Positions 1 through 64,000 of a DNA stretch of 64,000 nt are shown one piece after another. The stretch lies in contig NZ_JADKSG010000001.1 of assembly GCF_015350805.1 (NCBI RefSeq), positions 310,001-374,000 on the forward strand, given 5' to 3'. The notes beneath the pieces are model-generated. The model searched no databases and was not told where the DNA came from. It saw nothing but the letters and a program-made list of their open reading frames with translations. The stretch is from Herbiconiux sp. VKM Ac-1786. Lineage in GTDB: Bacteria > Actinomycetota > Actinomycetes > Actinomycetales > Microbacteriaceae. Numbering within the stretch: the first letter of the stretch is position 1; each line of letters begins with the position of its first letter. Position numbers and translations under genes: made by a program.

Positions 1-1
1 G

Positions 2-256
2 CCCGAGACGACGCCGAAGCCGAAGCCCGAGTCGAAGGGCGTCCAGCGGTTCAAGCGGTTCCTCGTGCGCTTCGGGGTTCCCGGGGCGAGCATCCTGGGC
101 CCACTCGCCCTGCCCACCCAGTTCACCTCGGCGGTGCTGGTGTCGACGGGCGTCGCGAAGGGCTGGGTGCTGCTCTGGCAGGCCGTCGCGATTGTGCTCT
201 GGACCACCGTCACGACCCTCGGCGCCGTCGGCGTGCTGGCCCTGCTCGAGGGCTGA
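2..256 (+). CDS. Small multidrug efflux-type membrane protein, C-terminal part
   Basis: The reading frame is open from the window edge, so the start lies upstream. The visible 84 residues begin with a Pro/Lys-rich linker (PKPKPESKG), followed by an arginine-rich amphipathic stretch and two hydrophobic segments ending ALLEG. The pattern RFGVPGASILGP..LPTQFTSA resembles the C-terminal half of small integral membrane proteins that actinobacterial genomes label small multidrug efflux protein. Transport function has not been inferred beyond this resemblance. It could equally be a DedA/SNARE-like membrane protein of unknown role. Confidence 0.55.
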   Translation, partial: PETTPKPKPESKGVQRFKRFLVRFGVPGASILGPLALPTQFTSAVLVSTGVAKGWVLLWQAVAIVLWTTVTTLGAVGVLALLEG

Positions 257-343
257 CGCACCGCCGCCCGTCGCCCGCGCGCAGTGGTACCGGGCGACCG
301 GCCGCGGGCTGACGGCGCCGCGGCGGTCGGCTAGCCTGGCCGC

Positions 344-571
344 ATGGCGAAGCAGGCACCGATCGACGACGTCTCCATCGGCGGGGAGATGATCCGGCTG
401 GGGCAGTTCCTCAAGTTCGCGGGGCTGCTCGACACCGGCGGGATGGTCAAGGAGGTCATCGCCGACGGGTACGTGACGGTCAACGGCGAGGTCGAGCTGC
501 GGCGGGGGCGGCAGCTCGCGGCGGGCGACGTGGTGGGGTTCGACGGGCGGCTCGCCCGCGTCAGCCCCTGA
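344..571 (+). CDS. S4-domain RNA-binding protein (YbcJ-like)
   Basis: This 75-residue protein is essentially one S4 domain. It carries the helix-turn pattern IRLGQFLKFAGLLDTGGMVK, then IADGYVTVNGEVELRRGRQL and a final beta hairpin, as in the small YaaA/YbcJ RNA-binding family. The family binds structured RNA, probably ribosomal. There is no clear ribosome binding site. Instead TAGCCT (332-337) lies six bases before the ATG, as expected for a -10 box of a leaderless transcript. It stands alone between the partial membrane gene and the convergent sugar-isomerase gene. Confidence 0.85.
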   Translation: MAKQAPIDDVSIGGEMIRLGQFLKFAGLLDTGGMVKEVIADGYVTVNGEVELRRGRQLAAGDVVGFDGRLARVSP

Positions 572-581
572 CGCTCCGCCC

Positions 582-1142
582 TTACTCGAAGTTGCGGTGA
601 CGGGCCACCAGGTCCTCGAACCGTGCGCCGGTACGGCGGACGAGCATGAGGTAGAGCACGTCCCAGAAGATCCAGAGCGACTGCTCGAACAGGCTGCCCA
701 TGGCCTGGATGGTCGGCACGACGTCGCCCTCGGCACCGTAGGTGTGCGCGGGGATGGTGAGCACGATGTCGGCCAGCTGAGCGGTGGGCCCGTCGGGGAT
801 CGCCGTTGCCACCAGCAGGGTCGCGCCGGTCTTCTTCACCTGCTCGGCGATGTAGTGCAGGTGCGGGATGTTCGCCGGCCCGGTCGGCATGATGAAGAGG
901 TCGTCGGCGGTGACCGCCGGCGTCGTGTCGTCCCAGCCCCAGTGCACGGTCTTCCCGAAGTGCGTGAGTCGCATGGCGAAGGCCTTGGAACCGAGGCCTT
1001 CGCGACCGATGCCCAGGACGAAGATGCGCTGATGCTTCTCGAGGGCGTCGAGCGCGGCCTCGATGTTGTCGAGCGGAACCCGGCGGAACACCTCCCCCAG
1101 TTCCTCGACGACGGTCGAACTGATCTCACGGAACTCTGACAT
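582..1142 (-). CDS. SIS-domain sugar-phosphate isomerase, HxlB-like
   Basis: This 186-residue SIS-domain protein resembles 6-phospho-3-hexuloisomerase (HxlB): an N-terminal helix, then IFVLGIGREGLGSKAFAMRL, the sugar-phosphate binding core. The usual phosphate-loop SGSGxT is replaced by MPTGPAN, so the exact substrate may differ from hexulose 6-phosphate. A good ribosome site (AAAGGA) precedes the ATG. It is the last gene of the arm SBP-ATPase-permease-isomerase, which makes it a likely step in catabolism of the imported carbohydrate. SIS proteins also include phosphoheptose isomerases, but the length and motif order favour HxlB. Confidence 0.8.
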   Translation of the reverse strand: MSEFREISSTVVEELGEVFRRVPLDNIEAALDALEKHQRIFVLGIGREGLGSKAFAMRLTHFGKTVHWGWDDTTPAVTADDLFIMPTGPANIPHLHYIAEQVKKTGATLLVATAIPDGPTAQLADIVLTIPAHTYGAEGDVVPTIQAMGSLFEQSLWIFWDVLYLMLVRRTGARFEDLVARHRNFE

Positions 1143-1163
1143 CTGCGGTCCTTTCGTTCAGGG

Positions 1164-2189
1164 TCAGCGTAGGCCGGGCTTGGCGCCGAAGCGGCCGACC
1201 AGCAGGGCGATGAGGATCACGGCGCCGTAGACGGCGTTGATCCAGAAGGTCGGCACACCTGCGAGGGTGAGGACGTTGGTGAGGGTGCCGAGCAGCAGCA
1301 CGCCCATGAGGGCGCCGATGATGCGGCCCTGTCCTCCGGTGAGCTGCACTCCGCCGATCACGGCCGCCGCCAGGGCGCTGAAGATGAGGTTCTCCCCCAT
1401 TCCGCTCGTGACGGATGCCAGTCGGCCGGCGAGCATGAGGCCAGCGAAGGCGGCCAGGGTGCTCGCGGCCACGAAGGCCGTGATCAGCACGAAATCCACC
1501 CGCACACCGGCCGCTTTGGCTGCATCGGCGTTGCCGCCGATGGCGTAGAGCGCCCGACCCCAGGAGGTGTAGCGGAGCACCAGCCCGGCGATGATGAACA
1601 GGATGGCCGTGATCCAGATCGCTGCGGGCACACCGGCCCAGCGAGCCGATCCGATGTAGCGGAACGCCTCGGGCAGGCCTGCCAGCGTCTTGCCCTGACT
1701 GATCCCCAGCGTGACTCCGCGCAGGAGGATCAGCATCGCCAGCGTCACGATGAACGGATCGAGTTTCACCTTCACGACGAGGAACCCGTTGAACAGCCCG
1801 ATGCCGGCTCCGATCACCAGGGTGATGAGGATGGCGAGCAGCGGGTCGATCTCGGTACCGAGACCGCCGACCGCGGCCGGGATGACGAGCCAGGCGGCCA
1901 CCATCGGCGCCAGTCCCACTGTCGACTCGAGTGAGATGTCGAGCTTGCCGGTGAGCAGGATGAACGTCAGACCGATCACGACGATGCCGAGCTCGGCCGA
2001 CTGACGGAGGATCAGCGTCAGATTGGCCGCCGAGAGGAAGGCCGGGCTGACCAGCGCCCCCACGACGATCACGATCGCGAGGCCGGGCAGCACGCTGAGT
2101 TCGCGGACGTTCTGGACGATGCTGCCGACGGCCCGGTTCTTCGGTGCAGGGGCGCCGATGCGCGGCGCGGCGGTGGTGGTGTTTGTCAT
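1164..2189 (-). CDS. ABC sugar transporter permease (RbsC-type)
   Basis: This is a 341-residue permease of the ribose/galactose family (BPD_transp_2) with about eight to ten hydrophobic segments. Family signatures are visible as LTGKLDISLESTVGL near residue 80, GLFNGFLVVKVKLDPFIVTLAML near 135, YAIGGNADAAKAAGV near 220 and ALAAAVIGGVQLTGGQGRI near 280. It forms the membrane channel for the ATPase and lipoprotein encoded upstream. I place the start at ATG 2189 because GGAG lies eight bases before it. A GTG at 2198 would overlap the ATPase stop but has no ribosome site. Confidence 0.93.
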   Translation of the reverse strand: MTNTTTAAPRIGAPAPKNRAVGSIVQNVRELSVLPGLAIVIVVGALVSPAFLSAANLTLILRQSAELGIVVIGLTFILLTGKLDISLESTVGLAPMVAAWLVIPAAVGGLGTEIDPLLAILITLVIGAGIGLFNGFLVVKVKLDPFIVTLAMLILLRGVTLGISQGKTLAGLPEAFRYIGSARWAGVPAAIWITAILFIIAGLVLRYTSWGRALYAIGGNADAAKAAGVRVDFVLITAFVAASTLAAFAGLMLAGRLASVTSGMGENLIFSALAAAVIGGVQLTGGQGRIIGALMGVLLLGTLTNVLTLAGVPTFWINAVYGAVILIALLVGRFGAKPGLR

Positions 2190-2194
2190 GGGGT

Positions 2195-3703
2195 TCACTC
2201 CAGGCCTTCGATGGCTCTAACGATGTCTTCTTCGATCGGCTCCGAGAGCTGGGCGGCGACGCGCCCCTCTCGCATGATGAGGACGCGGGAGCTCACGAGG
2301 AGTTCCTCCACGTCGTCCGAGATCAGCACCACGGCCACGCCCTCGGCCAGCGCGCGGAGCATCAAGGCGTAGATCGCGTCCTTCGCGGCGATGTCGACGC
2401 CGGCCGTGGGCGAGATCAGCACGAGGACCTGGGGCTTCCGGGCGAGCGCGCGCGCCAGCACGACCTTCTGCTGATTGCCTCCGGACAGTCCCGAGACCGC
2501 GAGCGCCGGGTTCGGCGGCACCAGGGCGACGTCCTGGATCAGTTCATTGGCGATCGCGGTGCGGTGCCGGGGCGAGAACACCCCGGCCGGCGCGACCTGG
2601 TCCATGATGCCCATGGTCATGTTCTCGGCCACGCTCAGCTGCGGTACGTAGCCGTCGCGGTGGCGGTCGGCGGGGACGAACCCGATGCCGGCGCGCTGGC
2701 TGGTCTTGACGTTGCCGGTCGCCAGCCTGTCTCCGTCGACGAGGATGTCGCCGCCCGAGGTCTTGCGGAGTCCGGCGATGGCCTCACCGACCGCGTACTT
2801 GCCCGATCCGCCGCTGCCACCGATGGCGACGAGCTCACCGGGTGAGACGTCGAAGGAGACATCCGTGAAGGCTCCGCCCTTGTCCGCCAAACCCTTCAGC
2901 GACAGGGCCGGGGAGCCGGCCAGCGCGATCGACTTGGTGTCGGCACGATGGCGCTGCTGTTCCTGCCCGGCCAGGAGCGCCTCGACGAGGTCGTCGGACC
3001 GGATGTCGTCACCGGTGCGCGACCAGAGCAGCTTCCCGTCGCGGAGCACCGACGCCGAGTCGCAGATCGCAGTCACCTCTCGCAGGAAGTGCGAGACGAA
3101 CACGAAAGTCACGCCCGACTGCTGCAGCTCCTGGACCTTGTCGAACAGTCGCCGGATCGCCGCCCCCTCCAGCTGCACGGTCGGTTCGTCGAGGAGCACG
3201 ATGCGGCTGCCCGCCTCGAGGGCTTTGGCGATCGTGAGCATCTGGCGCTCCTCGATCGGGGCGTCGGACAGCAGCGTGCGCGGATTCAGATTGATGTTCC
3301 AGGCGGCGAGGATCCGCTCGGCCTCGCTCTGCATCGTCCGCCACGAGACCTTCAACCCTTGGGTCGGAAGTCGTCCCGCGAAGAGGTTCTCGGCGACGGT
3401 GAGATTCGCGAAGACCGACGGGCGCTGATAGACACAGGCGACCTGGTGCTGCCACGCCTTCGGGTCTGATGCGGCCGGGGCGGGTTCGCCGAAGAACTGA
3501 AGCGACCCCGTGTCGGGCTGCTCCAGGCCGGTGATCATCCGGAGCAGCGTCGACTTGCCCGCCCCGTTACGGCCGATGAGGCCGTGCACCTGGCCGGGGA
3601 GCACCGAGACGGAGACGTCGCTCAGCGCTTTCGTCGCCCCGTAGGTCTTGCTCACACCGTCGATCCGGATGGCAGGCACGGTGCTCGGTGAAGTGGTGGT
3701 CAT
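2195..3703 (-). CDS. ABC sugar transporter ATPase, two fused nucleotide-binding domains (RbsA/MglA-type)
   Basis: This 502-residue protein contains two ABC domains, as in RbsA, MglA and XylG. Domain 1 has a normal Walker A (GRNGAGKST) and Walker B with glutamate (RIVLLDEPT), but its signature region reads LSDAPIEERQM. Domain 2 has the mirror defect: Walker A is GSGGSGKYA and Walker B reads LVLISPTAG, losing the Asp and catalytic Glu, while the signature LSGGNQQK is intact. So only one composite ATP site should be fully functional. Degenerate second sites are common in this family. It starts at ATG 3703 after GGAGA. Confidence 0.93.
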   Translation of the reverse strand: MTTTSPSTVPAIRIDGVSKTYGATKALSDVSVSVLPGQVHGLIGRNGAGKSTLLRMITGLEQPDTGSLQFFGEPAPAASDPKAWQHQVACVYQRPSVFANLTVAENLFAGRLPTQGLKVSWRTMQSEAERILAAWNINLNPRTLLSDAPIEERQMLTIAKALEAGSRIVLLDEPTVQLEGAAIRRLFDKVQELQQSGVTFVFVSHFLREVTAICDSASVLRDGKLLWSRTGDDIRSDDLVEALLAGQEQQRHRADTKSIALAGSPALSLKGLADKGGAFTDVSFDVSPGELVAIGGSGGSGKYAVGEAIAGLRKTSGGDILVDGDRLATGNVKTSQRAGIGFVPADRHRDGYVPQLSVAENMTMGIMDQVAPAGVFSPRHRTAIANELIQDVALVPPNPALAVSGLSGGNQQKVVLARALARKPQVLVLISPTAGVDIAAKDAIYALMLRALAEGVAVVLISDDVEELLVSSRVLIMREGRVAAQLSEPIEEDIVRAIEGLE

Positions 3704-3756
3704 GACGTCTCCGTCTCGGATCGGGATCCGGTCGTTCGGGTTGCCGGGGGTGCGGA

Positions 3757-3788
3757 CCAGGGCGGGCCGGATGATCGGCCCGCCCTGG
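3757..3788 (-). terminator. Strong intercistronic stem-loop (attenuator) after the SBP gene
   Basis: A perfect 13-bp GC-rich inverted repeat (3757-3769 with 3776-3788) with a 6-base loop sits just 3 bases downstream of the binding-protein stop codon and before the ATPase gene. There is no T-tract, so it is more likely a partial terminator or an mRNA-stabilising hairpin. Such elements often let a binding-protein gene be expressed well above its transporter partners. Confidence 0.7.
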
Positions 3789-3791
3789 GTT

Positions 3792-4865
3792 CTACTTCGA
3801 GACCCCGAAGGCCTCGAGCGCGAACTCCTTGTTGCCCCAGAGCTCGGGGTCGTCGACGTTGTCCGCGGTCACGACCGGGGTCGGGAGCAGGTCGACCAGG
3901 TTGCCGTTCCGCTCCTCGATCACGCTTCCGTGGTCGGTGTCGCCGGCCTCGAAGGTCTCCCCGCCGATGGCTCGGGTGAGGTAGTCGACGCCGTAGTCGA
4001 TGTAGTCGGTCATCGGCTGCGCCACGGCGGCATCGAGCCAGCCGTCGCGGATCGCGGTCATCGCCATCGGGCTGGCGTCGACCGACACCTGCACGACATG
4101 GCCGTCCTGTCCGACGGGGATGAGCTTGCCCAGGGAGTCCAGGGTGTCCAGGATGGTCGGGAAGAACGTCGCGTCGCTCTGGTTGTAGATGCCCGCGATG
4201 TTGTCGTACTGGTTCATCGCGGTCTCGATGCCCGATGCGGCCTTGGCCGGGTCCCACTCGGTGGCGACGTTCACGAGCTTCACATCGGGGTACTTCTCAG
4301 CCATGCAGTCGTTGAACCCGTTGGTGCGATCGCGCCCGTTCGAGGTGACGGGATCCCCGTCGAGCGTGATGACGGCATCGCCGGCCTTGACCCGCGTGCC
4401 CATCTCCTCGCAGGCCAGGGCGCCCATGTTGACGTTGTCGGCGCGGACGATCATGGCGATCTTTCCCGATGCCGGAGCCTCGTCGATCGCGACGATCGGC
4501 ACCGAGGCGTCGTTGGCGTACTCGATGGCCGGGACGATCGCGTCGGCATCCCCGACCGAGATCACGAGACCCTTCGCCCCCTTGTTGATGAGGGTCTGGA
4601 TGTCGGTGAGCTGCTGGGACGCGTCACGGTCGGCGTTCGTGGCGGGGATCGTGCCGTAGCCCAGCTCCTCGAAGCGCTGCATCGAGCCGACGTTCTCTGC
4701 ATTCTGGAACGGGTCGGTGTGCGGCTGGGAGTAGCTGAGCTGGATGTCGGCCTTGTCGGTGTCGGCGCTGATCGCGGTCGTTCCCTCGCTGGAACATCCG
4801 GTGAGCATCAGGGCGCTCGCGGTCAGGCCGGCAAGGACGACTCCTGTCTTGGCTGCGGTTCGCAT
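3792..4865 (-). CDS. Sugar ABC transporter substrate-binding lipoprotein
   Basis: This 357-residue periplasmic-binding-protein-like (Peripla_BP_4, ribose/galactose type) solute receptor is anchored as a lipoprotein: the signal peptide ends in LMLTGCSS. Family elements include DIQLSYSQPHTDPFQ, a long ligand-binding lobe with GLVISVGDADAIVPAIEYA, and the second-lobe VITLDGDPVTSNGRDRTNGF. An upstream in-frame start at 4961 would put 32 residues before the signal peptide. ATG 4865 directly precedes MRTAAKTG and has AGAGGA in front, so it is preferred. It is the first gene of the leftward arm. The ligand is unknown; the adjacent kinases and aldolase suggest a sugar or polyol. Confidence 0.92.
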   Translation of the reverse strand: MRTAAKTGVVLAGLTASALMLTGCSSEGTTAISADTDKADIQLSYSQPHTDPFQNAENVGSMQRFEELGYGTIPATNADRDASQQLTDIQTLINKGAKGLVISVGDADAIVPAIEYANDASVPIVAIDEAPASGKIAMIVRADNVNMGALACEEMGTRVKAGDAVITLDGDPVTSNGRDRTNGFNDCMAEKYPDVKLVNVATEWDPAKAASGIETAMNQYDNIAGIYNQSDATFFPTILDTLDSLGKLIPVGQDGHVVQVSVDASPMAMTAIRDGWLDAAVAQPMTDYIDYGVDYLTRAIGGETFEAGDTDHGSVIEERNGNLVDLLPTPVVTADNVDDPELWGNKEFALEAFGVSK

Positions 4866-5111
4866 TGCAGACTTCCTCTCTGAAGTGGCAGGACTTGGTA
4901 CGTCTCCGGCGGGGCGCCGGCCCATCCGTTCAATGTAGTACGGATTGTACGTACGGAACATACATCGCGAAAATTTGCTTTGTAAACCCGTTTCGCCACT
5001 TTTGTCTCGTTTTGACCGGTTTGTACGGACAGACTCGACAATACGGACGCCTTGCGCTTACTCTGGCCCTCGAGCAGCGTCTCGCTGTCGCCTCACACAA
5101 GGAGTGATCCC
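4866..5111. promoter_or_regulatory. Divergent promoter region between transporter arm and catabolic arm
   Basis: The 246-base gap separates the leftward lipoprotein gene from the rightward aldolase gene. On the minus strand, TTTACA and TATGTT about 18 bases apart form a plausible promoter for the transporter; downstream of them lies a GTACGTAC palindrome (4947-4954). On the plus strand TTGACC (5012-5017) and GACAAT (5037-5042) are a candidate -35/-10 with a long spacer. The operator-like site 5023-5043 covers that spacer and -10, so a bound repressor would block the aldolase-kinase operon. Confidence 0.6.
5023..5043 (+). promoter_or_regulatory. Putative operator for the cluster's GntR/HutC repressor
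   Basis: The 21 bases share 18 identities with 11030-11050, which lies in front of the gntR gene 6 kb away. The common core reads GTAYGGACAGACTMGACAA. On the other strand the core includes GTCNAGTC, close to the GTCTAGAC-like sites known for HutC-type GntR regulators. Its position over the -10 of the aldolase operon fits repression. Confidence 0.65.
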
Positions 5112-5951
5112 ATGGCTCTGGTCTCCGGCATCGACGTGATCCAGGAGTGCACTTCCCGCGGTCTGGTCGCGGGTGCGTTCAACACAACCAATCTCGAGAC
5201 GACGATGGGCATCATCGACGCTGTCGAGCGAGTGGGCGTCCCCACCTTCATCCAGGTCGCGCCGACCAACGTGGCGCTCTCGGGCTACGAGTACATCTTC
5301 GACATGGTCGCGCGCCGCCTCGAATCGACGAGCACGCCCGTCGCCCTGCACCTCGACCACGGCAAGAGCATCCGATCGGTGGAAGATGCGCTGGCCGCCC
5401 GGTTCACGTCGATCATGATCGACGACTCGGAGGCGTCCTACGACGACAACGTCGCCACGTCGGCACGAGCTCGCGAGCTCACGCCACCTTCACTCGCGCT
5501 CGAGGCCGAACTCGGCAGCATCGGCGGCAAAGAGGACGACGTGGCTCCCGAGTTCGCCGCCACCACCGACCCGGCACAGGTCGCCGCCTTCGTCGAGGCG
5601 ACCGGAGTCGACATGCTGGCCGTCTCGGTGGGCAACCAGCACGGCTACGTCCCGAACGCGAGCATCGATTTCGACCTGCTGGCCGAGGTGCGCGACGCCA
5701 GCCCGGTCCCCCTCGTCATCCACGGCGGGTCCGGACTCCCCTCGGAGCAACTGGGCCGGCTGCACCAGTACAACGTGGTGAAGGTGAACGTCGCCAGCGA
5801 CCTGAGGAATGCGATGATCCGGAGCTTCGGCGAGGCCTACATCGCCAATCCCCAGGAGGTCTCGCTCATCCGGGTGTCGACATCGGCGGTGCAGGCCATC
5901 TCCGAGGTGGTCGAAGCCCGGATCCGCACGCTCAACCCGTCCGTCGCCTAG
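5112..5951 (+). CDS. Class II ketose-bisphosphate aldolase
   Basis: This is a 279-residue zinc-dependent aldolase of the fructose/tagatose-bisphosphate family. Visible active-site elements are HLDHGKS with catalytic D82 and zinc ligand H83, MIDDSE near 102-107, the metal-binding EAELGSIGGKED around 131-142, NQHG with H177, and HGGSGL with H204. It should cleave a phosphorylated ketose to dihydroxyacetone phosphate and an aldehyde. Start ATG 5112 has AAGGAG seven bases ahead; an upstream GTG at 5052 runs through the promoter and is rejected. The next kinase begins 10 bases after its stop. GatY/KbaY-like enzymes are the closest guess, but the substrate is not set by sequence alone. Confidence 0.92.
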   Translation: MALVSGIDVIQECTSRGLVAGAFNTTNLETTMGIIDAVERVGVPTFIQVAPTNVALSGYEYIFDMVARRLESTSTPVALHLDHGKSIRSVEDALAARFTSIMIDDSEASYDDNVATSARARELTPPSLALEAELGSIGGKEDDVAPEFAATTDPAQVAAFVEATGVDMLAVSVGNQHGYVPNASIDFDLLAEVRDASPVPLVIHGGSGLPSEQLGRLHQYNVVKVNVASDLRNAMIRSFGEAYIANPQEVSLIRVSTSAVQAISEVVEARIRTLNPSVA

Positions 5952-5961
5952 GAGCCACCCG

Positions 5962-7407
5962 ATGCTGTCGACGATCACGATCGATGTGGGTACCACGAGC
6001 GTGAAGCTCTGCCTGTTCGATCAGACCGGTGCCCTCCTCGCCTCCGGGCGGCAGTCCACTCCGACCGTGTCGGACCCGTGGGGCGAGATCTACGACGTCG
6101 CCGCACTGGAAGGTCTGATCATCCGGTTCGTCGCCGGTCTCCCGGCGGAGCAGCGCGCCGCCGTGAGGAAGATCGCGATCACCGGCGTCGGGGAGTCCGG
6201 CGGGCTCGTGCGCGAGGACGGGACGTTGGCGTCCCCGATGATCCTCTGGCACGACCAGCGCGGGGCCGCCCTCCTCGCGGCCCTCGGGCCGGGCGAGCGA
6301 CACGCGATCTATCGGGTCACCGGCCTGCCCGCCAATGCCAACTACGGACTCTCGAAGACGGCCTGGTCGCTGCAGCAGGCCGGCTCCGCCGCAGCCGGAG
6401 CTCTCTGGCTCAACGTCTCCGAGTTCCTGGCGGCGCGGATGACCGGCGAGCGCTGGTCGGAGCCGTCCCTCGCCAGCCGCACCATGGCCCTCGACCTCAG
6501 GCGACGGGCCTGGTCCGCGGAGATCGCAGGCCTCCTCGGAGTGCCGGTCGGCACGTTCGCGCCGCTGCGGAACGCGGCCGAGGGCTCACCCCTGACCGCG
6601 GCATTCGCCGGATCGGCGGGACTGAGCAGTGTCGTGGAGGTCCACGTGTCCGGGCACGACCACATCGTGGGTGCCGCGGGAGCCGGTCTCAGGCAGGGTG
6701 AACTGCTCAATTCGACAGGCACGACCGAGGGCCTGCTCGTCCTTCGCGACTCTCCCAGCACCGACGAGTCCACCGAGCTCACCCGACTCGCCAACGGCCT
6801 CGCCTGCAGCGGCGAGGACTTCACTCTCTTCGCCTCGATCCCCACCGGCGGTTCCGCGTTCGCGACCCTTCAGAGCATGCTCGGACTCGATGTCACGGCA
6901 CTCGCCGCCGTGATCGAGCGGGTGCACGGCAGGTACCTCGCAGGTGAGCTGGTACCGAGCGACTGCCCGCTCGTGCTTCCACAGTTCCGCGGAAGCCCGC
7001 CGCCCGACAAGGATGCCCGGGCTCGAGGATTCATCGCCGGCATCGGCACGGCCACCACCCTCGACGAGCTCGTCCTCGGCACCTTCCTCGGCATGGTCCT
7101 GCAGTTCGACGAGGTGCTCGCGCTCTTCCCCGAGCGTCCCGACCGGATCAAGGTGATCGGTCCCGCGGGGCGCAACCCGCTCTGGCTCCAGCTCAAAGCA
7201 GACCTGCTCGAGGCACCTCTGAGCGTGTCGCTCTTCCCCGAGGTGGTGTCGGCCGGCGCCCAGGCCCTCGCCTCCGCGGGGCCGCGCTCGTGGGATCGGT
7301 CCGACCCGCACGAGGTCGCTCCCGATCCCGGCCGCTCGGCGAAGCTCGCCGTCTGGCGCGATGACGTCCTCCCCCTGTGGGACACCCTGAAAGGAGCCGG
7401 TCGATGA
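5962..7407 (+). CDS. FGGY-family carbohydrate kinase (first of three)
   Basis: The 481-residue sugar kinase has the FGGY N-terminal ATPase fold: TITIDVGTTSVKLCLFD at the start, GVGESGG around residue 78, PMILWHDQRG near 95, then the C-terminal domain with GHDHIVGAAGAG and STGTTEG near 250. The GVGE(S/D)G motif groups it with the third kinase rather than with xylulokinase. It would phosphorylate a ketose or polyol using ATP. AGGAG stands before ATG 5962. Its stop overlaps the next start in ATGA, so translation is coupled to the XylB-like gene. L-fuculokinase or ribulokinase-like activities are possible. Confidence 0.88.
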   Translation: MLSTITIDVGTTSVKLCLFDQTGALLASGRQSTPTVSDPWGEIYDVAALEGLIIRFVAGLPAEQRAAVRKIAITGVGESGGLVREDGTLASPMILWHDQRGAALLAALGPGERHAIYRVTGLPANANYGLSKTAWSLQQAGSAAAGALWLNVSEFLAARMTGERWSEPSLASRTMALDLRRRAWSAEIAGLLGVPVGTFAPLRNAAEGSPLTAAFAGSAGLSSVVEVHVSGHDHIVGAAGAGLRQGELLNSTGTTEGLLVLRDSPSTDESTELTRLANGLACSGEDFTLFASIPTGGSAFATLQSMLGLDVTALAAVIERVHGRYLAGELVPSDCPLVLPQFRGSPPPDKDARARGFIAGIGTATTLDELVLGTFLGMVLQFDEVLALFPERPDRIKVIGPAGRNPLWLQLKADLLEAPLSVSLFPEVVSAGAQALASAGPRSWDRSDPHEVAPDPGRSAKLAVWRDDVLPLWDTLKGAGR

Positions 7408-8858
7408 CGCTGGTCGCCGGGATCGATTCCTCCACGCAGAGCTGCAAGGTGACGGTGCGTGACCTGGTCACCGGCCGGTCCCTGCGCCAGGGCAGCGCCT
7501 CCCACCCCTCCCAGACCGTCGTCGATCCCGAGGTGTGGTGGACCGCCCTGCTCACTGCAGTGGAACGCGCCGGAGGCCTCGCGGACGTCGCAGCGATCTC
7601 GGTGAGCGGGCAGCAGCACACACCGGTCTTCCTGGACGGCGCCGGGAACGTCGTCTGCGACTCCCCGCTCTGGAACGACACCGGATCGCACGCCGCCATG
7701 GTGGCCCTGAACGAAGAACTCGGCCGCGAGGAGTGGATCCGCCGCACCGGGATCCCCCTCACGCTCTCCGACACCGCTCCCAAGGTCAGGTGGCTCCGCG
7801 ACGCCGATCCCGCCGCCGCCGCCCGTACGGAGGCGGTCGCCGTCGTGCACGACTGGCTCACCTGGCGGCTGATGGGTCACGGCATCGGTGACGGGCATCT
7901 CGACGACCTCGTCACCGACCGGTCCGAAGCGTCGGGCACCGCCTACTGGTCGCCGGACACGGGCGAGTACACACGGGATCTCTTCGAGCACGCGTTCGGG
8001 AAGACCGTCGTGCTGCCGCGCATCCTCGGACCCCTGGAGAGGTCGGGGTACACCGGAGCGGGCATCGCGGGCATCCCGGCCGGCATTCCGATCGGAGTGG
8101 GCAGTGGTGACAACGCCGCGGCCGCGCTCGCCCTCGGACTGGCCGAGGGGGACGCGGTGCTGTCGCTCGGCACGTCCGGGGTCGTCTACGCCCGGTCCGC
8201 GCATCCGGTGCACGACTACGACGGATACGTCTGCAATTACGCCGACGCGACCGGCGACCACCTCCCGCTGGTGGCCACGTTGAACGCCGCCCGCAACTTC
8301 GAGGTCGGGGCGGCCCTGCTCGGCTGTTCCTTGGACGAGTTCTCCGAGTTGGCGTTGCAGGCGCGACCGGGTGCCGCCGGCCTCACCCTGCTCCCGTTCT
8401 TCCTGGGTGAGCGCACACCCGACCTGCCGCACGCGCGTGGCACCCTTCTGAACGCCTCGCTGGACAACTTGACCCGGTCGAACTTCGCACGCTCCGTGAT
8501 CGAGGGGACGCTCGCCGGCCAGGTCGCCATGCTCGGCAGCCTCGCGGCGTGCGACGTGCCGGTGCATCGGCTGCTCCTGATCGGTGGAGCGGCCGCCAGC
8601 CCGGCCGTGCAGCAGATCCTGGCGGAGATGGTCTCGATGCCGGTGGCCGTTCCCGACGCCGACGAGTACGTGGCGAAGGGCGCGGCGATGCAGGCCTCCG
8701 GGGCGCTGACCGGAGGATTCCCCGCCTGGGACGTCGAGCTCCGGGAGTTGCCGCGTGCTCCTCTGGCGGCTCGGATCACCGATCAGCACGAGGCGGCGAA
8801 AGAGCTGATGGGCTATCCGTCGACACGGGCCCAGGCTGCGGTGCTGACGTCGGGATAG
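7404..8858 (+). CDS. xylB: Xylulokinase-like FGGY kinase (second of three)
   Basis: The 484-residue kinase matches xylulokinases. It opens LVAGIDSSTQSCKVTV, has SVSGQQHTPVFLD near residue 68 (the XylB SGQQH motif), SPLWNDTG near 90, GSGDNAAAALALGL near 235 and LSLGTSG near 255, and ends with LLLIGGAAASPAVQQILAEM. It would convert D-xylulose (or a related ketose) to the 5-phosphate. The ATG overlaps the stop of the preceding kinase (ATGA), and AAGGAG lies just upstream. It sits with an aldolase and two other kinases, an arrangement unlike a standard xylose operon, since no xylose isomerase is present in the window. Confidence 0.88.
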   Translation: MTLVAGIDSSTQSCKVTVRDLVTGRSLRQGSASHPSQTVVDPEVWWTALLTAVERAGGLADVAAISVSGQQHTPVFLDGAGNVVCDSPLWNDTGSHAAMVALNEELGREEWIRRTGIPLTLSDTAPKVRWLRDADPAAAARTEAVAVVHDWLTWRLMGHGIGDGHLDDLVTDRSEASGTAYWSPDTGEYTRDLFEHAFGKTVVLPRILGPLERSGYTGAGIAGIPAGIPIGVGSGDNAAAALALGLAEGDAVLSLGTSGVVYARSAHPVHDYDGYVCNYADATGDHLPLVATLNAARNFEVGAALLGCSLDEFSELALQARPGAAGLTLLPFFLGERTPDLPHARGTLLNASLDNLTRSNFARSVIEGTLAGQVAMLGSLAACDVPVHRLLLIGGAAASPAVQQILAEMVSMPVAVPDADEYVAKGAAMQASGALTGGFPAWDVELRELPRAPLAARITDQHEAAKELMGYPSTRAQAAVLTSG

Positions 8859-8918
8859 GGCACTCTGGGGCCGAGCGCCTAAACTCACGTCCGACTCTGT
8901 CGAGTGAAGAGGAGCCCC

Positions 8919-10298
8919 GTGAGCACCCTGCGAACGCCCGTCTCCTGCGGCGTCGACATCGGGAGCACCAACGCCAAGGTGGTGGCTCTCGACCGTGACG
9001 GCACGGTCGTCGCCCGAGCCGTCCGAAGGACGCCGCGCGACCCGGAAGGCCTCTGGATCGACGGAGACGCTCTCTTCGCAGCCGTCGAGGAGATGGTGCT
9101 CGAGGTCTGCGGCCAGCGCTTCGAAGTGCACGCCGTCTGCTGCGCGGGCGTGGGCGAGGACGGCGTGCTCGTCGACGCCGACCGTCGCCCGCTCACCCGG
9201 GCACTGGCCTGGTTCGATCCCCGGCGCGGCGGGATCTTCCGGGAGCTCGCACCGCTGCTCGACGGCGAGGCCGGGTTCGACACGGAGGCTGATCCGGTGC
9301 GCACCCTCGTGGGGTGGAGCTGGGCGCGCCGTCAGCCGGGGAGCGGTGCCGCTTCGGCGTGGGTGGCCCTCAGTGATCTCCCGGGGGTGCGCTGGAGCGG
9401 GCATCCGTTCATCAGCGACACGCTCGCCTCACGCACCGGAGCGTGGCGCTCACTCGATCGCGCCTGGGCGATGGACCGAGTCGATCTGACCCTGGGCTCG
9501 GGCGAGCTGCTGCCGGTAGTCGTGGCCACGGGTGACACGGTGGGAGCGTTCGATTCGCCCGGGCTGAGGTCGGCGGGCGTGCTCGCCACGGACGCCGTCG
9601 TCGTGGCCGGCGGGCACGACCACCCGATCGGCGGGTGGGGCGTCGATCAGCTGGTGCCCGGAGCCGTGCTCGACTCGATGGGGACCGCTGAGGTGGTGGT
9701 CGCGCAGGCCCCCGGGCCGGTCGCCGTGCGGCCGGAGGCCGTCGACGTCGCACCGGGCATCCGGTCGCACGGGACGACCCTGCTGCGGGTCGAGGAGCTG
9801 AGCCGCAATGTGGAGTGGGCCGCGCAGGACCCGGCCGTGGCGCACCAGCTCCGGGCGCTGCTCGAGGGTGGGGTCGCGCCGCTGCCGCTGCTGGAGGAAG
9901 GCCTGTTCGAACCGGGACGCCGAGGAGGCGGGCGGCCGTCGTACGCGCTGGGCGCGCCCCAGGATCCGCTGGCGCGGGCGTCGGCGGTGCTGGGAGCGTT
10001 GGCGTGCGCGGGGAGGGATGCCGTGGACGCGGTGCGGGAAGGGCTCGCCGGCGGACGGGAGGTGCGCCTCGCCGGCGGGTGGGTGCGCTCGCCCGGCTGG
10101 GTGGAGATCAAGACCGCAGTGAACGGCTACCGCACCGCCGTCATCCTCGAACCCGAGGTGACCGCGGTGGGAGCAGCGCTCCTCGCGGCCCGGGCCCGGG
10201 GCTGGCAGCCCGACCCCGCGCGGGCGCTGGGGGGCTCTCAGCTCGCGGCGACGTTCACCTCGAGCGGCACGACGTCGGTGAGCACCCACGTCTCGTAG
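8919..10298 (+). CDS. FGGY-family carbohydrate kinase (third of three)
   Basis: This 459-residue kinase starts STLRTPVSCGVDIGSTNAKVV, with the phosphate-binding GVGEDGVLVD near residue 85, LAWFDPRRGG near 103, GGHDHPIGGWG near 235, then SMGTAE and a C-terminal GWVRSPGWVEIKTAVNG. GTG 8919 is chosen as start because GAAGAGGAG precedes it; an ATG-like upstream start is not supported. It resembles the first kinase more than the XylB-like one. The last 61 bases overlap the convergent gntR gene. Substrate unknown; a second phosphorylation before aldol cleavage is one reasonable role. Confidence 0.82.
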   Translation: MSTLRTPVSCGVDIGSTNAKVVALDRDGTVVARAVRRTPRDPEGLWIDGDALFAAVEEMVLEVCGQRFEVHAVCCAGVGEDGVLVDADRRPLTRALAWFDPRRGGIFRELAPLLDGEAGFDTEADPVRTLVGWSWARRQPGSGAASAWVALSDLPGVRWSGHPFISDTLASRTGAWRSLDRAWAMDRVDLTLGSGELLPVVVATGDTVGAFDSPGLRSAGVLATDAVVVAGGHDHPIGGWGVDQLVPGAVLDSMGTAEVVVAQAPGPVAVRPEAVDVAPGIRSHGTTLLRVEELSRNVEWAAQDPAVAHQLRALLEGGVAPLPLLEEGLFEPGRRGGGRPSYALGAPQDPLARASAVLGALACAGRDAVDAVREGLAGGREVRLAGGWVRSPGWVEIKTAVNGYRTAVILEPEVTAVGAALLAARARGWQPDPARALGGSQLAATFTSSGTTSVSTHVS

Positions 10299-10990
10299 TA
10301 GTCGAATCGGATCGCGTCCTGGTTCCAGGAGAGCGAACCCACGCGGAGTGCCGGCTCGTCCTCGCCGACTCCCAGCGCGGTGGCGATCTCGGGCGGCGTA
10401 CGCAGCGCGTGGATGACCCGGCGAGCGCCGGCCGTGATGAAGCCGGCTCCGCGCAGCGCCTGGTTGACGGAACCCGAACCGTCGAGCACGTCCTTCGCCG
10501 CCGAGACGACCTCGCCGCTCGCCCTCGGGAACCAGTTCGTGCTGTACATCGCCGGCCGCCCCTCGAGGGACCGCACCCTGACGAGTTCGAAGGCGTCGTC
10601 GCCCGGCTCCGTCTGGAGGAGCTGTGCTACATGCTCGGGTGGCTCCGTGAACCGCGCACGCAGGACCTCGGTCTCGATCCCGCCCTGTCCGTGCTGGATC
10701 TGCGATTCGAGGAAGCCCTGCGAGTCCTGGATGATCCACCCCGACGACTCGCTCGGCTTGGCGGCGAAGACCCCTCGGCGGGGCACCCTGCGGGCGAACC
10801 CCTCGGTCTCGAGCTTCAGGAAGGTCTGACGGACGGTCGCGCGCGACAGACCGTACTCCCGGCAGAGCTCCAACTCGCTGGGGAGCCGCGCACCATCGGG
10901 GAAGACGCCCCCCGCGATCTGCTCGCGCAGGATGTCGAACAACTGCTCGTAATAGGGAACAGCGGAGTCCCGCTCGATCGTCGTGACCAT
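10238..10990 (-). CDS. GntR-family regulator, HutC/UTRA type
   Basis: The 250-residue regulator has an N-terminal winged helix (AVPYYEQLFDILREQIAGG, LPSELELCREYGLSRATVRQT, RRVPRRGVF at 10-75) and a C-terminal UTRA ligand-binding domain (ELVRVRSLEGRPAMYSTNWF, then AIRFDYYETWV). HutC-type regulators sense sugar phosphates or other metabolites and usually repress. It lies at the end of the kinase operon but points the other way, and its 3' end overlaps the third kinase by 61 bases. Start ATG 10990 follows GGAGGA. A site matching one in the aldolase promoter sits 40 bases upstream, so it probably regulates itself and the cluster. Confidence 0.93.
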   Translation of the reverse strand: MVTTIERDSAVPYYEQLFDILREQIAGGVFPDGARLPSELELCREYGLSRATVRQTFLKLETEGFARRVPRRGVFAAKPSESSGWIIQDSQGFLESQIQHGQGGIETEVLRARFTEPPEHVAQLLQTEPGDDAFELVRVRSLEGRPAMYSTNWFPRASGEVVSAAKDVLDGSGSVNQALRGAGFITAGARRVIHALRTPPEIATALGVGEDEPALRVGSLSWNQDAIRFDYYETWVLTDVVPLEVNVAAS

Positions 10991-11029
10991 CAGTCCTCCT
11001 CCGCCGGCCTCATCGCAATACCCGCTTGC

Positions 11030-11050
11030 GTATGGACAGACTAGACAACA
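11030..11050 (-). promoter_or_regulatory. Putative autoregulatory operator upstream of gntR
   Basis: It is identical at 18 of 21 bases to 5023-5043. On the gntR coding strand it contains TTGTCTAGTCTGTCC, and GTCTAGTC differs by one base from a perfect GTCTAGAC palindrome. It lies 40-60 bases before the gntR start codon, where a repressor would overlap the promoter. It could also influence the divergent beta-lactamase gene 80 bases away. Confidence 0.65.
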
Positions 11051-11129
11051 GTGGTGCCTGGAAGCGGGTAAATCAAGCACTGGCGGCAGCGGCTCCGTCT
11101 ACCATCGCACATCGAGCACACTGGAGGGC

Positions 11130-12047
11130 ATGCCCCGAATCACTGCGCGCGTCGCCGCGGGCGCCCTGCTCGTGGTCGCTCTTCCCCTTTCGGGGTGCGG
11201 TTCCGCCCCGTCGGCGGCTCCGAGTTCGGCGACCACGACGGCTCCGTCGGCCTCAGCGTCGACGCCTGCACCCGAGATCGACGTGAGCGCGCCGCTGGCC
11301 GCGATGGAGGCCGAGTACGGCGTCAGGGTGGGGGTCAGCGCCCTCGCCGCCGACGGCAGTGCCGTCGAGTACCGCGCCGACGAGCGGTTCGGCTATGCCT
11401 CGACTCTCAAGGTCTTCGCCGCCGGCCTGCTGCTCGCGACCACGACCCCCGCCGAGCGCTCGGCGACCGTCACGTGGACCCAGGCCGACCTCGACGCCGC
11501 CGGCTTCTCCCCCGCCACCACCGAGCACCTCGACGACGGCCTCACGCTCGAACAGCTCGCCGAGGCCGCCGTGCGCCAGAGCGACAACACCGCGCTGAAC
11601 CTGGTGCTCGAGGCGGTGGGCGGGCCGGATGCTCTGCAGCGGTTCCTCCGCGGCCTCGGTGACCCCACCACCGTGGTCACCGCGGACGAGCCCGAGCTCA
11701 ACACAGTGACCGAGGGCAGCGACGCCAACACCACGACCCCGGCCGCCTTCACCGCGGCGCTCGAGGCGCAGCTGCAGGACGAGGCGGTGGCCGGCACCCT
11801 GCTGACGTGGATGTCGGGCAACGCGACCGGCGACGCCCTCATCCGCGCCGGCGCACCCGCGGGCTGGGTCGTCGCGGACAAGTCGGGCGGGGCGGGCGGC
11901 ATCCGCAACGACATCGCGGTGGTGACGAGGCCCGACGGCGAGCGCATCCTGCTCAGCATCCTGACCACGAAGACCGATCCGGACGCTGACAACGACGACG
12001 CGGTGGTCGCCGAGACGGCCCGGGCCGTTCTCGGTGGGCTCCAGTGA
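11130..12047 (+). CDS. Class A beta-lactamase, lipoprotein form
   Basis: The 305-residue serine hydrolase carries all class A marks: the catalytic S91-T-L-K94, S151-D-N153, the omega-loop EPELN with general base E187, and K251-S-G253 in place of KTG. A signal peptide ends in the lipobox LPLSGCGS, so it should be lipid-anchored outside the membrane, followed by an Ala/Ser/Thr-rich linker. It would hydrolyse penicillins and similar drugs; the spectrum cannot be read from sequence. Start ATG 11130 has CTGGAGG; an upstream frame through the gntR promoter is rejected. A possible -10 is TACCAT at 11100. No regulator of the BlaI type is adjacent. Confidence 0.92.
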   Translation: MPRITARVAAGALLVVALPLSGCGSAPSAAPSSATTTAPSASASTPAPEIDVSAPLAAMEAEYGVRVGVSALAADGSAVEYRADERFGYASTLKVFAAGLLLATTTPAERSATVTWTQADLDAAGFSPATTEHLDDGLTLEQLAEAAVRQSDNTALNLVLEAVGGPDALQRFLRGLGDPTTVVTADEPELNTVTEGSDANTTTPAAFTAALEAQLQDEAVAGTLLTWMSGNATGDALIRAGAPAGWVVADKSGGAGGIRNDIAVVTRPDGERILLSILTTKTDPDADNDDAVVAETARAVLGGLQ

Positions 12048-12051
12048 GAAG

Positions 12052-12612
12052 TCAGTCGCCCCGCGAGAGCGGCTTCCGCCAGATCTGGTAGTCGCAGGCG
12101 ACCGCGAGCGAGGTGGCCAGGTCGGGGAAGTCCTCGGCGAAGTCCCGGCTGTCCACCGCGCGGTAGCCGGCCCGCGAGTACCAGTCGGCCAGCCGCACCT
12201 TCGACTCCTGCACGCGGTCGCCCGGCACGAGCAGCTCGAGCTGCATCTCCGCGGCTCCGGCCGATCGGGCGTGCTCCTCGGCGGCGGCCACGAGGGCGCG
12301 GCCGACCCCGGTGCCGTGGACGGACGAGTCGGCGGCGAGCATCCCGAACCCCCACACGGCCTCGTCGAGGCGGTGCACGCGCACGCACCCCACCACGCGA
12401 TCGTCGACCCGGGCTGCCACGATCTCGGATGCCCGGATGAGCCCACGCAGCTCCTCGACACCCACCCGCTTCGTTCCAGCGACCCACATCCCCGCCTCGC
12501 CGACGGCGTAGGCGTGGTTGACGATCTCGACGAGCCGCTCCACGAGTGCCGCGTCCTCCACGACACCCGGATCGAGCAAGTCGGTCACGAGCGTCCCGAG
12601 TTCGTCTGCCAT
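12052..12612 (-). CDS. GNAT-family N-acetyltransferase
   Basis: This 186-residue acetyltransferase has the GNAT core: an N-terminal helix pair, VVGCVRVHRLDEAVWGFGMLAAD, the acetyl-CoA loop HGTGVGRALVAAAEEHARS near residues 115-135, then MQLELLVPGD and LADWYSRAGYRAV. It transfers an acetyl group to an amine on an unknown small molecule or protein. Transcription appears leaderless: TAGAGT sits six bases before the ATG. It converges with the beta-lactamase gene, with only four bases between the stops. Confidence 0.88.
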   Translation of the reverse strand: MADELGTLVTDLLDPGVVEDAALVERLVEIVNHAYAVGEAGMWVAGTKRVGVEELRGLIRASEIVAARVDDRVVGCVRVHRLDEAVWGFGMLAADSSVHGTGVGRALVAAAEEHARSAGAAEMQLELLVPGDRVQESKVRLADWYSRAGYRAVDSRDFAEDFPDLATSLAVACDYQIWRKPLSRGD

Positions 12613-12659
12613 GGGGCGACTCTACTGACGTTCGCCCGAACGGCTTGCTTGCGAGGTGG

Positions 12660-12926
12660 CTACCTGCGGTACGCATCTCGCCGGCGAGTGACGGTCACGA
12701 TCTCGATCACGACCTGCTGGTCGAGCACGCGGTAGATCACGCGGTACTCGCCGCGCCGCGCCGAATAGAGCGGGTGCAGAGGTTCTCGCAGCTGTTTGCC
12801 CACCCGCTTCGGGTTCTCGCGGAGAGCGCCCATGATGAACTCGAACGCCGCCGCCGCGACCTTCTCGGGCAGCTGCTCGGCGAGTGCGCGAGATGCGGCG
12901 CGCGTGAAGCGGACCTCGAATGTCAC
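12660..12926 (-). CDS. RelE/ParE-family toxin
   Basis: This 88-residue toxin has the compact RelE fold: MTFEVRFTRAASRALAEQLP, a helix pair, then LREPLHPLYSARRGEYRVIYRVLDQQVVIEIVTVTRR, with basic residues (R, K, R) where RelE-type ribonucleases bind mRNA in the ribosomal A site. It probably cleaves translated mRNA when free of its partner. The GTG start overlaps the antitoxin stop in GTGA, so the two are translated together with antitoxin first, the usual order. Confidence 0.93.
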   Translation of the reverse strand: MTFEVRFTRAASRALAEQLPEKVAAAAFEFIMGALRENPKRVGKQLREPLHPLYSARRGEYRVIYRVLDQQVVIEIVTVTRRRDAYRR

Positions 12927-13207
12927 TCGGGGAGCCGCCCGGCGCGACGCATCGCCTCCCGGACGTCCTCGGCCGAGCGGGTCTCGCCGTCGGCGAGGTC
13001 GCCGAGGCCGATACGGATGGCCTCCACCGTCTCGCTGTCGCCGAGGATCTCGACCGTCTCGATCAGCGAGTCGTAGTCGTCGGCGCCCAGGATGACGGCG
13101 GCCCGCGCGCCGTTGCGCGTCACATCGAATCGTTCATGGGTGGTCGAGGCCGACTCGACGATCTTGGAGAAGTTCGCGCGGGCTTCGGCGACAGGGATGA
13201 CAGCCAT
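12923..13207 (-). CDS. YefM/Phd-family antitoxin
   Basis: The 94-residue protein begins MAVIPVAEARANFSKIVESA and continues FDVTRNGARAAVILGADDYDSL, the standard Phd/YefM DNA-binding half, followed by a charged C-terminal tail (RSAEDVREAMRRAG) that would wrap the toxin. It neutralises the RelE partner and represses the operon. A long upstream extension of this frame is not real: TAGAAT at 13215-13220 lies seven bases before ATG 13207 and suggests a leaderless message. Confidence 0.93.
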   Translation of the reverse strand: MAVIPVAEARANFSKIVESASTTHERFDVTRNGARAAVILGADDYDSLIETVEILGDSETVEAIRIGLGDLADGETRSAEDVREAMRRAGRLPE

Positions 13208-13346
13208 GTACAGAATTCTAGCGCACGGCGTCTTCCGCAGGCGAGGGAAGATTCGTCGATGGTCGGAGAGCGGGGTCTGTCGGGCGTCGGGGGTGGGGCG
13301 TAGGTTGATGAGCGACGGCAGCAACCGCCGGCGATTGGAGAAACCC

Positions 13347-13604
13347 ATGGCAATCAACGACGACGACATCACCACCGAGGGTGCAGGCGGCGGCGAAGGC
13401 ACCGCTGACGGCGGCGCCAACCCCGGCGGCCACGACGGCGGGGCCGATGGCTCGGCTTCGGCCGGCGAGGGCACCGCAGACGGCGGCGCGAACGCCGACG
13501 GCCACGACGGCGGAGCCGACGGCTCGGCCGACGAGGGCGAGGGCACCGCAGACGGCGGCGCCAACCCTGGCGGCCACGACGGCGGGGCCGACGGCTCGGC
13601 GTGA
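13347..13604 (+). CDS. Repeat-containing Gly/Asp-rich peptide, possible RiPP precursor
   Basis: An 85-residue peptide of unrecognised family. A 15-residue acidic N-terminus (MAINDDDITTEGAGG) precedes three near-identical 24-residue units: residues 16-39, 40-63 and 64-85 (last one 22). Each reads GEGTADGGAN, then PG or AD, then GHDGGADGSA. It has no Cys, Lys, Arg or aromatic residue and would be strongly acidic. It looks like a leader plus multiple cores. GGAG lies six bases before ATG 13347; another ATG at 13308 would add 13 residues (SDGSNRRR...) and has a poorer site. Its TGA overlaps the GTG of the JmjC oxygenase (GTGA), which ties its synthesis to that enzyme. Substrate role is an inference from context. 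Confidence 0.7.
   Translation: MAINDDDITTEGAGGGEGTADGGANPGGHDGGADGSASAGEGTADGGANADGHDGGADGSADEGEGTADGGANPGGHDGGADGSA
13392..13601 (+). repeat. Three tandem 72-bp coding repeats
   Basis: Units run 13392-13463, 13464-13535 and 13536-13601; the third lacks the final two codons. Variation is mostly silent third-base change plus two substituted dipeptides, so the repeat is conserved at protein level. The units define the repeated part of the putative precursor peptide. Confidence 0.9.
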
Positions 13605-14878
13605 CGATCGACATCGAGCGCGGGTCGGTCGCCCGGCCCGCGCTCTCCCGCTGCATCTCGGTCGCTCCGGAGGAGTTCGACCGGGAGTTCTGGGGGCGGA
13701 AGCCCCTCCTCACCAAGGCTGAGAACCTTCCCGAGGGCTTCACCGACCTGATGACCGAGGCCGCGGTCGACGAGCTCGTCAGCTCGCGCGGGCTGCGCAC
13801 ACCCTTCATCCGCATGGCGCACGAGGGCTCGGTGCTGTCCCCCGCGACGTACACCGCGCCGGGCGGCTTCGGCGCCGAGGTCGGCGACCAGGTCAGCTCC
13901 GAGAAGGTGCTCCAGGAGTTCGCCGCCGGTGCCACGATCGTGCTGCAGGGTCTTCACCGCACCTGGCCGCCGCTGATCGACTTCACCCGACGGCTCGTCG
14001 ATGACCTCGGGCATCCGATCCAGGTGAACGCCTACATCACCCCCGCCTCCTCGCGCGGGTTCGACCCCCACTACGACGTGCACGACGTGTTCGTGCTGCA
14101 GATCGCGGGCGAGAAGCACTGGCGCATCCACGCCCCGGTGCACGTCGACCCCCTGCGCGATCAGCCCTGGGGCGACCACCGCGCCGAGGTGGCCGAGGCC
14201 GCCACGCACGAGCCCGTGATCGATGCCGTCTTCCAGCCGGGAGACGCGCTCTATCTCCCGCGCGGGTGGATCCATTCGGCCGAGGCGCTCGGCGGCACGA
14301 GCGTGCACCTCACCATCGGCGTCGCCGCCTACACGCGCGCCGACGTGGTGCAGGCGCTGATCGGGTCGCTCGGTGACGTCGCGTCGCTGCGGTCGTCCTT
14401 GCCCGCGGGGCTCGACTTCTCCGACCCCGCTGCGCTGAAGTCGGTGGTCGACGAGACCCTCGCCGCGGTGCAGCAGGCGTTCGCCCAGATGGCCGGCAGC
14501 GGCTCCGTTGCCATCGGCGAGGCGGATGCGGTGGTCACCGTCTCGAACAGCCTCGCCTCCCGCTTCGCCTCGGCCACGCGCCCCGAGCCGGTGTCCCCGC
14601 TCGCCACGGTCGACTTCATCGCGGCCCTCGACGAGACGTCACGGGTGCGCTGGCGCGGCTCGCTGCACGCCGCCGTCGAGCTGACGAGCGACGGGAAGAG
14701 CGTGCGCATCCGCACCGCGAGCAAGACCGTGGCGCTGCCGGCCGAGGCCGAGGCGGCGGTGCGGCGACTGCACGAGGGCGGCGAGCTCGCGCTCGCCGAG
14801 CTGCCGGGGCTCGACGCCGCCAGCGCGGTGGTCGTCGTGCGGCGACTGCTGCGCGAGGGCGTCCTGGTTCCTGCGTGA
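13601..14878 (+). CDS. JmjC/cupin-4 domain 2-oxoglutarate oxygenase
   Basis: The 425-residue protein is a cupin-4/JmjC hydroxylase related to bacterial YcfD (RoxA) and MINA53/NO66. The Fe(II) facial triad is visible as H157-Y-D159 and H225 (GWIHSAEA), inside DPHYDVHDVFVLQIAGEKHW and YLPRGWIHS. A C-terminal part after about residue 330 looks like the family's winged-helix/dimer region. It should hydroxylate a protein or peptide side chain (Arg, His, Asn or Asp in known relatives) using O2 and 2-oxoglutarate. The GTG start overlaps the repeat peptide stop and its own stop overlaps the next gene (GTGA at both joins), so three products are made together. The adjacent peptide rich in His, Asp and Asn is the obvious candidate substrate. 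Confidence 0.88.
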   Translation: MTIDIERGSVARPALSRCISVAPEEFDREFWGRKPLLTKAENLPEGFTDLMTEAAVDELVSSRGLRTPFIRMAHEGSVLSPATYTAPGGFGAEVGDQVSSEKVLQEFAAGATIVLQGLHRTWPPLIDFTRRLVDDLGHPIQVNAYITPASSRGFDPHYDVHDVFVLQIAGEKHWRIHAPVHVDPLRDQPWGDHRAEVAEAATHEPVIDAVFQPGDALYLPRGWIHSAEALGGTSVHLTIGVAAYTRADVVQALIGSLGDVASLRSSLPAGLDFSDPAALKSVVDETLAAVQQAFAQMAGSGSVAIGEADAVVTVSNSLASRFASATRPEPVSPLATVDFIAALDETSRVRWRGSLHAAVELTSDGKSVRIRTASKTVALPAEAEAAVRRLHEGGELALAELPGLDAASAVVVVRRLLREGVLVPA

Positions 14879-15816
14879 CCGCCACCGCGCTCCCCGCGAC
14901 GGGAGTCGTGCCGCCCGCCGAATGGGCGCCCTGCAGCGACCGCTCGCGCGAGCGCGACGACCCCCTGTTCGCCACCGGGTCGCGCGGGCTGCAGTGGTTC
15001 CTCGTCGAGGTGTCGAGCGGGTGGGGCACGCGGGCGCTGCTCGATCCGCCGTTCGACGCCGAGCTGGGGCGGGCGCTGGTCACGCGCATCGAGAGCGCGG
15101 GGCTCCGGCCGCTGGCGATCCGGCGCACGGGGCGGAACCCGTCCCGGCTCGAGGCGCAGACGACGTGGCGGTGGGCGTTCGTCGACTCGCGGCCGGGGCA
15201 CGAGGGCATCCGGTGGGGTGAGGTGGATGCGCCCGAGAAGCTGCTCGAGGTGCCGCTCGACGGAACGGCGGGACGCGCATCCGATCGCCCGCTCTTCGCG
15301 GTGTGCGCGCACGGTCGGCATGACCGCTGCTGCGCGGTGCGCGGGCGGCAGGTGGCGTCGCGGCTGGCCGAGGCGTTCCCCGAGGAGACGTGGGAGTGCT
15401 CGCACCTCGGCGGCGACCGGTTCGCCGGCACGATGGTGCTGTTCCCGCACGGGCTGTACTACGGGCGGGTCGACGACGGCGATGCCGCTGCGGTGGCGGC
15501 GGCGTACGGCGAGGGGCGGGTGGTCGAGGAGTTCTACCGCGGGCGGAGTGCGCTGACGCATCCGGTGCAGGCGGCGCAGCACTTCGCGCGCGAGGCCACG
15601 GGCGACGACGGGCTCGAGGCGTTCGCGCCGCTCGACGAGCACTGGAATGGGGTCGAGGGGCCGGGGGCGCGGTGGGTCGTGACGCTGGCCGGCGACGACG
15701 GGCCGGTCGTGGTCGAGCTCGCCGAGCATCTGTCGGAGCCGTTGCTGTCGACGTGCGACACGACGCGGCCGGGGCAGGTTCGGCAGTGGGAGCTGGTATC
15801 GCTCAGGCGCGAGTGA
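14875..15816 (+). CDS. Sucrase/ferredoxin-like protein ([2Fe-2S] thioredoxin-fold)
   Basis: This 313-residue protein belongs to the sucrase/ferredoxin-like family (related to yeast Apd1). The C-terminal thioredoxin-like domain carries VCAHGRHDRCCAVRG (C144, C152, C153) and CSHLGGDRFAGTMVLFPHG (C175, H176). Relatives bind a [2Fe-2S] cluster with Cys and His ligands; here the second histidine of the yeast CSH..GGH pattern is an Asp (D181), so ligation may differ. It may feed electrons to, or work after, the JmjC oxygenase; the overlapping GTGA join supports a shared function. The N-terminal half has no motif I recognise. Confidence 0.85.
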   Translation: MTATALPATGVVPPAEWAPCSDRSRERDDPLFATGSRGLQWFLVEVSSGWGTRALLDPPFDAELGRALVTRIESAGLRPLAIRRTGRNPSRLEAQTTWRWAFVDSRPGHEGIRWGEVDAPEKLLEVPLDGTAGRASDRPLFAVCAHGRHDRCCAVRGRQVASRLAEAFPEETWECSHLGGDRFAGTMVLFPHGLYYGRVDDGDAAAVAAAYGEGRVVEEFYRGRSALTHPVQAAQHFAREATGDDGLEAFAPLDEHWNGVEGPGARWVVTLAGDDGPVVVELAEHLSEPLLSTCDTTRPGQVRQWELVSLRRE

Positions 15817-15837
15817 CGCCGGGATCACCCGCCAAGG

Positions 15838-15849
15838 TTGTCGCGACAA
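15838..15849. promoter_or_regulatory. MarR-type operator palindrome
   Basis: TTGTCGCGACAA is a perfect 12-base palindrome located 18 bases before the MarR start codon and 6 bases before the likely -10 (TACACT, 15856-15861). That position blocks RNA polymerase, fitting autorepression. The sequence matches the general TTGnnnnnnCAA pattern of MarR sites. Confidence 0.75.
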
Positions 15850-15867
15850 GAGACGTACACTGAGGGC

Positions 15868-16347
15868 ATGTACGAGGTGCGCTGGCTGACGCCCGATCAG
15901 CTCCGCGCGTGGATCCGTTTCGAGGCCGTCGTCGAGCTGCTGCCCACCGTGCTCGACTCGCAGTTGCAGCGCGACTCCGCGCTCACGCACTTCGAGTACG
16001 TGGTGCTGGCGAAGCTGTCCGAATCGCCCGATCAGGTGCTGCGGATGACCGCCCTCGCCGCCACGACGAACAGCACCCTGCCCCGCCTCTCCCACGTCGT
16101 CTCGCGCCTGGAGAGCCGCGGTTTCGTCGAGCGGATGCCCTGCCCGGGCGATCGGCGGGCGACCAACGCCCACCTGACCGACGAGGGGCGCGCGAAGGTC
16201 GTCGCCGCGGCCCCCGGGCACGTGAACACCGTGCGGGAGCACGTGATCGATTTGCTCTCGGACGAGCAGGTGGAGCAGCTCGACGGCATCATGGCGACAC
16301 TGCTGCAGCGGCTCGACCCGACGAACACGCTGCGCATCCTGCCCTGA
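15868..16347 (+). CDS. MarR-family transcriptional regulator
   Basis: The 159-residue regulator has the MarR winged helix: LTHFEYVVLAKLSESPDQVLRMTALAATTNSTLPRLSHVVSRLESRGFVERMPCPGDRRATNAHLTDEGR. The wing motif CPGDRRAT is characteristic. MarR proteins dimerise on palindromes and release on binding small phenolic or oxidising ligands. ATG 15868 is chosen: the upstream in-frame extension would translate the operator palindrome itself. TACACT ends six bases before the ATG, so the mRNA may be leaderless. No obvious target gene is adjacent; the glycosylase follows 95 bases later. Confidence 0.92.
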   Translation: MYEVRWLTPDQLRAWIRFEAVVELLPTVLDSQLQRDSALTHFEYVVLAKLSESPDQVLRMTALAATTNSTLPRLSHVVSRLESRGFVERMPCPGDRRATNAHLTDEGRAKVVAAAPGHVNTVREHVIDLLSDEQVEQLDGIMATLLQRLDPTNTLRILP

Positions 16348-16359
16348 CAGGTTGGTCGG

Positions 16360-16418
16360 CGCCGCTGGCCCGATGTCTCTGGCCGATGTAACTGGCCCGA
16401 CGCCGCTGGCCCGATGTC
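16360..16418 (+). repeat. Short degenerate intergenic repeats
   Basis: An 18-base direct repeat (CGCCGCTGGCCCGATGTC) occurs at 16360-16377 and 16401-16418. Between them, shorter variants of CTGGCC(C)GATGT make four imperfect copies in about 60 bases. The block lies between the marR stop and the glycosylase start and has no coding signal. Its role is unknown; slippage-generated DNA is likely. Confidence 0.6.
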
Positions 16419-16442
16419 GGCGGCCGGGTGGAGACTGGACGT

Positions 16443-17321
16443 GTGCCGGAGCTGCCTGAAGTCCACGCCCTCACGGTCGACCTGAACGGTCGACTGGCGG
16501 GGCGGCGCGTCGAGCGCCTCGAGCTGGTCTCGTTCGCGGCGCTGAAGACCTTCGACCCGCCCGCTTCGGCGGTCGCGGGCAGCACGGTCGAGCGGGTCGA
16601 CCGGCATGGCAAGTTCCTCGACCTCGTGCTGCGCACAGCCGACGGCGGCGAACTGCACGTCATCACCCACCTCGCGCGGGCCGGCTGGCTGCGGTGGCGG
16701 GATGCTCCGCCGCCCCCGCCCTCCGGCAAACCCGGGCGCGGCGCCCTGGCGGCGCGGCTCGTGCTCGACGACGGCACCGGTTTCGACCTCACCGAGGCCG
16801 GCACGAAGAAGAGCCTCGCGATCTACGTCGTGCGGTCGCCCGAGGAGGTGCCGGGCATCGCCCGGCTGGGCCCCGACCCCTTGGACGAAGGCTTCACGCT
16901 GGAGGTGTTCGCGGGCATCCTGAAGCAGGCGGGGCGCGCGCAGCTCAAGGGCGTGCTGCGCAACCAGGCGACGATCGCGGGTATCGGCAACGCGTACTCC
17001 GACGAGATCCTGCACGCGGCGAAGATGTCGCCGTTCAAGCCCGCGTCGCTGACCCCCGACGAGACGGCGCTGCTCTACTCGACGATGCAGTCGACACTGC
17101 GCGGGGCGATCCAGCGGGCGGAGGGCCTCGCGGCGTCGGAGCTGAAGGCCGAGAAGAAGCAGGGCCTCGCGGTGCACGGTCGCACGGGCCAGGCCTGCCC
17201 GGTCTGCGGCGACACCATCCGCCAGGTCACCTACGCCGACTCGAGCCTGCAGTACTGCCCCACCTGCCAGACGGGCGGCAAGCCGCTGGCCGATCGCGTG
17301 CTCTCGCGCCTGCTGAAGTAG
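16443..17321 (+). CDS. Fpg/Nei-family DNA glycosylase (AP lyase)
   Basis: This 292-residue base-excision repair enzyme begins PELPEV after Met removal: Pro2 is the Schiff-base nucleophile and Glu3 the catalytic acid. The helix-two-turn-helix is LKGVLRNQATIAGIGNAYSDEILHAA, and the C-terminus holds a zinc finger (CPVCGDTIRQVTY then CPTC). It removes oxidised bases and nicks the abasic site. GTG 16443 must be the start, because the catalytic proline has to be residue 2; the upstream codon in the same frame is discarded. GAGACT six bases before the GTG suggests leaderless transcription. Which lesion it prefers (Fpg or Nei type) is not certain. Confidence 0.93.
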   Translation: MPELPEVHALTVDLNGRLAGRRVERLELVSFAALKTFDPPASAVAGSTVERVDRHGKFLDLVLRTADGGELHVITHLARAGWLRWRDAPPPPPSGKPGRGALAARLVLDDGTGFDLTEAGTKKSLAIYVVRSPEEVPGIARLGPDPLDEGFTLEVFAGILKQAGRAQLKGVLRNQATIAGIGNAYSDEILHAAKMSPFKPASLTPDETALLYSTMQSTLRGAIQRAEGLAASELKAEKKQGLAVHGRTGQACPVCGDTIRQVTYADSSLQYCPTCQTGGKPLADRVLSRLLK

Positions 17322-17339
17322 GGCGGCTTCGGCGCGCGG

Positions 17340-17876
17340 TCAGCCGAGCAGCTGCCGGATGCCCTCCGACTCGACACGGCTCCACCGGAGCCCCGTGCTG
17401 TCGACGAACTCGAACGTCGTCACACGCCAGTTCGGGCTGACGGTGAACGGCCGCAGCAGATCGCCGGACGCCTCGATCTCGCGCGCGTCGCTGAGGAAGC
17501 CCCAGTCGAACCCCTCGGGCCTATGGCCCTGCCACTCGGCCGTGTAGCGCCCGGGTGGGCAGATGCTCGACGTGAACACGAAGCTGCGGCCCTTCATCGT
17601 CGCGTCGACGCGCACGTCGTAGATCGCCTCGCTCGAGGCGTTCAGCAGCACGAGGTGGTTGCCGTGCGGGATGTCCGTGCCGTCGGTGCCCCGCCGGAAG
17701 CGGAACGCCACCCACGCGCTCACCCGAGCCGCCTGCCGCTCGAGGTCGCGCTGCACGTCGCGCTCATGATCGGCCGACGACCGCCGGTCGACGCGGTGCG
17801 CGATCGCGAGGCTGGCGATCGACAGCACGAGGGTGACGGCGACGCCGCACCAGGCCGCGACGGCTTCGGCGCTCAT
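17340..17876 (-). CDS. Hypothetical protein with one N-terminal membrane helix
   Basis: I do not recognise this 178-residue protein. A hydrophobic helix (about residues 5-28, VAAWCGVAVTLVLSIASLAI) is followed by a charged, possibly coiled-coil stretch (RVDRRSSADHERDVQRDLER) and a soluble beta-rich domain with HGNHLVLLNASSEAIYDVRV and FTVSPNWRVTTFEFVDSTG. The soluble part has an immunoglobulin-like alternation. It converges with the glycosylase gene. Confidence 0.75.
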   Translation of the reverse strand: MSAEAVAAWCGVAVTLVLSIASLAIAHRVDRRSSADHERDVQRDLERQAARVSAWVAFRFRRGTDGTDIPHGNHLVLLNASSEAIYDVRVDATMKGRSFVFTSSICPPGRYTAEWQGHRPEGFDWGFLSDAREIEASGDLLRPFTVSPNWRVTTFEFVDSTGLRWSRVESEGIRQLLG

Positions 17877-17929
17877 CCCTCACCCTCTCGATCAGATGAA
17901 GCCGAGAGTAGCTCATCTACGACGAGAGG

Positions 17930-18490
17930 TCAGTACAGGTTCGTGGGGGCCGCGTAGGCGGGCAGCGGATGCTCGGACCAGTGCTCCGCGTTCCAGGTCT
18001 GCGAGCGCGCGAAGGCCTTCGCGCAGTGCAGGAACACCTCCTCGACGTCGACGACGAGCGCGAGCGCCGGACGGTGGCCGCGCACCACGAGGCGGTCGAA
18101 GAACGGCTCGTCGCGGGCGATGCGGGCCCGGCCCGCCACCCGGAGCGTCTCGCTGCGCCCCGGCTCCACGAACAGCAGCCCGACGCGCGGGTTCTGCAGG
18201 AGGTTGCGGAAGCCGTCGGCCCGGCGGTTGCCCGACCGCTCGGCGATCACGAGCGTTCTGTCGTCGAGGACGAGCGCAACGGAGCCCGGGTCGCCTTTGG
18301 GCGAGACGTCGAGGCGTCCCTCGGCGTCGGAGGTGGCGATGAAGACGAGCGGCGAGTGCGCGATCCAGGCTCGGTCGCTGTCGTCGAGGCGGTCGCGCAC
18401 CTTGTTCGCGATGGCGGGGACCGGCGTGCCGATCACCGCCTCCAGCTCCTCGACGCTGCCGACGGGCGGGTTCACGAGGGGGTACGACAT
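17930..18490 (-). CDS. PPOX-class FMN-binding flavoprotein, MSMEG_1061-like
   Basis: The 186-residue split-barrel protein belongs to the pyridoxamine-phosphate-oxidase-like group. Characteristic parts are AWIAHSPLVFIATSDAEGRLDVSPKGDP near residues 42-70, LVIAERSGNRRADGFRNLLQNPRVGLLFVEPG and VDVEEVFLHCAKAFARSQTW near the end. The order fits the MSMEG_1061 subfamily. These bind FMN or F420 and reduce small molecules; the substrate is unknown. TACAGT eight bases upstream may be the -10 of a near-leaderless mRNA. Confidence 0.87.
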   Translation of the reverse strand: MSYPLVNPPVGSVEELEAVIGTPVPAIANKVRDRLDDSDRAWIAHSPLVFIATSDAEGRLDVSPKGDPGSVALVLDDRTLVIAERSGNRRADGFRNLLQNPRVGLLFVEPGRSETLRVAGRARIARDEPFFDRLVVRGHRPALALVVDVEEVFLHCAKAFARSQTWNAEHWSEHPLPAYAAPTNLY

Positions 18491-18527
18491 GGTGCCCCAC
18501 TGTAGCGGCAGCCGGCCAGAGGCACGG

Positions 18528-19649
18528 TCAGCGCGACGCCAGCACCCACGACCCCACGACCTCGGCGCTGAACGGCACCGAGTACGCCATCAGCGCCCCG
18601 GCCTGCGCGTCGCGGAAGATGCGCTGGATCGGCGAGCGCGCCAGATACGCGCCACCGCCCCCGACCTTCAGTGCCAGCGCGGCGGCCTTCTTCGCCGCCT
18701 CGTTCGCGAGCATCTTCGCCTCGGTGGCGGCCTCCATCGCGAGCGGATCGCGGCGGTCGGCGAGCCAGGCCACCTGCTCCGCCACCAGTGTGGCGCCCCG
18801 CAGCTCGGTCCAGAGCATCCCGGTCTCGGCCTTCACCCACTGCTCGTCAGCCAGCACAGCACCGGCAGGGCCCTTCGGGGTGGTGGCCGAGGTCACGAGA
18901 GCGTCGACCGCCGACTCGGCGATGCCGATCGAGAGCGAGGCGAAGCCGACCGTGATGAGGTTCGCGTAGTCGGCCGGCGGCGGGCCGCAGCGGCGCGAGG
19001 CCGGCAGCACGGTGCCGTCGAAGACGATGCTGCGGCTGCGGGTGGCCCGCATCCCGATGGTCTGGTCGATCGGCGGCAGGCTCATCGTCGAATCGCGGGA
19101 GACACCGAAGAACGCGGGGGCGCCGTCGATGCGCACGTTGAGCAGCAGATGGTCGGCGACCTCGACGCCCGAGACGAAGAGCTTGCGGCCGGTGAGCGAC
19201 CAGCCCCCGTCGATCGGGTCGACGTCCTGCTGGGAGGCGAGGAAGTGGTTGCCGCCCGCGGGCTCGGAGAGCGCGTTCGAGAAGCGGTCGCCGGCGCGCA
19301 GCCGCTCGGCGAAGAACGCGGCGGCGGGCGGCGGCGACATGGTCACGAGCCCGTGCGCAGCGCCGATGTGCATCAGCCACACCGCCGCGACGGCCGGATG
19401 CGCGGCGGCGAAGAGGCGCACGATCTGCGCGAGGGCGGCGTACGACAGCCCCTCCCCGCCGTGCTCGGCGGGCAGGAACGCGGTGTCGAGGCCGCTGTCC
19501 GAGATGGCCTTCAGGTGCGCGAGGGGCAGCTCCCCCGACTCGTCGTCGGCGGCGACCGTCGATGCGAAGCGCGCGGCGAGCGCGGTGGCGACGTCGATCC
19601 AGGGCGCCTCGGACGAGGGCACGGAGACCGGTGATGGGCGACGGAGCAT
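18528..19649 (-). CDS. Acyl-CoA dehydrogenase-like flavoprotein
   Basis: The 373-residue protein has the acyl-CoA dehydrogenase fold: an N-terminal helical domain (LAHLKAISDSGLDTAFLPAEHGGEGLSY), a middle beta domain with FSNALSEPAGG and WSLTGRKLFVSGVEVADHL, and a C-terminal four-helix bundle ending GGGGAYLARSPIQRIFRDAQAG. The catalytic Glu of true dehydrogenases is not evident, so a DszC-type flavin monooxygenase or another role is possible. AAAGGATC lies before ATG 19649. It follows the purine-cluster GntR gene by 30 bases on the same strand, which suggests it may be co-transcribed, but its link to purines is unclear. Confidence 0.82.
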   Translation of the reverse strand: MLRRPSPVSVPSSEAPWIDVATALAARFASTVAADDESGELPLAHLKAISDSGLDTAFLPAEHGGEGLSYAALAQIVRLFAAAHPAVAAVWLMHIGAAHGLVTMSPPPAAAFFAERLRAGDRFSNALSEPAGGNHFLASQQDVDPIDGGWSLTGRKLFVSGVEVADHLLLNVRIDGAPAFFGVSRDSTMSLPPIDQTIGMRATRSRSIVFDGTVLPASRRCGPPPADYANLITVGFASLSIGIAESAVDALVTSATTPKGPAGAVLADEQWVKAETGMLWTELRGATLVAEQVAWLADRRDPLAMEAATEAKMLANEAAKKAAALALKVGGGGAYLARSPIQRIFRDAQAGALMAYSVPFSAEVVGSWVLASR

Positions 19650-19679
19650 GGCAGATCCTTTCGACGAGAAGTCAGGAAG

Positions 19680-20420
19680 CTAGAACTGGTACCGCGCCGT
19701 CGAGAACACCTGCGGCGGCCGGATGGTGCGCATGATCGAGTACGAGACGGTCTTCGGGTCGTGCAGCTCCCGCGCGTGGAACAGCCGCCGCCCGCTCAGC
19801 CCGAGCCCCACGATGTCCAGCGTCAGCACGGGCGTGCCCACCGGATGCTCGAACAACTCGGCATCCTCCTCCCCGAGCACCTCGGCCGACGGGGTCGTGA
19901 TCTCCCAGGCGATCGCCTCCCCCCAGACCTGCTTGACGGCCGTGTAGATGGAGTCGCCGAGGTCGACCTCGGCCCGCGGGAAGGGCAGCGGCATCGTGCC
20001 GAACGAGAGCATTGCCACCGAGCCGTCGGCCCGCCAGCGCTTCACGATCCGGGCGGCGGGCCGGCCGGTCTCGGTCATCAGCAGTCCGGCACTCTCCTTG
20101 GGCAGCAGCACGTCCGAGATCGACAGCACCTCGACGGTGCTCTCGTACCCCAGCTGCCGGAGCAGGGTGCTGTACTCGAGCTGGTCCTCGAAGCGCACGC
20201 TCATCCGCGTGGCCACCGGGTCGACCTCGGTGGCGGCGCCCTGCCGGCGCAGCACGATGCCCTGCTGCTCGAGCGAGGCGAGCACGTCGCGCACCTGCTT
20301 GCGGGTGATGCCGAGCCGCTCCGCCATCTCCACCTCGCCGGGCAGGGTCGATCCGGACGCGGCGGCGTCGCGCACGAAGCGCAGCACCCCCGCGAGCACG
20401 CGCTGGCTGTCACTGGTCAT
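19680..20420 (-). CDS. GntR-family regulator (UTRA domain) of the purine cluster
   Basis: The 246-residue regulator has a winged helix (LAGVLRFVRDAAASGSTLPG, VEMAERLGITRKQVRDVLASLEQQGIVLRR) and a UTRA-type effector domain with AARIVKRWRADGSVAMLSFG and LTLDIVGLGLSGRRLFHARELHDP. ATG 20420 overlaps the stop of the permease gene in ATGA, so it belongs to the transporter operon. It may bind the CTTGT-type palindromes in the adenosine-deaminase intergenic region. The effector is presumably a purine or ribose derivative; that is inferred from context only. Confidence 0.88.
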   Translation of the reverse strand: MTSDSQRVLAGVLRFVRDAAASGSTLPGEVEMAERLGITRKQVRDVLASLEQQGIVLRRQGAATEVDPVATRMSVRFEDQLEYSTLLRQLGYESTVEVLSISDVLLPKESAGLLMTETGRPAARIVKRWRADGSVAMLSFGTMPLPFPRAEVDLGDSIYTAVKQVWGEAIAWEITTPSAEVLGEEDAELFEHPVGTPVLTLDIVGLGLSGRRLFHARELHDPKTVSYSIMRTIRPPQVFSTARYQF

Positions 20421-21331
20421 GCAGGCCTCACTGTCTTGAAGAGCCGTCGCATCTGGCTGCGCGAGGTGATCACGAGCACGACGAGGGTCACCAGGTACGG
20501 TAGCGACTGATAGAGCTCGCTGGGCAGCTGCAGCGACGTCGACTGCGACAGCAGCGCGAAGCTCTGCAGGAACGCGAACAGCAGGGCGCCGAGCGCGATG
20601 CCGATCGGCCGGCTGCGCCCCATGATCACCACGGCCAGCACGATGTAGCCGCGACCGGCGGTGATGTCGGGGGTGAACGAGCCGATGGTGCCGACCGTGA
20701 TCACCGCGCCACCGAGCCCGGCGAGCGCCCCGCCGATCAGCAGAGCGGATGCGCCCGTGCGCTCCACCCGCACGCCGCGCAGAGCGGCCGAGGCCGGGTC
20801 GGTTCCCACGGCCTGCACTGCGAGCCCGAAGCGGGTGAACCGCATCACGGCCCAGGCGACGACGAGCAGCACGACGGCCAGGTAGACCAGCGGGCTCTGC
20901 CCGAACAGGACGGGGCCGACCACCGGCAGCTCGCTCAGCGGCCCGAGGTCGACGCGGGGCACCGTGGCGACGGCGACGTTGGTCTGACCCGACGGCACCC
21001 ACAGCTGGTAGAGGTAGGTGCTGAGGCCGAGGCCGAGCATCGTGATGCCGAGGCCGATCACGATCTCGTTGGCGTGCAGCCGGTAGACGAGCAGGTTCAT
21101 CACGACGGCCAGCACGAGGCCGACCAGGAGGCCGGCGACGAGACCGGCGAGCGGGCCCGCGAGGCTGCCGGCCCAGACGCCGGTGAGGGCGCCCATGATC
21201 ATCATTCCCTCGATGCCGAGGTTGATCCGGCCCGCCCGCTCGACGAAGCCCTCGCCGATGCCGGCGAGCACGAGCGGTGCCGCCAGGGCGAGCGCGCCGG
21301 CGATGATGGCGACCCACAGCTCGACGCTCAT
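20417..21331 (-). CDS. ABC nucleoside transporter permease 2 (NupQ/YufQ-like)
   Basis: The 304-residue permease starts MSVELWVAIIAGALALAAPLVLAGIGEGFVERAGRINLGIEGMM, the hallmark of the second permease of BMP-family nucleoside importers. Later it has NEIVIGLGITMLGLGLSTYL and GRGYIVLAVVIMGRSRPIG. It forms a heterodimeric channel with the upstream gene product. ATG 21331 overlaps the preceding stop (ATGA). Eight or so membrane helices are visible. Confidence 0.92.
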   Translation of the reverse strand: MSVELWVAIIAGALALAAPLVLAGIGEGFVERAGRINLGIEGMMIMGALTGVWAGSLAGPLAGLVAGLLVGLVLAVVMNLLVYRLHANEIVIGLGITMLGLGLSTYLYQLWVPSGQTNVAVATVPRVDLGPLSELPVVGPVLFGQSPLVYLAVVLLVVAWAVMRFTRFGLAVQAVGTDPASAALRGVRVERTGASALLIGGALAGLGGAVITVGTIGSFTPDITAGRGYIVLAVVIMGRSRPIGIALGALLFAFLQSFALLSQSTSLQLPSELYQSLPYLVTLVVLVITSRSQMRRLFKTVRPA

Positions 21332-22449
21332 GCGCGCGCCTCCTCGGCCTCGGCCGCCGCGACGGGCTCGGCGGCCACATCCGCCACCACCGGCTCGGCC
21401 GGCGCCACGACAGCCGCCGGCCGCCGCTGGTAGGCCGCGATGCACGCCACCCCCATCAGCAGCACCCCCTTGATCACCTCGGCGATCGACGACGGCACGG
21501 TGCCGGTCGCCGACTGCATCCCCACGGCCCCGGCGGTGAGCGCCGAGAAGAACAGCGCGGCCGCGACGATCCCGATCGGCGCGAGCGCCCCGAGCAGCGC
21601 CACCGCGATGCCCGAGAAACCCACGCTGCCCGACACCGAGCTGAGCAGCCGATCGTTGACCCCGGCCACCTGGATCCAGCCGACCACGCCCGCACCGAGC
21701 CCCGACACGAGCATCGTCGAGTACACCGTGCGACTGCGGGTCGCGCCGAGCCGCAGCGCCAGCTTCGGCCGGCTGGCGAACACGCTCAGCCGGGTGCTGG
21801 CCGCGCTCCGCTGCCAGATGAGGAACACGACCGCGAGCACGACGACCAGCAGGATTCCCCAGTGCGCCCGGGTGCCGGGGATCAGGCTCGGCAGGCTCGC
21901 GGCGTCAGGCAGCTCGTCGCTCTGCGGGGTGGCGGTCTCGGCGTCGGTGGCGAGCCAGGTGCGCAGCGTCCAACCGAGGAAGCCCGCGGCGAGATAGTTC
22001 AGCAGCAAGGTGCTGAGGATCTCGTTCACCCGCCAGCGTACGGCGAGAAACGCGGGCAGCAGCGCCATCAGCCCGCCGCCGACGGCACCGGCGACGAGGC
22101 CCGCGACCCAGAGCAGCGGGGCGGGGGCGGCGCCGTCGAGCATCCGGTTGACGGCGAAGACGGCGGCGGTCGCGAAGATCGCGCCGACCACGATCTGGCC
22201 CTCGGCACCGACCGAGAACACCCCGGCGCGCAGCGCGGGGATGAGCGTCAGCGCCACGATGCCGATCGGCACCGCCCCGACGAGCACCTCGCCGATGCGG
22301 TAGGGCGAGCTCGAGACTCCCTCGACGAGACCCTGCAGCCCGAGCAGCGGGTCGGCACCGGCGAACACGATCAGCGCGCCGGCGATCAGGATGATCGAGA
22401 CGACGACCGCCGCGGTGAGCACCCACCGCTGCCGGTCGAGAGCCCTCAC
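21328..22449 (-). CDS. ABC nucleoside transporter permease 1 (NupP/YufP-like)
   Basis: This 373-residue permease has the family marks IPALRAGVFSVGAEGQIVVG, RWRVNEILSTLLLNYLAAGFLGW and GFSGIAVALLGALAPIGI. An Ala/Glu-rich cytoplasmic tail ends it. The start is placed at GTG 22449, which overlaps the adenine deaminase stop in GTGA like the other joins in this operon; GTG 22458 is an alternative three codons longer. It pairs with the next permease and the two-domain ATPase to take up nucleosides. Confidence 0.9.
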   Translation of the reverse strand: MRALDRQRWVLTAAVVVSIILIAGALIVFAGADPLLGLQGLVEGVSSSPYRIGEVLVGAVPIGIVALTLIPALRAGVFSVGAEGQIVVGAIFATAAVFAVNRMLDGAAPAPLLWVAGLVAGAVGGGLMALLPAFLAVRWRVNEILSTLLLNYLAAGFLGWTLRTWLATDAETATPQSDELPDAASLPSLIPGTRAHWGILLVVVLAVVFLIWQRSAASTRLSVFASRPKLALRLGATRSRTVYSTMLVSGLGAGVVGWIQVAGVNDRLLSSVSGSVGFSGIAVALLGALAPIGIVAAALFFSALTAGAVGMQSATGTVPSSIAEVIKGVLLMGVACIAAYQRRPAAVVAPAEPVVADVAAEPVAAAEAEEARA

Positions 22450-24239
22450 GAGCCGCACCGGTCGACGGCTCCCGGCAGCAGCACGTCGACGAAGGACTGC
22501 GACGCGGTGTCGATCAGTCCGAGTTCGGTGAGCCCGAGGTCGGGCACGACGTAGAGGCCCACGAACGACAGGATGATGTACGGCGAGGGGATGTGGCAGC
22601 CGAGGGCGTGGGTTGCGGCGTGGGCGCGCTGCAGAGCATCCGCCGTCTCTTCGAACGGGGCGGCGCTCATCATGCCACCGACGGGCAGGGCCACTCGGCC
22701 GACCACCTCGCCCCTGCCGTCGACCGTGACGAAGCCGCCGCCCATGGTGCGCAGCTCTTCGACGGCCCGGAGCATCGCGGCGTCGTCGACCCCGACGACG
22801 GCGATGTTCATGTTCGGGCAGTTCATCGTGATGGCGACGGCCCCCTCGCGCAGCCCGAAGCCCTGCACGAAGCCGATGCCGGTCTCGGCCGAGCCGTGGT
22901 GCCGGTCGACGACCGCGATCTTCAGCACGTCGGCCGACGGGTCGGTCTGCACCAGGTCGTCGACGACTCGCAGCTCGGCCTCGAACTCGCGCTTGAAGTA
23001 GCCCTTGTACATCGCCATGGCGCGCACGCGGGCCTCGTCGCCGCTCGCGGGCACGGCGAACATCGCGGGGTCGAGCACCTCGGGCAGGTGCACGGTTCCG
23101 GATGCCCAGTCCGGCAGTTCATCGTCGTTCTCGAACAGTGCCTGGCCGTCGCGGGCGGCCACCCGGCCCTCGACGACGACCACCGAGGGTCGCACCTCGG
23201 CGAGCTCGGGGATGATCTGCAGATCGGCCAGGCGCGACGGGGCGAGGAGCCCCAGCACCTGGTCGAGGCGGTAGTAGGCGGCGGGCTGCGTGGTGGCCAT
23301 GCGGTAGGCCAGCTGCGGGTCGACGCCGAAGCGGATGGCCTGGCGGACGTGGTGGTCGATGTGCCCCTCGATGTGCAGGTCGAGGGCGTGCTTGTCGTCG
23401 GCGCAGAAGCAGAGGCTGCGGAGTGCGGGGGCGACCCGGTCGAGGTCGGCGAAGATCGGCACGGTGTTGTCGGTGAGGGAGGCTCCCATGATCGTGATCA
23501 TCGCACCGAGGCGCACGCGCTCCAGCACCTCGTCGACGGTCGCGGAGTTGTGGTCGTCGCCGACACCCGCGGCGAGGTAGCCCCAGAGCGACTCCTCGGT
23601 CTGGGCGGCGGTGTGGCCGGTGATGCGACGGCCGGCGACGAGCGCCTCGCGGAAGCGGCCGGTCGAGACCTCGCCGTAGTCGAAGGGGTTGCCCTCGCCG
23701 AGGGTGGTGGTGACCGGGTCCCAGAGGCGGGCTCGCACGACCTCCTCGGGGATGACCGCACCGCCGTGTTCCAGGGTGGGCGAGGCGGGGGTCGTGGGCG
23801 AGACCTGCTGGAAGACGTGCAGCGGGGTGCCGGTGCTGAGCAGGAGGTCCATGCCGCGGGCGCCCCAGACGTTGGCGGCGCCGTTCGGGTCGGTCAGCAC
23901 GGTGCCGGTGCCGCGGGCGACGCTGAGGCGGGCGAGCTCGCCCGGGGTGAGGTTCGTGTACTCGATGTGCAGGTGGGCGTCGATGAAGGTCGGCACGACG
24001 TAGGAGCCGGTGGCGTCGATCTCCTCGACTTCGGGCCCGGCGGGCACGTGGTTCCAGGGGGTCAGGGTCGCGATGTGGCGGCCGGCGATGACCACGTCGC
24101 GCTCGAGCCACTCCTCGGTGCCGGGCGACTGCACCAGGCCGCCGCGCACGATCAGATCGGGGCGCTCGGTGCCGGAGGCGACGGCCCGCAGGCGGCCGAG
24201 CTCGGCGGCCGTGGGGTAGAGGTCGGTCAGCTCGGTCAT
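22446..24239 (-). CDS. ade: Adenine deaminase
   Basis: The 597-residue amidohydrolase matches adenine deaminase (AdeC type) in size and motifs: SYVVPTFIDAHLHIEYTNLTPGEL with the first metal-binding HxH, GTGTVLTDPNG, later GHTAAQTEESLWGYLAAGVGDDHNS, and a second domain with DRHHGSAETGIGFVQGFGL and VGGMMS. The usual SSMMTP of the family is replaced by EYTNLTP. It converts adenine to hypoxanthine and ammonia, using iron or manganese. Being inside the transporter operon (ATGA and GTGA joins) shows that imported purines are deaminated at once. Confidence 0.88.
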   Translation of the reverse strand: MTELTDLYPTAAELGRLRAVASGTERPDLIVRGGLVQSPGTEEWLERDVVIAGRHIATLTPWNHVPAGPEVEEIDATGSYVVPTFIDAHLHIEYTNLTPGELARLSVARGTGTVLTDPNGAANVWGARGMDLLLSTGTPLHVFQQVSPTTPASPTLEHGGAVIPEEVVRARLWDPVTTTLGEGNPFDYGEVSTGRFREALVAGRRITGHTAAQTEESLWGYLAAGVGDDHNSATVDEVLERVRLGAMITIMGASLTDNTVPIFADLDRVAPALRSLCFCADDKHALDLHIEGHIDHHVRQAIRFGVDPQLAYRMATTQPAAYYRLDQVLGLLAPSRLADLQIIPELAEVRPSVVVVEGRVAARDGQALFENDDELPDWASGTVHLPEVLDPAMFAVPASGDEARVRAMAMYKGYFKREFEAELRVVDDLVQTDPSADVLKIAVVDRHHGSAETGIGFVQGFGLREGAVAITMNCPNMNIAVVGVDDAAMLRAVEELRTMGGGFVTVDGRGEVVGRVALPVGGMMSAAPFEETADALQRAHAATHALGCHIPSPYIILSFVGLYVVPDLGLTELGLIDTASQSFVDVLLPGAVDRCGS

Positions 24240-25843
24240 GGTGCGGGCTCCTCGGGCAGGGTGGGAAGAGGCGTGTCGTCGGCGGGGAGGCCAGCCATGG
24301 CGCGGCCGAGGCGCTCGGTGGTGGCCTCGGCGATGGGGAGGTCGGCGACGATGCGGCCGCCGAACATGACCACGATCCGGTCGGCGACCGCGCGCACCTC
24401 CTCGAGGTCGTGCGAGGCGACGAGCACCGCGGCACCGTCGGCGGCGAGGTCGACCAGACGCTCGCGGATGGCCTGCGCCGCTCGGAGGTCGAGACCCTGG
24501 GTCGGCCCGTACGCGAGCACGGCGCTCGGGGTCTGCGCGCCGCCGAGCTCTCGGGCGGCGAGCAGCTTCTGCTGGTTGCCTCCGGAGAGGCCGGCCGCGA
24601 GGAGCTCGGGGCGGGCCGGGCGCACGTCGAAGGCCGCGAGGCGGGCGGCGGGTGCCGACGCGTCGTCGGAGCCCTGGACGGGTGGCCGCGCATCCGCTCG
24701 CCCGCCCCGCGCGCTGGAGTAGACCGCGAGGTTCTCGCGGAGGCTCATGGTGGGCACGACGGCGTCGCGGCGGTCCTCCGGAATCCAGGCGAGGCCTGCA
24801 GCCCGGAGAGTGCTAGCCGTCGCCCCGCCGCGTTCGGCGGCGGCGGTCGAAGCGCGGCTGCCGGTGATCGTGACGGTGCGGGAGCCGTCGAGCGTGACCG
24901 TGCCCGAGCTCGGCGGCACGAAGCCGGCGAGCACATCGAGCAGCAGGTTCTGGCCACTGCCGGCGACACCGGCGAGGCCCACGACCTCCCCCGCGTGCAC
25001 CGCGAGATCGACCCGGTCGAGGCCCGCGTCGCGGGTCGATCGGGCGACGACGGCTTCGGCCCGCAGTGTGGCGCCCCCGCGGGCCCGGGCTGCGCGGGGG
25101 GCGAGCTCGGGCAGCTCCCCCACCATCAGGCGGGCGATCTCGGCCGGCTGCAGCCCGGTCGCCGAGCCGTGGTGCACCTCGAGGCCGTGCGAGAGCACCG
25201 TGAGGTCGTCGGCCACCTGGCGCACCTCGTCGAGGCGGTGGGTGATCAGCACGATCGCGGTGCCGAGCTCGCAGAGCGAGCGGAGGTGCTCGAACAGCCC
25301 GCCCACCTCGAGCGGACCCAGGCTCGCCGTCGGCTCGTCGAGGATGAGCGTGTGGGCGCCCTCGGCCAACGCCACCACGATCTCGCCGAGCTGCCGGTGG
25401 GAGTGGGTGAGCGAGGAGGTGGGGGCGTCGAGGTCGACCTCGACGCGGGCCCGGTCGAGGGTCGCGGCGAGCAGGGAGCGCGCCGAGCGCCGGTTGACGA
25501 ACGGCCGGGAGCCGACGACGAGGTAGTTCTCGACGAGACTGAGCTCCCCCACGAGGCTGAGCTGCTGGGGCACCATGTTGATGCCGCGGCGCTTTGCCTC
25601 GGCCCGGTCGCGCGGGGCGTAGGGCGCCCCGCCGAGGGTCATCATGCCGCTCGTCGGCGGCTCGATGCCCGCGAGCACCTTCGCCAGGGTCGACTTGCCG
25701 GCCCCGTTCTCGCCGACCAGGGCGTGCACCGCGCCGGGGCGCACAATGATCGACACGTCGTGCAGCGCCCGAACCGGGCCGTAGCTCTTGGAGACGGACC
25801 GCGCCTCGACGGCGCGGCCCGACTCCTGGGGTGAGATGGTCAT
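24236..25843 (-). CDS. ABC nucleoside transporter ATPase, two fused domains (NupO-like)
   Basis: The 535-residue ATPase has two ABC domains. Domain 1: Walker A GENGAGKST, LTHSHRQLGEIVVALA in place of the signature, Walker B TLILDEPTASL. Domain 2: GVAGSGQNLLLDV replaces the P-loop lysine, signature LSGGNQQKLLAARELG, then VLAYGPTQGLDL in place of the Walker B acidic pair. Such asymmetry is normal for this family. It energises import with the two permeases and the BMP lipoprotein. Its ATG 25843 overlaps the lipoprotein stop by one base (TGATG). Confidence 0.92.
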   Translation of the reverse strand: MTISPQESGRAVEARSVSKSYGPVRALHDVSIIVRPGAVHALVGENGAGKSTLAKVLAGIEPPTSGMMTLGGAPYAPRDRAEAKRRGINMVPQQLSLVGELSLVENYLVVGSRPFVNRRSARSLLAATLDRARVEVDLDAPTSSLTHSHRQLGEIVVALAEGAHTLILDEPTASLGPLEVGGLFEHLRSLCELGTAIVLITHRLDEVRQVADDLTVLSHGLEVHHGSATGLQPAEIARLMVGELPELAPRAARARGGATLRAEAVVARSTRDAGLDRVDLAVHAGEVVGLAGVAGSGQNLLLDVLAGFVPPSSGTVTLDGSRTVTITGSRASTAAAERGGATASTLRAAGLAWIPEDRRDAVVPTMSLRENLAVYSSARGGRADARPPVQGSDDASAPAARLAAFDVRPARPELLAAGLSGGNQQKLLAARELGGAQTPSAVLAYGPTQGLDLRAAQAIRERLVDLAADGAAVLVASHDLEEVRAVADRIVVMFGGRIVADLPIAEATTERLGRAMAGLPADDTPLPTLPEEPAP

Positions 25844-26865
25844 CAGCCGATCGTGACGGATCCGTCGTTGATGCCTGCGATGACCTCGTCGACCTTGGCC
25901 GCAGCCTCGGCGGGGACCTTTCCGCCGACGTCGTTGATCGGGTCGAAGACGATGCCGCCGTTCGCCAGCGTCGAGGTCACGCCCTTGCCGCCGAAGCCGC
26001 CGTCGGCGACCTCCTCGACCCAGGCCTTGACGATCGGGTACATGTCGAGGTCGACGGTCGAGACGTTGTTCGCCAGGGCGGCGTCGCCACCGGCGGAGGA
26101 CACGCCGACGCTCAGCACCCCGCCGTCGGCGGCGGCCGAGCCGACACCCGCGGCGATGCCGTCACCGGTCGTGTAGACGAGCTTCGCGCCCTGACCGATC
26201 AGGCCGGTGGTCGCCGCGGCGGCCGCCTGGGCGTCGTCGAAGCTGCCGGCGTAGACGACCGGCAGGAACTCGGCCGCGGGGTTCGCCGCGGTCACGCCCT
26301 GCTGGAAGAAGGCGTCGGTCGCGGTGACGAAGTCGAGCTCCAGGCTCTCGACGCGGCCGATCGGCGAAGCACCGGTGGCACCCGCGATGTAGCCGGAGAG
26401 GTAGCCGACCTCGGGGGTGCTGTAGGTCCAGGTCTCGACGTTATCGGTGTACTTCTCGAGGATGTCGGGGCCGCCCGACGCGGTGAACTTCACGTCGGGG
26501 AAGGTCTCGGCGACCGAGAACACGGCGTCGCCGAGCTCGATGCCGTGGCCGATGATCAGGTCGTAGCCCTGGCTGGCGAAGTCGGCGATGACCGGTTCGC
26601 TCTCGGCCGGGTCGCTCATCTGGTCGCGGAGCTCGTAGTCGATCAGCCCCTCGTCCTTCAGCTTCTCGAGCGCATCCGCCAGCGACTGGTTGAAGGCGCC
26701 GTCGTTCGTGTTGCCGGGGGTCAGGGCACCGACCTTGATCACGTCGTCGGCGGCGGGGGTGGAGGAGTCGCTCGAGGCCGACGATCCGGAGCTGCAGCCC
26801 GCGAGGGCGAGTCCGGCGACGGTGATCAGGGCGGCGGCCGGGAGGAGGGAGGCGCGGCGTCTCAT
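25843..26865 (-). CDS. BMP-family nucleoside-binding lipoprotein
   Basis: The 340-residue protein has a lipoprotein signal (LALAGCSSGS), a Ser-rich linker and the basic membrane protein (BMP/PnrA) fold: VIKVGALTPGNTNDGAFNQS, YDLIIGHGIELGDAVFSVAETFPDVKF, GYLSGYIAGATG, and GAKLVYTTGDGIAAGVGSAAADGGV. PnrA relatives bind purine nucleosides, which fits the adjacent deaminases. AAAGGA precedes ATG 26865. It is the receptor of this ABC importer. The promoter region upstream is a G-rich repeat block. Confidence 0.93.
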   Translation of the reverse strand: MRRRASLLPAAALITVAGLALAGCSSGSSASSDSSTPAADDVIKVGALTPGNTNDGAFNQSLADALEKLKDEGLIDYELRDQMSDPAESEPVIADFASQGYDLIIGHGIELGDAVFSVAETFPDVKFTASGGPDILEKYTDNVETWTYSTPEVGYLSGYIAGATGASPIGRVESLELDFVTATDAFFQQGVTAANPAAEFLPVVYAGSFDDAQAAAAATTGLIGQGAKLVYTTGDGIAAGVGSAAADGGVLSVGVSSAGGDAALANNVSTVDLDMYPIVKAWVEEVADGGFGGKGVTSTLANGGIVFDPINDVGGKVPAEAAAKVDEVIAGINDGSVTIG

Positions 26866-26900
26866 GGTGGTCCTTTCGGGGAGGCGGTGCAGGGGTGGGG

Positions 26901-26966
26901 TGGTGCGGCGGTGGGGTGGGTGGTGCTGCGTGGTGCGGTGAGCGGGTGGTGCGGTGGGTGGTGCGG
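26901..26966 (+). repeat. G-rich low-complexity repeat upstream of BMP gene
   Basis: The 117-base gap between the BMP gene and the preceding secreted-protein gene is largely made of TGGTGCGG and GGGTGG units: TGGTGCGG occurs four times (26901, 26931, 26947, 26959) with a TGGTGCTG variant at 26921. Several runs of three or four G could fold as a G-quadruplex on the non-transcribed strand. No clear promoter is seen in it, so the BMP gene may be read from upstream. Confidence 0.65.
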
Positions 26967-26982
26967 CGCGCCGGGGCGCGGG

Positions 26983-27681
26983 TCAGCGGGCCTCGTCGAC
27001 CAGGCCCTCGGCGAGGGTCGGTCCGACGAAGGCATCACTGTCGCTCGACCAGTGACCGAGCAGGGCGCCCGTCGCGGTCGAGAAGCAGGGGTCGAGGGTC
27101 ACCACGGTGGGCGGGTCGAGGGGGTGCAGGCCGGCGTCCGAGACGCAGACGACCGGATGCCCGTGCAGCGTCCTGGCGACGCCCCACTCGGGCAGCCCAC
27201 CCCGACGCTCGGCCGCGAGCAGCGCCGCCTGGGACAGGAAACCGCGGAGGCCGGGGTCGTCGGCGCAGCGCTCGGGTGCTTTCGTGCATCCGTCGACCCA
27301 GCGGACCGTGCCGTCGGCGTCGAGGTGCACCGAGCTCGACTGGACGCCGAGCGGGCTGTTGCCCTGGGCCACGACGTCGATGGTGAGGGCGTAGTCGTCG
27401 CCGGTGCGGGTGGAGGTGATGTGCTCGACGTAGAGGGGCTCGGACTTGGTGCCGGTGACGCGGTAGGCGTCGGGCCAGGTGGCGAGGAGCGGTGCGAGCG
27501 CGACGGCGGAGCCGTCGGCCGCGGTGGTAGCGGCGGCCGACCCGGTGATGGTGGCCGCCGCGGTGGGCGCCTCTGCGCGCGACGGGGCCGCCGCCAGCAC
27601 CACGACGGAGGCGACCGCCATCGCGACGAGACCGAGGGCTAGGGCCGCCGGTCGCACCGCGCCGGTCGGGAGCGGGGTCAT
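26983..27681 (-). CDS. Hypothetical secreted or membrane-anchored protein
   Basis: I do not recognise this 232-residue protein. A hydrophobic N-terminus (ALALGLVAMAVASVVVLAAAPSRA) looks like a signal peptide or anchor, followed by an Ala/Thr-rich stretch and an extracellular domain with four cysteines (DGCTKAPERC, VVCVSD, LDPCF) that may form disulfides, and a Trp-rich C-terminal part. ATG 27681 overlaps the adenosine deaminase stop (ATGA), so it is translated with that enzyme. Its job in the purine operon is unknown. Confidence 0.8.
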   Translation of the reverse strand: MTPLPTGAVRPAALALGLVAMAVASVVVLAAAPSRAEAPTAAATITGSAAATTAADGSAVALAPLLATWPDAYRVTGTKSEPLYVEHITSTRTGDDYALTIDVVAQGNSPLGVQSSSVHLDADGTVRWVDGCTKAPERCADDPGLRGFLSQAALLAAERRGGLPEWGVARTLHGHPVVCVSDAGLHPLDPPTVVTLDPCFSTATGALLGHWSSDSDAFVGPTLAEGLVDEAR

Positions 27682-28805
27682 GGCGTGCCCCCGGGCACCG
27701 CGGCCGTGAGGGCGGGGGTCAGCGCCTCGAGCTCGGCCAACAGCTCGCGCTTGAGGTCGTCGTCGGCGAAGGAGGCGCGGATGGACTCGGCGGCGAAACG
27801 GGCGAGCTGCGCACGGTCGAAGCCGTAGACCTCGGCGGCGACGGCCCAGTCCTCGTCGATGGTGCAGGCGAGTGGTGCCGGGTCGTCGGTGTTGAGTGTC
27901 ACCCGCACGCCGGCCTCGACGAGCAGAGGCAGCGGATGCGACGCCCAGTCGGGGTAGAGACCCAGGGTCACGTTGGAGCGGGGGCAGATGCCGAGCGGGA
28001 CGTCGTCGTCGATCAGCCGCTGGATGAGGGCCGGATCCTCGATCGATCGCACCCCGTGGTCGATGCGTTCGGCGTGCAGGAGGTCGAGGGCGTCCCAGAC
28101 GCCCTCCGGCCCGCTCGACTCCCCCGCGTGCACCGTGCGGCGGAGCCCCGCCGACTCGGCGAGACGGAAGGCGCCGCGGAACTTCTCGCCGGTGCGGCCG
28201 CTGGCCTTCTCGTCGCCATCGACGCTCACGGCGACCACGCGGGCCGGGCGCCGGTCGACGAGATCGCCGATCAGCTGCTCGGCCTCGGCCGCGCTCTGAC
28301 CGCGGAGCAGCGAGTACGCGATGTTCGCGGAGCCCAGGCCGTCCTGCTCGGCCTCGTCGAAGCCGGCGGCGAGCGCCTCCAGCAGGGTGATCTCGCGGCC
28401 GCGCCAGGCGTTCCAGTGCGTCGGGTTCACGATGACGTCGGAGTAGCGGACGCCCGAGGCCGTCTGGCGAGCGGCAAAGGAGTACGCCACCCGCGCGGCC
28501 TGCTCGGCGCTGCGCACCAGCCCGCACTGCCAGTCGAGGAAGCGGAGGAACCCGCTCAGCCCCGCGCCGCCGACGCCGTGCGCAGTGCCGCCGGTGCTCA
28601 CCTCGGGACGGGTGAAGCCGTCATGGGTGCTGACGTCGAAGATCGTGGCGGCCGGGCCGGGGAGGGCGACGCCGTTCTCCTTCGCGAGCCGCAGGATGTC
28701 CCCGAGCGCGAAGGTGCCCTCGAGGTGCACGTGCACCTCGGCCTTCGGCAGCAGCCGGATCTCCTGCTCGTCGATGCGAGCGGGAGCGGCGTCGGAGTGG
28801 AGCAT
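27678..28805 (-). CDS. add: Adenosine deaminase
   Basis: The 375-residue enzyme has the adenosine deaminase zinc-site motifs: LPKAEVHVHLEGTF (HxH), RVVAVSVDGDE, LRRTVHAGESSGPEG (HAGE with catalytic Glu), AERIDHGVRS and CPRSNVTLGLYPDW, then VTLNTDDPA. It converts adenosine to inosine. An N-terminal extension of the frame to 29234 is not real; ATG 28805 begins MLHSDAAPARIDEQEI with GAAGGG upstream. It heads the leftward purine operon (deaminase, secreted protein, BMP, ATPase, adenine deaminase, two permeases, GntR). Confidence 0.92.
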   Translation of the reverse strand: MLHSDAAPARIDEQEIRLLPKAEVHVHLEGTFALGDILRLAKENGVALPGPAATIFDVSTHDGFTRPEVSTGGTAHGVGGAGLSGFLRFLDWQCGLVRSAEQAARVAYSFAARQTASGVRYSDVIVNPTHWNAWRGREITLLEALAAGFDEAEQDGLGSANIAYSLLRGQSAAEAEQLIGDLVDRRPARVVAVSVDGDEKASGRTGEKFRGAFRLAESAGLRRTVHAGESSGPEGVWDALDLLHAERIDHGVRSIEDPALIQRLIDDDVPLGICPRSNVTLGLYPDWASHPLPLLVEAGVRVTLNTDDPAPLACTIDEDWAVAAEVYGFDRAQLARFAAESIRASFADDDLKRELLAELEALTPALTAAVPGGTP

Positions 28806-28873
28806 TCTGGCCCTTCGGTAGGCGGCGGCACGGTCGTAGCCGCGGTGTTCCAGCAGGCTAACCGCCGGTCGCG

Positions 28874-28887
28874 ACTTGTTCACAAGT
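28874..28887. promoter_or_regulatory. Palindromic operator ACTTGT-TC-ACAAGT
   Basis: A 14-base inverted repeat with six-base arms lies about 70 bases upstream of the adenosine deaminase start, in the divergent gap with the nucleoside deaminase gene. It resembles CTTGTATACAAG-type GntR sites. The GntR regulator of this cluster (19680-20420) is the natural candidate to bind it. Confidence 0.6.
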
Positions 28888-28979
28888 TGTACGGGAGTTG
28901 TAGCAGGACCGTAACGCCGCCGTAACACTTCGTCGTAATACCGGGGTTCGTCTACACTCGCTGTGATCTGTCCAACCGT

Positions 28980-28991
28980 CTTGTGTACATG
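28980..28991 (+). promoter_or_regulatory. Second GntR-like half-symmetric site and promoter of the deaminase
   Basis: CTTGTGTACATG matches CTTGTATACAAG at 10 of 12 positions. It lies between a likely -10 (TACACT, 28953-28958) and the GGAGG ribosome site of the nucleoside deaminase, so binding here would block elongation or initiation. Together with 28874-28887 it gives one site for each divergent gene. Confidence 0.5.
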
Positions 28992-29001
28992 TGGAGGTCT
29001 G

Positions 29002-29478
29002 ATGAACGACACCGACACCCGACTTCTGCGCGAGAGCCTGCGGGTCGCAGCGGAGTCCCGTGACTCGGGCCGCCATCCCTTCGGCGCCCTGGTCACCGAT
29101 GCCACGGGCACGATCGTGGCCGAGGCCGGCAACGACTCGCTTCCGCCCACCGGCGACCCCACCCAGCACGCCGAGCTGCGCGCGGTCGCGCTCGCGTTCC
29201 GCCGGCTCGGCGCCGAGGGCATGGCCGGCAGCACGCTCTACACCAGTGCCGAACCGTGCGCGATGTGCTCGGGGGCCGTCTACTGGACGGGCGTCGACCG
29301 CGTCGTCTACGCCCTCTCGGAGCACCGGCTGCTCGAGCTCACCGGCGACCACCCCGAGAACCCGACCTTCTCGCTCCCCTGCCGCGAGGTCTTCGCCCGC
29401 GGCCAGCGCCGCATCGAGGTCTCGGGCCCCCACCTCGAGGACGAGGCGTCAGTGGTGCACGAGGACTTCTGGGTCTAG
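29002..29478 (+). CDS. Cytidine/deoxycytidylate-type nucleoside or guanine deaminase
   Basis: The 158-residue zinc deaminase shows H56-A-E58 (TQHAELRA) and P85-C-A-M-C89 (AEPCAMCSGA), the metal ligands and catalytic Glu. The length and the pattern FGALVTDATGTIVAEAGND resemble guanine deaminase (GuaD of Bacillus) and the tRNA-adenosine deaminase TadA; the location beside adenosine and adenine deaminases favours a purine base or nucleoside. GGAGG lies before ATG 29002. The last 4 bases overlap the convergent amidohydrolase gene. Confidence 0.88.
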   Translation: MNDTDTRLLRESLRVAAESRDSGRHPFGALVTDATGTIVAEAGNDSLPPTGDPTQHAELRAVALAFRRLGAEGMAGSTLYTSAEPCAMCSGAVYWTGVDRVVYALSEHRLLELTGDHPENPTFSLPCREVFARGQRRIEVSGPHLEDEASVVHEDFWV

Positions 29479-30689
29479 GAACCGGGCAGGCGGCCGGCCA
29501 GTACGCGTCCGCGCGCCACGACCGCGACGATGCGGTCGGGCGCCAGCGCGTCGAGGTCCTCCCACGGGCGGCCCCGCACGACGACGAAGTCGGCGGCGAG
29601 CCCCTCCGCGAGCCGTCCGATGCGGTCGCCGTGGCCGAGCGCGTCGGCGGCGTCCGAGGTGGCGGCGACCAGCGCCCGCGAGGCGTCCCAGCCGAACAGC
29701 CGGCTCATCGCCCGCAGCTCGTCGAGCTGGCCGCCGTGCCGCACGAAGCGGCCGTTCGCATCCGTGCCGAGCACGAACCGCACACCGGCACGGGCGGCCT
29801 CGCGGAACACCGCGTCGCGCCCGGCCACGACCGCCCGCGCCTTCGCGGCGGCCTCGGGGCGGATGCCCGGCCCGCCGGCCGCGACCAGGTCGTTGATCAG
29901 CAGCGTCGGGCTCACCGGTATGTTGGCCGCGACCAGCGCCGGGAACTGCTCCGGAGTCATCCCGGTACCGTGCTCGATCGAGTCGACACCCTCCTCGAGG
30001 GCGATCGCTATGCCCTCGGCCGTGTGGCTGTGGGCGGCGACGAGCATCCCCAGCGCGTGCGCCTCGTCGACGGTCGCCGCGATCTCGGCCCGCGTCTGGT
30101 TGCGCCAGCCCACCTGGTCGCCCATCGAGAAGATGCCGCCGCTGGTGTAGAGCTTGATGCCCGTCGCTCCCTCGCGCGCCCACTGCCGCACGAGCCGCCG
30201 GCACTCGTCGGGCGAGTCGGCGACGGGCGGACGGTCGCGCACCCGCGGCGGCGTGAAGAGGTCGCCGTGCCCCGCGGTCATGCCGACGGGGCCGCTGGCG
30301 AGCAGACGGGGGCCCTCGAGCACGCCCTGGTCGAGCGCCCGCGCCACCGCGATCTGTACGGGCGACGCGGCGAGGTCGCGCAGCGTCGTCACGCCGTGCG
30401 CCGCGAAGCGCAGCGTGTGCGCGGCCACGTGCACCGCCTTTTCCTCGGGCGGTGTGACAAGCGGCCAGGCGTCGCCGGGGCCCGATCCGTCGAGCACGTT
30501 CGTGTCGAGGTGCACGTGGGTGTCGATGAGTCCCGGGATGACGCTGAGCCCCGGGTGACGGTCGCCGGCGGGCGCGAGTGCGGTGATGGAGTCGGGGCCG
30601 CGGTCGCCGGCTGTGGTCCAGGCGAGCCGGGAGGGCCCGAGCATCCGCTCGCCGTTCCAGACCGTGATGCCCTCGAGCGTGCCGTCCAT
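29475..30689 (-). CDS. Metal-dependent amidohydrolase
   Basis: This 404-residue amidohydrolase is of the imidazolonepropionase/prolidase-like group. Metal and catalytic residues appear as PGLIDTHVHLDTN, GATGIKLYTSGG (carboxylated Lys), VAAHSHTAEG, GVDSIEHGTGM and FVLGTDANG. It would hydrolyse a cyclic amide or a peptide-like bond; a purine ring product or N-acyl compound is possible from context but not proven. ATG 30689 follows GAGGGGAA; the longer frame to 31262 overlaps another gene and is rejected. Confidence 0.85.
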   Translation of the reverse strand: MDGTLEGITVWNGERMLGPSRLAWTTAGDRGPDSITALAPAGDRHPGLSVIPGLIDTHVHLDTNVLDGSGPGDAWPLVTPPEEKAVHVAAHTLRFAAHGVTTLRDLAASPVQIAVARALDQGVLEGPRLLASGPVGMTAGHGDLFTPPRVRDRPPVADSPDECRRLVRQWAREGATGIKLYTSGGIFSMGDQVGWRNQTRAEIAATVDEAHALGMLVAAHSHTAEGIAIALEEGVDSIEHGTGMTPEQFPALVAANIPVSPTLLINDLVAAGGPGIRPEAAAKARAVVAGRDAVFREAARAGVRFVLGTDANGRFVRHGGQLDELRAMSRLFGWDASRALVAATSDAADALGHGDRIGRLAEGLAADFVVVRGRPWEDLDALAPDRIVAVVARGRVLAGRLPGS

Positions 30690-30785
30690 CGGGTTCCCCT
30701 CGTTCGCGCGCCCGGGCGGCGCAGGCACCACCCTAGCCACCGGCCGGTGGACGGGCGGGGCACCGACACCTGCGAGAATCGACGG

Positions 30786-31244
30786 ATGTTCGGTAGCGAA
30801 GCGGTCACGGGCCGCACGATCCTCGTGGTGCTCGAGCCGGGCGACCGGGTGCTCGAGGCACTGGTGCAGGCGTGCATCCGCTTCGGGGTGACTGACGGCT
30901 ACGTGCCGGTGTTCCTGGGGGCCTTCCGCGAGCTCACGCTGATCGGGGCGGGCGAGCCGCCGGCCGACGAGGACGAGCCGATGCCCGAGTCGATCACCGT
31001 GCGCAACTGCGAGGGCCACGGCACGGCGAGCGTCGCGCGCGGATCCGACGGGCCGCTCGTGCACCTGCACGCCTCCGTCGGCGCCAAGGGCGACTCGGCG
31101 CGGGCGCACTCGGGGCACGTGCTGTCGGGGGTTGTGCAGTATCCGACCGAGGTCGTGCTGGTCGAGCTGCTGTCGCCGGCGCTCGAACGGCGTCCGAACG
31201 CGAGCGCCCGGGGGCTCGCGACGCTGACGTTCCCGAACGAGTAG
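30786..31244 (+). CDS. PPC-domain (DUF296) protein
   Basis: This 152-residue protein is a single PPC (plants and prokaryotes conserved) domain: TILVVLEPGDRVLEALVQACIRFGVTDGYV, FREL, then HGTASVARGSDGPLVHLHASVGAKG with two histidines, and a final VVLVEL. In bacteria these form trimers with a metal-like site of unknown role; in plants they belong to DNA-binding AHL proteins. GAGAAT six bases before ATG suggests a leaderless message. It diverges from the amidohydrolase. Confidence 0.87.
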   Translation: MFGSEAVTGRTILVVLEPGDRVLEALVQACIRFGVTDGYVPVFLGAFRELTLIGAGEPPADEDEPMPESITVRNCEGHGTASVARGSDGPLVHLHASVGAKGDSARAHSGHVLSGVVQYPTEVVLVELLSPALERRPNASARGLATLTFPNE

Positions 31245-31272
31245 GCGCGCGCGGGCATCCACCCCACCCGAC

Positions 31273-32007
31273 TCAGGCGGAGATCGCGGCCAGGTGCCCG
31301 TCGATCTCGTCGATCGAGCGCTCGACGACGTACGCGATGATCGCTTCGCCCTTCTCGGCGGTCGCGGGCCGCGGGTCGCCGAAGACGCCGCTCGGCGAGA
31401 GCGTGTCGAAGCGGATCGGTCGCCGCCCGAAGTCGGCGGGCAGCTCGGGGTAGGCGGCGACGAAGCGCTCCGGATGCACGAGCCCCGGTTCGAGGGCCAG
31501 CACCATCGAGGTCTCGATCTCGTCGGCGTGGCAGAGACCCGGTGCCGCCCAAGCGGTCTCCTTCACGGTGTCACCGATCTCGGCGAGCCCCGGATAGTCG
31601 AGCACCAGCGTGTCGAAGCCCCCGATCGAGAGCTCGCGGGCGGCCGCGTGGACGGGCGCCCGGTTACCGTAGTCGCCGTTCACGACGACCAGGGTCGTCA
31701 CGCCGAACGACTGTGCCGAGAGGCCGATGTCGCGGCAGATCGCGGTGACGGTCGAGGCGGCGAGGGAGATCGTGCCGGGGAAGCCGCCGTTGTCCCAGGT
31801 CTCGACGAAGGGCACGGCCGGTAGCAGCAGGGCCTCGTAGTGGCGGGCGATGCGCTCGGCGACGCCGGCCGCCTGGATCGTGTCGGTCGAGAGCGGGAGG
31901 TGCGGCCCGTGCTGCTCGAGAGCACCGAAGGGCAGCACGGCGAGGGTGCGGCCGGAGGCGATGTGCTGCTGCACGTCGGTCCAGCTGGCGGAGGCGAGGT
32001 CGGTCAT
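31273..32007 (-). CDS. Creatininase/MftE-family amidohydrolase
   Basis: The 244-residue enzyme shows the creatininase fold: LAVLPFGALEQHGPHLPLSTDT with the Glu-His-Asp metal set, FVETWDNGGFPGTISLAASTV, LVVVNGDYGNRAPVHAAARE and CHADEIETSMVLAL. It hydrolyses cyclic amides such as creatinine, or resembles FAPy deformylase ArfB and MftE. I place the start at ATG 32007, which overlaps the kdpD stop in ATGA; ATG 32013 is an alternative. A purine-derived formamide would fit the neighbouring amidohydrolase and deaminases. Co-translation with kdpD is odd. Confidence 0.85.
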   Translation of the reverse strand: MTDLASASWTDVQQHIASGRTLAVLPFGALEQHGPHLPLSTDTIQAAGVAERIARHYEALLLPAVPFVETWDNGGFPGTISLAASTVTAICRDIGLSAQSFGVTTLVVVNGDYGNRAPVHAAARELSIGGFDTLVLDYPGLAEIGDTVKETAWAAPGLCHADEIETSMVLALEPGLVHPERFVAAYPELPADFGRRPIRFDTLSPSGVFGDPRPATAEKGEAIIAYVVERSIDEIDGHLAAISA

Positions 32008-34538
32008 CGGCATGCGGTCACAGTACCGCCGCACGTCGGCGAGCCGTCCGCCACCCGCAGCGCCACGACGAACGTCGACCCCCCGCCCGGCGTCTCCTCG
32101 TACTCGAGCGTGCCGCCCATCCCCTCCACGAAGCCCTTCGAGAGGGCCAGCCCGAGGCCGAGTCCCGAGCTGTTGTCGGTGTCACCGAGCCGCTGGAAGG
32201 GCACGAAGATGTCCTCGCGCCGGTCGGCCGGCACCCCCTTCCCCCGGTCGATCACGCGGATCTGCACCCCGTCGAGGAACGCCGACGCCGCCACCACCAC
32301 GGGCGACTCCGACGGCGCGTGCTTGAGGGCGTTCGCCAGCAGGTTCACCAGCACGCGCTCGAGCAGCACCGGGTCGGCGCGCATCGCCGGCAGTTCGGCG
32401 GGCAGGTCGAGCTCGACGGCCGACGGCCCGACCTCGAGCTCCTCCAGGGCGGCGGGCACGACGTCGGCGAGGTCGACGTCGGCGAGGGTCACGGCGAGCG
32501 CCCCCGCCTGCACGCGGCTGACGTCGAGCAGGTCGGTGAGCAGCCGGGTGAGCTGGCCGAGGCTCGTCTCGGCGGTCTCGAAGAGCTCCTCGCGGTCGGT
32601 GGGGCTCAGGATGCCCGTCGAGCTGCGCAGCCCGGTGACCGCCGCCGTGGCGCTGGCCAGCGGGCGGCGGAGGTCGTGGCCGACGGCCGCGAGCAGGGCG
32701 GTGCGCACCCGGTCGGCGGCGGCCAGCGGTGCCATCTCGCGGGCGGTCTGCTCGAGGTCGGCGTTCTCGAGGGCCGAGGCGAGCTGGGTGACGATGATGC
32801 CGAGCAGCCGCCGGTCGGACGACTGCAGCGTGCGGCCGTGCAGTTCGAGCACGGCCCGCTCTCCCACGGCCACCCGATCGACCGATATGTCAGATGCTCC
32901 CGGCCCGTCCACCGGCTCCCCGTCGCTCGCCAGCACCCGCTCCCCCACCACGACCCGCACCCCCGTCAGCCCGAACGCCTCCCGCGTGCGGGTCACGAAG
33001 GCCTGCAGGGCGTCCTGCCCCCGCAGCACCTCGCCCGCGACCCCCGCGATCAGCTCCGACTCGGCCGCCGACCGCCGCGCCGCCCGCGAGCGGCGGGCCG
33101 CCTGGTCGACCACGATCGACACGAGCACCGCGATCACGATGTAGAGCAGCAGCGCCAGGAGGTGCAGCGGCTCGTCGACGGTCACCGTGTACAACGGGTC
33201 GACGAAGAAGAAGTCGAGCGTCACCCCCGACAGGAGCGCCGCGAACAGCGCCGGCCAGATGCCGCCGACCAGCGCGACGACGACCACGAGCAGCTGGTAC
33301 GCCAGCACGTCCGAGGTGATCGAGTCCTCGCTCCGGAACGCCGTCAGCAGCCAGGTGAGCAGCGGCCCGCCCACCAGTGCGATCGCGGCGCCGAGCAGCC
33401 GGCGCCGGGCGGTGAGCGATCCCCCGACGCCCGGGAGGCGCATCCTGAGCCGGCCGCCGGCTGCGGCATGCGTGACGATGTGCACGTCGATGTCGCCCGA
33501 CTCGCGGATGACCGTCGCCCCGATGCCCGCCCCGGTGACCAGCGCGGCGAGGCGGCTGCGCCGCGACACCCCGAGCACGAGCTGGGTGGCGTTCGAGGCG
33601 CGGGCGAACTGCACGAGCGCCTCGGGGATGTCGCTGCCGACGACCTGGTGGAAGGTGCCGCCGAGGCTCTCGACGAGGGCGCGCTGGGCGGTGAGGGCGC
33701 CGGGGTCGACCGAGCGCAGGCCGTCCTGGCTGGTGACGTGCACCGCGAGCAGCTGGCCGCCGGCCGAGCGAGCCGCGATGCGGGAGCCGCGCCGCAGCAG
33801 GGTCTCGCCCTCGGGGCCGCCGGTGAGGGCGACGACCACGCGCTCCCGCGCCTCCCACTTCTGGCCGATGCCGTGCTCGCTGCGGTAGCGCTGCAGCGAG
33901 GAGTCGACCTCGTCGGCGAGCCAGAGCAGCGCCAGCTCGCGGAGGGCCGTGAGGTTGCCGAGCCGGAAGTAGTTCGACAGGGCCGCGTCGATCCGGGCCG
34001 CGGGGTAGACCACGCCGGCCGAGAGGCGGTCGCGCAGCGCCTGGGGCGCCAGGTCGACGACCTCGATCTGGTCGGCGTCGCGCAGCACGGCGTCCGGAAC
34101 CGTCTCGCGCTGGGGCACGCCCGTGATCTGCTGCACCACGTCGTTGAGCGACTCGATGTGCTGGATGTTCACGGTCGAGATCACGTCGATGCCTGCGTCC
34201 AGCAGCGTCTCGACGTCGCGCCAGCGCTTCTCGTGGGCGAGTCCCGGCGCGTTGGTGTGCGCCAGCTCGTCGACCAGCGCGACCTGCGGGGCCCGGGCGA
34301 GCACGGCGTCGAGGTCGAGCTCCTCGAGGTCGACGCCGCGGTGGGCCACGCGCAGCCGCGGCACGATCTCGAAGCCGAGGGTCATCGCGCGGGTGGCGGC
34401 GCGGCCGTGCGTCTCGACCACGGCCACCACCACGTCCCGGCCCTCCGAGCGCAGCCGCCGCCCCTCCTCGAGCATCGCGTAGGTCTTGCCCACGCCGGGG
34501 GCGGCCCCGAGCAGCACCCGCAGCCGTCCCTGCTTCAT
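32004..34538 (-). CDS. kdpD: Osmosensitive K+ channel sensor histidine kinase KdpD
   Basis: The 844-residue kinase has the KdpD order: N-terminal P-loop domain (GAAPGVGKTYAMLEE, residues 11-25; ALVDELAHTN; HEKRWRDVETLLDAGIDVISTVN), a universal-stress-like domain, four transmembrane helices, a GAF-like region, the phospho-acceptor helix GHDLRRPLASATAAV, and HATPase motifs (VNLLANALKHAPSE, GKGVP, GLGLGLALSKGFVEGMGG). It senses K+ limitation and would phosphorylate KdpE. No kdpE lies in the window; the next gene is the creatininase-like one. It is 60 bases downstream of kdpC. Confidence 0.95.
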   Translation of the reverse strand: MKQGRLRVLLGAAPGVGKTYAMLEEGRRLRSEGRDVVVAVVETHGRAATRAMTLGFEIVPRLRVAHRGVDLEELDLDAVLARAPQVALVDELAHTNAPGLAHEKRWRDVETLLDAGIDVISTVNIQHIESLNDVVQQITGVPQRETVPDAVLRDADQIEVVDLAPQALRDRLSAGVVYPAARIDAALSNYFRLGNLTALRELALLWLADEVDSSLQRYRSEHGIGQKWEARERVVVALTGGPEGETLLRRGSRIAARSAGGQLLAVHVTSQDGLRSVDPGALTAQRALVESLGGTFHQVVGSDIPEALVQFARASNATQLVLGVSRRSRLAALVTGAGIGATVIRESGDIDVHIVTHAAAGGRLRMRLPGVGGSLTARRRLLGAAIALVGGPLLTWLLTAFRSEDSITSDVLAYQLLVVVVALVGGIWPALFAALLSGVTLDFFFVDPLYTVTVDEPLHLLALLLYIVIAVLVSIVVDQAARRSRAARRSAAESELIAGVAGEVLRGQDALQAFVTRTREAFGLTGVRVVVGERVLASDGEPVDGPGASDISVDRVAVGERAVLELHGRTLQSSDRRLLGIIVTQLASALENADLEQTAREMAPLAAADRVRTALLAAVGHDLRRPLASATAAVTGLRSSTGILSPTDREELFETAETSLGQLTRLLTDLLDVSRVQAGALAVTLADVDLADVVPAALEELEVGPSAVELDLPAELPAMRADPVLLERVLVNLLANALKHAPSESPVVVAASAFLDGVQIRVIDRGKGVPADRREDIFVPFQRLGDTDNSSGLGLGLALSKGFVEGMGGTLEYEETPGGGSTFVVALRVADGSPTCGGTVTACR

Positions 34539-34598
34539 GCGCGCACCCCCGCCACCACGACGGCTGCCGGCCAGAACGCGAACCCGGTCACCGGATGC

Positions 34599-35201
34599 TC
34601 AGCCCGCGAGCTCGGACAGCGCGACGTTCAGCTGCAGCACGTTCACGGTCGGCTCGCCGAGGTAGCCGAGGTCGCGACCCTGGGTGAACTGGTCGACGAG
34701 CGACTGCACCTCGGCCTCGGGCACGCCCCGGGCATCCGCGATTCGAGCGACCTGCTCGTTCGCGTATTCAGGGCTGATGTGCGGGTCGAGGCCCGAGCCC
34801 GAGGTGGTGAGCGCGTCGACCGGGATGTCGCCGGCGTCGACCCCGTCGCTCGCGGCGATGGCGTCGCGCCGAGCCTCGATCTCCTCGAGGAACGACGGGT
34901 TCTCGGGCCCGTAGTTGCTCGCGACCGACGCCGAGGCGTCGTAGCCGGCCGCCGAGGGGCGGGACTGGAACCACTCGGGCAGGGCGGCTCCGTCGGCGTC
35001 GGTGAACGACTGGCCGATCAGCGACGAGCCGACCGGCTCGCCGTCGACGGTCACGATGCTGCCGTTGGCCTGGGCGGGCAGCGCGAGCTGGCCGATGCCG
35101 AGCACGGCGACGGGGTACGCGATGCCGAGCACGACGGTCGCGACGAGCATGTAGCGGAGGGCGACCCAGTAGGGGCGGGCGAACCCGCGGGTGGTGGCCA
35201 T
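34599..35201 (-). CDS. kdpC: K+-transporting ATPase subunit C
   Basis: The 200-residue KdpC has one N-terminal membrane helix (VALRYMLVATVVLGIAYPVAVLGI) and the periplasmic domain with GSIVTVDGEPVGSSLIGQSF, WFQSRPSAAGYDASASVASNYGPEN and LTTSGSGLDPHISPEYA. It stabilises the KdpAB complex and assists ATP binding. ATG 35201 has AGGACATC in front. Its length fits the usual 190-200 residues. Confidence 0.95.
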   Translation of the reverse strand: MATTRGFARPYWVALRYMLVATVVLGIAYPVAVLGIGQLALPAQANGSIVTVDGEPVGSSLIGQSFTDADGAALPEWFQSRPSAAGYDASASVASNYGPENPSFLEEIEARRDAIAASDGVDAGDIPVDALTTSGSGLDPHISPEYANEQVARIADARGVPEAEVQSLVDQFTQGRDLGYLGEPTVNVLQLNVALSELAG

Positions 35202-35235
35202 GGTGATGTCCTGTCTGTAGACGATGCGGGAGGGG

Positions 35236-37305
35236 CTAGAAGCCCGGGATGAGGCTGACGACGAGGTCGATGATCTTGATCCCGATGAACGGGGCGATCA
35301 CCCCGCCCAGCCCGTACACGAGGATGTTGCGGGAGAGGATGCGCGACGCCGACATGGGCCGGTACTTCACGCCCCTCAATGCCAGCGGGATCAGCGCGAT
35401 GATCACCAGCGCGTTGAAGATCACCGCCGAGAGGATGGCCGAGGCCGGCGAGTGCAGCCCCATGATGTTGAGCAGCCCGAGCCCCGGGAACACCGCTGCG
35501 AACATCGCCGGGATGATGGCGAAGTACTTCGCCACGTCGTTCGCGATCGAGAAGGTCGTGAGCGCCCCGCGGGTGATCAGCAGCTGCTTGCCGATGGCCA
35601 CGATGTCGATGAGCTTCGTGGGGTCGGAGTCGAGGTCGACCATGTTGCCGGCCTCCTTCGCGGCGGAGGTGCCGGTGTTCATCGCCACGCCGACGTCGGC
35701 CTGCGCGAGCGCCGGGGCGTCGTTGGTGCCGTCGCCGGTCATGGCGACCAGCCGGCCGCCCTCCTGCTCCTTCCGGATCAGGGCGAGCTTGTCCTCGGGC
35801 GTCGCCTCGGCGAGGTAGTCGTCGACCCCGGCCTCCTCGGCGATCGCCTTGGCGGTGAGGGGGTTGTCACCCGTGATCATGACGGTGCGGATGCCCATCG
35901 AACGCAGCTCGGCGAAGCGCGACGCCATGCCCTCCTTGACGATGTCCTTGAGGTAGACGACGCCGAGCAGCCGGGCCGGGGCGCCGGGCTCGCGCACCGC
36001 GACCACGAGCGGGGTTCCGCCGAGGCTCGCGATGCGGTCGGTCGACTCCTCGAGCTCGTCGAAGAGCTCGCTGCCCGAGGTTCCGCTCTCCTTCGCCCAG
36101 GCGGTGACGGCCGAGCCGGCGCCCTTGCGGATCTGGCGGCCGTCGGCGAAGTCGATCCCGCTCATCCGGGTCTGCGCGGTGAAGGGGACGATCTCGCCAT
36201 CGACCGCCGCGGGCCTCACGAAACCGTCGGCCGAAGCCAGATCCACGATCGACTTGCCCTCGGGTGTGGGGTCGGAGAGCGACGACAGCGCCGCGGCCTC
36301 CCGCAGCTCCCCGGCCAGCACGCCCTTCAGCGTGCGGAACTCGGCGGCCCGGCGGTTGCCGTAGGTGATCGTGCCGGTCTTGTCCATCAGCAGGGTGGTC
36401 ACGTCGCCGGCGGCCTCCACGGCGCGTCCCGACATGGCGAGCACGTTGTGCTGCACGAGCCGGTCCATGCCGGCGATGCCGATCGCCGAGAGGAGGGCGC
36501 CGATGGTGGTGGGGATGAGGCACACGAGCAGGGCGACCATCACGGCGATGGAGGGTGCGGCATCCGAGTACCCGGCGATCGGGCCGAGGGTGAGCACGAC
36601 GATCAGGAACACGATCGACAGGCTCGCCAGCAGGATGTTCAGCGCGATCTCGTTCGGCGTCTTCTGGCGCGAGGCGCCCTCGACGAGGCGGATCATGCGG
36701 TCGACGAAGGTCTCGCCGGGCTTGGAGGTGATGCGCACGACCACGCGGTCGGACAGCACCCGGGTGCCGCCCGTGACCGCGCTGCGGTCGCCGCCCGACT
36801 CCCGGACGACCGGGGCGGACTCGCCCGTGATCGCCGACTCGTCGATCGAGGCGATGCCGTCGACGATGTCGCCGTCGCCCGGCACGAGCTCCCCGGCGAC
36901 CACCACGACGGTGTCGCCGAGGGTGAGGTCGGCCGAGGCCACCTGCTCGGTCTCGGCCTTCAGCGCGGCCGGATCTCCGGCCGGGTCGTACCCGACGACC
37001 CGCGCCGCCATCGTGCTGGTGCGGGTGGAGCGGAGCGTGGCGGCCTGCGCCTTGCCGCGCCCTTCGGCGACCGACTCGGCGAGGTTCGCGAACAGCACGG
37101 TGAGCCAGAGCCAGACGGCGATCGCCCAGGTGAAGGCGAGCGAGTCGGAGCCGCCGACGAACGGCTGCGCGATGGCGAGCACCGTGGTGAACGCGGCGCC
37201 GACCTCGACGATGAACATGACGGGGTTCCGCCACATCAGCCGCGGGGACAGCTTGCGGAGCGCCCCGGGGAGCCCCGCGGCGATCTGACTGGGGAGGTTG
37301 GACAT
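35236..37305 (-). CDS. kdpB: K+-transporting P-type ATPase subunit B
   Basis: The 689-residue P-type ATPase has the phosphorylated D308 in DKTGTIT, the actuator-loop TGES (160-163), PTTIG in the membrane channel, [21 protein letters not shown] and [18 protein letters not shown] for the P domain. It hydrolyses ATP to drive K+ through KdpA. ATG 37305 overlaps the kdpA TAA by one base (TAATG), with GGAGG-like context; a longer frame upstream is spurious. The family's usual length is 680-690. Confidence 0.96.
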
Positions 37306-38978
37306 TACTGAAGCCCTTCGGCGAGAGGTCCGAGTGCGAGCACGGGGAAGTAGGTGAGGGCGACGACGATGACGATCACGCCCACGAGGAGGCCCACGAA
37401 CTGCGGGCGGTGGGTCGGCAGGGTGCCGGCGGTCACGGGCACCTTGCCCTGCGCGGCCAGCGAGCCGGCCAGGGCGAGCACGAGCACGATCGGCACGAAG
37501 CGTCCGAGCAGCATCGCGAGGCCCAGCGCGGTGTTGAACCACGGGGTGTTGGCGGTGAGGCCGGCGAAGGCCGACCCGTTGTTGTTGGCCGCGCTGGTGA
37601 AGGCGTAGAGCACCTCGGTGAAGCCGTGCAGGCCGGGGTTCCAGATCGAGGTGCTCTCGACGTCGGCGCGCACCGGCGGGATCGCGAAGCTGAGCGCGGT
37701 GCCGACGAGCACGAGGGTGGGCGTGGCGAGGATGTACAGGCTCGCCAGCTTGATCTCGCGCGGGCCGAGCTTCTTGCCCAGGTACTCGGGCGTGCGGCCG
37801 ACGAGCAGGCCCGCGATGAACACGGTGATCACCGCGATCATCAGGATGCCGTAGAGCCCCGCCCCGATGCCGCCCGGCGCGATCTCGCCGAGCATCATGT
37901 TGAACAGCGTCATCATGCCGCCGAGCGACGTGAAGCTGTCGTGCATCGAGTTGACCGCGCCCGTGGAGGTGATGGTCGAGGTCGTGGCGAACAGCGTCGA
38001 CGCGGCGATGCCGAAGCGCTGCTCCTTGCCCTCCATCGCGCCGCCGGCGAGCTGCGGACCGGTTCCGGCGCCGCCGATCTCGAAGGCGGTGAGCGCGGCG
38101 AGCGAGGCCACGAAGAGCACGCCCATCGCGGCCAGCACGGCGTAGCCCTGACGGGTGTCGCCGACCATCTTCCCGAAGGTGCGCGGCAGCGCGAACGGGA
38201 TGGCGAGCATGAGCACGACCTCGAACATGCTGGTCCAGGGCGTGGGGTTCTCGAACGGATGCGCGGAGTTCGTGTTGAAGAAGCCGCCACCGTTGTTGCC
38301 CAGCATCTTGATCGCCTCCTGGGAGGCCACCGGCCCGCCGGGAACGGTCGCGGTGCCACCCGTCAGCGTGGTCACCTCGGTGAAGCCGCTGAAGTTCTGG
38401 ATGACGCCACCCGCGATCAGCACGATCGCCGACACGACGGCCAGCGGCAGCAGGATGCGCAGCACGGCCCGGGTCAGGTCGACCCAGAAGTTGCCGAGCG
38501 TGCCCGTGTTCCGCCGCGCGAAGCCGCGCACCAGGGCGATGGCGACCGCGAGGCCGACGCCGGCCGAGACGAAGTTCTGCACGGCGAGGCCGGCGATCTG
38601 CACGGTGTAGCCGAGCGTGACGTCGGGCGAGTACGACTGCCAGTTCGTGTTGGTCACGAAGGACGCGGCCGTGTTGAACGACAGCCCCTCGGGCACGGCC
38701 GGGAAGCCGAGCGAGTAGGGCAGCACGGCCTGAAGCCGCTGTAGCGCGTAGACGAACAGCACGCCGATCAGCGAGAAGGCGAGCACCCCGCGGAGGTAGG
38801 CGCCCCAGCTCTGCTCGGAGTCGGAGTCGACCCCGACGAGCCGGTAGAGCCCGCGCTCGACCCGGAGGTCCTTGGCACGGGTGAAGGTCCAGGCGATGTA
38901 GTCGCCGAGGGGGCGGTGGATGACCGCCAGCACGAGCACGAGGGTCGCCAGCTGGGCGACCAGGAGCCAGGCTTCCAT
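37305..38978 (-). CDS. kdpA: K+-transporting ATPase subunit A (channel subunit)
   Basis: The 557-residue membrane protein is the K+-selective subunit related to MPM channel proteins, with about ten helices and four pore loops. Recognisable parts are [44 protein letters not shown] (two nearby blocks), [23 protein letters not shown] and [15 protein letters not shown], the selectivity-filter-type glycines. ATG 38978 follows kdpF by zero bases apart from its stop (38979-38981). It binds K+ with high affinity under starvation. Confidence 0.95.
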
Positions 38979-39068
38979 CTAGAACCTCTCCGGCTTCACG
39001 AGGGCGACCACCAGGTACGCCACTCCGGCGACACCCAGCAGCGCGGCGGCGAGTTCGAGCACGATCAC
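38979..39068 (-). CDS. kdpF: K+-transporting ATPase subunit F (29 residues)
   Basis: A 29-codon ORF, too short for standard gene callers, encodes [21 protein letters not shown] and then VALVKPERF before a stop directly abutting kdpA. One hydrophobic helix ending in KPERF is the KdpF signature. KdpF is a lipid-like stabiliser of the Kdp complex. The GTG start (39066-39068) overlaps the stop of the preceding small ORF in GTGA. Confidence 0.9.
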
Positions 39069-39160
39069 AGCTTCTCGACCCCCTTCGCGACGAGGGCGAC
39101 GACGCCGAAGGCGGCGAGGATCGCGACGATATAGATCACGTCGAGCACGGTGTTCTCCAT
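39065..39160 (-). CDS. 31-residue hydrophobic small protein upstream of kdpF
   Basis: An ATG at 39160 opens 31 codons ([18 protein letters not shown], then [13 protein letters not shown]) ending in TGA that overlaps the kdpF start. It is one membrane helix with acidic N-terminus and basic C-terminus. I know of no named Kdp subunit at this position, although small hydrophobic proteins are seen in other Kdp loci. The tight GTGA overlap with kdpF argues that it is real and part of the operon. It may be a further Kdp-associated peptide or a regulatory leader peptide. Confidence 0.65.
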
Positions 39161-39228
39161 CCGATGGGCGCCCCCGATGGGCGCGCGGTACGGATGCGAG
39201 TGTGCTCGCCGAGGGGCCCGGTTCCGGC

Positions 39229-39243
39229 GGTCCTAACGCTTTC
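39229..39243 (-). promoter_or_regulatory. Candidate response-regulator site upstream of the kdp operon
   Basis: On the kdp coding strand AGGA repeats with 11-base spacing (revcomp of TCCT at 39229 and 39240), a direct-repeat layout typical for OmpR/KdpE-type regulators. It lies about 70-80 bases before the first kdp ORF. No clear -10/-35 pair is visible, so the call rests on spacing alone. The rest of 39161-39347 holds no gene I can see. Confidence 0.35.
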
Positions 39244-39347
39244 CTGACGGCTCGGGGCGGTCGGTGCGGTGAATCCTCACGCGATCCGAACGCGGGGTCG
39301 CCTGAGCCCCGTTCACGCGGGTGCCCGGGCGGGCCGCTCCGGATGCG

Positions 39348-40406
39348 CTAGAGCGGGTAGGCGGTGGCGTCGTCGGCGGCGAACGAGAACCACACGGTCA
39401 CCCCGGGCGCGAGGTCGAGTTCGGCCGCGTCCCGCGGCGAGACGTCGGCCGCGAGCGTGCCGGCGCGCACCCGCACCGTGTCGCCGCGCGGCTCGACGTC
39501 GGTCACCCGGCCCGGCACGGTGGTGCGGCCGGACGCCCCGGGTGGCTGCTCCCGTGCGGCGGAGACCGCGGCGGGCCGCAGCGAAACCGCCACCGCACTC
39601 CCGGGCCGCAGCCGCTCCACCGGGCGCACCGCCAGGCGATGTCCGTCGGAGGTGAGCACCACCGCCGCCCCCTCGGCGACACCGGTGAGCAGATTGACCC
39701 CGGTGAGCCCGGCCGCGAAGGGCGTGCGCGGCCGTTCCAGCACGGCGGCCGTCGGGCCGGAGTCGACCACCCGGCCGGCGTCGAGCACGACGACCCGGTC
39801 GGCCAGCGTGAAGGCGTCGAGCACGTCGTGGGTGACGATGATCGTGCTGCGCCCGGCGAGCACCGTCCGCAGCGTGCGCCGGAGCGCCGGTGCGACCGAG
39901 ACGTCGAGCGCCGCCATGGGCTCGTCCAGGAGCAGCAGCGCCGGGTCGGCCGCGAGGGCTCTGGCCACGGCGATGCGCTGCGCCTGGCCTCCCGAGAGCT
40001 GGGCGGGGCGGCGATCGGCCAGCTCGGCGGCGTCGACGCGTTCCAGCCACTCGGCCGCGCGGGCTCCGGCCTCCGCGCGCGATCGCCCGCGGCTCCGCGG
40101 GCCGAACGCCACGTTGTCGCGGACGCTCAGGTGCGGGAAGAGCAGCGCGTCCTGAGCCAGCATCGAGACGCCACGGGCGTGCGGGGGCAGCCAGTGGCCG
40201 CGGCCGGTGCCGCCGACGTCGAAGAGCCGCCGGGCATCCAGTCGGGCGTGCCCGCGGTCGGGGCGGAGCAGTCCGGCGATGACGTCGAGCACGGTCGATT
40301 TGCCGGAGCCGTTCGGCCCGAGCACGGCGATCGTCTCTCCCGGTCCCACCTCGAGCGACACGGACACGTCGCGCTCGAGCACCGTCGCCTCCAGCTCGAA
40401 GCTCAT
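39348..40406 (-). CDS. modC: Molybdate ABC transporter ATPase ModC
   Basis: The 352-residue ATPase has Walker [10 protein letters not shown], a Q-loop in [15 protein letters not shown], signature LSGGQAQR, Walker [13 protein letters not shown] and H-loop TIIVTHD, followed by a C-terminal Mop/TOBE domain ([16 protein letters not shown]..). The TOBE domain binds molybdate and can inhibit transport. It overlaps modB by ATGA. The modulator-like tail and the neighbouring modA/modB make the molybdate assignment firm; tungstate is possible too. Confidence 0.92.
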
Positions 40407-41218
40407 CGCGCCCGCCGCCTCAGGCGGAGTCCGGCGGGCTCGCCGGCGCGGTGCGCGACGGCCACGACGACCACGGCGACGACGACCAGCACGAGCGAGA
40501 GGGCGACCGCCGCATCCGGATCGGTCTCGCGCTGCAGGTAGATCTCGAGCGGCAGCGTGCGCGTGACGCCCTGCAGCGAGCCCGCGAAGGTGAGGGTGGC
40601 GCCGAACTCGCCGAGCGCGCGGGCGAACGACAGCACCGCGCCCGAGACGAGGGCGGGCAGCACGAGCGGCAGCGTGATGCGCCGCAGCACTGTGGTGGGC
40701 CGCGCGCCGAGCGTCGCGCCGACGGCCTCGTAGCGGGTGCCGACCGTGCGGAGCGCCCCCTCGAGGCTGAGCACCAGGAACGGCAGCGCCACGAAGGTCT
40801 GCGCGAGCACGACCGCCGTGGTGGAGAAGGCGATGGTCACGCCGAAGGCCTCGAAGCCCTGCCCGAGCAGCCCGCGCCGCCCGAAGGTGTAGAGCAGCGC
40901 GATGCCGCCGACGACCGGCGGCAGCACGAGCGGCAGCAGCACCAGCGAGCGCAGCACCTTCTGCCCCCAGAACCGCGTGCGGGCGAGCACGACCGCCATC
41001 GGCACCCCGAGCATCACGCAGAGCGCGGTCGAGGCGAGGGAGGTGCGGAGGCTGAGGCCGAGGGCGTCGAGCGAGGACTCGGAGGTGATCAGCGGCACGA
41101 AGTCGGCCCAGTTCACCCGCAGGAGCATCGCCACGAGCGGCAGCACCACGAAGGCGGCGCCGACCGCGGCCACCGCGGCGACCCAGCGCGGCACCCCGCC
41201 GTACGTGCTCCCGGACAT
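40403..41218 (-). CDS. modB: Molybdate ABC transporter permease ModB
   Basis: The 271-residue permease has about five or six helices and the EAA-loop at [27 protein letters not shown]. It begins after modA by 6 bases and overlaps modC. In ModB it couples to ModC through that loop. [14 protein letters not shown]-like segments and [26 protein letters not shown] (typical ModB C-terminal motif) support molybdate rather than sulfate. Confidence 0.92.
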
Positions 41219-41224
41219 CGCGGC

Positions 41225-42034
41225 CTAGGGGGCGCCGAAGCCGGCGGCGGCCAGCACGTCGCGGCCCGCGCTGCCGGTGACGAGCTCGACGAACGCCCGG
41301 GCCGCCGCGGGGTTCTGGGCGCCGGCGACAGGAGCGATCGGATAGGTGTTGACGGCTTCGGCCGACTCCGCGATGTCGATGCCCTCGACGGCGTCGCCGG
41401 CGGCCACCACGTCGGTGACGTAGACCAGTCCCGCGTCGGCCTCGCCACTCGTGACCTTGCCGAGCACGTCGGTGACGGAGGACTCCTCGCTCACGGCGGG
41501 GATCGTCACGCCGGCGGCCTTCTCGAGGGTCTCCGCGGCGGCGCCGCAGGGCACCTGGGGTGCGCAGAGCACCGTGGCGATGCCCGGGTCGGCGAGGTCG
41601 GCGAGGCGCGCGACGCCGCCCGGGTTGCCCGGGGGCACGGCGATCGTGAGCACGTTGGTGGCGAAGTCGACCGGTGCCGCGGCGTCGACCACACCGGCGT
41701 CGATGAGCTTCGCCATGTTCTTCTCGTCGGCCGAGGCGAACACGTCGGCCGGCGCCCCCTCGGTGATCTGGGTCACGAGGTCCGAGGAGCCGGCGAACGA
41801 GAGCTCGACGGTGACTCCCGGATGCGCGGCCTCGAACTCCTGGGCGAGCTCGGTGAAGGTGGCCTTCAGCGAGGCCGCCGCGAACACGGTGACGGTGCCC
41901 TCGAGGGCGGCCTCCGTGCTGCCGGGGACGGCGGAGGATGCCGGGACGTCACTCGCCGGGGCGGCCTGGCCCGCGCATCCGCTCAGCAGCAGCAGCGTGG
42001 CCGCGGCCAGCACCGCCGTCGTCGCGCGGCGCAT
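41225..42034 (-). CDS. modA: Molybdate-binding lipoprotein ModA
   Basis: The 269-residue receptor has a lipobox (LLLLSGCAG) and the ModA motifs VTVFAAASLKATFTELAQEFEAAHPGV, SFAGSSDLVTQITEGAPADVFASAD and SGEADAGLVYVTDV. These bind the molybdate oxyanion through Ser/Ala/Tyr backbone contacts. ATG 42034 overlaps the preceding regulator stop by one base (TGATG), so regulator and receptor are co-translated. Confidence 0.93.
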   Translation of the reverse strand: MRRATTAVLAAATLLLLSGCAGQAAPASDVPASSAVPGSTEAALEGTVTVFAAASLKATFTELAQEFEAAHPGVTVELSFAGSSDLVTQITEGAPADVFASADEKNMAKLIDAGVVDAAAPVDFATNVLTIAVPPGNPGGVARLADLADPGIATVLCAPQVPCGAAAETLEKAAGVTIPAVSEESSVTDVLGKVTSGEADAGLVYVTDVVAAGDAVEGIDIAESAEAVNTYPIAPVAGAQNPAAARAFVELVTGSAGRDVLAAAGFGAP

Positions 42035-42438
42035 CAGGCCCGCCCGCCCGGGGTCTCGATCATCACGGTCGTGGCCTTGACCACCGCGATGGCGATCGAG
42101 CCGGGCTCGAGGCCCAGTTCGCGCACCGCTTCGCTGCTCATCAGCGAGACGATGCGGTGGGGGCCGCACTGCAGTTCGACCTGGGCCATCACCGTGTCGG
42201 CGACGACCCCGGTGACGACACCGACGAGCCGGTTGCGCGCCGAACGGCCGATCTCGGACGGGTCGGCGGGCAGCACGGCGTTGCGGCGGGCGAGCTCGGC
42301 CATCGCGAGGCCGTCGACGACGCTGCGCCCCGCCTCGTCCTTGCCGCTCGCCAGGAGGCCCCCGTCGATCCAGCGGCGCACGGTGTCGTCGCTCACCCCG
42401 AGGAAGCTCGCGGCGTCTCGGATCCGTATCTGCGTCAT
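42034..42438 (-). CDS. HTH-Mop (TOBE) molybdate-responsive regulator
   Basis: The 134-residue protein joins an excisionase/MerR-like helix-turn-helix (IRIRDAASFLGVSDDTVRRWIDGGLLAS) to a single Mop domain (ARNRLVGVVTGVVADTVMAQVELQCG then HRIVSLMSSEAVRELGLEPGS). Mop domains bind molybdate or tungstate. It probably represses modABC when molybdate is plentiful, replacing ModE. ATG 42438 is used: TAGAGT seven bases upstream looks like a leaderless -10, and the GTG at 42447 would cut into it. Confidence 0.85.
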   Translation of the reverse strand: MTQIRIRDAASFLGVSDDTVRRWIDGGLLASGKDEAGRSVVDGLAMAELARRNAVLPADPSEIGRSARNRLVGVVTGVVADTVMAQVELQCGPHRIVSLMSSEAVRELGLEPGSIAIAVVKATTVMIETPGGRA

Positions 42439-42593
42439 GGATGCCACTCTAGCGCCGGATCTGCGGATTTCTCCTGTCGGAACAATGCAGATCCGGGCGC
42501 TCCCGCCCGCGACCGGGCAAGGTGGGACCGTCAGCCCCGGACCCCGGACCCCGGCCGACGTCGCGCCGTCGTGCGCACCGGAAGGGGACCGTC

Positions 42594-42845
42594 ATGGCCG
42601 AGCTGACCTCGTTCGACCGTCTGCCGTGGAGGCACGGCGACACCGTCGACTACGAGCACCGCGGGAAGAGCTACTTCCTCGCCGCCTCGAACGGCACCAC
42701 CTGGGTGCTCGGGGATCGCGAGAGCGGTCGCACCCTCGCGATCCTGCGGCTCGACGAGAACCAGGGCCCTCCGCTCTGGACCCTCCGCGGGCCCTCCCAC
42801 GACCTCGCCGGGGAGAGCTGGATGCTGCTGCTGGCCGCAGCGTGA
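42594..42845 (+). CDS. Small hypothetical protein, 83 residues
   Basis: A short soluble protein (MAELTSFDRLPWRHGDTVDY..) of mixed beta strands, with GKSYFLAASNGTTWVLGDRES, no motif I recognise and no cysteine. GAAGGGG sits before ATG 42594. It is separated by 155 bases from the regulator and by 88 from the next small gene. Coding bias is normal. Confidence 0.7.
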   Translation: MAELTSFDRLPWRHGDTVDYEHRGKSYFLAASNGTTWVLGDRESGRTLAILRLDENQGPPLWTLRGPSHDLAGESWMLLLAAA

Positions 42846-42933
42846 AGGCCCGGCCACGAAAGGGTGGCGCTTTTCGCGGCGGGGGTGGAGTGTGGGAGCA
42901 TCCCTGCCCCGGGAATCCTCGAAAGGACCCACC

Positions 42934-43179
42934 ATGGCCAAGAAAGAGATCGAGAAGGTCGGCTTCGACCCGATCGAGTTCGCCCACGGACTCGGCATCC
43001 AGAGCAAGCACGCGTACCTCGCGGGCTTCGCCTCGATCGTCGTCTCCCTCATCGCGTGGCTCGTGTCACGCGGCAAGAAGACCGACGACAAGGCCCAGTC
43101 CGACCGCTGGGGCATCTTCATCGGCCACTGGGCCCCGACCTTCTTCGCGATCGGCCTCGCGCTGAAGACCGAGGAGTAG
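42934..43179 (+). CDS. Small membrane protein, 81 residues
   Basis: The protein opens MAKKEIEKVGFDPIEFAHGL, then has two hydrophobic segments (YLAGFASIVVSLIAWLV and IFIGHWAPTFFAIGLAL) separated by a charged loop (RGKKTDDKAQSDRW). GAAAGGA lies before ATG 42934. It resembles small two-helix membrane proteins of unknown function common in actinobacteria. A strong palindromic terminator follows 28 bases after the stop. Confidence 0.75.
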   Translation: MAKKEIEKVGFDPIEFAHGLGIQSKHAYLAGFASIVVSLIAWLVSRGKKTDDKAQSDRWGIFIGHWAPTFFAIGLALKTEE

Positions 43180-43207
43180 TCGACGCGGAATCGCGCAGCT
43201 GCAACGA

Positions 43208-43235
43208 CGAAGGGCCCGCCTAGGCGGGCCCTTCG
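43208..43235. terminator. Bidirectional terminator palindrome
   Basis: A perfect 28-base palindrome (arms CGAAGGGCCCGCC) sits between the small membrane gene and the convergent tRNA gene. It has no T-tract, as is common in high-GC genomes, but T-rich bases follow on both sides. It should end transcription from both directions. Confidence 0.8.
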
Positions 43236-43256
43236 TTCGTTCCTGGGGAACGGATC

Positions 43257-43332
43257 TGGTGGAGCTAAGGGGATTCGAACCCCTGACCTTCTCATTGCGA
43301 ACGAGACGCGCTACCAACTGCGCCATAGCCCC
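43257..43332 (-). tRNA. tRNA-Ala (CGC)
   Basis: The 76-base gene on the minus strand folds as a standard cloverleaf: acceptor stem GGGGCTA with TAGCTCC, T-arm with GGTTCGAATCC, anticodon loop TTCGCAA giving anticodon CGC (alanine), and encoded CCA. The G3-U70 wobble pair, the alanine identity element, is present. No intron. Confidence 0.96.
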
Positions 43333-43361
43333 GCTGACGTCGAAACGACAACCCCGATATT

Positions 43362-44720
43362 CTACGACGAAAGCGGCGCCGATTGCGAACCGGGCCGGCC
43401 CGTCCCCGTGGCCGTCGCGGCCGGCACCGCCTCCCGGGCCCGCCAGCGCCCGAGCATCAGGATCGCGGCCGAGAGCAGCACCACCCCGATCACGGCGGTG
43501 GGCAGGTCCATGAAGAACTCCATCACGAGGAACGGCGGCACGAACGCCAGCACGGTCGCCACCGCCACCACCGGCGTCGGCGGGGTCGGCCCCACCTCGC
43601 GCGGCGCCTCCCAGCGGCCCACGAGGAACGACAGCCCGAACACCGCGGCGAGCACCAGCACGAACATCACCGGCCGCGACCACCACCAGGCCGGGCTCGC
43701 CGGCTCGGGCGAGGCACCGGGGATCAGCAGCAGCGCCCCCGAGACCAGCAGGATGACGGGCAGGTGCCAGAGGTAGATCGTCATCAGGCGGGTGCCGACG
43801 AGGAACACCACGGCCCGGGCCGCGTGCGTGTTCATCAGGCGGGCGAGGGCCGGTTTCAGCAGCCTCAGGATGCACGCCTGGGCCACCGCGAGCGCCACCA
43901 GCGGCAACGTGGGCGGGTTGAGGTTCGTCAGCATGTCGTCGGCGTACGGGCCCCAGACGGTGAGCGGCACGAGCGCCGCGTAGGCGAGCGCCGCGATGCC
44001 GACGAGGGTGTACCAGCGCCGGGCGGCGAACCAGCCGTCGGCGTAGAAGAAGCCGAGCTGCTGCACGAGCAGCCAGACGAAGAACAGGTTCAGCAGGCCG
44101 ATCTCGGTGATGCCCGTGGAGTAGCGGAGGGCGTCGATCGCGATCGCCCCGGCGAGCAGCACCACGAGGGTCGCTCGGGGGGCCCGGGCGTGCCACCCGG
44201 CCATCAGCGGCACGAGCGCCTGGCAGAGGGTGTAGGCCGCGAGGAACCAGAGCGGAGAGGCGGCACCGACGACCGCCACGTCGATCAGTGCGGGGTCGAC
44301 GCCGAACAGGCGCGCTCCCCCGATCACGACCGCGTAGAAGACGAACAGCGGCAGGGCCGGCTGGGCGAGCCGCAGCACGCGGTTGCGCACGTAGCCCGCG
44401 GCCGTGCCGCCCCGGCGGGTGAGGCTGCGCCAGGCGGTGAGGGATGCGAATCCGCCCACCACGAAGAAGAGGGGCATGATCTGGCCGGCCCAGGTGACTG
44501 GGGCGAACCACCACTGCTCCTCGAGGGGCCGCGAGACGATGATCGAGCCGTCGGGGCCGGCGCCCACCCCGACCATCAGCAGGTGGATCAGCACGACCAG
44601 CAGCACGCAGAACACCCGGGCCAGGTCGAGCGTCAGGTCGCGCTTGGACAGGTCGATGGCGGCGGCTCCCGAGGCCGACCGCGATCTCGAGGCGGGGGCG
44701 CGGACTCCGGCGTCACTCAT
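43362..44720 (-). CDS. Acyltransferase-3 family membrane protein
   Basis: The 452-residue protein has ten or more membrane helices and starts the catalytic unit as LTLDLARVFCVLLVVLIHLLM with the His used by OafA-type O-acyltransferases, then PLFFVVGGFASLTAW. It would transfer acetyl groups to an extracytoplasmic sugar, peptidoglycan or glycolipid. TAGGAT six bases before ATG 44720 suggests a leaderless transcript. The C-terminal tail is Ala/Arg/Ser-rich and cytosolic. Confidence 0.88.
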   Translation of the reverse strand: MSDAGVRAPASRSRSASGAAAIDLSKRDLTLDLARVFCVLLVVLIHLLMVGVGAGPDGSIIVSRPLEEQWWFAPVTWAGQIMPLFFVVGGFASLTAWRSLTRRGGTAAGYVRNRVLRLAQPALPLFVFYAVVIGGARLFGVDPALIDVAVVGAASPLWFLAAYTLCQALVPLMAGWHARAPRATLVVLLAGAIAIDALRYSTGITEIGLLNLFFVWLLVQQLGFFYADGWFAARRWYTLVGIAALAYAALVPLTVWGPYADDMLTNLNPPTLPLVALAVAQACILRLLKPALARLMNTHAARAVVFLVGTRLMTIYLWHLPVILLVSGALLLIPGASPEPASPAWWWSRPVMFVLVLAAVFGLSFLVGRWEAPREVGPTPPTPVVAVATVLAFVPPFLVMEFFMDLPTAVIGVVLLSAAILMLGRWRAREAVPAATATGTGRPGSQSAPLSS

Positions 44721-44821
44721 GTCGCCATCCTAGGAGCGGAGCCCATCGCCGCCCGGGCATACCACGGGCAGGTCGACGGATGCGCGTGCCGCACCCGTCG
44801 CCGCGAGACGATCGGGCGAGT

Positions 44822-45829
44822 TCAGCCCGCGCGACGCCGCGCGAGCACCGCGTCGATGTCGAGGTGGGCGTCGGTGTCGCCGTCGACGATGCCCATGCGC
44901 GCGAAGCGGGACGGCACGGCGGGGGCCACGGGGGCGTCCGGCGCCACCGGCTCCGCGACGGGCAGCGACGCGACCGTGGCCGACTCGGCCTCCAGGCGCG
45001 CCCGCAGGGCGGCCTCGGCCAACGCGGCGGCCCGGCGCAGAGACTCGTGGTGGTCGGGCTCGGCGCGCTCCCGGGAGGCGCGGGCGGTGGCCTCGGCGAG
45101 CTCGGCGGTCTTCACCGTGTCGAGACGCTCGGGCACGTCGACCTCCGCCGGCTGGTCGAGACCGAGCGGCAGGGCCGTGCGCGAGAGGTAGAGGGGCCGC
45201 GGCACGGCGACGGGGACCCAGCCCGAAGCGCGATCGCCGGCCGAGCGGCCGTCATCCTCCGCCTCGACGGCGGCGGGCGCGAAGGCGTCCTCAAACCCGT
45301 AGTCGACGAGCTCCGGCGAGGCCAGCGGAACCCCGTTCGGAGCGAGCGAGGCGGGCAGCCGCAGCCGGCGCCCGGCGCGGGCGAGCCGCACCAGCATCGC
45401 GATGCTGACGACCGAGGCCAGCGCGCCACCGATCAGGATGATCCAGGCTCCCGTGTAGACGGCCTGCATGCCGCCGAGCACGGCGACCGACAGCGAGACG
45501 GCGAGCACCAGTGCGGTGACGGCACGCGAGCGGCGCAGCCGGTCGGCGGTGCGCACGGCGCTCGGCACGGCCGAGAGCGACTGCTGCTGCGCCCGGTGCT
45601 TCAGGATGCGCTCCTGCTCGGCGATCGACCGGGCACTCGCCTCGACCCGGATCTCCTCGGGCACCTCGGCGGTCTCGGCGAGGATGCGCAGGGTCTGCTG
45701 CAGCCGCACGGCGTTCCGCTCCGTGGCGAGGTACTGCCGCGAGCGGAACCAGGACGGCAGCAGGTACGCGAGCCACAGCACCGCCGCGAGGGCGATGATG
45801 AACCCTCCGCTGAGCCAGTCCGTCGTCAT
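44822..45829 (-). CDS. Conserved two-helix membrane protein (Rv0996/GlpR-locus type)
   Basis: The 335-residue protein has an N-terminal helix (residues 7-25, LSGGFIIALAAVLWLAYLLPSW), a coiled-coil-like helix (ERNAVRLQQTLRILAETAEV, SIAEQERILKHRAQQQ), two more helices around 100-150, and a long cytosolic, acidic and Ala-rich tail. The position, beside rimJ-like and galU genes, matches the actinobacterial locus that in Corynebacterium encodes the receptor for the gephyrin-like division protein. I cannot show orthology from sequence alone. TACCGT six bases before ATG suggests a leaderless transcript. Confidence 0.75.
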   Translation of the reverse strand: MTTDWLSGGFIIALAAVLWLAYLLPSWFRSRQYLATERNAVRLQQTLRILAETAEVPEEIRVEASARSIAEQERILKHRAQQQSLSAVPSAVRTADRLRRSRAVTALVLAVSLSVAVLGGMQAVYTGAWIILIGGALASVVSIAMLVRLARAGRRLRLPASLAPNGVPLASPELVDYGFEDAFAPAAVEAEDDGRSAGDRASGWVPVAVPRPLYLSRTALPLGLDQPAEVDVPERLDTVKTAELAEATARASRERAEPDHHESLRRAAALAEAALRARLEAESATVASLPVAEPVAPDAPVAPAVPSRFARMGIVDGDTDAHLDIDAVLARRRAG

Positions 45830-45917
45830 GGCTCTACGGTAGGGGCGCACGCCGCCCGCACCCCTCAACGCGGGACGTGTGTCGGGTGGGAATCGGCTCC
45901 GCGTGAGCCGGCCGGCC

Positions 45918-46571
45918 TCAGGCGCGGGTGATCGGGATGGCCCGCTGCGCCGCGATGCGCTCGCTCTCGGGCACGACGCCGTCGCCCTCGGGCACCGCGC
46001 CCTCCTGCCACCGCCGCAGCACGCCCACCGGCAGCTCCTCGCGCACCAGCGCGAAGCAGAAGTGGTCGCGCCAGTCGCCGTTGATGTGGATGTACCGACG
46101 CCGGAGCCCCTCGTACCGGAACCCCAGCTTCTCGACCACGCGCAGACTCGGCCCGTTCTCGGGCCGGATGCAGATCTCGATGCGATGCAGCCCCACCGAG
46201 AAGAAGCAGTAGTCGCTCGCGAGCGCGGTGCTGATCGGCGTGATGTTCTTGCCCGCGAAGCGCTCCGACACCCAGTACCCGATCGAGGCCGAGGCCACGG
46301 AGCCGTAGGTGATCGACGAGACGTTCAGCTGCCCGGCCACCTCGCCGTCGTACTCGATCAGGAAGGGCAGCCCGAACCCCGCGCGCGCGTTGGTCTGCAG
46401 AGAGCGGATGCTCGCGCGGGTGTCGAAGGACATCGGACCCTGCGGGTTGGTCGCCTCCCACGTGCGCAGCCACGACCGGTTCTCGATCAGCTCGCGCTCG
46501 AGGGTCTTGGCGTCACGCACCCGGATGGGCCGGAGCGTGACGGGCCCCTCGGTCAGCGTGGGTACGAACAT
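45918..46571 (-). CDS. RimJ/RimL-type N-acetyltransferase
   Basis: The 217-residue GNAT enzyme matches the RimJ/RimL group: VTLRPIRVRDAKTLERELIENRSWLRTWE, SIGYWVSERFAGKNITPIS for acetyl-CoA binding, and the C-terminal NGPSLRVVEKLGFRYEGLRRRYIHINGDWRDHFCFAL. Relatives acetylate ribosomal proteins or other N-termini. TAGTGT seven bases upstream is a possible leaderless -10. The arrangement next to galU is conserved in actinobacteria. Confidence 0.9.
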   Translation of the reverse strand: MFVPTLTEGPVTLRPIRVRDAKTLERELIENRSWLRTWEATNPQGPMSFDTRASIRSLQTNARAGFGLPFLIEYDGEVAGQLNVSSITYGSVASASIGYWVSERFAGKNITPISTALASDYCFFSVGLHRIEICIRPENGPSLRVVEKLGFRYEGLRRRYIHINGDWRDHFCFALVREELPVGVLRRWQEGAVPEGDGVVPESERIAAQRAIPITRA

Positions 46572-46602
46572 GGCTGGAACACTACCGCGCCCGTCGAGTC
46601 GT

Positions 46603-47493
46603 TCAGAGTCCGGACACGAACTCCTGCAGCCACGGCCGGAGGTCGGGGCCGAGGTCGCTGCGGTCGCTGGCGAGCTGCACGATCGCCTTGATGTAGTCGA
46701 GCTTGTCGCCGGTGTCGTAGCGGCGGCCGCCGAAGACGACGCCGTAGACGCCGCCCGCGATCGAGTCGTCGTCGGCGAGGGTCAGCAGAGCATCCGTCAG
46801 CTGGATCTCGCCACCCTTGCCCGGAGGGGTCTTCTCGAGGATGTCGAACACCTCGGGCTGCAGCACGTAGCGGCCGATCACGGCGAGGTTCGAGGGCGCG
46901 GTGCCCTCGTCGGGCTTCTCGACGAGGCCGGTGACCTTCACCACGTCGTCCTCGTCGGTGGCCTCGACCGAGGCGACACCGTAGAGGTGCGTCATGGAGG
47001 GGTCGACCTCCATCAGCGCGATGACGGTGGCGCTGCGCGTGTCCTGCACCTCGAGCATCCGCTTCAGCAGCGGGTCGCGGGCGTCGATGATGTCGTCACC
47101 GAGCAGCACCGCGAACGGCTCGTGACCGACGTGCATGCGCGAGCGCAGCACCGCGTGGCCGAGGCCGAGCGGGTCGCCCTGACGCACGTAGTGCATCTCG
47201 GCGAGGGCGGTGGACTCGTTGACCACCCGGAGCATCTCGCCCTTGCCCTTCTGCTCGAGCGTCGACTCGAGTTCGTAGACCCGGTCGAAGTGGTTCTCGA
47301 TGGCCGCCTTGTTGCGGCCGGTCACCACGAGCACGTCGTTCAGGCCGGCACCGACGGCCTCCTCCACGACGTACTGGATGGCGGGCTTGTCGACGACCGG
47401 CAGCATCTCCTTCGGCATCGCCTTGGTGGCGGGAAGGAAGCGCGTGCCGAGACCGGCGGCCGGAATAACTGCTTTGGTCAGTGGTGTCCCCAT
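46603..47493 (-). CDS. galU: UTP-glucose-1-phosphate uridylyltransferase
   Basis: The 296-residue enzyme has GLGTRFLPATKAMPKEMLP at its N-terminus, VDKPAIQYVVEEAV, LLGDDIID for metal and nucleotide binding, VEKPDEGTAPSNLAVIGRYVL and YDTGDKLDYIKA. It makes UDP-glucose for cell-wall and glycan synthesis. ATG 47493 is preferred: TATGCT seven bases before it is a good leaderless -10, while ATG 47505 would start inside that hexamer. Family length is 290-300. Confidence 0.95.
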   Translation of the reverse strand: MGTPLTKAVIPAAGLGTRFLPATKAMPKEMLPVVDKPAIQYVVEEAVGAGLNDVLVVTGRNKAAIENHFDRVYELESTLEQKGKGEMLRVVNESTALAEMHYVRQGDPLGLGHAVLRSRMHVGHEPFAVLLGDDIIDARDPLLKRMLEVQDTRSATVIALMEVDPSMTHLYGVASVEATDEDDVVKVTGLVEKPDEGTAPSNLAVIGRYVLQPEVFDILEKTPPGKGGEIQLTDALLTLADDDSIAGGVYGVVFGGRRYDTGDKLDYIKAIVQLASDRSDLGPDLRPWLQEFVSGL

Positions 47494-47553
47494 GTCCGAG
47501 AGCATATCCAGGTTCGCGCATCCCTCACTCCACGCGGCTCTAGAATCGATCTC

Positions 47554-48138
47554 ATGGCCACCGACCGCAGCACCGACAAGCGGGCCCTCCGCGCCGAGCT
47601 GCGCGAGCGCCGGCGCACCCGCCCCGCCCACGTCGTCGACGCCGCCGAACTGGGCTTCACCGAGAACCTCGTGAAGATCGCCACCGAGACGGATGCGCGG
47701 GTCATCTCCGCGTACCTGCCGACGTCGTTCGAGCCGAACACCCGCCCCTTCATCAACTGGGCACTGGCCGACGGCCGCCGCGTGCTCCTTCCGATCGCCC
47801 GTCAGGACGGTCTGCTCGACTGGGCCGAGGCCGACGGCGAGACCGAGACCGAGGGGCTCTACGGCCTTCCCGAGCCGGCCGGCGGCATCCTCGGCCCGAT
47901 CGCCATCAACGACGCCGACCTCATCGTCATCCCGGCCTCGGCCGTCGACGAACGCGGCACCCGCATGGGCTGGGGGCGCGGCTACTTCGACCGCACGCTC
48001 GGCTCCATGGAGAACTGCCCGCCGGTGTTCGCCGTCGTGTTCGACGACGAGATCCTCGACGAGGTGCCCCGCGAGGTGCACGACGCCCCCGTCGACGGAG
48101 CCGTCACCCCCACCCGCATCATCCGTTTCGCGCGCTGA
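47554..48138 (+). CDS. 5-formyltetrahydrofolate cyclo-ligase
   Basis: The 194-residue enzyme has the ATP/folate-binding motif GTRMGWGRGYFDRTL and DLIVIPASAVDERG, with an Arg-rich N-terminal helix (KRALRAELRERRRTRP). It converts 5-formyl-THF to methenyl-THF using ATP. TAGAAT (47541-47546) lies seven bases before ATG 47554, so the message is probably leaderless. It is divergent from galU, a conserved layout. Confidence 0.93.
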   Translation: MATDRSTDKRALRAELRERRRTRPAHVVDAAELGFTENLVKIATETDARVISAYLPTSFEPNTRPFINWALADGRRVLLPIARQDGLLDWAEADGETETEGLYGLPEPAGGILGPIAINDADLIVIPASAVDERGTRMGWGRGYFDRTLGSMENCPPVFAVVFDDEILDEVPREVHDAPVDGAVTPTRIIRFAR

Positions 48139-48169
48139 CCGCGCGCGAAGCACGTTCCCGGAGGCTCCT

Positions 48170-48517
48170 GTGCCCACCTACTCCTACCGCTGCACCGAGT
48201 GCGACAACGCCTTCGACATCCAGCAGGCCTTCACCGACGACACGCTCACCGAGTGCCCCGTCTGCGGCGGCAAGCTGCGCAAGGTCTTCAGCCCCGTCGG
48301 CGTGACCTTCAACGGCTCGGGCTTCTACCGCACCGACTCGCGGGCGAAGTCGTCCGACTCGACGCCGGCCTCGAGCTCGTCGTCCTCGTCCTCGTCGAAG
48401 TCCGACTCGGGCAGCGGGAGCTCCGGCGGCGGCTCGAAGTCCGACTCCTCGGGCTCCTCGGGCTCGAAGTCGACTCCCGCGGCCACGTCGACCCCGTCGA
48501 AGGCGGCCTCCTCCTAA
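48170..48517 (+). CDS. FmdB-family zinc-ribbon protein with Ser-rich tail
   Basis: The 115-residue protein begins MPTYSYRCTECDNAFDIQQA and has a second pair CPVC, forming a zinc ribbon (residues 7-10 and 33-36). The rest (from about 58) is a low-complexity Ser/Gly/Lys/Thr tail. FmdB-type ribbons are thought to regulate or bind nucleic acid. GTG 48170 follows CGGAGG. It sits between 5-FCL and mscL as in other actinobacteria. Confidence 0.88.
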   Translation: MPTYSYRCTECDNAFDIQQAFTDDTLTECPVCGGKLRKVFSPVGVTFNGSGFYRTDSRAKSSDSTPASSSSSSSSSKSDSGSGSSGGGSKSDSSGSSGSKSTPAATSTPSKAASS

Positions 48518-48526
48518 ACTGAACCC

Positions 48527-48985
48527 ATGTTCAAGGGATTCAGGGAGTTCATCCTCCGCGGAAACGTCATCGACCTCGCGGTCGCCGTGGTCATCGGCGC
48601 CGCCTTCACCGCGGTGGTCAACTCGATCGTCGCGAACATCTTCAACCCGGTCATCAGTGCGCTGTTCCAGGCCGACAGCCTCGACAACGCCGGCATCGTC
48701 GGGATCGGCGACGCCCAGATCAAGTTCGGCGCCGTGCTGGGTGCGATCATCCAGTTCCTGATCGTCGCCGTCGTGGTCTACTTCGTGTTCGTCGTGCCGA
48801 TCAACCACCTGAAGAAGGCCGCGTTCGCCATCAAGGGCACGCCCGCCGAATCGCTCGAGGAGACGAACGAGGAGCTGCCGCCCACCGAGACGGAGCTGCT
48901 GATCGAGATCCGCGACCTGCTCGCCGCCCAGCGCGCGGCCGCCGCGGGCGAGCCCCCGGCGACGGGTCACACGCCCAAACACTAG
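48527..48985 (+). CDS. mscL: Large-conductance mechanosensitive channel MscL
   Basis: The 152-residue channel begins MFKGFREFILRGNVIDLAVA with the pore helix VVIGAAFTAVVNSIVANIF, then a periplasmic loop and the second helix AIIQFLIVAVVVYFVFVVPI. The charged C-terminal bundle EIRDLLAAQRAA follows. It opens on hypo-osmotic shock. TAAACT six bases before ATG suggests leaderless transcription. Confidence 0.96.
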   Translation: MFKGFREFILRGNVIDLAVAVVIGAAFTAVVNSIVANIFNPVISALFQADSLDNAGIVGIGDAQIKFGAVLGAIIQFLIVAVVVYFVFVVPINHLKKAAFAIKGTPAESLEETNEELPPTETELLIEIRDLLAAQRAAAAGEPPATGHTPKH

Positions 48986-48988
48986 CGG

Positions 48989-49204
48989 TCACCAGTGCGG
49001 TGGCACGTCCTGCTTGAGCCGCTCGTCGTTGGCTCCGGCTCCGGATGCGCCACCGCCGCTCGCGGGCGTGCTGACCCCCCACGCCTGATCCGTGTCCTCC
49101 GCGGCGCGCACCGGCTCACCGTCCGGGCCGGTCTGGGGCGTCGGGTCGCTGCCCGGCACGGCCGAGGTCGCCACGCGACGACGGCCGACCTTCTTCACAT
49201 CCAT
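48989..49204 (-). CDS. Small hypothetical protein, 71 residues
   Basis: The protein starts MDVKKVGRRRVATSAVPGSD and is hydrophilic and Gly/Ala/Pro-rich with no cysteine or recognised fold; the end reads NDERLKQDVPPHW. TACCCT six bases before ATG 49204 supports leaderless transcription and thus a real gene. The much longer frame upstream of it overlaps the helicase-like gene and is a shadow. It converges with mscL. Confidence 0.6.
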   Translation of the reverse strand: MDVKKVGRRRVATSAVPGSDPTPQTGPDGEPVRAAEDTDQAWGVSTPASGGGASGAGANDERLKQDVPPHW

Positions 49205-49239
49205 GGCACCAGGGTACGGCGCAGGGGCCGGGACGCGGC

Positions 49240-52200
49240 TCAGAGCGAGATCGGCGAGGTCTCCACGAGCGACAGCTCGCGCACGCCGATCACCGAGGCG
49301 ATGCGGGCCGCCACGGCCTCCGGGTTCGTGAACAACTCGAAGGAGTGCACCCGCAGGTAGTGCCAGCCGAGACGGCGGAGCATGTCGGGCCGCAGGCGCA
49401 GTGACTCGCGGAGCGAGGTGGAGTGCACCACCGCATCCGTCTCGATCGCGATCGCGCGACCGTCGTGCGAGGCCACGAGCGTCAGCTTGCCGCGGTGCTC
49501 GAAGGCGACCTCGAGGCCCCGCGCACCGAGGCGGCGGGCCAAGTCGATCAGCAGCGCGTCGCCGGGGCTCGAGAAGGTGTCGGGCGTCGGGCCGGTCTCG
49601 GCCTCCTGCAGGATCTGGCGCAGCGCCACGACCCCGTAGTTCATCCGCTCCTCGTCGATGTCGGCGGGCATGAAGCAGCTCACGATGTCCATGGATCGAC
49701 GGGCCCTCGTCATACCGACGGCGAGCAGACGCTCTCCCCCGGGACGAGCGAGCCCGCCGAAGTTGGTGAGCACGCGGCCGTGGGCGGTCTTGCCGTAGCC
49801 GACCGAGAAGATCACGCGGTCGCGGCTCTGCGCCACCGACTGCTCGAGCGTGGCGACCATGAACGGCTCGGCACGCTCTTTCAGGATGAAGTCGGCCAGG
49901 TCGCTGCGCTTGGCGAACGCCGCCAGCACGGCCTGCTGCACGCGCACGGCGTGCTTCGGCGACGCGGTGATGACCATCAGCGACTCGCGCGGATAGTTGA
50001 TCGCGTGGTCGAGCACGAGCGAGACGACCTCGTCGACCTCGGCGTCGACGCTCTCGACGGCACCCGTCTCGGAGTCGGGCATGCCGCCGCGGCCCTCGAC
50101 GTAGTGCAGCGCGAGGCTGCCGTGGCCGAGGAAGGTGCCGGCCCAGGGCAGCGAGTCGATCTTGCCGCCGTAGAAGCGATGGTTGACGAGCTCGGCCAGG
50201 TCTTCGCCGCCCGCGCGGTAGCTGCGCGTGAGCGAGAGGGTCGGCACGAGGTCGGCCAGGCGGGCGAGCGCCGAGTCGGCGTGCAGCTCCTCGACCAGCT
50301 CGGCGTCGACCGCCGTGCGGGTGCGGGAGTCGTCGAAGGGCCGGATGGCGACCTCGAAGTGCGACGGGGTCTGCGTCACCGGGTCGCCGAAGGCGACGAC
50401 CTGGCGGCCGCGGCGGATGGCGCCCACGTTCTCGGCGAGGGTGGTCGCCCCCGCGTCGACGAGCACGACCGTGTCGAAGGTGATCGCGTCGGTGATCTGC
50501 GGCACCTCGTAGGGCGAGGCGAGCCAGACCGGAGCGAGCGCCTTGCCGAGGTGCGGAGCGGCCTCGTGCAGGCTCGCGGAGGTGACCTTGTCGGTGCGCA
50601 GCAGCTCCTTGAGCGCCGTCGCCTCGGTGGGGTGGTCGACGAGGCCGACGCTCCAGGTCTCGGCGAGCTGCCACGACAGCAGCTGCCCGTTCATCGAGGC
50701 GTGCGCCTCGTCGACGAGCCGGAAGTCGCCCTCGAGGCGGTCGAGCACGCCGGTGTTGGCGCCGAGCAGGGCGCGGTCGCCCTCGAGCATCAGCTCGAGC
50801 ACCGACTGCCACCAGGCGAGCTCGAGCTCGTCGGGCACGGCCGACTCGGGCACGTGGCGGTTGGACAGGTCGACCAGCAGCGGGTCGAGCGAGTGCTCGT
50901 GCAGCGAGTCGAGCAGGGCGGTGCGCTCCTGGAGGTTCGCGAGCACCTCGGACTCGGCGGCCAGGCCCTCGACCATGCCGATCAGCTGGTCGATCGGCAG
51001 CGCGGCGAGGTGCTGGGCGGTGCCCGAGCGACCGAGCGGCAGGTCGAGCTGCGCCAGGTCTTCGGTGACGCGCTGGAACGCGACCTGCACGTCGTTGATG
51101 CCGACGGGGATCTCCGGCGGGATGCCCGCCGCGGCGTAGCGGTACCAGAGTGTGCGCTGCTGCTGGATACGGCGCAGCGACTCGTTGATGTCGCCGATGT
51201 GCACGCCGGGACGCACGTACTCGCGGGCCAGCGCCTTGAGCCGGCGGCGCGAGGTCGACGACATCTGCGGGGCGTCACGGCGCGGCGAGGTGGCGGCGAT
51301 CAGGTCGGTGAGCGAGCGGTCGAAGACCACGGGCAGGAACTTGTCGAGCGTCTCGCGCAGGTCGGCGAGCAGGCGCAGGTAGGTGCCGAGCTCGTTCAGC
51401 GAGGTGAACGGGCGCATGCGGGTCTGGCCGATGAGCTCGTAGGCGCCGGTGAGCAGGCGCGGCAGGTCGGTGCGGTCGAGGCGCTTCGCGAGCTGGTGCG
51501 TGCGGTGGGCGTCGTCGCTCGAGGAGAACTGGGCACCGTACCAGGGCGAGTCGTCGGGGCCGTAGCGGAACTGACCGAGCTCGGCCGCGCGGCTGAGCGT
51601 CTTGGCGGCCTTGGCGCGGCCGGTCGCGAGCGACTCGAGTGCGGCCCGGTCGAGCCGGGCCGTCGTCGAGGGCGGGTTCGGCAGCAGCGCCAGCCGGGCG
51701 AGCTCGCGCAGCGCGTCGAGCACCGAGACCTTGAGGGTCGGGTCGACGCGCGACATCGAGGAGCGGTAGTCGAGCAGCACGCCGCGCAGGCGCACGAGGG
51801 CCTCGTCGATGTCGGCGACCCGGGGCTGGGACGCCTTCTCGTTGCGGCCGATCGACTGGATCAGGTCGCGCCGCAGGGTGCGCGGCGAGACGGCGACGCC
51901 GGGCAGGCCCACGTCGCTCAGCCGGCGGCCGATGCCGCTGAGGCTGAGGCGGCGGGGGCTGACGACGAGCACGCGCTTGTTCTGCGCGACGAGGGCGCCG
52001 ATGGCGTTCACGATGGTCTGGGTGCCCCCGGTGCCGGGCAGGGTCTTCACCACGATGGAGTTGCCGCCCGAGATCTGGGCGATCACGTTCTCCTGCTCGC
52101 TGTCGGCGTCGAGCAGCAGGGTGTCGGTGCTGGGGGCGCGGTGGTCCTGCGGCGAGGGCTCGACCGGGTGGTAGCCCTCCTGCACGGCCCGACGGGAGCT

Positions 52201-53034
52201 GAAGTTGCCCGCGAGGGCGTCGAGCACCGGATGCGCGAGCTCCACGCTGTCCGCCAGCATGGCGCTCGACACGTCGGCGAACGACGACACCACGAGTCGC
52301 GGCTGCACGGCGAACCAGGGCAGGTGGGAGGTGAGGCTGCGCAGCCGGTCGATCACGGGCTGCGGCTTGAACACGCCGCTGGACTGCGCCAGCGCCACGA
52401 GGCTCTCGCCGTCGAGCGTGATGCCGAACTGCTCCTGCAGCGCACGCACGAGCACCGGGTTCACGAAGGGCACGCCGCGGAGCTTCAGCTCGAAGTCACG
52501 GCCGTAGCGGCGCACCGAGATGGGACGCAGGAGGACGGGCGCGCGGAACTGCTGCGCGCCGGCGTCGCCGACTCCGGCCGGGCTGCCGTCGGGGTTCGGC
52601 GCTCGCCACTCGGCCAGGCCGATGGCGAGGTGCACGGAGTCGATGCCCCGCACCGAGCGGAGCTCGACGCCCTTGTCGGTGATGGCGCCCGCCGCGATGC
52701 GGGCGTTCCGGAGCGCGAGCTCGTCACGGATGAGGCTCGACAGCAGCGTCGAGTTGCCCGTGATGAACTGGGCGAGACCACCGGGATGGGTGGTGCTGAG
52801 CTCGATCCGCGAGCGGGGGGTGTCGTCGAAGACGATCAGCGGGGACTCGCCGCCGAGCGCCGCGATCTCCGCGCGCCACTCGTCGCGGGCGGGTTCGACG
52901 AGACTCTCCGTCGTGAACACCTGTCCGATCGGGCCACCGGCAGCGGACTGCCCGTTGCGGCCCCAGGCCGACTCGGCAGAGTCGGGGGCAGACGTCGGAT
53001 CGTCTGCTTCTCGTTTCTTATCGGCACGCCACAC
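49240..53034 (-). CDS. Very large helicase-like protein with degenerate ATPase and nuclease motifs
   Basis: This 1,264-residue protein has the overall plan of SF1 (DNA2/NAM7-type) helicases: a long N-terminal domain, a P-loop segment at 328-350, a domain with YRAGGEDLAELVNHRFYGGKI, an SF1 motif (GRVLTNFGGLARPGGERLLAVGMTRAR) and a C-terminal Vsr/MTES_1575-like nuclease region. Key residues are missing: the P-loop reads LPGTGGTQT with G337 instead of Lys, Walker B reads VVLVDAGAT instead of an acidic pair, and the nuclease lacks the first Asp, keeping only AIETDA. So it may be inactive as an ATPase. GTG 53034 is the start: TACTGT six bases upstream fits the leaderless pattern; a TTG at 53073 has no signal. 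Confidence 0.8.
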   Translation of the reverse strand: MWRADKKREADDPTSAPDSAESAWGRNGQSAAGGPIGQVFTTESLVEPARDEWRAEIAALGGESPLIVFDDTPRSRIELSTTHPGGLAQFITGNSTLLSSLIRDELALRNARIAAGAITDKGVELRSVRGIDSVHLAIGLAEWRAPNPDGSPAGVGDAGAQQFRAPVLLRPISVRRYGRDFELKLRGVPFVNPVLVRALQEQFGITLDGESLVALAQSSGVFKPQPVIDRLRSLTSHLPWFAVQPRLVVSSFADVSSAMLADSVELAHPVLDALAGNFSSRRAVQEGYHPVEPSPQDHRAPSTDTLLLDADSEQENVIAQISGGNSIVVKTLPGTGGTQTIVNAIGALVAQNKRVLVVSPRRLSLSGIGRRLSDVGLPGVAVSPRTLRRDLIQSIGRNEKASQPRVADIDEALVRLRGVLLDYRSSMSRVDPTLKVSVLDALRELARLALLPNPPSTTARLDRAALESLATGRAKAAKTLSRAAELGQFRYGPDDSPWYGAQFSSSDDAHRTHQLAKRLDRTDLPRLLTGAYELIGQTRMRPFTSLNELGTYLRLLADLRETLDKFLPVVFDRSLTDLIAATSPRRDAPQMSSTSRRRLKALAREYVRPGVHIGDINESLRRIQQQRTLWYRYAAAGIPPEIPVGINDVQVAFQRVTEDLAQLDLPLGRSGTAQHLAALPIDQLIGMVEGLAAESEVLANLQERTALLDSLHEHSLDPLLVDLSNRHVPESAVPDELELAWWQSVLELMLEGDRALLGANTGVLDRLEGDFRLVDEAHASMNGQLLSWQLAETWSVGLVDHPTEATALKELLRTDKVTSASLHEAAPHLGKALAPVWLASPYEVPQITDAITFDTVVLVDAGATTLAENVGAIRRGRQVVAFGDPVTQTPSHFEVAIRPFDDSRTRTAVDAELVEELHADSALARLADLVPTLSLTRSYRAGGEDLAELVNHRFYGGKIDSLPWAGTFLGHGSLALHYVEGRGGMPDSETGAVESVDAEVDEVVSLVLDHAINYPRESLMVITASPKHAVRVQQAVLAAFAKRSDLADFILKERAEPFMVATLEQSVAQSRDRVIFSVGYGKTAHGRVLTNFGGLARPGGERLLAVGMTRARRSMDIVSCFMPADIDEERMNYGVVALRQILQEAETGPTPDTFSSPGDALLIDLARRLGARGLEVAFEHRGKLTLVASHDGRAIAIETDAVVHSTSLRESLRLRPDMLRRLGWHYLRVHSFELFTNPEAVAARIASVIGVRELSLVETSPISL

Positions 53035-53126
53035 ACCGCCACAGTACGTGCGACCTCCCGGAATATCGCGCAACCACAGGCGAGTTTCGGAATAAACGGG
53101 GGCACGGAGCCGCTGAGAACAGGGAC

Positions 53127-54233
53127 ATGGCTGCTCTCTCGGTACTCGACCTCATCCCCGTCCGCTCCGACCAGACGACGGGTGACGCCGTCGCCGCCAG
53201 CCTCGCGCTCGCCCAGGCGGCCGACCGGCTCGGCTACACGCGGTACTGGATGGCCGAGCACCACAACATGCCGTCGGTGGCCTCGACCTCCCCCGCGACC
53301 CTGATCGCGCACTTCGCGGCGGGCACCTCGCGCATCCGGCTGGGCTCGGGCGGCGTCATGCTCCCCAACCACGCCGCCCTCACCGTGGCCGAGCAATTCG
53401 CCCTGCTCGAGGCCATCCACCCGGGCCGCATCGACCTCGGTCTCGGCCGCGCGCCGGGCTCCGACCCCGTCACCGCCTACATGCTGCGCGGGCAGCGCTC
53501 GGCGAGCGACAGCGACCCCGCGGCCTCGTTCCCCACCGACGTCGAGACGGTGGCCGCCCTGCTGGGTTCCGACCGGGCGGCCGACTGCCCCTTCGGCGAC
53601 GAGCAGCCCGGCGTCGGCCTGACCGTCGGCGGCCGGTCCTACGAGCTGAAGGCCACGCCCCGCAGCAGCTCGGCACCCGAGCTCTGGCTGCTCGGCTCGA
53701 GCGACTACAGCGCCGCCCTGGCCGCGAAGCTCGGCACGGCCTACGTCTTCGCCAACCACTTCGGCCAGCCCGGCATCGACCGCGCCCTGGCGCTCTACCG
53801 CGACGGCTTCCAGCCCTCCGAGGCCCTCGCGGCGCCGAAGACGCTGCTGACGGTCAACGTCTCGGTCGCCGGCACCGTCGACGAGGCCCGCCGCCGTGCG
53901 CTCCCCCAGCTGATCGCCATGGCGCGGCTCCGCACGGGCGGCGTGCTCGGTCCGCAGCTCACCGTCGAGGAGGCCGAGGCCACCGTCCTCAGCCCGATGG
54001 AGGAGCAGTCAGTGCTCGAGCAGGAGCGGCACTGGCTGATCGGCACCGCCGATGAGGTCGAGTCGCGCATCCGCTCACTGATGCAGCGCCACGGCGTCGA
54101 CGAGGTCATGGTCTCCCCCGTCGCCGGCTCGCTCGGCGCCGACGGGCCGCGCGAGGCACCGGCGCGCGTCGAGTCGCTCGAGCTGCTCGCCACCCGCTTC
54201 CCCGAGCTCACGTCGGAGCTGCAGCCGGCCTGA
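53127..54233 (+). CDS. Luciferase-like monooxygenase (LLM class, MsnO8 family)
   Basis: The 368-residue flavin-dependent enzyme begins MAALSVLDLIPVRSDQTTGDAVAASLALAQAADRLGYTRYW, followed by MAEHHNMPSVASTSPATL and RIRLGSGGVMLPNHAAL and ERFALLEAIHPGRIDLGLGRAPGSD type segments. These motifs match the MsnO8 subgroup. It uses FMNH2 or F420H2 and O2 on an unknown substrate. AGGGA precedes ATG 53127. It is divergent from the helicase-like gene, with only 92 bases between them. Confidence 0.87.
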   Translation: MAALSVLDLIPVRSDQTTGDAVAASLALAQAADRLGYTRYWMAEHHNMPSVASTSPATLIAHFAAGTSRIRLGSGGVMLPNHAALTVAEQFALLEAIHPGRIDLGLGRAPGSDPVTAYMLRGQRSASDSDPAASFPTDVETVAALLGSDRAADCPFGDEQPGVGLTVGGRSYELKATPRSSSAPELWLLGSSDYSAALAAKLGTAYVFANHFGQPGIDRALALYRDGFQPSEALAAPKTLLTVNVSVAGTVDEARRRALPQLIAMARLRTGGVLGPQLTVEEAEATVLSPMEEQSVLEQERHWLIGTADEVESRIRSLMQRHGVDEVMVSPVAGSLGADGPREAPARVESLELLATRFPELTSELQPA

Positions 54234-54274
54234 CCCCGCCGGTCCCGTCGCCGGATGCAGCCGGCCGGCGGGGA

Positions 54275-54286
54275 GAACGAGTGTTC
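54275..54286. promoter_or_regulatory. Possible TetR operator
   Basis: GAAC-GAGT-GTTC is an inverted repeat lying four bases before the TAGGAT -10 (54290-54295) of the tetR gene, where a bound dimer would block transcription. Short arms make this a modest call. It fits autorepression. Confidence 0.4.
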
Positions 54287-54301
54287 CGTTAGGATTGCCG
54301 C

Positions 54302-54910
54302 GTGTCCACCGCTCTCGACGTCGATCCCGCCCCGGCTGCCGCCGGGCGCGTGTCGGTGGCGCGGGAGCGGCTCGTCGCGGTGGCGTCGGAGCTGTTCTAC
54401 CGCGAGGGCATCCACCGGGTGGGCATGGACCGGGTGCTCGCCGAGGCGAACGTCACACGCGCGACGATGTACCGGCACTTCACCGGCAAGGAGGCGCTCG
54501 TCGCCGCCTACCTCGAGCGGGAGGACGCGGGGGTGCGCGGCCTGTTCGCCACCGTGGCCGTCGCGGCGGGCGACGACCCCCGGCGGCTCGTCGAACTGCT
54601 GATCGAGGCGATCGCCGACGACGTCGCCGAGCGGCACGACCGCGGCTGCCCGTTCATCAACGCGGCGGCCGAGTTCCCGGATGCGGCGAGCCCGATCCGG
54701 GCGATCGTCACGCGGCACCGCGCCTGGTTCCGCACCACGGTCCGCGACGCGCTGGTGGCGGCGCACGGCCCCGAGGTCTTCGACGCCGACGAGGCGGCCG
54801 CGACGCTGGTGCTGCTCCGCGACGCCGCGCTCGTCGGCGCCTATCTCGACGGCTTCGAGCTCGTGCGCCCCGCCTTCGTCAGCCGCGCCCGGGCCGCCGC
54901 CGCACTCTGA
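54302..54910 (+). CDS. TetR-family transcriptional regulator
   Basis: The 202-residue repressor has an N-terminal HTH (RERLVAVASELFYREGIHRVGMDRVLAEANVTRATMYRHFTGKEALVAAYL) followed by an all-helical ligand domain containing CPFINAAAEF, typical of TetR regulators in the AcrR/YxaF-like group. GTG 54302 fits a leaderless start, with TAGGAT six bases upstream. Its targets are unknown; the luciferase-like gene upstream or the Eis-like gene downstream are candidates. Confidence 0.92.
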   Translation: MSTALDVDPAPAAAGRVSVARERLVAVASELFYREGIHRVGMDRVLAEANVTRATMYRHFTGKEALVAAYLEREDAGVRGLFATVAVAAGDDPRRLVELLIEAIADDVAERHDRGCPFINAAAEFPDAASPIRAIVTRHRAWFRTTVRDALVAAHGPEVFDADEAAATLVLLRDAALVGAYLDGFELVRPAFVSRARAAAAL

Positions 54911-54928
54911 CCCGGCGACGCCCGCGCG

Positions 54929-56230
54929 TCAGAAGTGGGTGACGCCGTACACCGGGGCCACCGGGGCGAGCAGCGACCGCAGTCGCTGCACGCCGCCCGC
55001 CGCGCGCTCCTCCAGCCGTCCGGCCGCCGCCAGCACGCGCGGGTCGACCCCGCCGAGGTAGAGCGAGCCGAGCGCCGAGGCGTCCACGACCACGTCGGGC
55101 GCCGCGTCGTCCCGTCGTTCCAGGCGCTCGACCGACCCGACGCCCCCGGCGACCCGCAGGCGGAAGGTGCCGGCGGCGTAGCCGAGCGCATCCGTCACGT
55201 CGAGCACCGCCTCGCCGTCGTTGAGGTAGCCACGGGCCGCGAAGGCGCGCTCGACGTCGAGCACCCTGAGCCAGAGCCAGTCCTCGACGAACGTCGTCTT
55301 CACCAGGCGCGAGTCGGTGAGCGCGAACGGCAGCGGATCCTCGAGCGGCGCGAACTCCCACTCGACGCGCTCGACGAGGTCGACCGAGCCGAGGAAGTCC
55401 CAGAGCCCGAGGTACGCTTCGTCGTCGGCGGCCACCAGGTCGATGATGCCGAGGGTGAACGGCTCCTTCTCCCAGCCCTGGAACTTGTAGGCCACGTAGC
55501 CGTCGATCGCCCCCGACTCGTCGTAGTGCACCGCCGCGTGCACGGCGTCGTCGGGCTCGCCCTTGTCGTCGGCGAGGCCGGCCGCCCGGTCCCAGTACTT
55601 GGCGTGCCGGTCGATCGATCCCGGGTGGGTGGCGTGGAAGCGGGCGAAGATCTCGGGGCCGATGGTGCGCAGGGTGGCCGCCTCGATCAGCTCCGCGCGG
55701 CCGCGGGGCTCGCCGAGCATCCGGAACCGGCTGTCGGTCGTGACCGTGACGTGCCGCACCCAGGTGGCCTCGCCGAACCCGAAGCGCCGGTAGATGCCCG
55801 CCTCGGAGGCGGTGAGGCCGGCCAGGGCGTAGCCGTCGTCGACCGCCTGCTGCAGGTCGGCGGTCATCAGGGTGCGCAGGAGTCCGCGGCGACGGTGGGT
55901 CGGACGCACGGTGACGTTCGAGACGAGGTGCACGTCGAGCGGTGCGGCCGCGCCGGTGTTCAGGGTGCCGGGGAACCAGGCGAAGGTGGCGACGGGCACC
56001 TCGACGCCGAGCGCGCCGGTGGGAGCGGTGCGGGCGTAGACGCCGGTCAGGCGGCGGCCGTCGGCGGTGAGGCGCTCGACCGAGCGGGCGAGCACCGTCT
56101 CGCTCTTCCGCGGATCGTGGAAGCCGCGCGTCTCGGCCTGCAGCCAGGCGGCCGACGCCGGGTCGGGCGTGCCGTCCTCCGCCACGGCGGCGGGGAAGGT
56201 GCGGAAGTCGTACTCGTCATGCGAAACCAT
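54929..56230 (-). CDS. Eis-like GNAT acetyltransferase
   Basis: The 433-residue protein is of the enhanced-intracellular-survival (Eis) type: GNAT domain with NVTVRPTHRRRGLLRTLMTADLQQAVDDGYALAGLTASEAGIYRRFGFGEAT (acetyl-CoA loop and core), a central GNAT-like pseudo-domain, then a C-terminal sterol-carrier-like fold. It ends GVTHF, the C-terminal carboxylate expected to deprotonate substrate. Eis enzymes acetylate aminoglycosides and other amines. TAGCCT six bases before ATG 56230 suggests a leaderless message. It converges with tetR. Confidence 0.9.
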   Translation of the reverse strand: MVSHDEYDFRTFPAAVAEDGTPDPASAAWLQAETRGFHDPRKSETVLARSVERLTADGRRLTGVYARTAPTGALGVEVPVATFAWFPGTLNTGAAAPLDVHLVSNVTVRPTHRRRGLLRTLMTADLQQAVDDGYALAGLTASEAGIYRRFGFGEATWVRHVTVTTDSRFRMLGEPRGRAELIEAATLRTIGPEIFARFHATHPGSIDRHAKYWDRAAGLADDKGEPDDAVHAAVHYDESGAIDGYVAYKFQGWEKEPFTLGIIDLVAADDEAYLGLWDFLGSVDLVERVEWEFAPLEDPLPFALTDSRLVKTTFVEDWLWLRVLDVERAFAARGYLNDGEAVLDVTDALGYAAGTFRLRVAGGVGSVERLERRDDAAPDVVVDASALGSLYLGGVDPRVLAAAGRLEERAAGGVQRLRSLLAPVAPVYGVTHF

Positions 56231-56306
56231 GACTCCAGGCTATTGGCTGCGACGCACAGGGAGCTGGGCCCACGACGGCGGAAACCGCCCGTTAAACGTT
56301 GGTGGA

Positions 56307-56322
56307 GAGGGCCGAAGCCCTC
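56307..56322. terminator. Short GC hairpin
   Basis: GAGGGC-CGAA-GCCCTC forms a perfect stem of six with a tetraloop in the 136-base gap between the convergent-facing GNAT gene (56367-56651) and the Eis-like gene. It may end transcription of the small GNAT gene. Nothing else was recognised in this gap. Confidence 0.5.
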
Positions 56323-56366
56323 CCCGCAGATGACTATAGCGGTCTGTCGGCCCCGGCGCCAATCGC

Positions 56367-56651
56367 TCAGCGGGTCAGCAGGCCGGCGCGCTCCGGATGC
56401 TCGTCGAACCACTTGCCGACGTACCAGCACATGGGCACCACCCGGTACCCGGTCGTCGCCTCGACGTCGTCGACGGCGTAGGTGACGATCTCGCCGGCAT
56501 AGCCCTTGCCGCGCTGCTTGGGGTCGGTGAAGGTGTGGGTGAACGAGATCTGCTGCCCGCCGACGACGTAGTCGACCGCGCTGACGAGCGCCCCGTCGAC
56601 CCGCAGTGCGTAGCGCTTCGCGTCGACGTCGTGACTGAATTCGCGTGCCAT
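56367..56651 (-). CDS. Small GNAT-like acetyltransferase (YidJ type)
   Basis: The 94-residue single-domain protein matches the YidJ/GCN5-like N-acyltransferase group: SFTHTFTDPKQRGKGYAGEIVTYAVDDVEATTGYRVVPMCWYVGKWFDEHPE. The segment RGKGYAG is the acyl-CoA binding loop and the C-terminal YVGKWFDEHPE is a strong family mark. Its acceptor is unknown. TAGGGT six bases before the ATG suggests a leaderless transcript. Confidence 0.88.
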   Translation of the reverse strand: MAREFSHDVDAKRYALRVDGALVSAVDYVVGGQQISFTHTFTDPKQRGKGYAGEIVTYAVDDVEATTGYRVVPMCWYVGKWFDEHPERAGLLTR

Positions 56652-56747
56652 GGCCTCACCCTACGCCCGCCCCGGAGCCGCCCGGTGAACCGTCGCTGGC
56701 GCCGGGACGCCCGGATGAATAGTGTGAGCCCTATCCACAGGAGCGAG

Positions 56748-57740
56748 GTGATCGCGGTGAAGAAGCCGAGCGAGACCAGGGTCGTCGAGTACGACCGCAC
56801 CGGAGACGTCGACGTGCTCGAGAACCGCACGCGGCCGCTCGCCCCACCGCCGCCCGGCCACGTCACGGTCGAGGTGATCGCCACGGGCATCAGCCACATC
56901 GACATCTTCATCCGCGACGGCCGCGAGGCGACCTGGGAGGACGAGCCGTTCCCCCGCCGCTCGGGCAGCGACTTCGCCGGCATCGTCGTCGACTCGGCCG
57001 ACCCCCGGTTCCCGCGTGGCTCCGACGTCGTGGGGCACGTGCGCTCGGGCGCCCACGCCACCTACCTCACCGTTCCCGCCACCGCGCTCGTCAAGAAGCC
57101 CTCGCGGCTCAGCTGGGAGACGGCCGGCGGCCTCTACCTCGCCGGCGTCACGGCGCTCGACACCCTCGACGACCTGCACATCGGCGCGGGCGACACCGTC
57201 GTCATCTCGGCCGCCGCGGGCGGCGTCGGCAGCATCGAGGCGCAGCTCGCCAAGCACCGCGGCGCGAAGGTCATCGGCACCTGCGGCGCCCGCAACTTCG
57301 ACTACCTGCGCCAGCTCGGCATCACCCCGGTGGAGTACGGCCCCGGCATCGCCGACCGCATCCGGGCGGCGGCCCCCGGTGGCGTCACGGCGTTCATCGA
57401 CAACTTCGGGCAGGACGGCCACGAGCTGGCCCGCGAGCTCGACGTGCCCACCGAGCGGTACCGCTCGAGCGCCGACCGCCGCGAGGTCGAGCTGGCCCTG
57501 CTGCGCGACGACGAGGAGTCGGTCGCCCACGGCACCCGCCAGCTCGAGACCCTCGTCGGCCTCGCCGAGTCGCAGGCCTTTACGCTGCTCATCTCGGGCT
57601 TCTACCCCCTCACCGACGTGGTGCGCGCCTACGCCGACCTGCAGCGCCTGCACTCGCGCGGCAAGGTGGTGCTCGGCACGCAGCCCGTCTCGACCTCCCG
57701 CCACCTCAAGGCGCGCGACGTGGCCGACGCCCGCACCTGA
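56748..57740 (+). CDS. Zinc-independent medium-chain oxidoreductase (quinone reductase-like)
   Basis: The 330-residue MDR enzyme has an N-terminal GroES-like domain (VEVIATGISHIDIFIRDGRE, PRRSGSDFAGIVVDSADPRFPRGSDVVGHV) and a Rossmann domain with AAAGGVGSIEAQLAKHRGAKVIGTCGARNFDYL. There are no zinc ligands, so it is of the quinone oxidoreductase type and would use NADPH. GTG 56748 is preferred for its AGGAG; GTG 56757 is an alternative with GAGG at good spacing. It precedes the short LuxR gene by 57 bases. Confidence 0.87.
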   Translation: MIAVKKPSETRVVEYDRTGDVDVLENRTRPLAPPPPGHVTVEVIATGISHIDIFIRDGREATWEDEPFPRRSGSDFAGIVVDSADPRFPRGSDVVGHVRSGAHATYLTVPATALVKKPSRLSWETAGGLYLAGVTALDTLDDLHIGAGDTVVISAAAGGVGSIEAQLAKHRGAKVIGTCGARNFDYLRQLGITPVEYGPGIADRIRAAAPGGVTAFIDNFGQDGHELARELDVPTERYRSSADRREVELALLRDDEESVAHGTRQLETLVGLAESQAFTLLISGFYPLTDVVRAYADLQRLHSRGKVVLGTQPVSTSRHLKARDVADART

Positions 57741-57797
57741 CACAGGGCCGCCACCCGACGCAATCCCCTTGGAGGTCTGGCGTGCGGCGAGGGCACG

Positions 57798-58268
57798 GTG
57801 CTGCTCGAGCGGAGCGGGTGCGAACCGCTGCCCGATCTCCCCGGCCATGAGCTCTTCGACAGCGGCTGCCCCCTCCTCGACACCGTTCGGGGTCGCCTGG
57901 TCGAGGGTGAGCTGCACCTGGCCTTCCTCTGGCCGACGGGCGGCGCAGCCGACTCGCCGCAGCACGTCCGGGTGTCCTACCTGGCGTCCACCGAGCCGCC
58001 CCGCTCGCGCCGACTGGGCGTGGTGCTGCTGTCCCCCGTGCGGGTCGACCACGGCCTGACCCACCGCGAGCTCGAGGTGCTCGGGCTGCTGGTCGACGGA
58101 TGCTCGAACCAGCAGATCGCGGAAGGACTGCTCGTGACACCGCGGACGGTGGCCACCCACGTCGAGCACATCCTCGTCAAGCTGGCGTCGCCCACCCGCA
58201 CCCACGCGGCGGTCCTGGCGCATCGCGAGGGGCTGTACGTACCGGCCTCGGGGAGCCGGGCGGTCTGA
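57798..58268 (+). CDS. LuxR-type regulator, probably N-terminally truncated
   Basis: The 156-residue protein ends in a complete LuxR/NarL HTH (LTHRELEVLGLLVDGCSNQQIAEGLLVTPRTVATHVEHILVKL), but only about 95 residues of a sensor-like domain precede it, with no full GAF or receiver domain. A good ribosome site (TTGGAGG, 57769-57775) precedes GTG 57782 in another frame, and that frame stops after 22 codons. So the gene may have lost its beginning by deletion or frameshift. GTG 57798 is the first start in the correct frame, with GAGGG four bases upstream. Confidence 0.65.
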   Translation: MLLERSGCEPLPDLPGHELFDSGCPLLDTVRGRLVEGELHLAFLWPTGGAADSPQHVRVSYLASTEPPRSRRLGVVLLSPVRVDHGLTHRELEVLGLLVDGCSNQQIAEGLLVTPRTVATHVEHILVKLASPTRTHAAVLAHREGLYVPASGSRAV

Positions 58269-58278
58269 CCACCGCCCT

Positions 58279-59472
58279 TCAGTCCGTCTCGAGCAGGTCT
58301 CTCCCCGAGCCGATGCCCTGCAGATCGGGCAGCATCGGGATGCCCTCCTCCTCGGCGCGGGCGAGGAGGAGGGCGCGCCGCTCCTCCAGCGGGGAGCGCC
58401 GATCGGGCGGGGCGACCTCGATCAGGTCGTCGAACGCGGCGAGCAGCCGCCGCACCACCGGTGGGGACGATCGGGCGACGAGCACGACCTCGTCGAACGC
58501 GATCGCGACATAGCCTCGCCAGGCGAGTTCACGGGTCACCAGCCGCAGGACGCCGGCGGCGTCGTGATGCTGCGAACCCGGCAGCTCCCGCAGGCACAGC
58601 TGCCGCATGGCGTCGTGCAGCCGATCGATGGCCTGCACGGCCGTGGCGGGATCGTGCTGCGGGCTCGAGGCGATGCTCCGCTCGGTGATGTCGACGAGCT
58701 TCCGGAATCCGTACGCCGCGTCTCCCACATGGCTGCGCTCGTTGTCGAGCACGACCATCCGGCGGATCGCCGACTCGTCCAGGGGCCGGTCGCCACTGTG
58801 CCGCAGCACGGCCCCTCCACGCGGCACGAAGTCGCCGACCGCGACGAGCATCTCGAAGCGGTCCCCGGCGCGCCGGGCCCGGTCGATCAGCCCGGCGACG
58901 TCGAGCATCACGACGACGCCCGACTCCGGCATCGTGATCACCCGCTCCCCCGTCACCGGAGGTGACGTCAGAGGGAACGCCCGCTCGATCTCCTCCTGCA
59001 GGTTGTCGCCCACCAGGTCGATCAGGCCGGCGACGCGCAACGACTGCCCGGCATGGTGCACGTAGCCCACGAGGGCGATCAGGCTCGCGAGCAGCAGCAG
59101 GTAGGCGACGGCGACGGTGACGCTCGGCACCTGGTCACCCGGCTGCGCCGACTCGTCCACCTTCGCCACGGCGATCATGCAGTAGAGGAACGTGGCCGCG
59201 AAGAGGCCGTGTGCGAGCTGGCTGCGCCGATCGGCCAGCAGCGCCCGCACGATCCGGGGCGAGAACTGCTGCATCGCCAGCTGCACCCCGAGGATCAGCA
59301 CCGTGAGCACGATCGTGGTCACGGTGAGCATCGCCACGATCGCACCTCGGGCGATGCACAGCAGCGGCACGATCCAGAGGCTGTTGGCGCGCCAGCGGTA
59401 CTGCGACTCGTGCCGGCGATCTCCGCTGGGTTCCGGCCGGCGTGCCTCCGACCGGGTCGCGCCCGCCGGCAT
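58279..59472 (-). CDS. DUF2254-family membrane protein
   Basis: The 397-residue protein is recognised by VTTIVLTVLILGVQLAMQQFSPRIVRALLADRRSQLAHGLFAATFLYCMIA and YVHHAGQSLRVAGLIDLVGDNLQEEIERAF, the family's core. The usual first helix (SLWIVPLLCIARG) runs almost directly into this core. Family members normally have about 40-50 residues between, so this copy looks internally shortened. Function unknown; it is a membrane protein with four or so helices. Its ATG overlaps the ADH stop (TGATG). Confidence 0.82.
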   Translation of the reverse strand: MPAGATRSEARRPEPSGDRRHESQYRWRANSLWIVPLLCIARGAIVAMLTVTTIVLTVLILGVQLAMQQFSPRIVRALLADRRSQLAHGLFAATFLYCMIAVAKVDESAQPGDQVPSVTVAVAYLLLLASLIALVGYVHHAGQSLRVAGLIDLVGDNLQEEIERAFPLTSPPVTGERVITMPESGVVVMLDVAGLIDRARRAGDRFEMLVAVGDFVPRGGAVLRHSGDRPLDESAIRRMVVLDNERSHVGDAAYGFRKLVDITERSIASSPQHDPATAVQAIDRLHDAMRQLCLRELPGSQHHDAAGVLRLVTRELAWRGYVAIAFDEVVLVARSSPPVVRRLLAAFDDLIEVAPPDRRSPLEERRALLLARAEEEGIPMLPDLQGIGSGRDLLETD

Positions 59473-60622
59473 CAGACGGCCAGACCGGGCTTCAGCACGA
59501 CCTTCGTCCAGCCGTCCTCGCGGGCGTCGAACCGCTCGTACGCCTCGGGGGCCTGCTCGAGCGGCAGCTCGTGGCTGACGATGAACGACGGGGTCGCACG
59601 CCCCTCCGCGATCAGGTCCCGCAGCCTCCGGTTGCACTTCTTGACCGGGGCCTGTCCGCTGCCGAGCTGCTGACCCTTGAACCAGAACATCCCGTAGTCG
59701 AAGGCGAGCTGTCCCCGCTTGGCCAGCTCGTCCGAGGCCCCGGGGTCCTGGGGCACGTACACCCCCACGCAGCCGATCCGGCCGGTGAAGCGCACCGAGG
59801 AGACCAGCCGGTTCATGGTGAGGTTCGGATGCTCGTCCCCGCCCGGCTCGTGCGCCTGGTACCCCACGCACTCGCAGCCGTTGTCCGCGCCGAGCCCCAT
59901 CGTCTGCTCGAGCACCGCCTCGACCGGGTCGACCTCGGAGTCGTCGATCGCGATCGCCCCGATCGATTCCGCGAGGGCGAGCCGATCCGGGTGCCGATCG
60001 ACGACCATGACCTTGGCGGCCCCCCGGATCGTCGCGGACAGCGCCGCCATCAGTCCCACCGGCCCGGCCCCGTAGATGACGGTCTGGTCTCCCGGCTGCA
60101 CCCCGGCCATCTCGGTGGCGTGGTAGCCGGTGGGGAAGATGTCGGCGAGCATGACGTAGTCCGACGCCCGCTCGTCCGCGTCCTCCCCAGCCGCAGGCAG
60201 TTGAAGTCGGCCCAGGGAACCCGCAGCAGCTCGGCCTGACCGCCGGCCCAGGGCCCCATGTCGGCGAAGCCGTAGGCGGCACCCGCGAAGGCCTTCTCGG
60301 GCTGAGCGGTCAGGCAGTAGTTGGTGAGCCCGCGCTCGCAGTTCTTGCAGTGACCGCAGGCGACGTTGAACGGCATCACCACTCTGTCCCCGACCCGCAG
60401 CTTGTCGACGCCGTCGCCCACCTCGACGACCTCGCCCATGTTCTCGTGCCCGAACCAGCGACCCGGTTCGAAATCGGTGCGCCCCTCGTACATGTGCAGG
60501 TCGGACCCGCAGATGTTCGTGGTGGTGATGCGCACCAGCGCATCGGTGGGGCGCTCGATGCGGGCGTCGGGAACGTCCTTCACGCTCACCTGACGCGGAC
60601 CCACGTAGACGACTGCTCTCAT
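59472..60622 (-). pseudogene. Zinc alcohol/formaldehyde dehydrogenase with a frameshift
   Basis: The reading frame from ATG 60622 gives MRAVVYVGPRQVSVKDVPDAR..CGSDLHMYEGRTDFEPGRWFGHENMGEVV..CGHCKNCERG, the first half of a glutathione-independent formaldehyde dehydrogenase-like enzyme. The frame then breaks after DFNCLRL, and the remaining half (SDYVMLADIFPTGYHATE, DGCECVGYQAHEPGG) continues in another frame to 59472. The break lies in a run of four G on the coding strand (60185-60188); one extra G would restore a full length near 380 residues. Intact zinc ligands (C, H, E, four Cys) remain. GGAGGAGAAGG stands before the ATG. Either a real pseudogene, or a sequencing or assembly error. Confidence 0.85.
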
Positions 60623-60721
60623 GGCCTTCTCCTCCCCGACGACGACGTGGTCCCACCATTCGACGCCTCCGGTCCCCACCGGCACATCGGCAGGACTGCC
60701 GATCCCGTTCGGGTTCGGGCG

Positions 60722-62188
60722 CTACGCGGGCCGGTACCCCGTCGTCTCGGGCGGCGCCGCGTGCCGGATCATCAGGTGCCGCGTCACCGAGTAGTCCAGC
60801 AGCGGCTCGATGCTCATGTCCTTGCCGAAGCCCGAGCCCTTCACGCCGCCGTGAGGGGCCTCCGAGGCGATCGGCAGGTGGTCGTTCACCCAGGTGACCC
60901 CCACGTCCAGCAGCTGACTGACGCGGATGGCCCGGGCGACGTCGTTGGTCCAGACCGACGAGGCGAGCCCGTACGCGCTGTCGTTCGCGAGCCGAACCGC
61001 GTCGGCCTCGTCGTCGAAGGGCAGGGCCACGAGCACCGGCCCGAACACCTCGCCCTGCACGATCTCCGAGCTCTGCGCGGCCCCGACGATCAGCGTCGGC
61101 GGGTAGTACGAACCGGCTCGCTCGAGCGGAGATCCGCCCACGAGCACCTCGGCGCCCTCCGTGACGGCGCGGCTGACGAAGCCGTGCACGCGGTCGCGGT
61201 GCTCGGCCGAGATCAGCGGCCCGACGTCGGTCTGATCGCTCATCGGGTCGCCGACGCGGATGCCCGCGAGCTCGGCCCGGAGCGCGGCCACGCCGTCGTC
61301 GAACCGCTCCCGCTGGATGTAGACCCGGGTCGCCGCGGTGCAGTCCTGCCCGGTGTTGTACGTCGAGCCGAGGGCCAGCGCGTGCGCCATCGCCGCGATG
61401 TCCGCGTCGGCGAAGACCAGCGCCGGCGCCTTGCCGCCGAGCTCGAGGTGCACCCGCTTGACTCCCTCGACGGCGCCGCGCATCACGGCCTGTCCGGTGC
61501 GGGTCGACCCCGTGACGCTGACCATGTCGACTCCCGGATGCCCGGCGAGCGCCGATCCCACCTCGGTGTGTCCCGTCACCACGTTGAGCACGCCCGCGGG
61601 CAACCCGCACTCGGCGGCGAGCTCCGCGAGCCGGAGGGTGGTGCCCGGCGTCGGCGGCGCCGGCTTCAGGATGCTCGTGTTGCCGGCGGCGAGCGCCGGC
61701 CCCGCCTTCCACAGCGCCATGATCAGCGGGAAGTTCCACGGCGTGATGCCGGCCACCACCCCGACCGGGCGCCGGGTGAGCACCGAGGTGAAGCCCTCGC
61801 TGAAGACGCCCGCACCCGTGCCGTCGAGCGAGCGGGCGGCCCCGGCGAAGAAGCGCAGGTTGTCGGCCGCGAACGGGATCTCGCCGTCGAGCCCCGTGAG
61901 GTAGGGCTTGCCCGACTCCCGGGTCTCGATGCGCGCGAGCTCGTCGGCGTGCTCCTCGATGGCGTCGGCCAGCTTCAGCAGCACGCGCGCCCGGGTGCCC
62001 GGCGTCTGCGCGGCCCAGGCCGGGGCCGCGGCGCGTGCGGCGGCGACGGCCTCGTCGACGTCGGCCGCGCCGGACAGGGCGATCTCGCTCGCCTGCTCGC
62101 CCGTCGCCGGGTCGATCAGGGGGGCGGTGCCGCCCGTGCCCGGCCGGTACTCGTTGCCGATGAAGGTGCCCGTGGTGCCCGTGGTCAT
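60722..62188 (-). CDS. Aldehyde dehydrogenase, gamma-aminobutyraldehyde type
   Basis: The 488-residue enzyme has the aldehyde dehydrogenase order: RPVGVVAGITPWNFPLIMALWK, SVTGSTRTGQAVM, catalytic Glu in LELGGKAPALV and catalytic Cys in NTGQDCTAATRVY, then GEVFGPVLVALPF. The shape NTGQDCTAATR resembles PatD/YdcW, which oxidises 4-aminobutanal to GABA in putrescine breakdown. It lies next to a PuuB-like oxidase, which supports amine catabolism. No regulator for it is seen. Confidence 0.88.
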   Translation of the reverse strand: MTTGTTGTFIGNEYRPGTGGTAPLIDPATGEQASEIALSGAADVDEAVAAARAAAPAWAAQTPGTRARVLLKLADAIEEHADELARIETRESGKPYLTGLDGEIPFAADNLRFFAGAARSLDGTGAGVFSEGFTSVLTRRPVGVVAGITPWNFPLIMALWKAGPALAAGNTSILKPAPPTPGTTLRLAELAAECGLPAGVLNVVTGHTEVGSALAGHPGVDMVSVTGSTRTGQAVMRGAVEGVKRVHLELGGKAPALVFADADIAAMAHALALGSTYNTGQDCTAATRVYIQRERFDDGVAALRAELAGIRVGDPMSDQTDVGPLISAEHRDRVHGFVSRAVTEGAEVLVGGSPLERAGSYYPPTLIVGAAQSSEIVQGEVFGPVLVALPFDDEADAVRLANDSAYGLASSVWTNDVARAIRVSQLLDVGVTWVNDHLPIASEAPHGGVKGSGFGKDMSIEPLLDYSVTRHLMIRHAAPPETTGYRPA

Positions 62189-62240
62189 GTCTGTCGTCCG
62201 TTCGTGAGGTGCGGGAAGGAGAAGCGGGTGGTGCGCCCGG

Positions 62241-63659
62241 TCAGGAGTTGAAGCCGAGGCCCGCGGCGTCGAGCGCCCGGAGCCACAGGCCCCGGCGCCC
62301 GCCGTTGTCGTCGGCGGCGATCATCCGGGACCGGGTGAACTGCACGATCGGGTTGCGGAACGGCTCGGGCGGGATGGGGAAAGGCCGCTTGCGCACGATC
62401 TCGAAACGGGTGCGCGAGGTCGGCGCGCCGCCGAGGAGGTCGAGGGCGACATCGGCCGAGAAGCGCGCGGCCCCGACGCCGAGACCGGTGTGCCCGGCCG
62501 CGTACGCGACCCGCCCGCCGAAGGCCGTGCCGTAGGCGGCCGTGAAGCGGGTCGTGGAGTCGATCGGCCCGGCCCAGCGGTGACTGAACGAGATGTCGGC
62601 GAGCTGCGGGAAGGTCTCGAAGAACTGGCGGGCGAGCAGCTCGTGCGAGCCGCCCTCCTGCTCCAGCGCGGGGTCGACGCGGCCTCCGCGGTAGTAGAGC
62701 GCGTCCCAGCCGCCCCAGAGGATGCGGTCGTCGGCGCTCAGCCGGTAGTAGTGGAACTGGTTGCCGGAGTCGGTCAGCCCCTGCCGCTCGCCCCAGCCGA
62801 TCGACTGCAGCTGCGAGGCGGTCAGCGGCTCGGTCATCAGGGCGTGGTCGTACAGCGGCATGATCCAGGTGCGCAGCCGCTTCAGCGGCGAGGGGTACGC
62901 GGCTGTGGCGATCACGGCCTGGCGCGCGGTCACCGAGCCGGACGGGGTGGTGAGGCGGAGCCCCGCCCCGCTGCGCTCGATCGACCGCACCGGGCTGCCC
63001 TCGGCGATGCGCACCCCGCGCGAGCGCAGCACCGCGGCCATGCCCCAGGCGAGACGGGCGGGGTCGACCATGACGTTGCCGGCGCGCGAGCGAAGGCCGG
63101 CGAGGTACGTCGGCGAGTGCACGTCGGCCTGCACCTCCTCGCGACTCTGCAGCTCGACCGTCTCCCCGAACTCACGCGCGAGCTCGGCCGACTCGGCGAG
63201 GGCGTCGACCTGCCACGGCTCGACCGCCAGGGCCGTCTTGCCGGCGAGCCGGAGGTCGCAGTCGATGCCGGCCTCGGTGACCTGGCGCACGAGCTCGGCG
63301 AGGTTGTGCTCCCCCTCCTCGTGCAGGGCGGTCAGCTCATCGGGCCAGAGGTGCCGGCCGTGCGCGAGCCCGTGGGTGAGCGAGGCCGAGACGAAGCCGC
63401 CGTTGCGGCCGCTGGCGCCGAAGCCGATGCTCTCGCCCTCCAGCACCAGGATGCCGAGGCCGGGGTCGCGGTCCAGCGCCCGCCAGGCCGACCAGAGTCC
63501 GGTGAAGCCGCCGCCGACGACGACGAGGTCGGCGTCGGTCGCGCCCGAGAGCGGTTCGCCGGGTTCCGGGGCGCCGGGCTGGTCGGTCCAGAAGGCGGTG
63601 GGACGGGCATCCGCCAGTGATCGGGCGATCTGCGCCCCGTCGGCGAGCGGCAGCGTCAT
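62241..63659 (-). CDS. FAD-dependent amine/amino acid oxidase (PuuB/DAO family)
   Basis: The 472-residue oxidase has the FAD-binding DLVVVGGGFTGLWSAWRAL near residues 45-65, the family's GFGASGRNGGFVSASLTHGL, and a C-terminal AGHTGLGVGAARFSADVAL. The motif SGRNGGF is typical of gamma-glutamylputrescine oxidase PuuB and of D-amino-acid-oxidase-like proteins. It would oxidise a primary or secondary amine to an aldehyde, which the neighbouring dehydrogenase can take further. ATG 63659 overlaps the stop of the glycosyltransferase gene (ATGA). Confidence 0.87.
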   Translation of the reverse strand: MTLPLADGAQIARSLADARPTAFWTDQPGAPEPGEPLSGATDADLVVVGGGFTGLWSAWRALDRDPGLGILVLEGESIGFGASGRNGGFVSASLTHGLAHGRHLWPDELTALHEEGEHNLAELVRQVTEAGIDCDLRLAGKTALAVEPWQVDALAESAELAREFGETVELQSREEVQADVHSPTYLAGLRSRAGNVMVDPARLAWGMAAVLRSRGVRIAEGSPVRSIERSGAGLRLTTPSGSVTARQAVIATAAYPSPLKRLRTWIMPLYDHALMTEPLTASQLQSIGWGERQGLTDSGNQFHYYRLSADDRILWGGWDALYYRGGRVDPALEQEGGSHELLARQFFETFPQLADISFSHRWAGPIDSTTRFTAAYGTAFGGRVAYAAGHTGLGVGAARFSADVALDLLGGAPTSRTRFEIVRKRPFPIPPEPFRNPIVQFTRSRMIAADDNGGRRGLWLRALDAAGLGFNS

Positions 63660-64000
63660 GACAGCACCGCCGTCGGGACACCGCGGCGCTCGAGGGCGGC
63701 GGCCTCGATCAGGCCGGCCGCGCGGCGCACGCCTTCACCCGCGCGGATGCGCCGGCCGATCGCCTCGATCCGCTCGCGCAGGGCGGTGTCGGCGAGCAGG
63801 TCGGCGAGCGCCGAGGTGAGCTCCCCGGCTGTGAAGTCGTAGCTCGCCAGGCGGCGCCCGAGTCCTCTCTCGTGCACGCGCTGGGCGTTGTCGTACTGGT
63901 CCCAGAACAGCGGCAGCAGGATCATCGGCTTGCCGAAGTGCAGTGCCTCGGTGACCGTGTTGTTGCCGCCGTGGGTGATGACCAGGTCGACGAGCGGGAT
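63656..64000 (-). CDS. GT1 (MGT-type) glycosyltransferase, C-terminal part
   Basis: Only the last 114 residues lie inside the window; the start is beyond base 64000. The donor-binding motif THGGNNTVTEALHFGKPMILLPLFWDQYDNAQR is clear, as in UDP-glycosyltransferases of the MGT family that glycosylate small molecules. A helical tail (ALADLLADTALRERIEAIGRRI) follows. Its stop overlaps the start of the oxidase gene in ATGA, so it may be part of the same operon. Confidence 0.85.
   Translation of the reverse strand: MPLVDLVITHGGNNTVTEALHFGKPMILLPLFWDQYDNAQRVHERGLGRRLASYDFTAGELTSALADLLADTALRERIEAIGRRIRAGEGVRRAAGLIEAAALERRGVPTAVLS

Follow-up and report, generated by a model that had tools for sequence, protein, structure and literature searches.

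In the window, a stretch of 64,000 nucleotides from Herbiconiux sp. VKM Ac-1786, three forward-strand genes encode a repeat peptide, a JmjC oxygenase and a Suc_Fer-like protein, and the first two probably form a candidate RiPP-like pair in which the oxygenase would modify the peptide under the guidance of a leader. We favor this multi-core reading because the two genes are linked, the leader is persistent, the peptide is under selection, the oxygenase is predicted to have the fold of NO66 and MINA53, and it ends in an RRE-like domain. The original prediction, in which the peptide is the multi-core substrate of a RiPP-like unit, is supported by this linkage, by repeat variation beside a constant leader, and by the RRE-like fold. 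The precursor-like peptide gene occupies positions 13347..13604 (ATG at 13347, stop at 13602-13604), followed by the JmjC (cupin-4, PF08007) oxygenase gene at 13601..14878 (GTG at 13601, stop at 14876-14878) and the accessory Suc_Fer-like gene (PF06999) at 14875..15816 (GTG at 14875, stop ending at 15816). A GTGA overlap is present at both the peptide/JmjC and the JmjC/Suc_Fer-like junctions, and the overlapped three-gene run first read from the letters proved exact in its coordinates and overlaps.

The peptide has 85 residues, including 14 Asp, 3 His and no Cys. It begins with a leader-like N-terminus, MAINDDDITTEGAGGG (13347..13394, forward strand), of which the DDDITT part is conserved among relatives, and continues with repeat units of 24, 24 and 21 residues, EGTADGGANPGGHDGGADGSASAG (13395..13466), EGTADGGANADGHDGGADGSADEG (13467..13538) and EGTADGGANPGGHDGGADGSA (13539..13601), all on the forward strand, which bears out the three-unit acidic peptide as first described. 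Tandem Repeats Finder reports the array with a period of 72, 2.9 copies and 86% matches (score 322), the second-best tandem array of the window scoring only 78. Among relatives the leader motif, either [IL]xDDDITT or L[ST]DxDIETV, persists while the number and sequence of the repeats change, and the expectation that repeat number should vary with leader and motif constant holds in the clade nearest to the window peptide, where 2, 3 or 4 repeats are found. The RiPP traits of a gene-encoded precursor, a conserved leader and multiple, variable cores are all present. Since third codon positions hold 2400 of the 3178 pairwise differences among 13 equal-length peptide genes, and the 7 differences between the window gene and that of genome G010 are synonymous in 7 of 7 cases, the ORF is, by sequence comparison, a real gene under purifying selection. 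Read in its correct frame, the window peptide matches nothing in Pfam or NCBIfam at E<=1, and four divergent peptides that were scanned have no calcium-repeat Pfam match. One of these four has a weak, below-cut-off match to a ribosomal-peptide leader family (E value 0.34).

A G+C-rich RNA hairpin is predicted at 13616..13645 (forward strand), right after the peptide stop and within the first part of the JmjC gene. Stems of at least 9 perfect pairs, at most 95 bases past the stop, occur at 44 of 126 loci versus 18 of 1218 random windows, and for the 141-base stretch of the window itself folding is only a little better than for its shuffles (z -1.35). Inspection by eye of the 130 bases upstream in the window and 44 loci revealed no common regulator (iron/zinc) box, and a sigma-70 promoter scan found nothing. 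A -10-like spot recurs upstream of the peptide both in Microbacteriaceae and in Cellulomonas, and GTTTGAA or GTTTGGAA is common to some Rhodococcus in this upstream region.

The association of peptide and oxygenase is found well beyond this genome. A genome-contig scan found at least 557 relatives, and the peptide lies upstream of the JmjC gene in all 80 of the best of them; 76 meet a fixed rule, and of the other four, one is truncated at a contig end, two are N-masked in part and one is split across two frames. At the same loci, the peptide precedes 0 of 1311 other long ORFs, which are mechanical ORFs and in many cases no genes. In a phylum sample of 396 genomes, an acidic repeat peptide is located upstream of 52 of the 54 testable JmjC genes scoring at least 218 bits and beside none of the 12 JmjC paralogues below that score, a break read off the data themselves. 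Two loci tell against the reading: in L140 (genome G189) the acidic ORF upstream of the JmjC gene is non-repeat, and L163 (genome G351) has no such peptide. An in-frame peptide profile matched 17 of the 396 genomes, and each match adjoins a JmjC gene. In a family sample the peptide is present in 17 of 60 genomes, all 17 being JmjC-positive, and the remaining 4 of the 21 JmjC-positive genomes carry divergent repeat peptides; in the genus, 3 of 16 genomes are missing both genes. Peptide type follows the enzyme tree with 9 changes, compared with 31.8 for shuffles (0 of 200 as low). Absence of the peptide beside most orthologous JmjC genes would have told against the pairing, and the reverse is found. 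The precursor thus has a candidate for its modifying enzyme in the neighboring gene, as expected of a RiPP. Because the peptide gene almost always adjoins the oxygenase gene, a chemically modified repeat peptide, rich in Asp and Gly and perhaps metal-binding, is probably made by many actinobacteria. Among 24 representatives, for which ORFs of at least 110 residues were considered, no other conserved gene was found within about 5 kb and no conserved protease or exporter near the pair. A leader-removing protease or an exporter is common, though not universal, in RiPP loci, and its lack nearby would be unusual for a secreted RiPP, which counts against leader-guided modification.

The JmjC protein matches JmjC_2 (PF08007; E value 4e-29). 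The intact HxD..H iron site first noticed, H157, D159 and H225, is invariant in 47 of 47 aligned sequences, including that of the window, and is the predicted Fe site. K172 is likewise invariant (47/47), with a role as 2OG-binding Lys assigned by analogy, and H161-D162, which follows the HxD motif, is invariant and family-specific. The closest solved enzymes by sequence are NO66 (E value 9e-44) and MINA53 (E value 2e-34), with 22-24% identity, and the predicted structure (pLDDT 93.5) matches NO66 with Z 29.5 over 386 aligned residues and MINA53 with Z 28.3 over 382, these two being its nearest human relatives. In the predicted monomer the full-length match covers the JmjC, helical dimerisation and winged-helix domains. 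On this model the protein is a predicted Fe(II)/2-oxoglutarate oxygenase of NO66/MINA53 architecture. A defence role was rejected, the single PADLOC match, of a caspase model to the JmjC protein (E value 0.009), being taken as chance. Plasmid carriage was also rejected, all 46 records having below 60% identity; the 20 of the 46 matches that were listed have at most 35.7% identity and are mostly Streptomyces 'cupin domain-containing protein' entries.

The winged-helix domain at the JmjC C-terminus (14603..14875, forward strand) is modelled with the fold of PqqD and RiPP recognition elements. Searched alone, it matches NO66/MINA53 best and then PqqD (Z 8.1), followed by the RRE and leader of TbiB1 (7.4) and PbtF (7.4), MccB (6.5), McbBCD (6.0) and TruD (5.9), although a Z below 8, where every RRE row but PqqD falls, may reflect a mere common arrangement. 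Non-RRE chains are interspersed among these rows, namely the carbamoyltransferases GdmN (7.6) and NovN (6.9) and a few others, and hmmscan with Pfam and NCBIfam found no PqqD/RRE family model at E<=1 in 31 C-terminal domains. The RRE likeness is one of fold only and, taken by itself, is weak. No use of a leader is known for NO66 and MINA53, and their place as the best matches of this domain speaks against a leader-guided reading.

The third protein matches PF06999 above the cut-off (E value 1.6e-17), which confirms its Suc_Fer-like identity. Its invariant residues are C20, C144, D150, C152, C153, H177 and C294. In the HLGGD stretch, where a second His is expected, 115 of 117 sequences have D181; Apd1 presumably has His at this position. 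The Suc_Fer profile also has a match, 28 residues long, to a [2Fe-2S] ferredoxin of Aquifex type (E value 7e-4). At E<=1e-8 no Suc_Fer protein was found in 12 of 17 genomes checked, the completeness of 7 of these 12 being not stated, and the JmjC-peptide pair is kept in all 12. Judged from these genomes, the protein is common yet dispensable, not an obligatory partner; of the three-gene set originally proposed, the peptide-JmjC pair stands and Suc_Fer as a fixed member does not.

We propose that the three genes could act as a compact RiPP-like modification unit. The precursor would be the 85-residue peptide, with a short acidic leader, MAINDDDITTEGAGG, and then three near-identical cores; the RRE-like C-terminal winged helix would bind the leader, and the JmjC pocket would then work along the repeats. 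The likeliest reaction would be beta-hydroxylation of core Asp, which is found in xDGGADG here and in DADGTDGD in the sister clade. The product would carry hydroxy-Asp at several positions, an arrangement fit for binding hard metal ions, for example Fe(III) or Ca(II), and the Suc_Fer-like [2Fe-2S] protein might serve as an accessory redox partner that, for instance, reduces bound iron or helps to keep the oxygenase iron reduced. Given leader-guided modification by the JmjC protein, Asp is rather likely to be the modified site, and metal binding by the product is a tentative suggestion. We consider it doubtful that such multi-core RiPPs form an undescribed, phylum-wide class in the Actinomycetota, in which NO66/MINA53-lineage oxygenases with built-in leader recognition put many beta-hydroxy-Asp residues on Asp/Gly repeats, the product is an intracellular hard-metal-binding polymer served by a [2Fe-2S] partner, and eukaryotic ribosomal oxygenases, whose winged helix is still RRE-like, descend from such peptide modifiers.

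Asp beta-hydroxylation is preferred because Asp is common to all peptides and His is rare in one of the two major clades. Of the original list of Asp, His and Asn as targets, Asp therefore remains the likelier one, and His and Asn are unlikely to be general targets. A variant in which NO66/MINA53 chemistry is retained and acts on the His (or Asn) in every GxHDGG core, the His-poor clades having changed specificity, agrees with the closest solved enzymes being histidyl hydroxylases and with the nearest clade, whose cores are nearly invariant (His in 204 of 206 units, Asn in 204 of 206) and in which Asn or His could therefore still be the target. It is nonetheless improbable: 12 of the 18 DADGTD-type peptides listed lack His and 6 have one (two further ones, of L146 and L159, have two each), Gly or Gln replaces the His preceding DGGADG in the GGADGG-clade peptides of L122, L138 and L139, and Gly240, invariant in the JmjC family, aligns with the Ser of NO66 HLTLS, presumably a His contact. 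Less probable still is a different oxidation within the same pair, in which the JmjC protein cross-links or oxidatively cleaves the cores. Passages of the literature do name 2OG-dependent backbone cleavage and macrocyclisation for RiPPs, but aromatic and Lys residues are missing from most cores listed, and the JmjC enzymes known with NO66/MINA53 architecture are hydroxylases. Both are chemical variants inside leader-guided modification, and their likelihoods overlap with it.

Two further explanations dispense with modification of the peptide. The Asp-rich repeats, the two iron proteins and the nearly invariant nearest-clade core would suit an unmodified, disordered peptide of metal- or polyanion-type, with the JmjC and Suc_Fer-like proteins engaged in iron or redox work of their own within the operon, but the retention of the pair without Suc_Fer, the RRE-like domain and the leader are then left unexplained, and we give this little credence. 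Even less likely, despite the architecture and fold of ribosomal oxygenases, is that the JmjC protein hydroxylates a ribosomal protein like NO66, MINA53 and YcfD, the peptide being a regulator or decoy. Enzyme and peptide are present or absent together in a patchy distribution, the peptide has a leader/core anatomy, and its type tracks the enzyme tree, all of which oppose this explanation. If leader-guided modification is correct, the pair would represent a RiPP-like family that is widespread and has a core of just two genes, NO66-type JmjC oxygenases would gain a new function, and the likeness of the winged helix in human NO66/MINA53 to a leader-recognition domain would be naturally explained. 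Biology would also have a metal ligand of a new kind in a poly-hydroxy-Asp peptide that is genetically encoded.

Literature searches turned up no account of this Asp/Gly repeat peptide family, which seems to be undescribed. The eukaryotic ribosomal oxygenases NO66 and MINA53, histidyl hydroxylases of PF08007, share the full-length fold and the HxD..H site with the window JmjC protein, which differs in its tie to a private repeat peptide, in H161-D162 and in Gly240. The YcfD type, arginyl hydroxylases of ribosomal protein L16, is also a cupin-4 JmjC, and its C-terminal part also matches, although it is more distant (Z 19.6; E value ~1e-14 to 1e-19). MNIO (DUF692) proteins, as in the bufferin/methanobactin metallophore RiPPs, have no Pfam match in the three proteins, and the window locus differs from such systems in having no conserved fourth gene (24 representatives, ORFs of at least 110 residues). 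Apd1 shares PF06999 and the thioredoxin-like ferredoxin class with the window Suc_Fer-like protein, but its site is described as 2Cys2His (PMC11126956), whereas the window protein has invariant C144, C152, C153 and H177, with D181 at the expected second His. BipG and BpmG are JmjC proteins of the biphenomycin RiPPs, BipG being headed ornithine hydroxylase, and likewise act in a RiPP pathway; in contrast, they work together with MNIO, radical SAM, peptidase and transporter genes, and the relevant passages mention no Asp-rich repeat precursor (PMC12707348, PMC12257519). In the RRE-Finder work of 2025, RRE-like folds are reported for some of the RRE domains that are fused to PF08007 in fish and algae, and the closest bacterial JmjC homologues (~30% identity) are placed in RiPP-like contexts (PMC12710340). 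The passage in question names neither a precursor nor a repeat family and gives no taxonomic spread, no Suc_Fer partner and no target residue, and its JmjC proteins possibly represent a wider family that includes the JmjC protein of the window.

The repeat peptide gene (13347–13604), a JmjC oxygenase gene (13601–14878; Pfam JmjC_2, PF08007; E value 4e-29) and a Suc_Fer-like gene (14875–15816; PF06999; E value 1.6e-17) all lie on the forward strand. Both junctions are GTGA overlaps, the stop of the peptide gene overlapping the JmjC start. In the peptide, MAINDDDITTEGAGGG precedes three EGTADGGAN(P/A)(G/D)GHDGGADGSA units joined by short linkers, encoded by a repeat array with a period of 72 bases and 86% matches; comparison of the peptide with Pfam and NCBIfam gave nothing at E≤1. 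When 13 related peptide genes that share one length are compared in pairs, 2400 of the 3178 differences fall at third codon positions (412 at first, 366 at second). The seven differences from the peptide gene of genome G010, whose JmjC protein shares 91% identity with that of the window genome, are all synonymous. Directly upstream and divergent are genes for a ParE-like toxin (PF05016; E value 6e-9) and a Phd/YefM antitoxin (PF02604; E value 9e-18; 12660–13207, reverse strand), while a MarR-family regulator (PF01047; E value 1e-9; 15868–16347, forward strand) adjoins the operon downstream. Among ORFs of at least 110 aa in 24 representative loci, no gene beyond the unit was conserved around it, the MarR regulator included, and no neighbour-gene cluster spanned more than two loci.

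The peptide and the JmjC gene largely occur together. JmjC was found in 21 of 60 relatives (E≤1e-20). A search for the peptide in the correct frame (E≤1e-3) matched 17 genomes, all within those 21; the remaining four (G028, G037, G040 and G050) carry divergent repeat peptides upstream of JmjC. The fragmented genome G008 has an extra weak match to residues 1–23 on a separate contig (E value 1.5e-4), probably the remainder of a locus divided by a contig break. Of the 16 genomes from the genus, three (G006, G007, G014) have neither gene. The best 80 of at least 557 JmjC relatives in named genomes span Microbacteriaceae, Cellulomonas, Rhodococcus, Rhodococcoides, Gordonia, Dietzia, Williamsia, Antrihabitans and mycobacteria, and the peptide is present at all 80 loci, 68 recognised by a leader-motif script and 12 by eye (among the latter, L043 is cut by a contig end, L075 and L116 are partly N-masked and L097 is split over two frames). 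A fixed rule (45–190 aa, no Cys, acidic, small residues, stop at -170 to +40 of the start) was passed at 76 of these 80 JmjC starts against 0 of 1311 other long-ORF starts of the same loci, the latter taken mechanically from both strands at 250 codons or more and including many that are not genes.

In the phylum sample, JmjC was detected in 62 of 396 genomes (E≤1e-25), giving 68 loci (L119–L186) with second pieces of one gene not counted apart. At a break of 218 bits, chosen from the data themselves, 56 loci score at or above and 12 below. The peptide accompanies 52 of the former (50, plus L152 and L159 recognised after start correction) and none of the latter; contig ends cut two more (L161, L164), and two fail (L140, L163). 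An in-frame peptide profile matched 17 of the 396 genomes (E≤1e-6), always beside JmjC. An unrooted tree was built from 65 of these loci; L161 and L164 were omitted, and L183 is not in it. One branch (support 98/96) separates every peptide-bearing enzyme, along with the peptide-less L140, L163 and L173 (the last on a long branch and of unsure placement), from ten rows that are all peptide-less. L140 (G189), with an acidic non-repeat ORF in the peptide's place, and L163 (G351), with no peptide, both lack an adjacent Suc_Fer gene and are possible lineages with a changed substrate. L173, L175–L177 and L179–L186 are JmjC_2 paralogues that score lower and make up a second group, with no repeat peptide or Suc_Fer in the stretches examined. 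Peptide type requires 9 changes on the enzyme tree, compared with 31.8 when types are shuffled, and none of 200 shuffles needed so few; this shows clustering of a kind that relatedness alone also produces.

Of the best 80 of at least 557 named loci, 71 have the Suc_Fer-like gene downstream in the same orientation, as do 43 of the 52 phylum loci that carry the peptide. The other nine of these 52 comprise L153, where it is convergent, L152, which ends too early to tell, and seven with none within the stretch examined; it adjoins none of the 12 low-scoring JmjC genes. Seventeen genomes without an adjacent copy were searched (eight of nine named, L104 being left out, and nine phylum). Twelve (G382, G248, G299, G300, G384, G451, G452, G454–G458) gave no match at E≤1e-8, and all 12 retain the peptide-JmjC pair; five have a Suc_Fer-like protein elsewhere (31–38% identity). 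Invariant residues of the family are C20, C144, D150, C152, C153, H177 and C294, and a 28-residue stretch matches [2Fe-2S] ferredoxin (E value 7e-4).

A G+C-rich hairpin (13616–13645) just behind the peptide stop has counterparts in a similar place. Of 126 loci, 44 have a perfect stem of at least 9 pairs and 26 have one of at least 11, compared with 18 and 1 among 1218 windows placed at random in these loci. Even a stem of 7 is absent from 60 of the 126, several mycobacteria included. In the window itself, the stretch has just a small folding advantage over shuffled versions (z -1.35), of which 16 in 200 do equally well. The hairpin may be a differential-expression element allowing more peptide than enzyme.

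A pattern search of the clade nearest to the window peptide (69 peptides) found three units in 66, two in two and four in one. Asn7 and His11, at positions unforced by the pattern, are each present in 204 of 206 units; the Asp-Gly positions are partly demanded by the pattern, and several are also invariant in an unforced alignment of 14. More distant cores include GGADGGADGG, DADGTDGDATD, TDQGVxGGTYGPRDA and PTEDDENLDAPGEHSKDTGDEA. Most distant peptides keep an N-terminal L[ST]DxDI[ET]T or DDDITT, sometimes followed by GG, a feature reminiscent of the double-glycine leaders of RiPPs; L126, L136–L139 and L020 have no clear leader stretch. L171 (G166), L178 (G409) and L147 (G300) have aberrant cores (PTEDDENLDAPGEHSKDTGDEA; SADGTDQGVxGGTYGPRDA) with a similar leader and no adjacent Suc_Fer. 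Cys is absent from 35 tabulated peptides. Among the 18 of these that are of DADGTD type (the sister clade), His is absent from 12 and single in six; L146 and L159, beyond the 35, have two. Asp is abundant in all peptides compared. Because of this shared Asp and of JmjC chemistry, Asp β-hydroxylation would be the likeliest mark on the peptide; in the nearest clade, His or Asn may be hydroxylated instead. Metal binding by the peptide is our guess from the chemistry.

The AlphaFold2 model of the JmjC protein (47 aligned sequences; pLDDT 93.5, pTM 0.90) is closest to NO66 (Z 29.5, rmsd 5.0, 386 aligned, 22% identity; by sequence, E value 9e-44), followed by MINA53 (Z 28.3, rmsd 5.1, 382 aligned) and YcfD (Z 19.6). 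Its C-terminal 91 residues, a winged helix modelled alone at pLDDT 94.9, best match MINA53 (Z 13.0, 84 aligned, 1.8 Å) and NO66 (Z 10.5), then PqqD (Z 8.1, 82 aligned, 2.4 Å). Below Z 8, where the tool warns that a match may reflect just a common arrangement, come the RiPP recognition elements (RREs) of TbiB1 (Z 7.4, 72 aligned, 2.6 Å) and PbtF (Z 7.4, 74 aligned, 2.9 Å), both with leader, the carbamoyltransferases GdmN (Z 7.6) and NovN (Z 6.9), and TigE (6.9), ThcOx (6.8), YcfD (6.6), MccB (6.5), McbBCD (6.0) and TruD (5.9). Sequence profiles detected no RRE in this domain.

Since linkage, anatomy and fold point the same way, we propose a leader-guided peptide-modifying pair as the best account of the unit. 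A literature search, with most subscription papers, out-of-library preprints and supplements beyond its reach, found no description of the peptide family. Among known systems, a heading of one paper (PMC12707348) names BipG, a JmjC protein from a RiPP pathway, as an ornithine hydroxylase, and another paper mentions RRE-like folds in PF08007 proteins that have bacterial homologues in RiPP-like contexts (PMC12710340).
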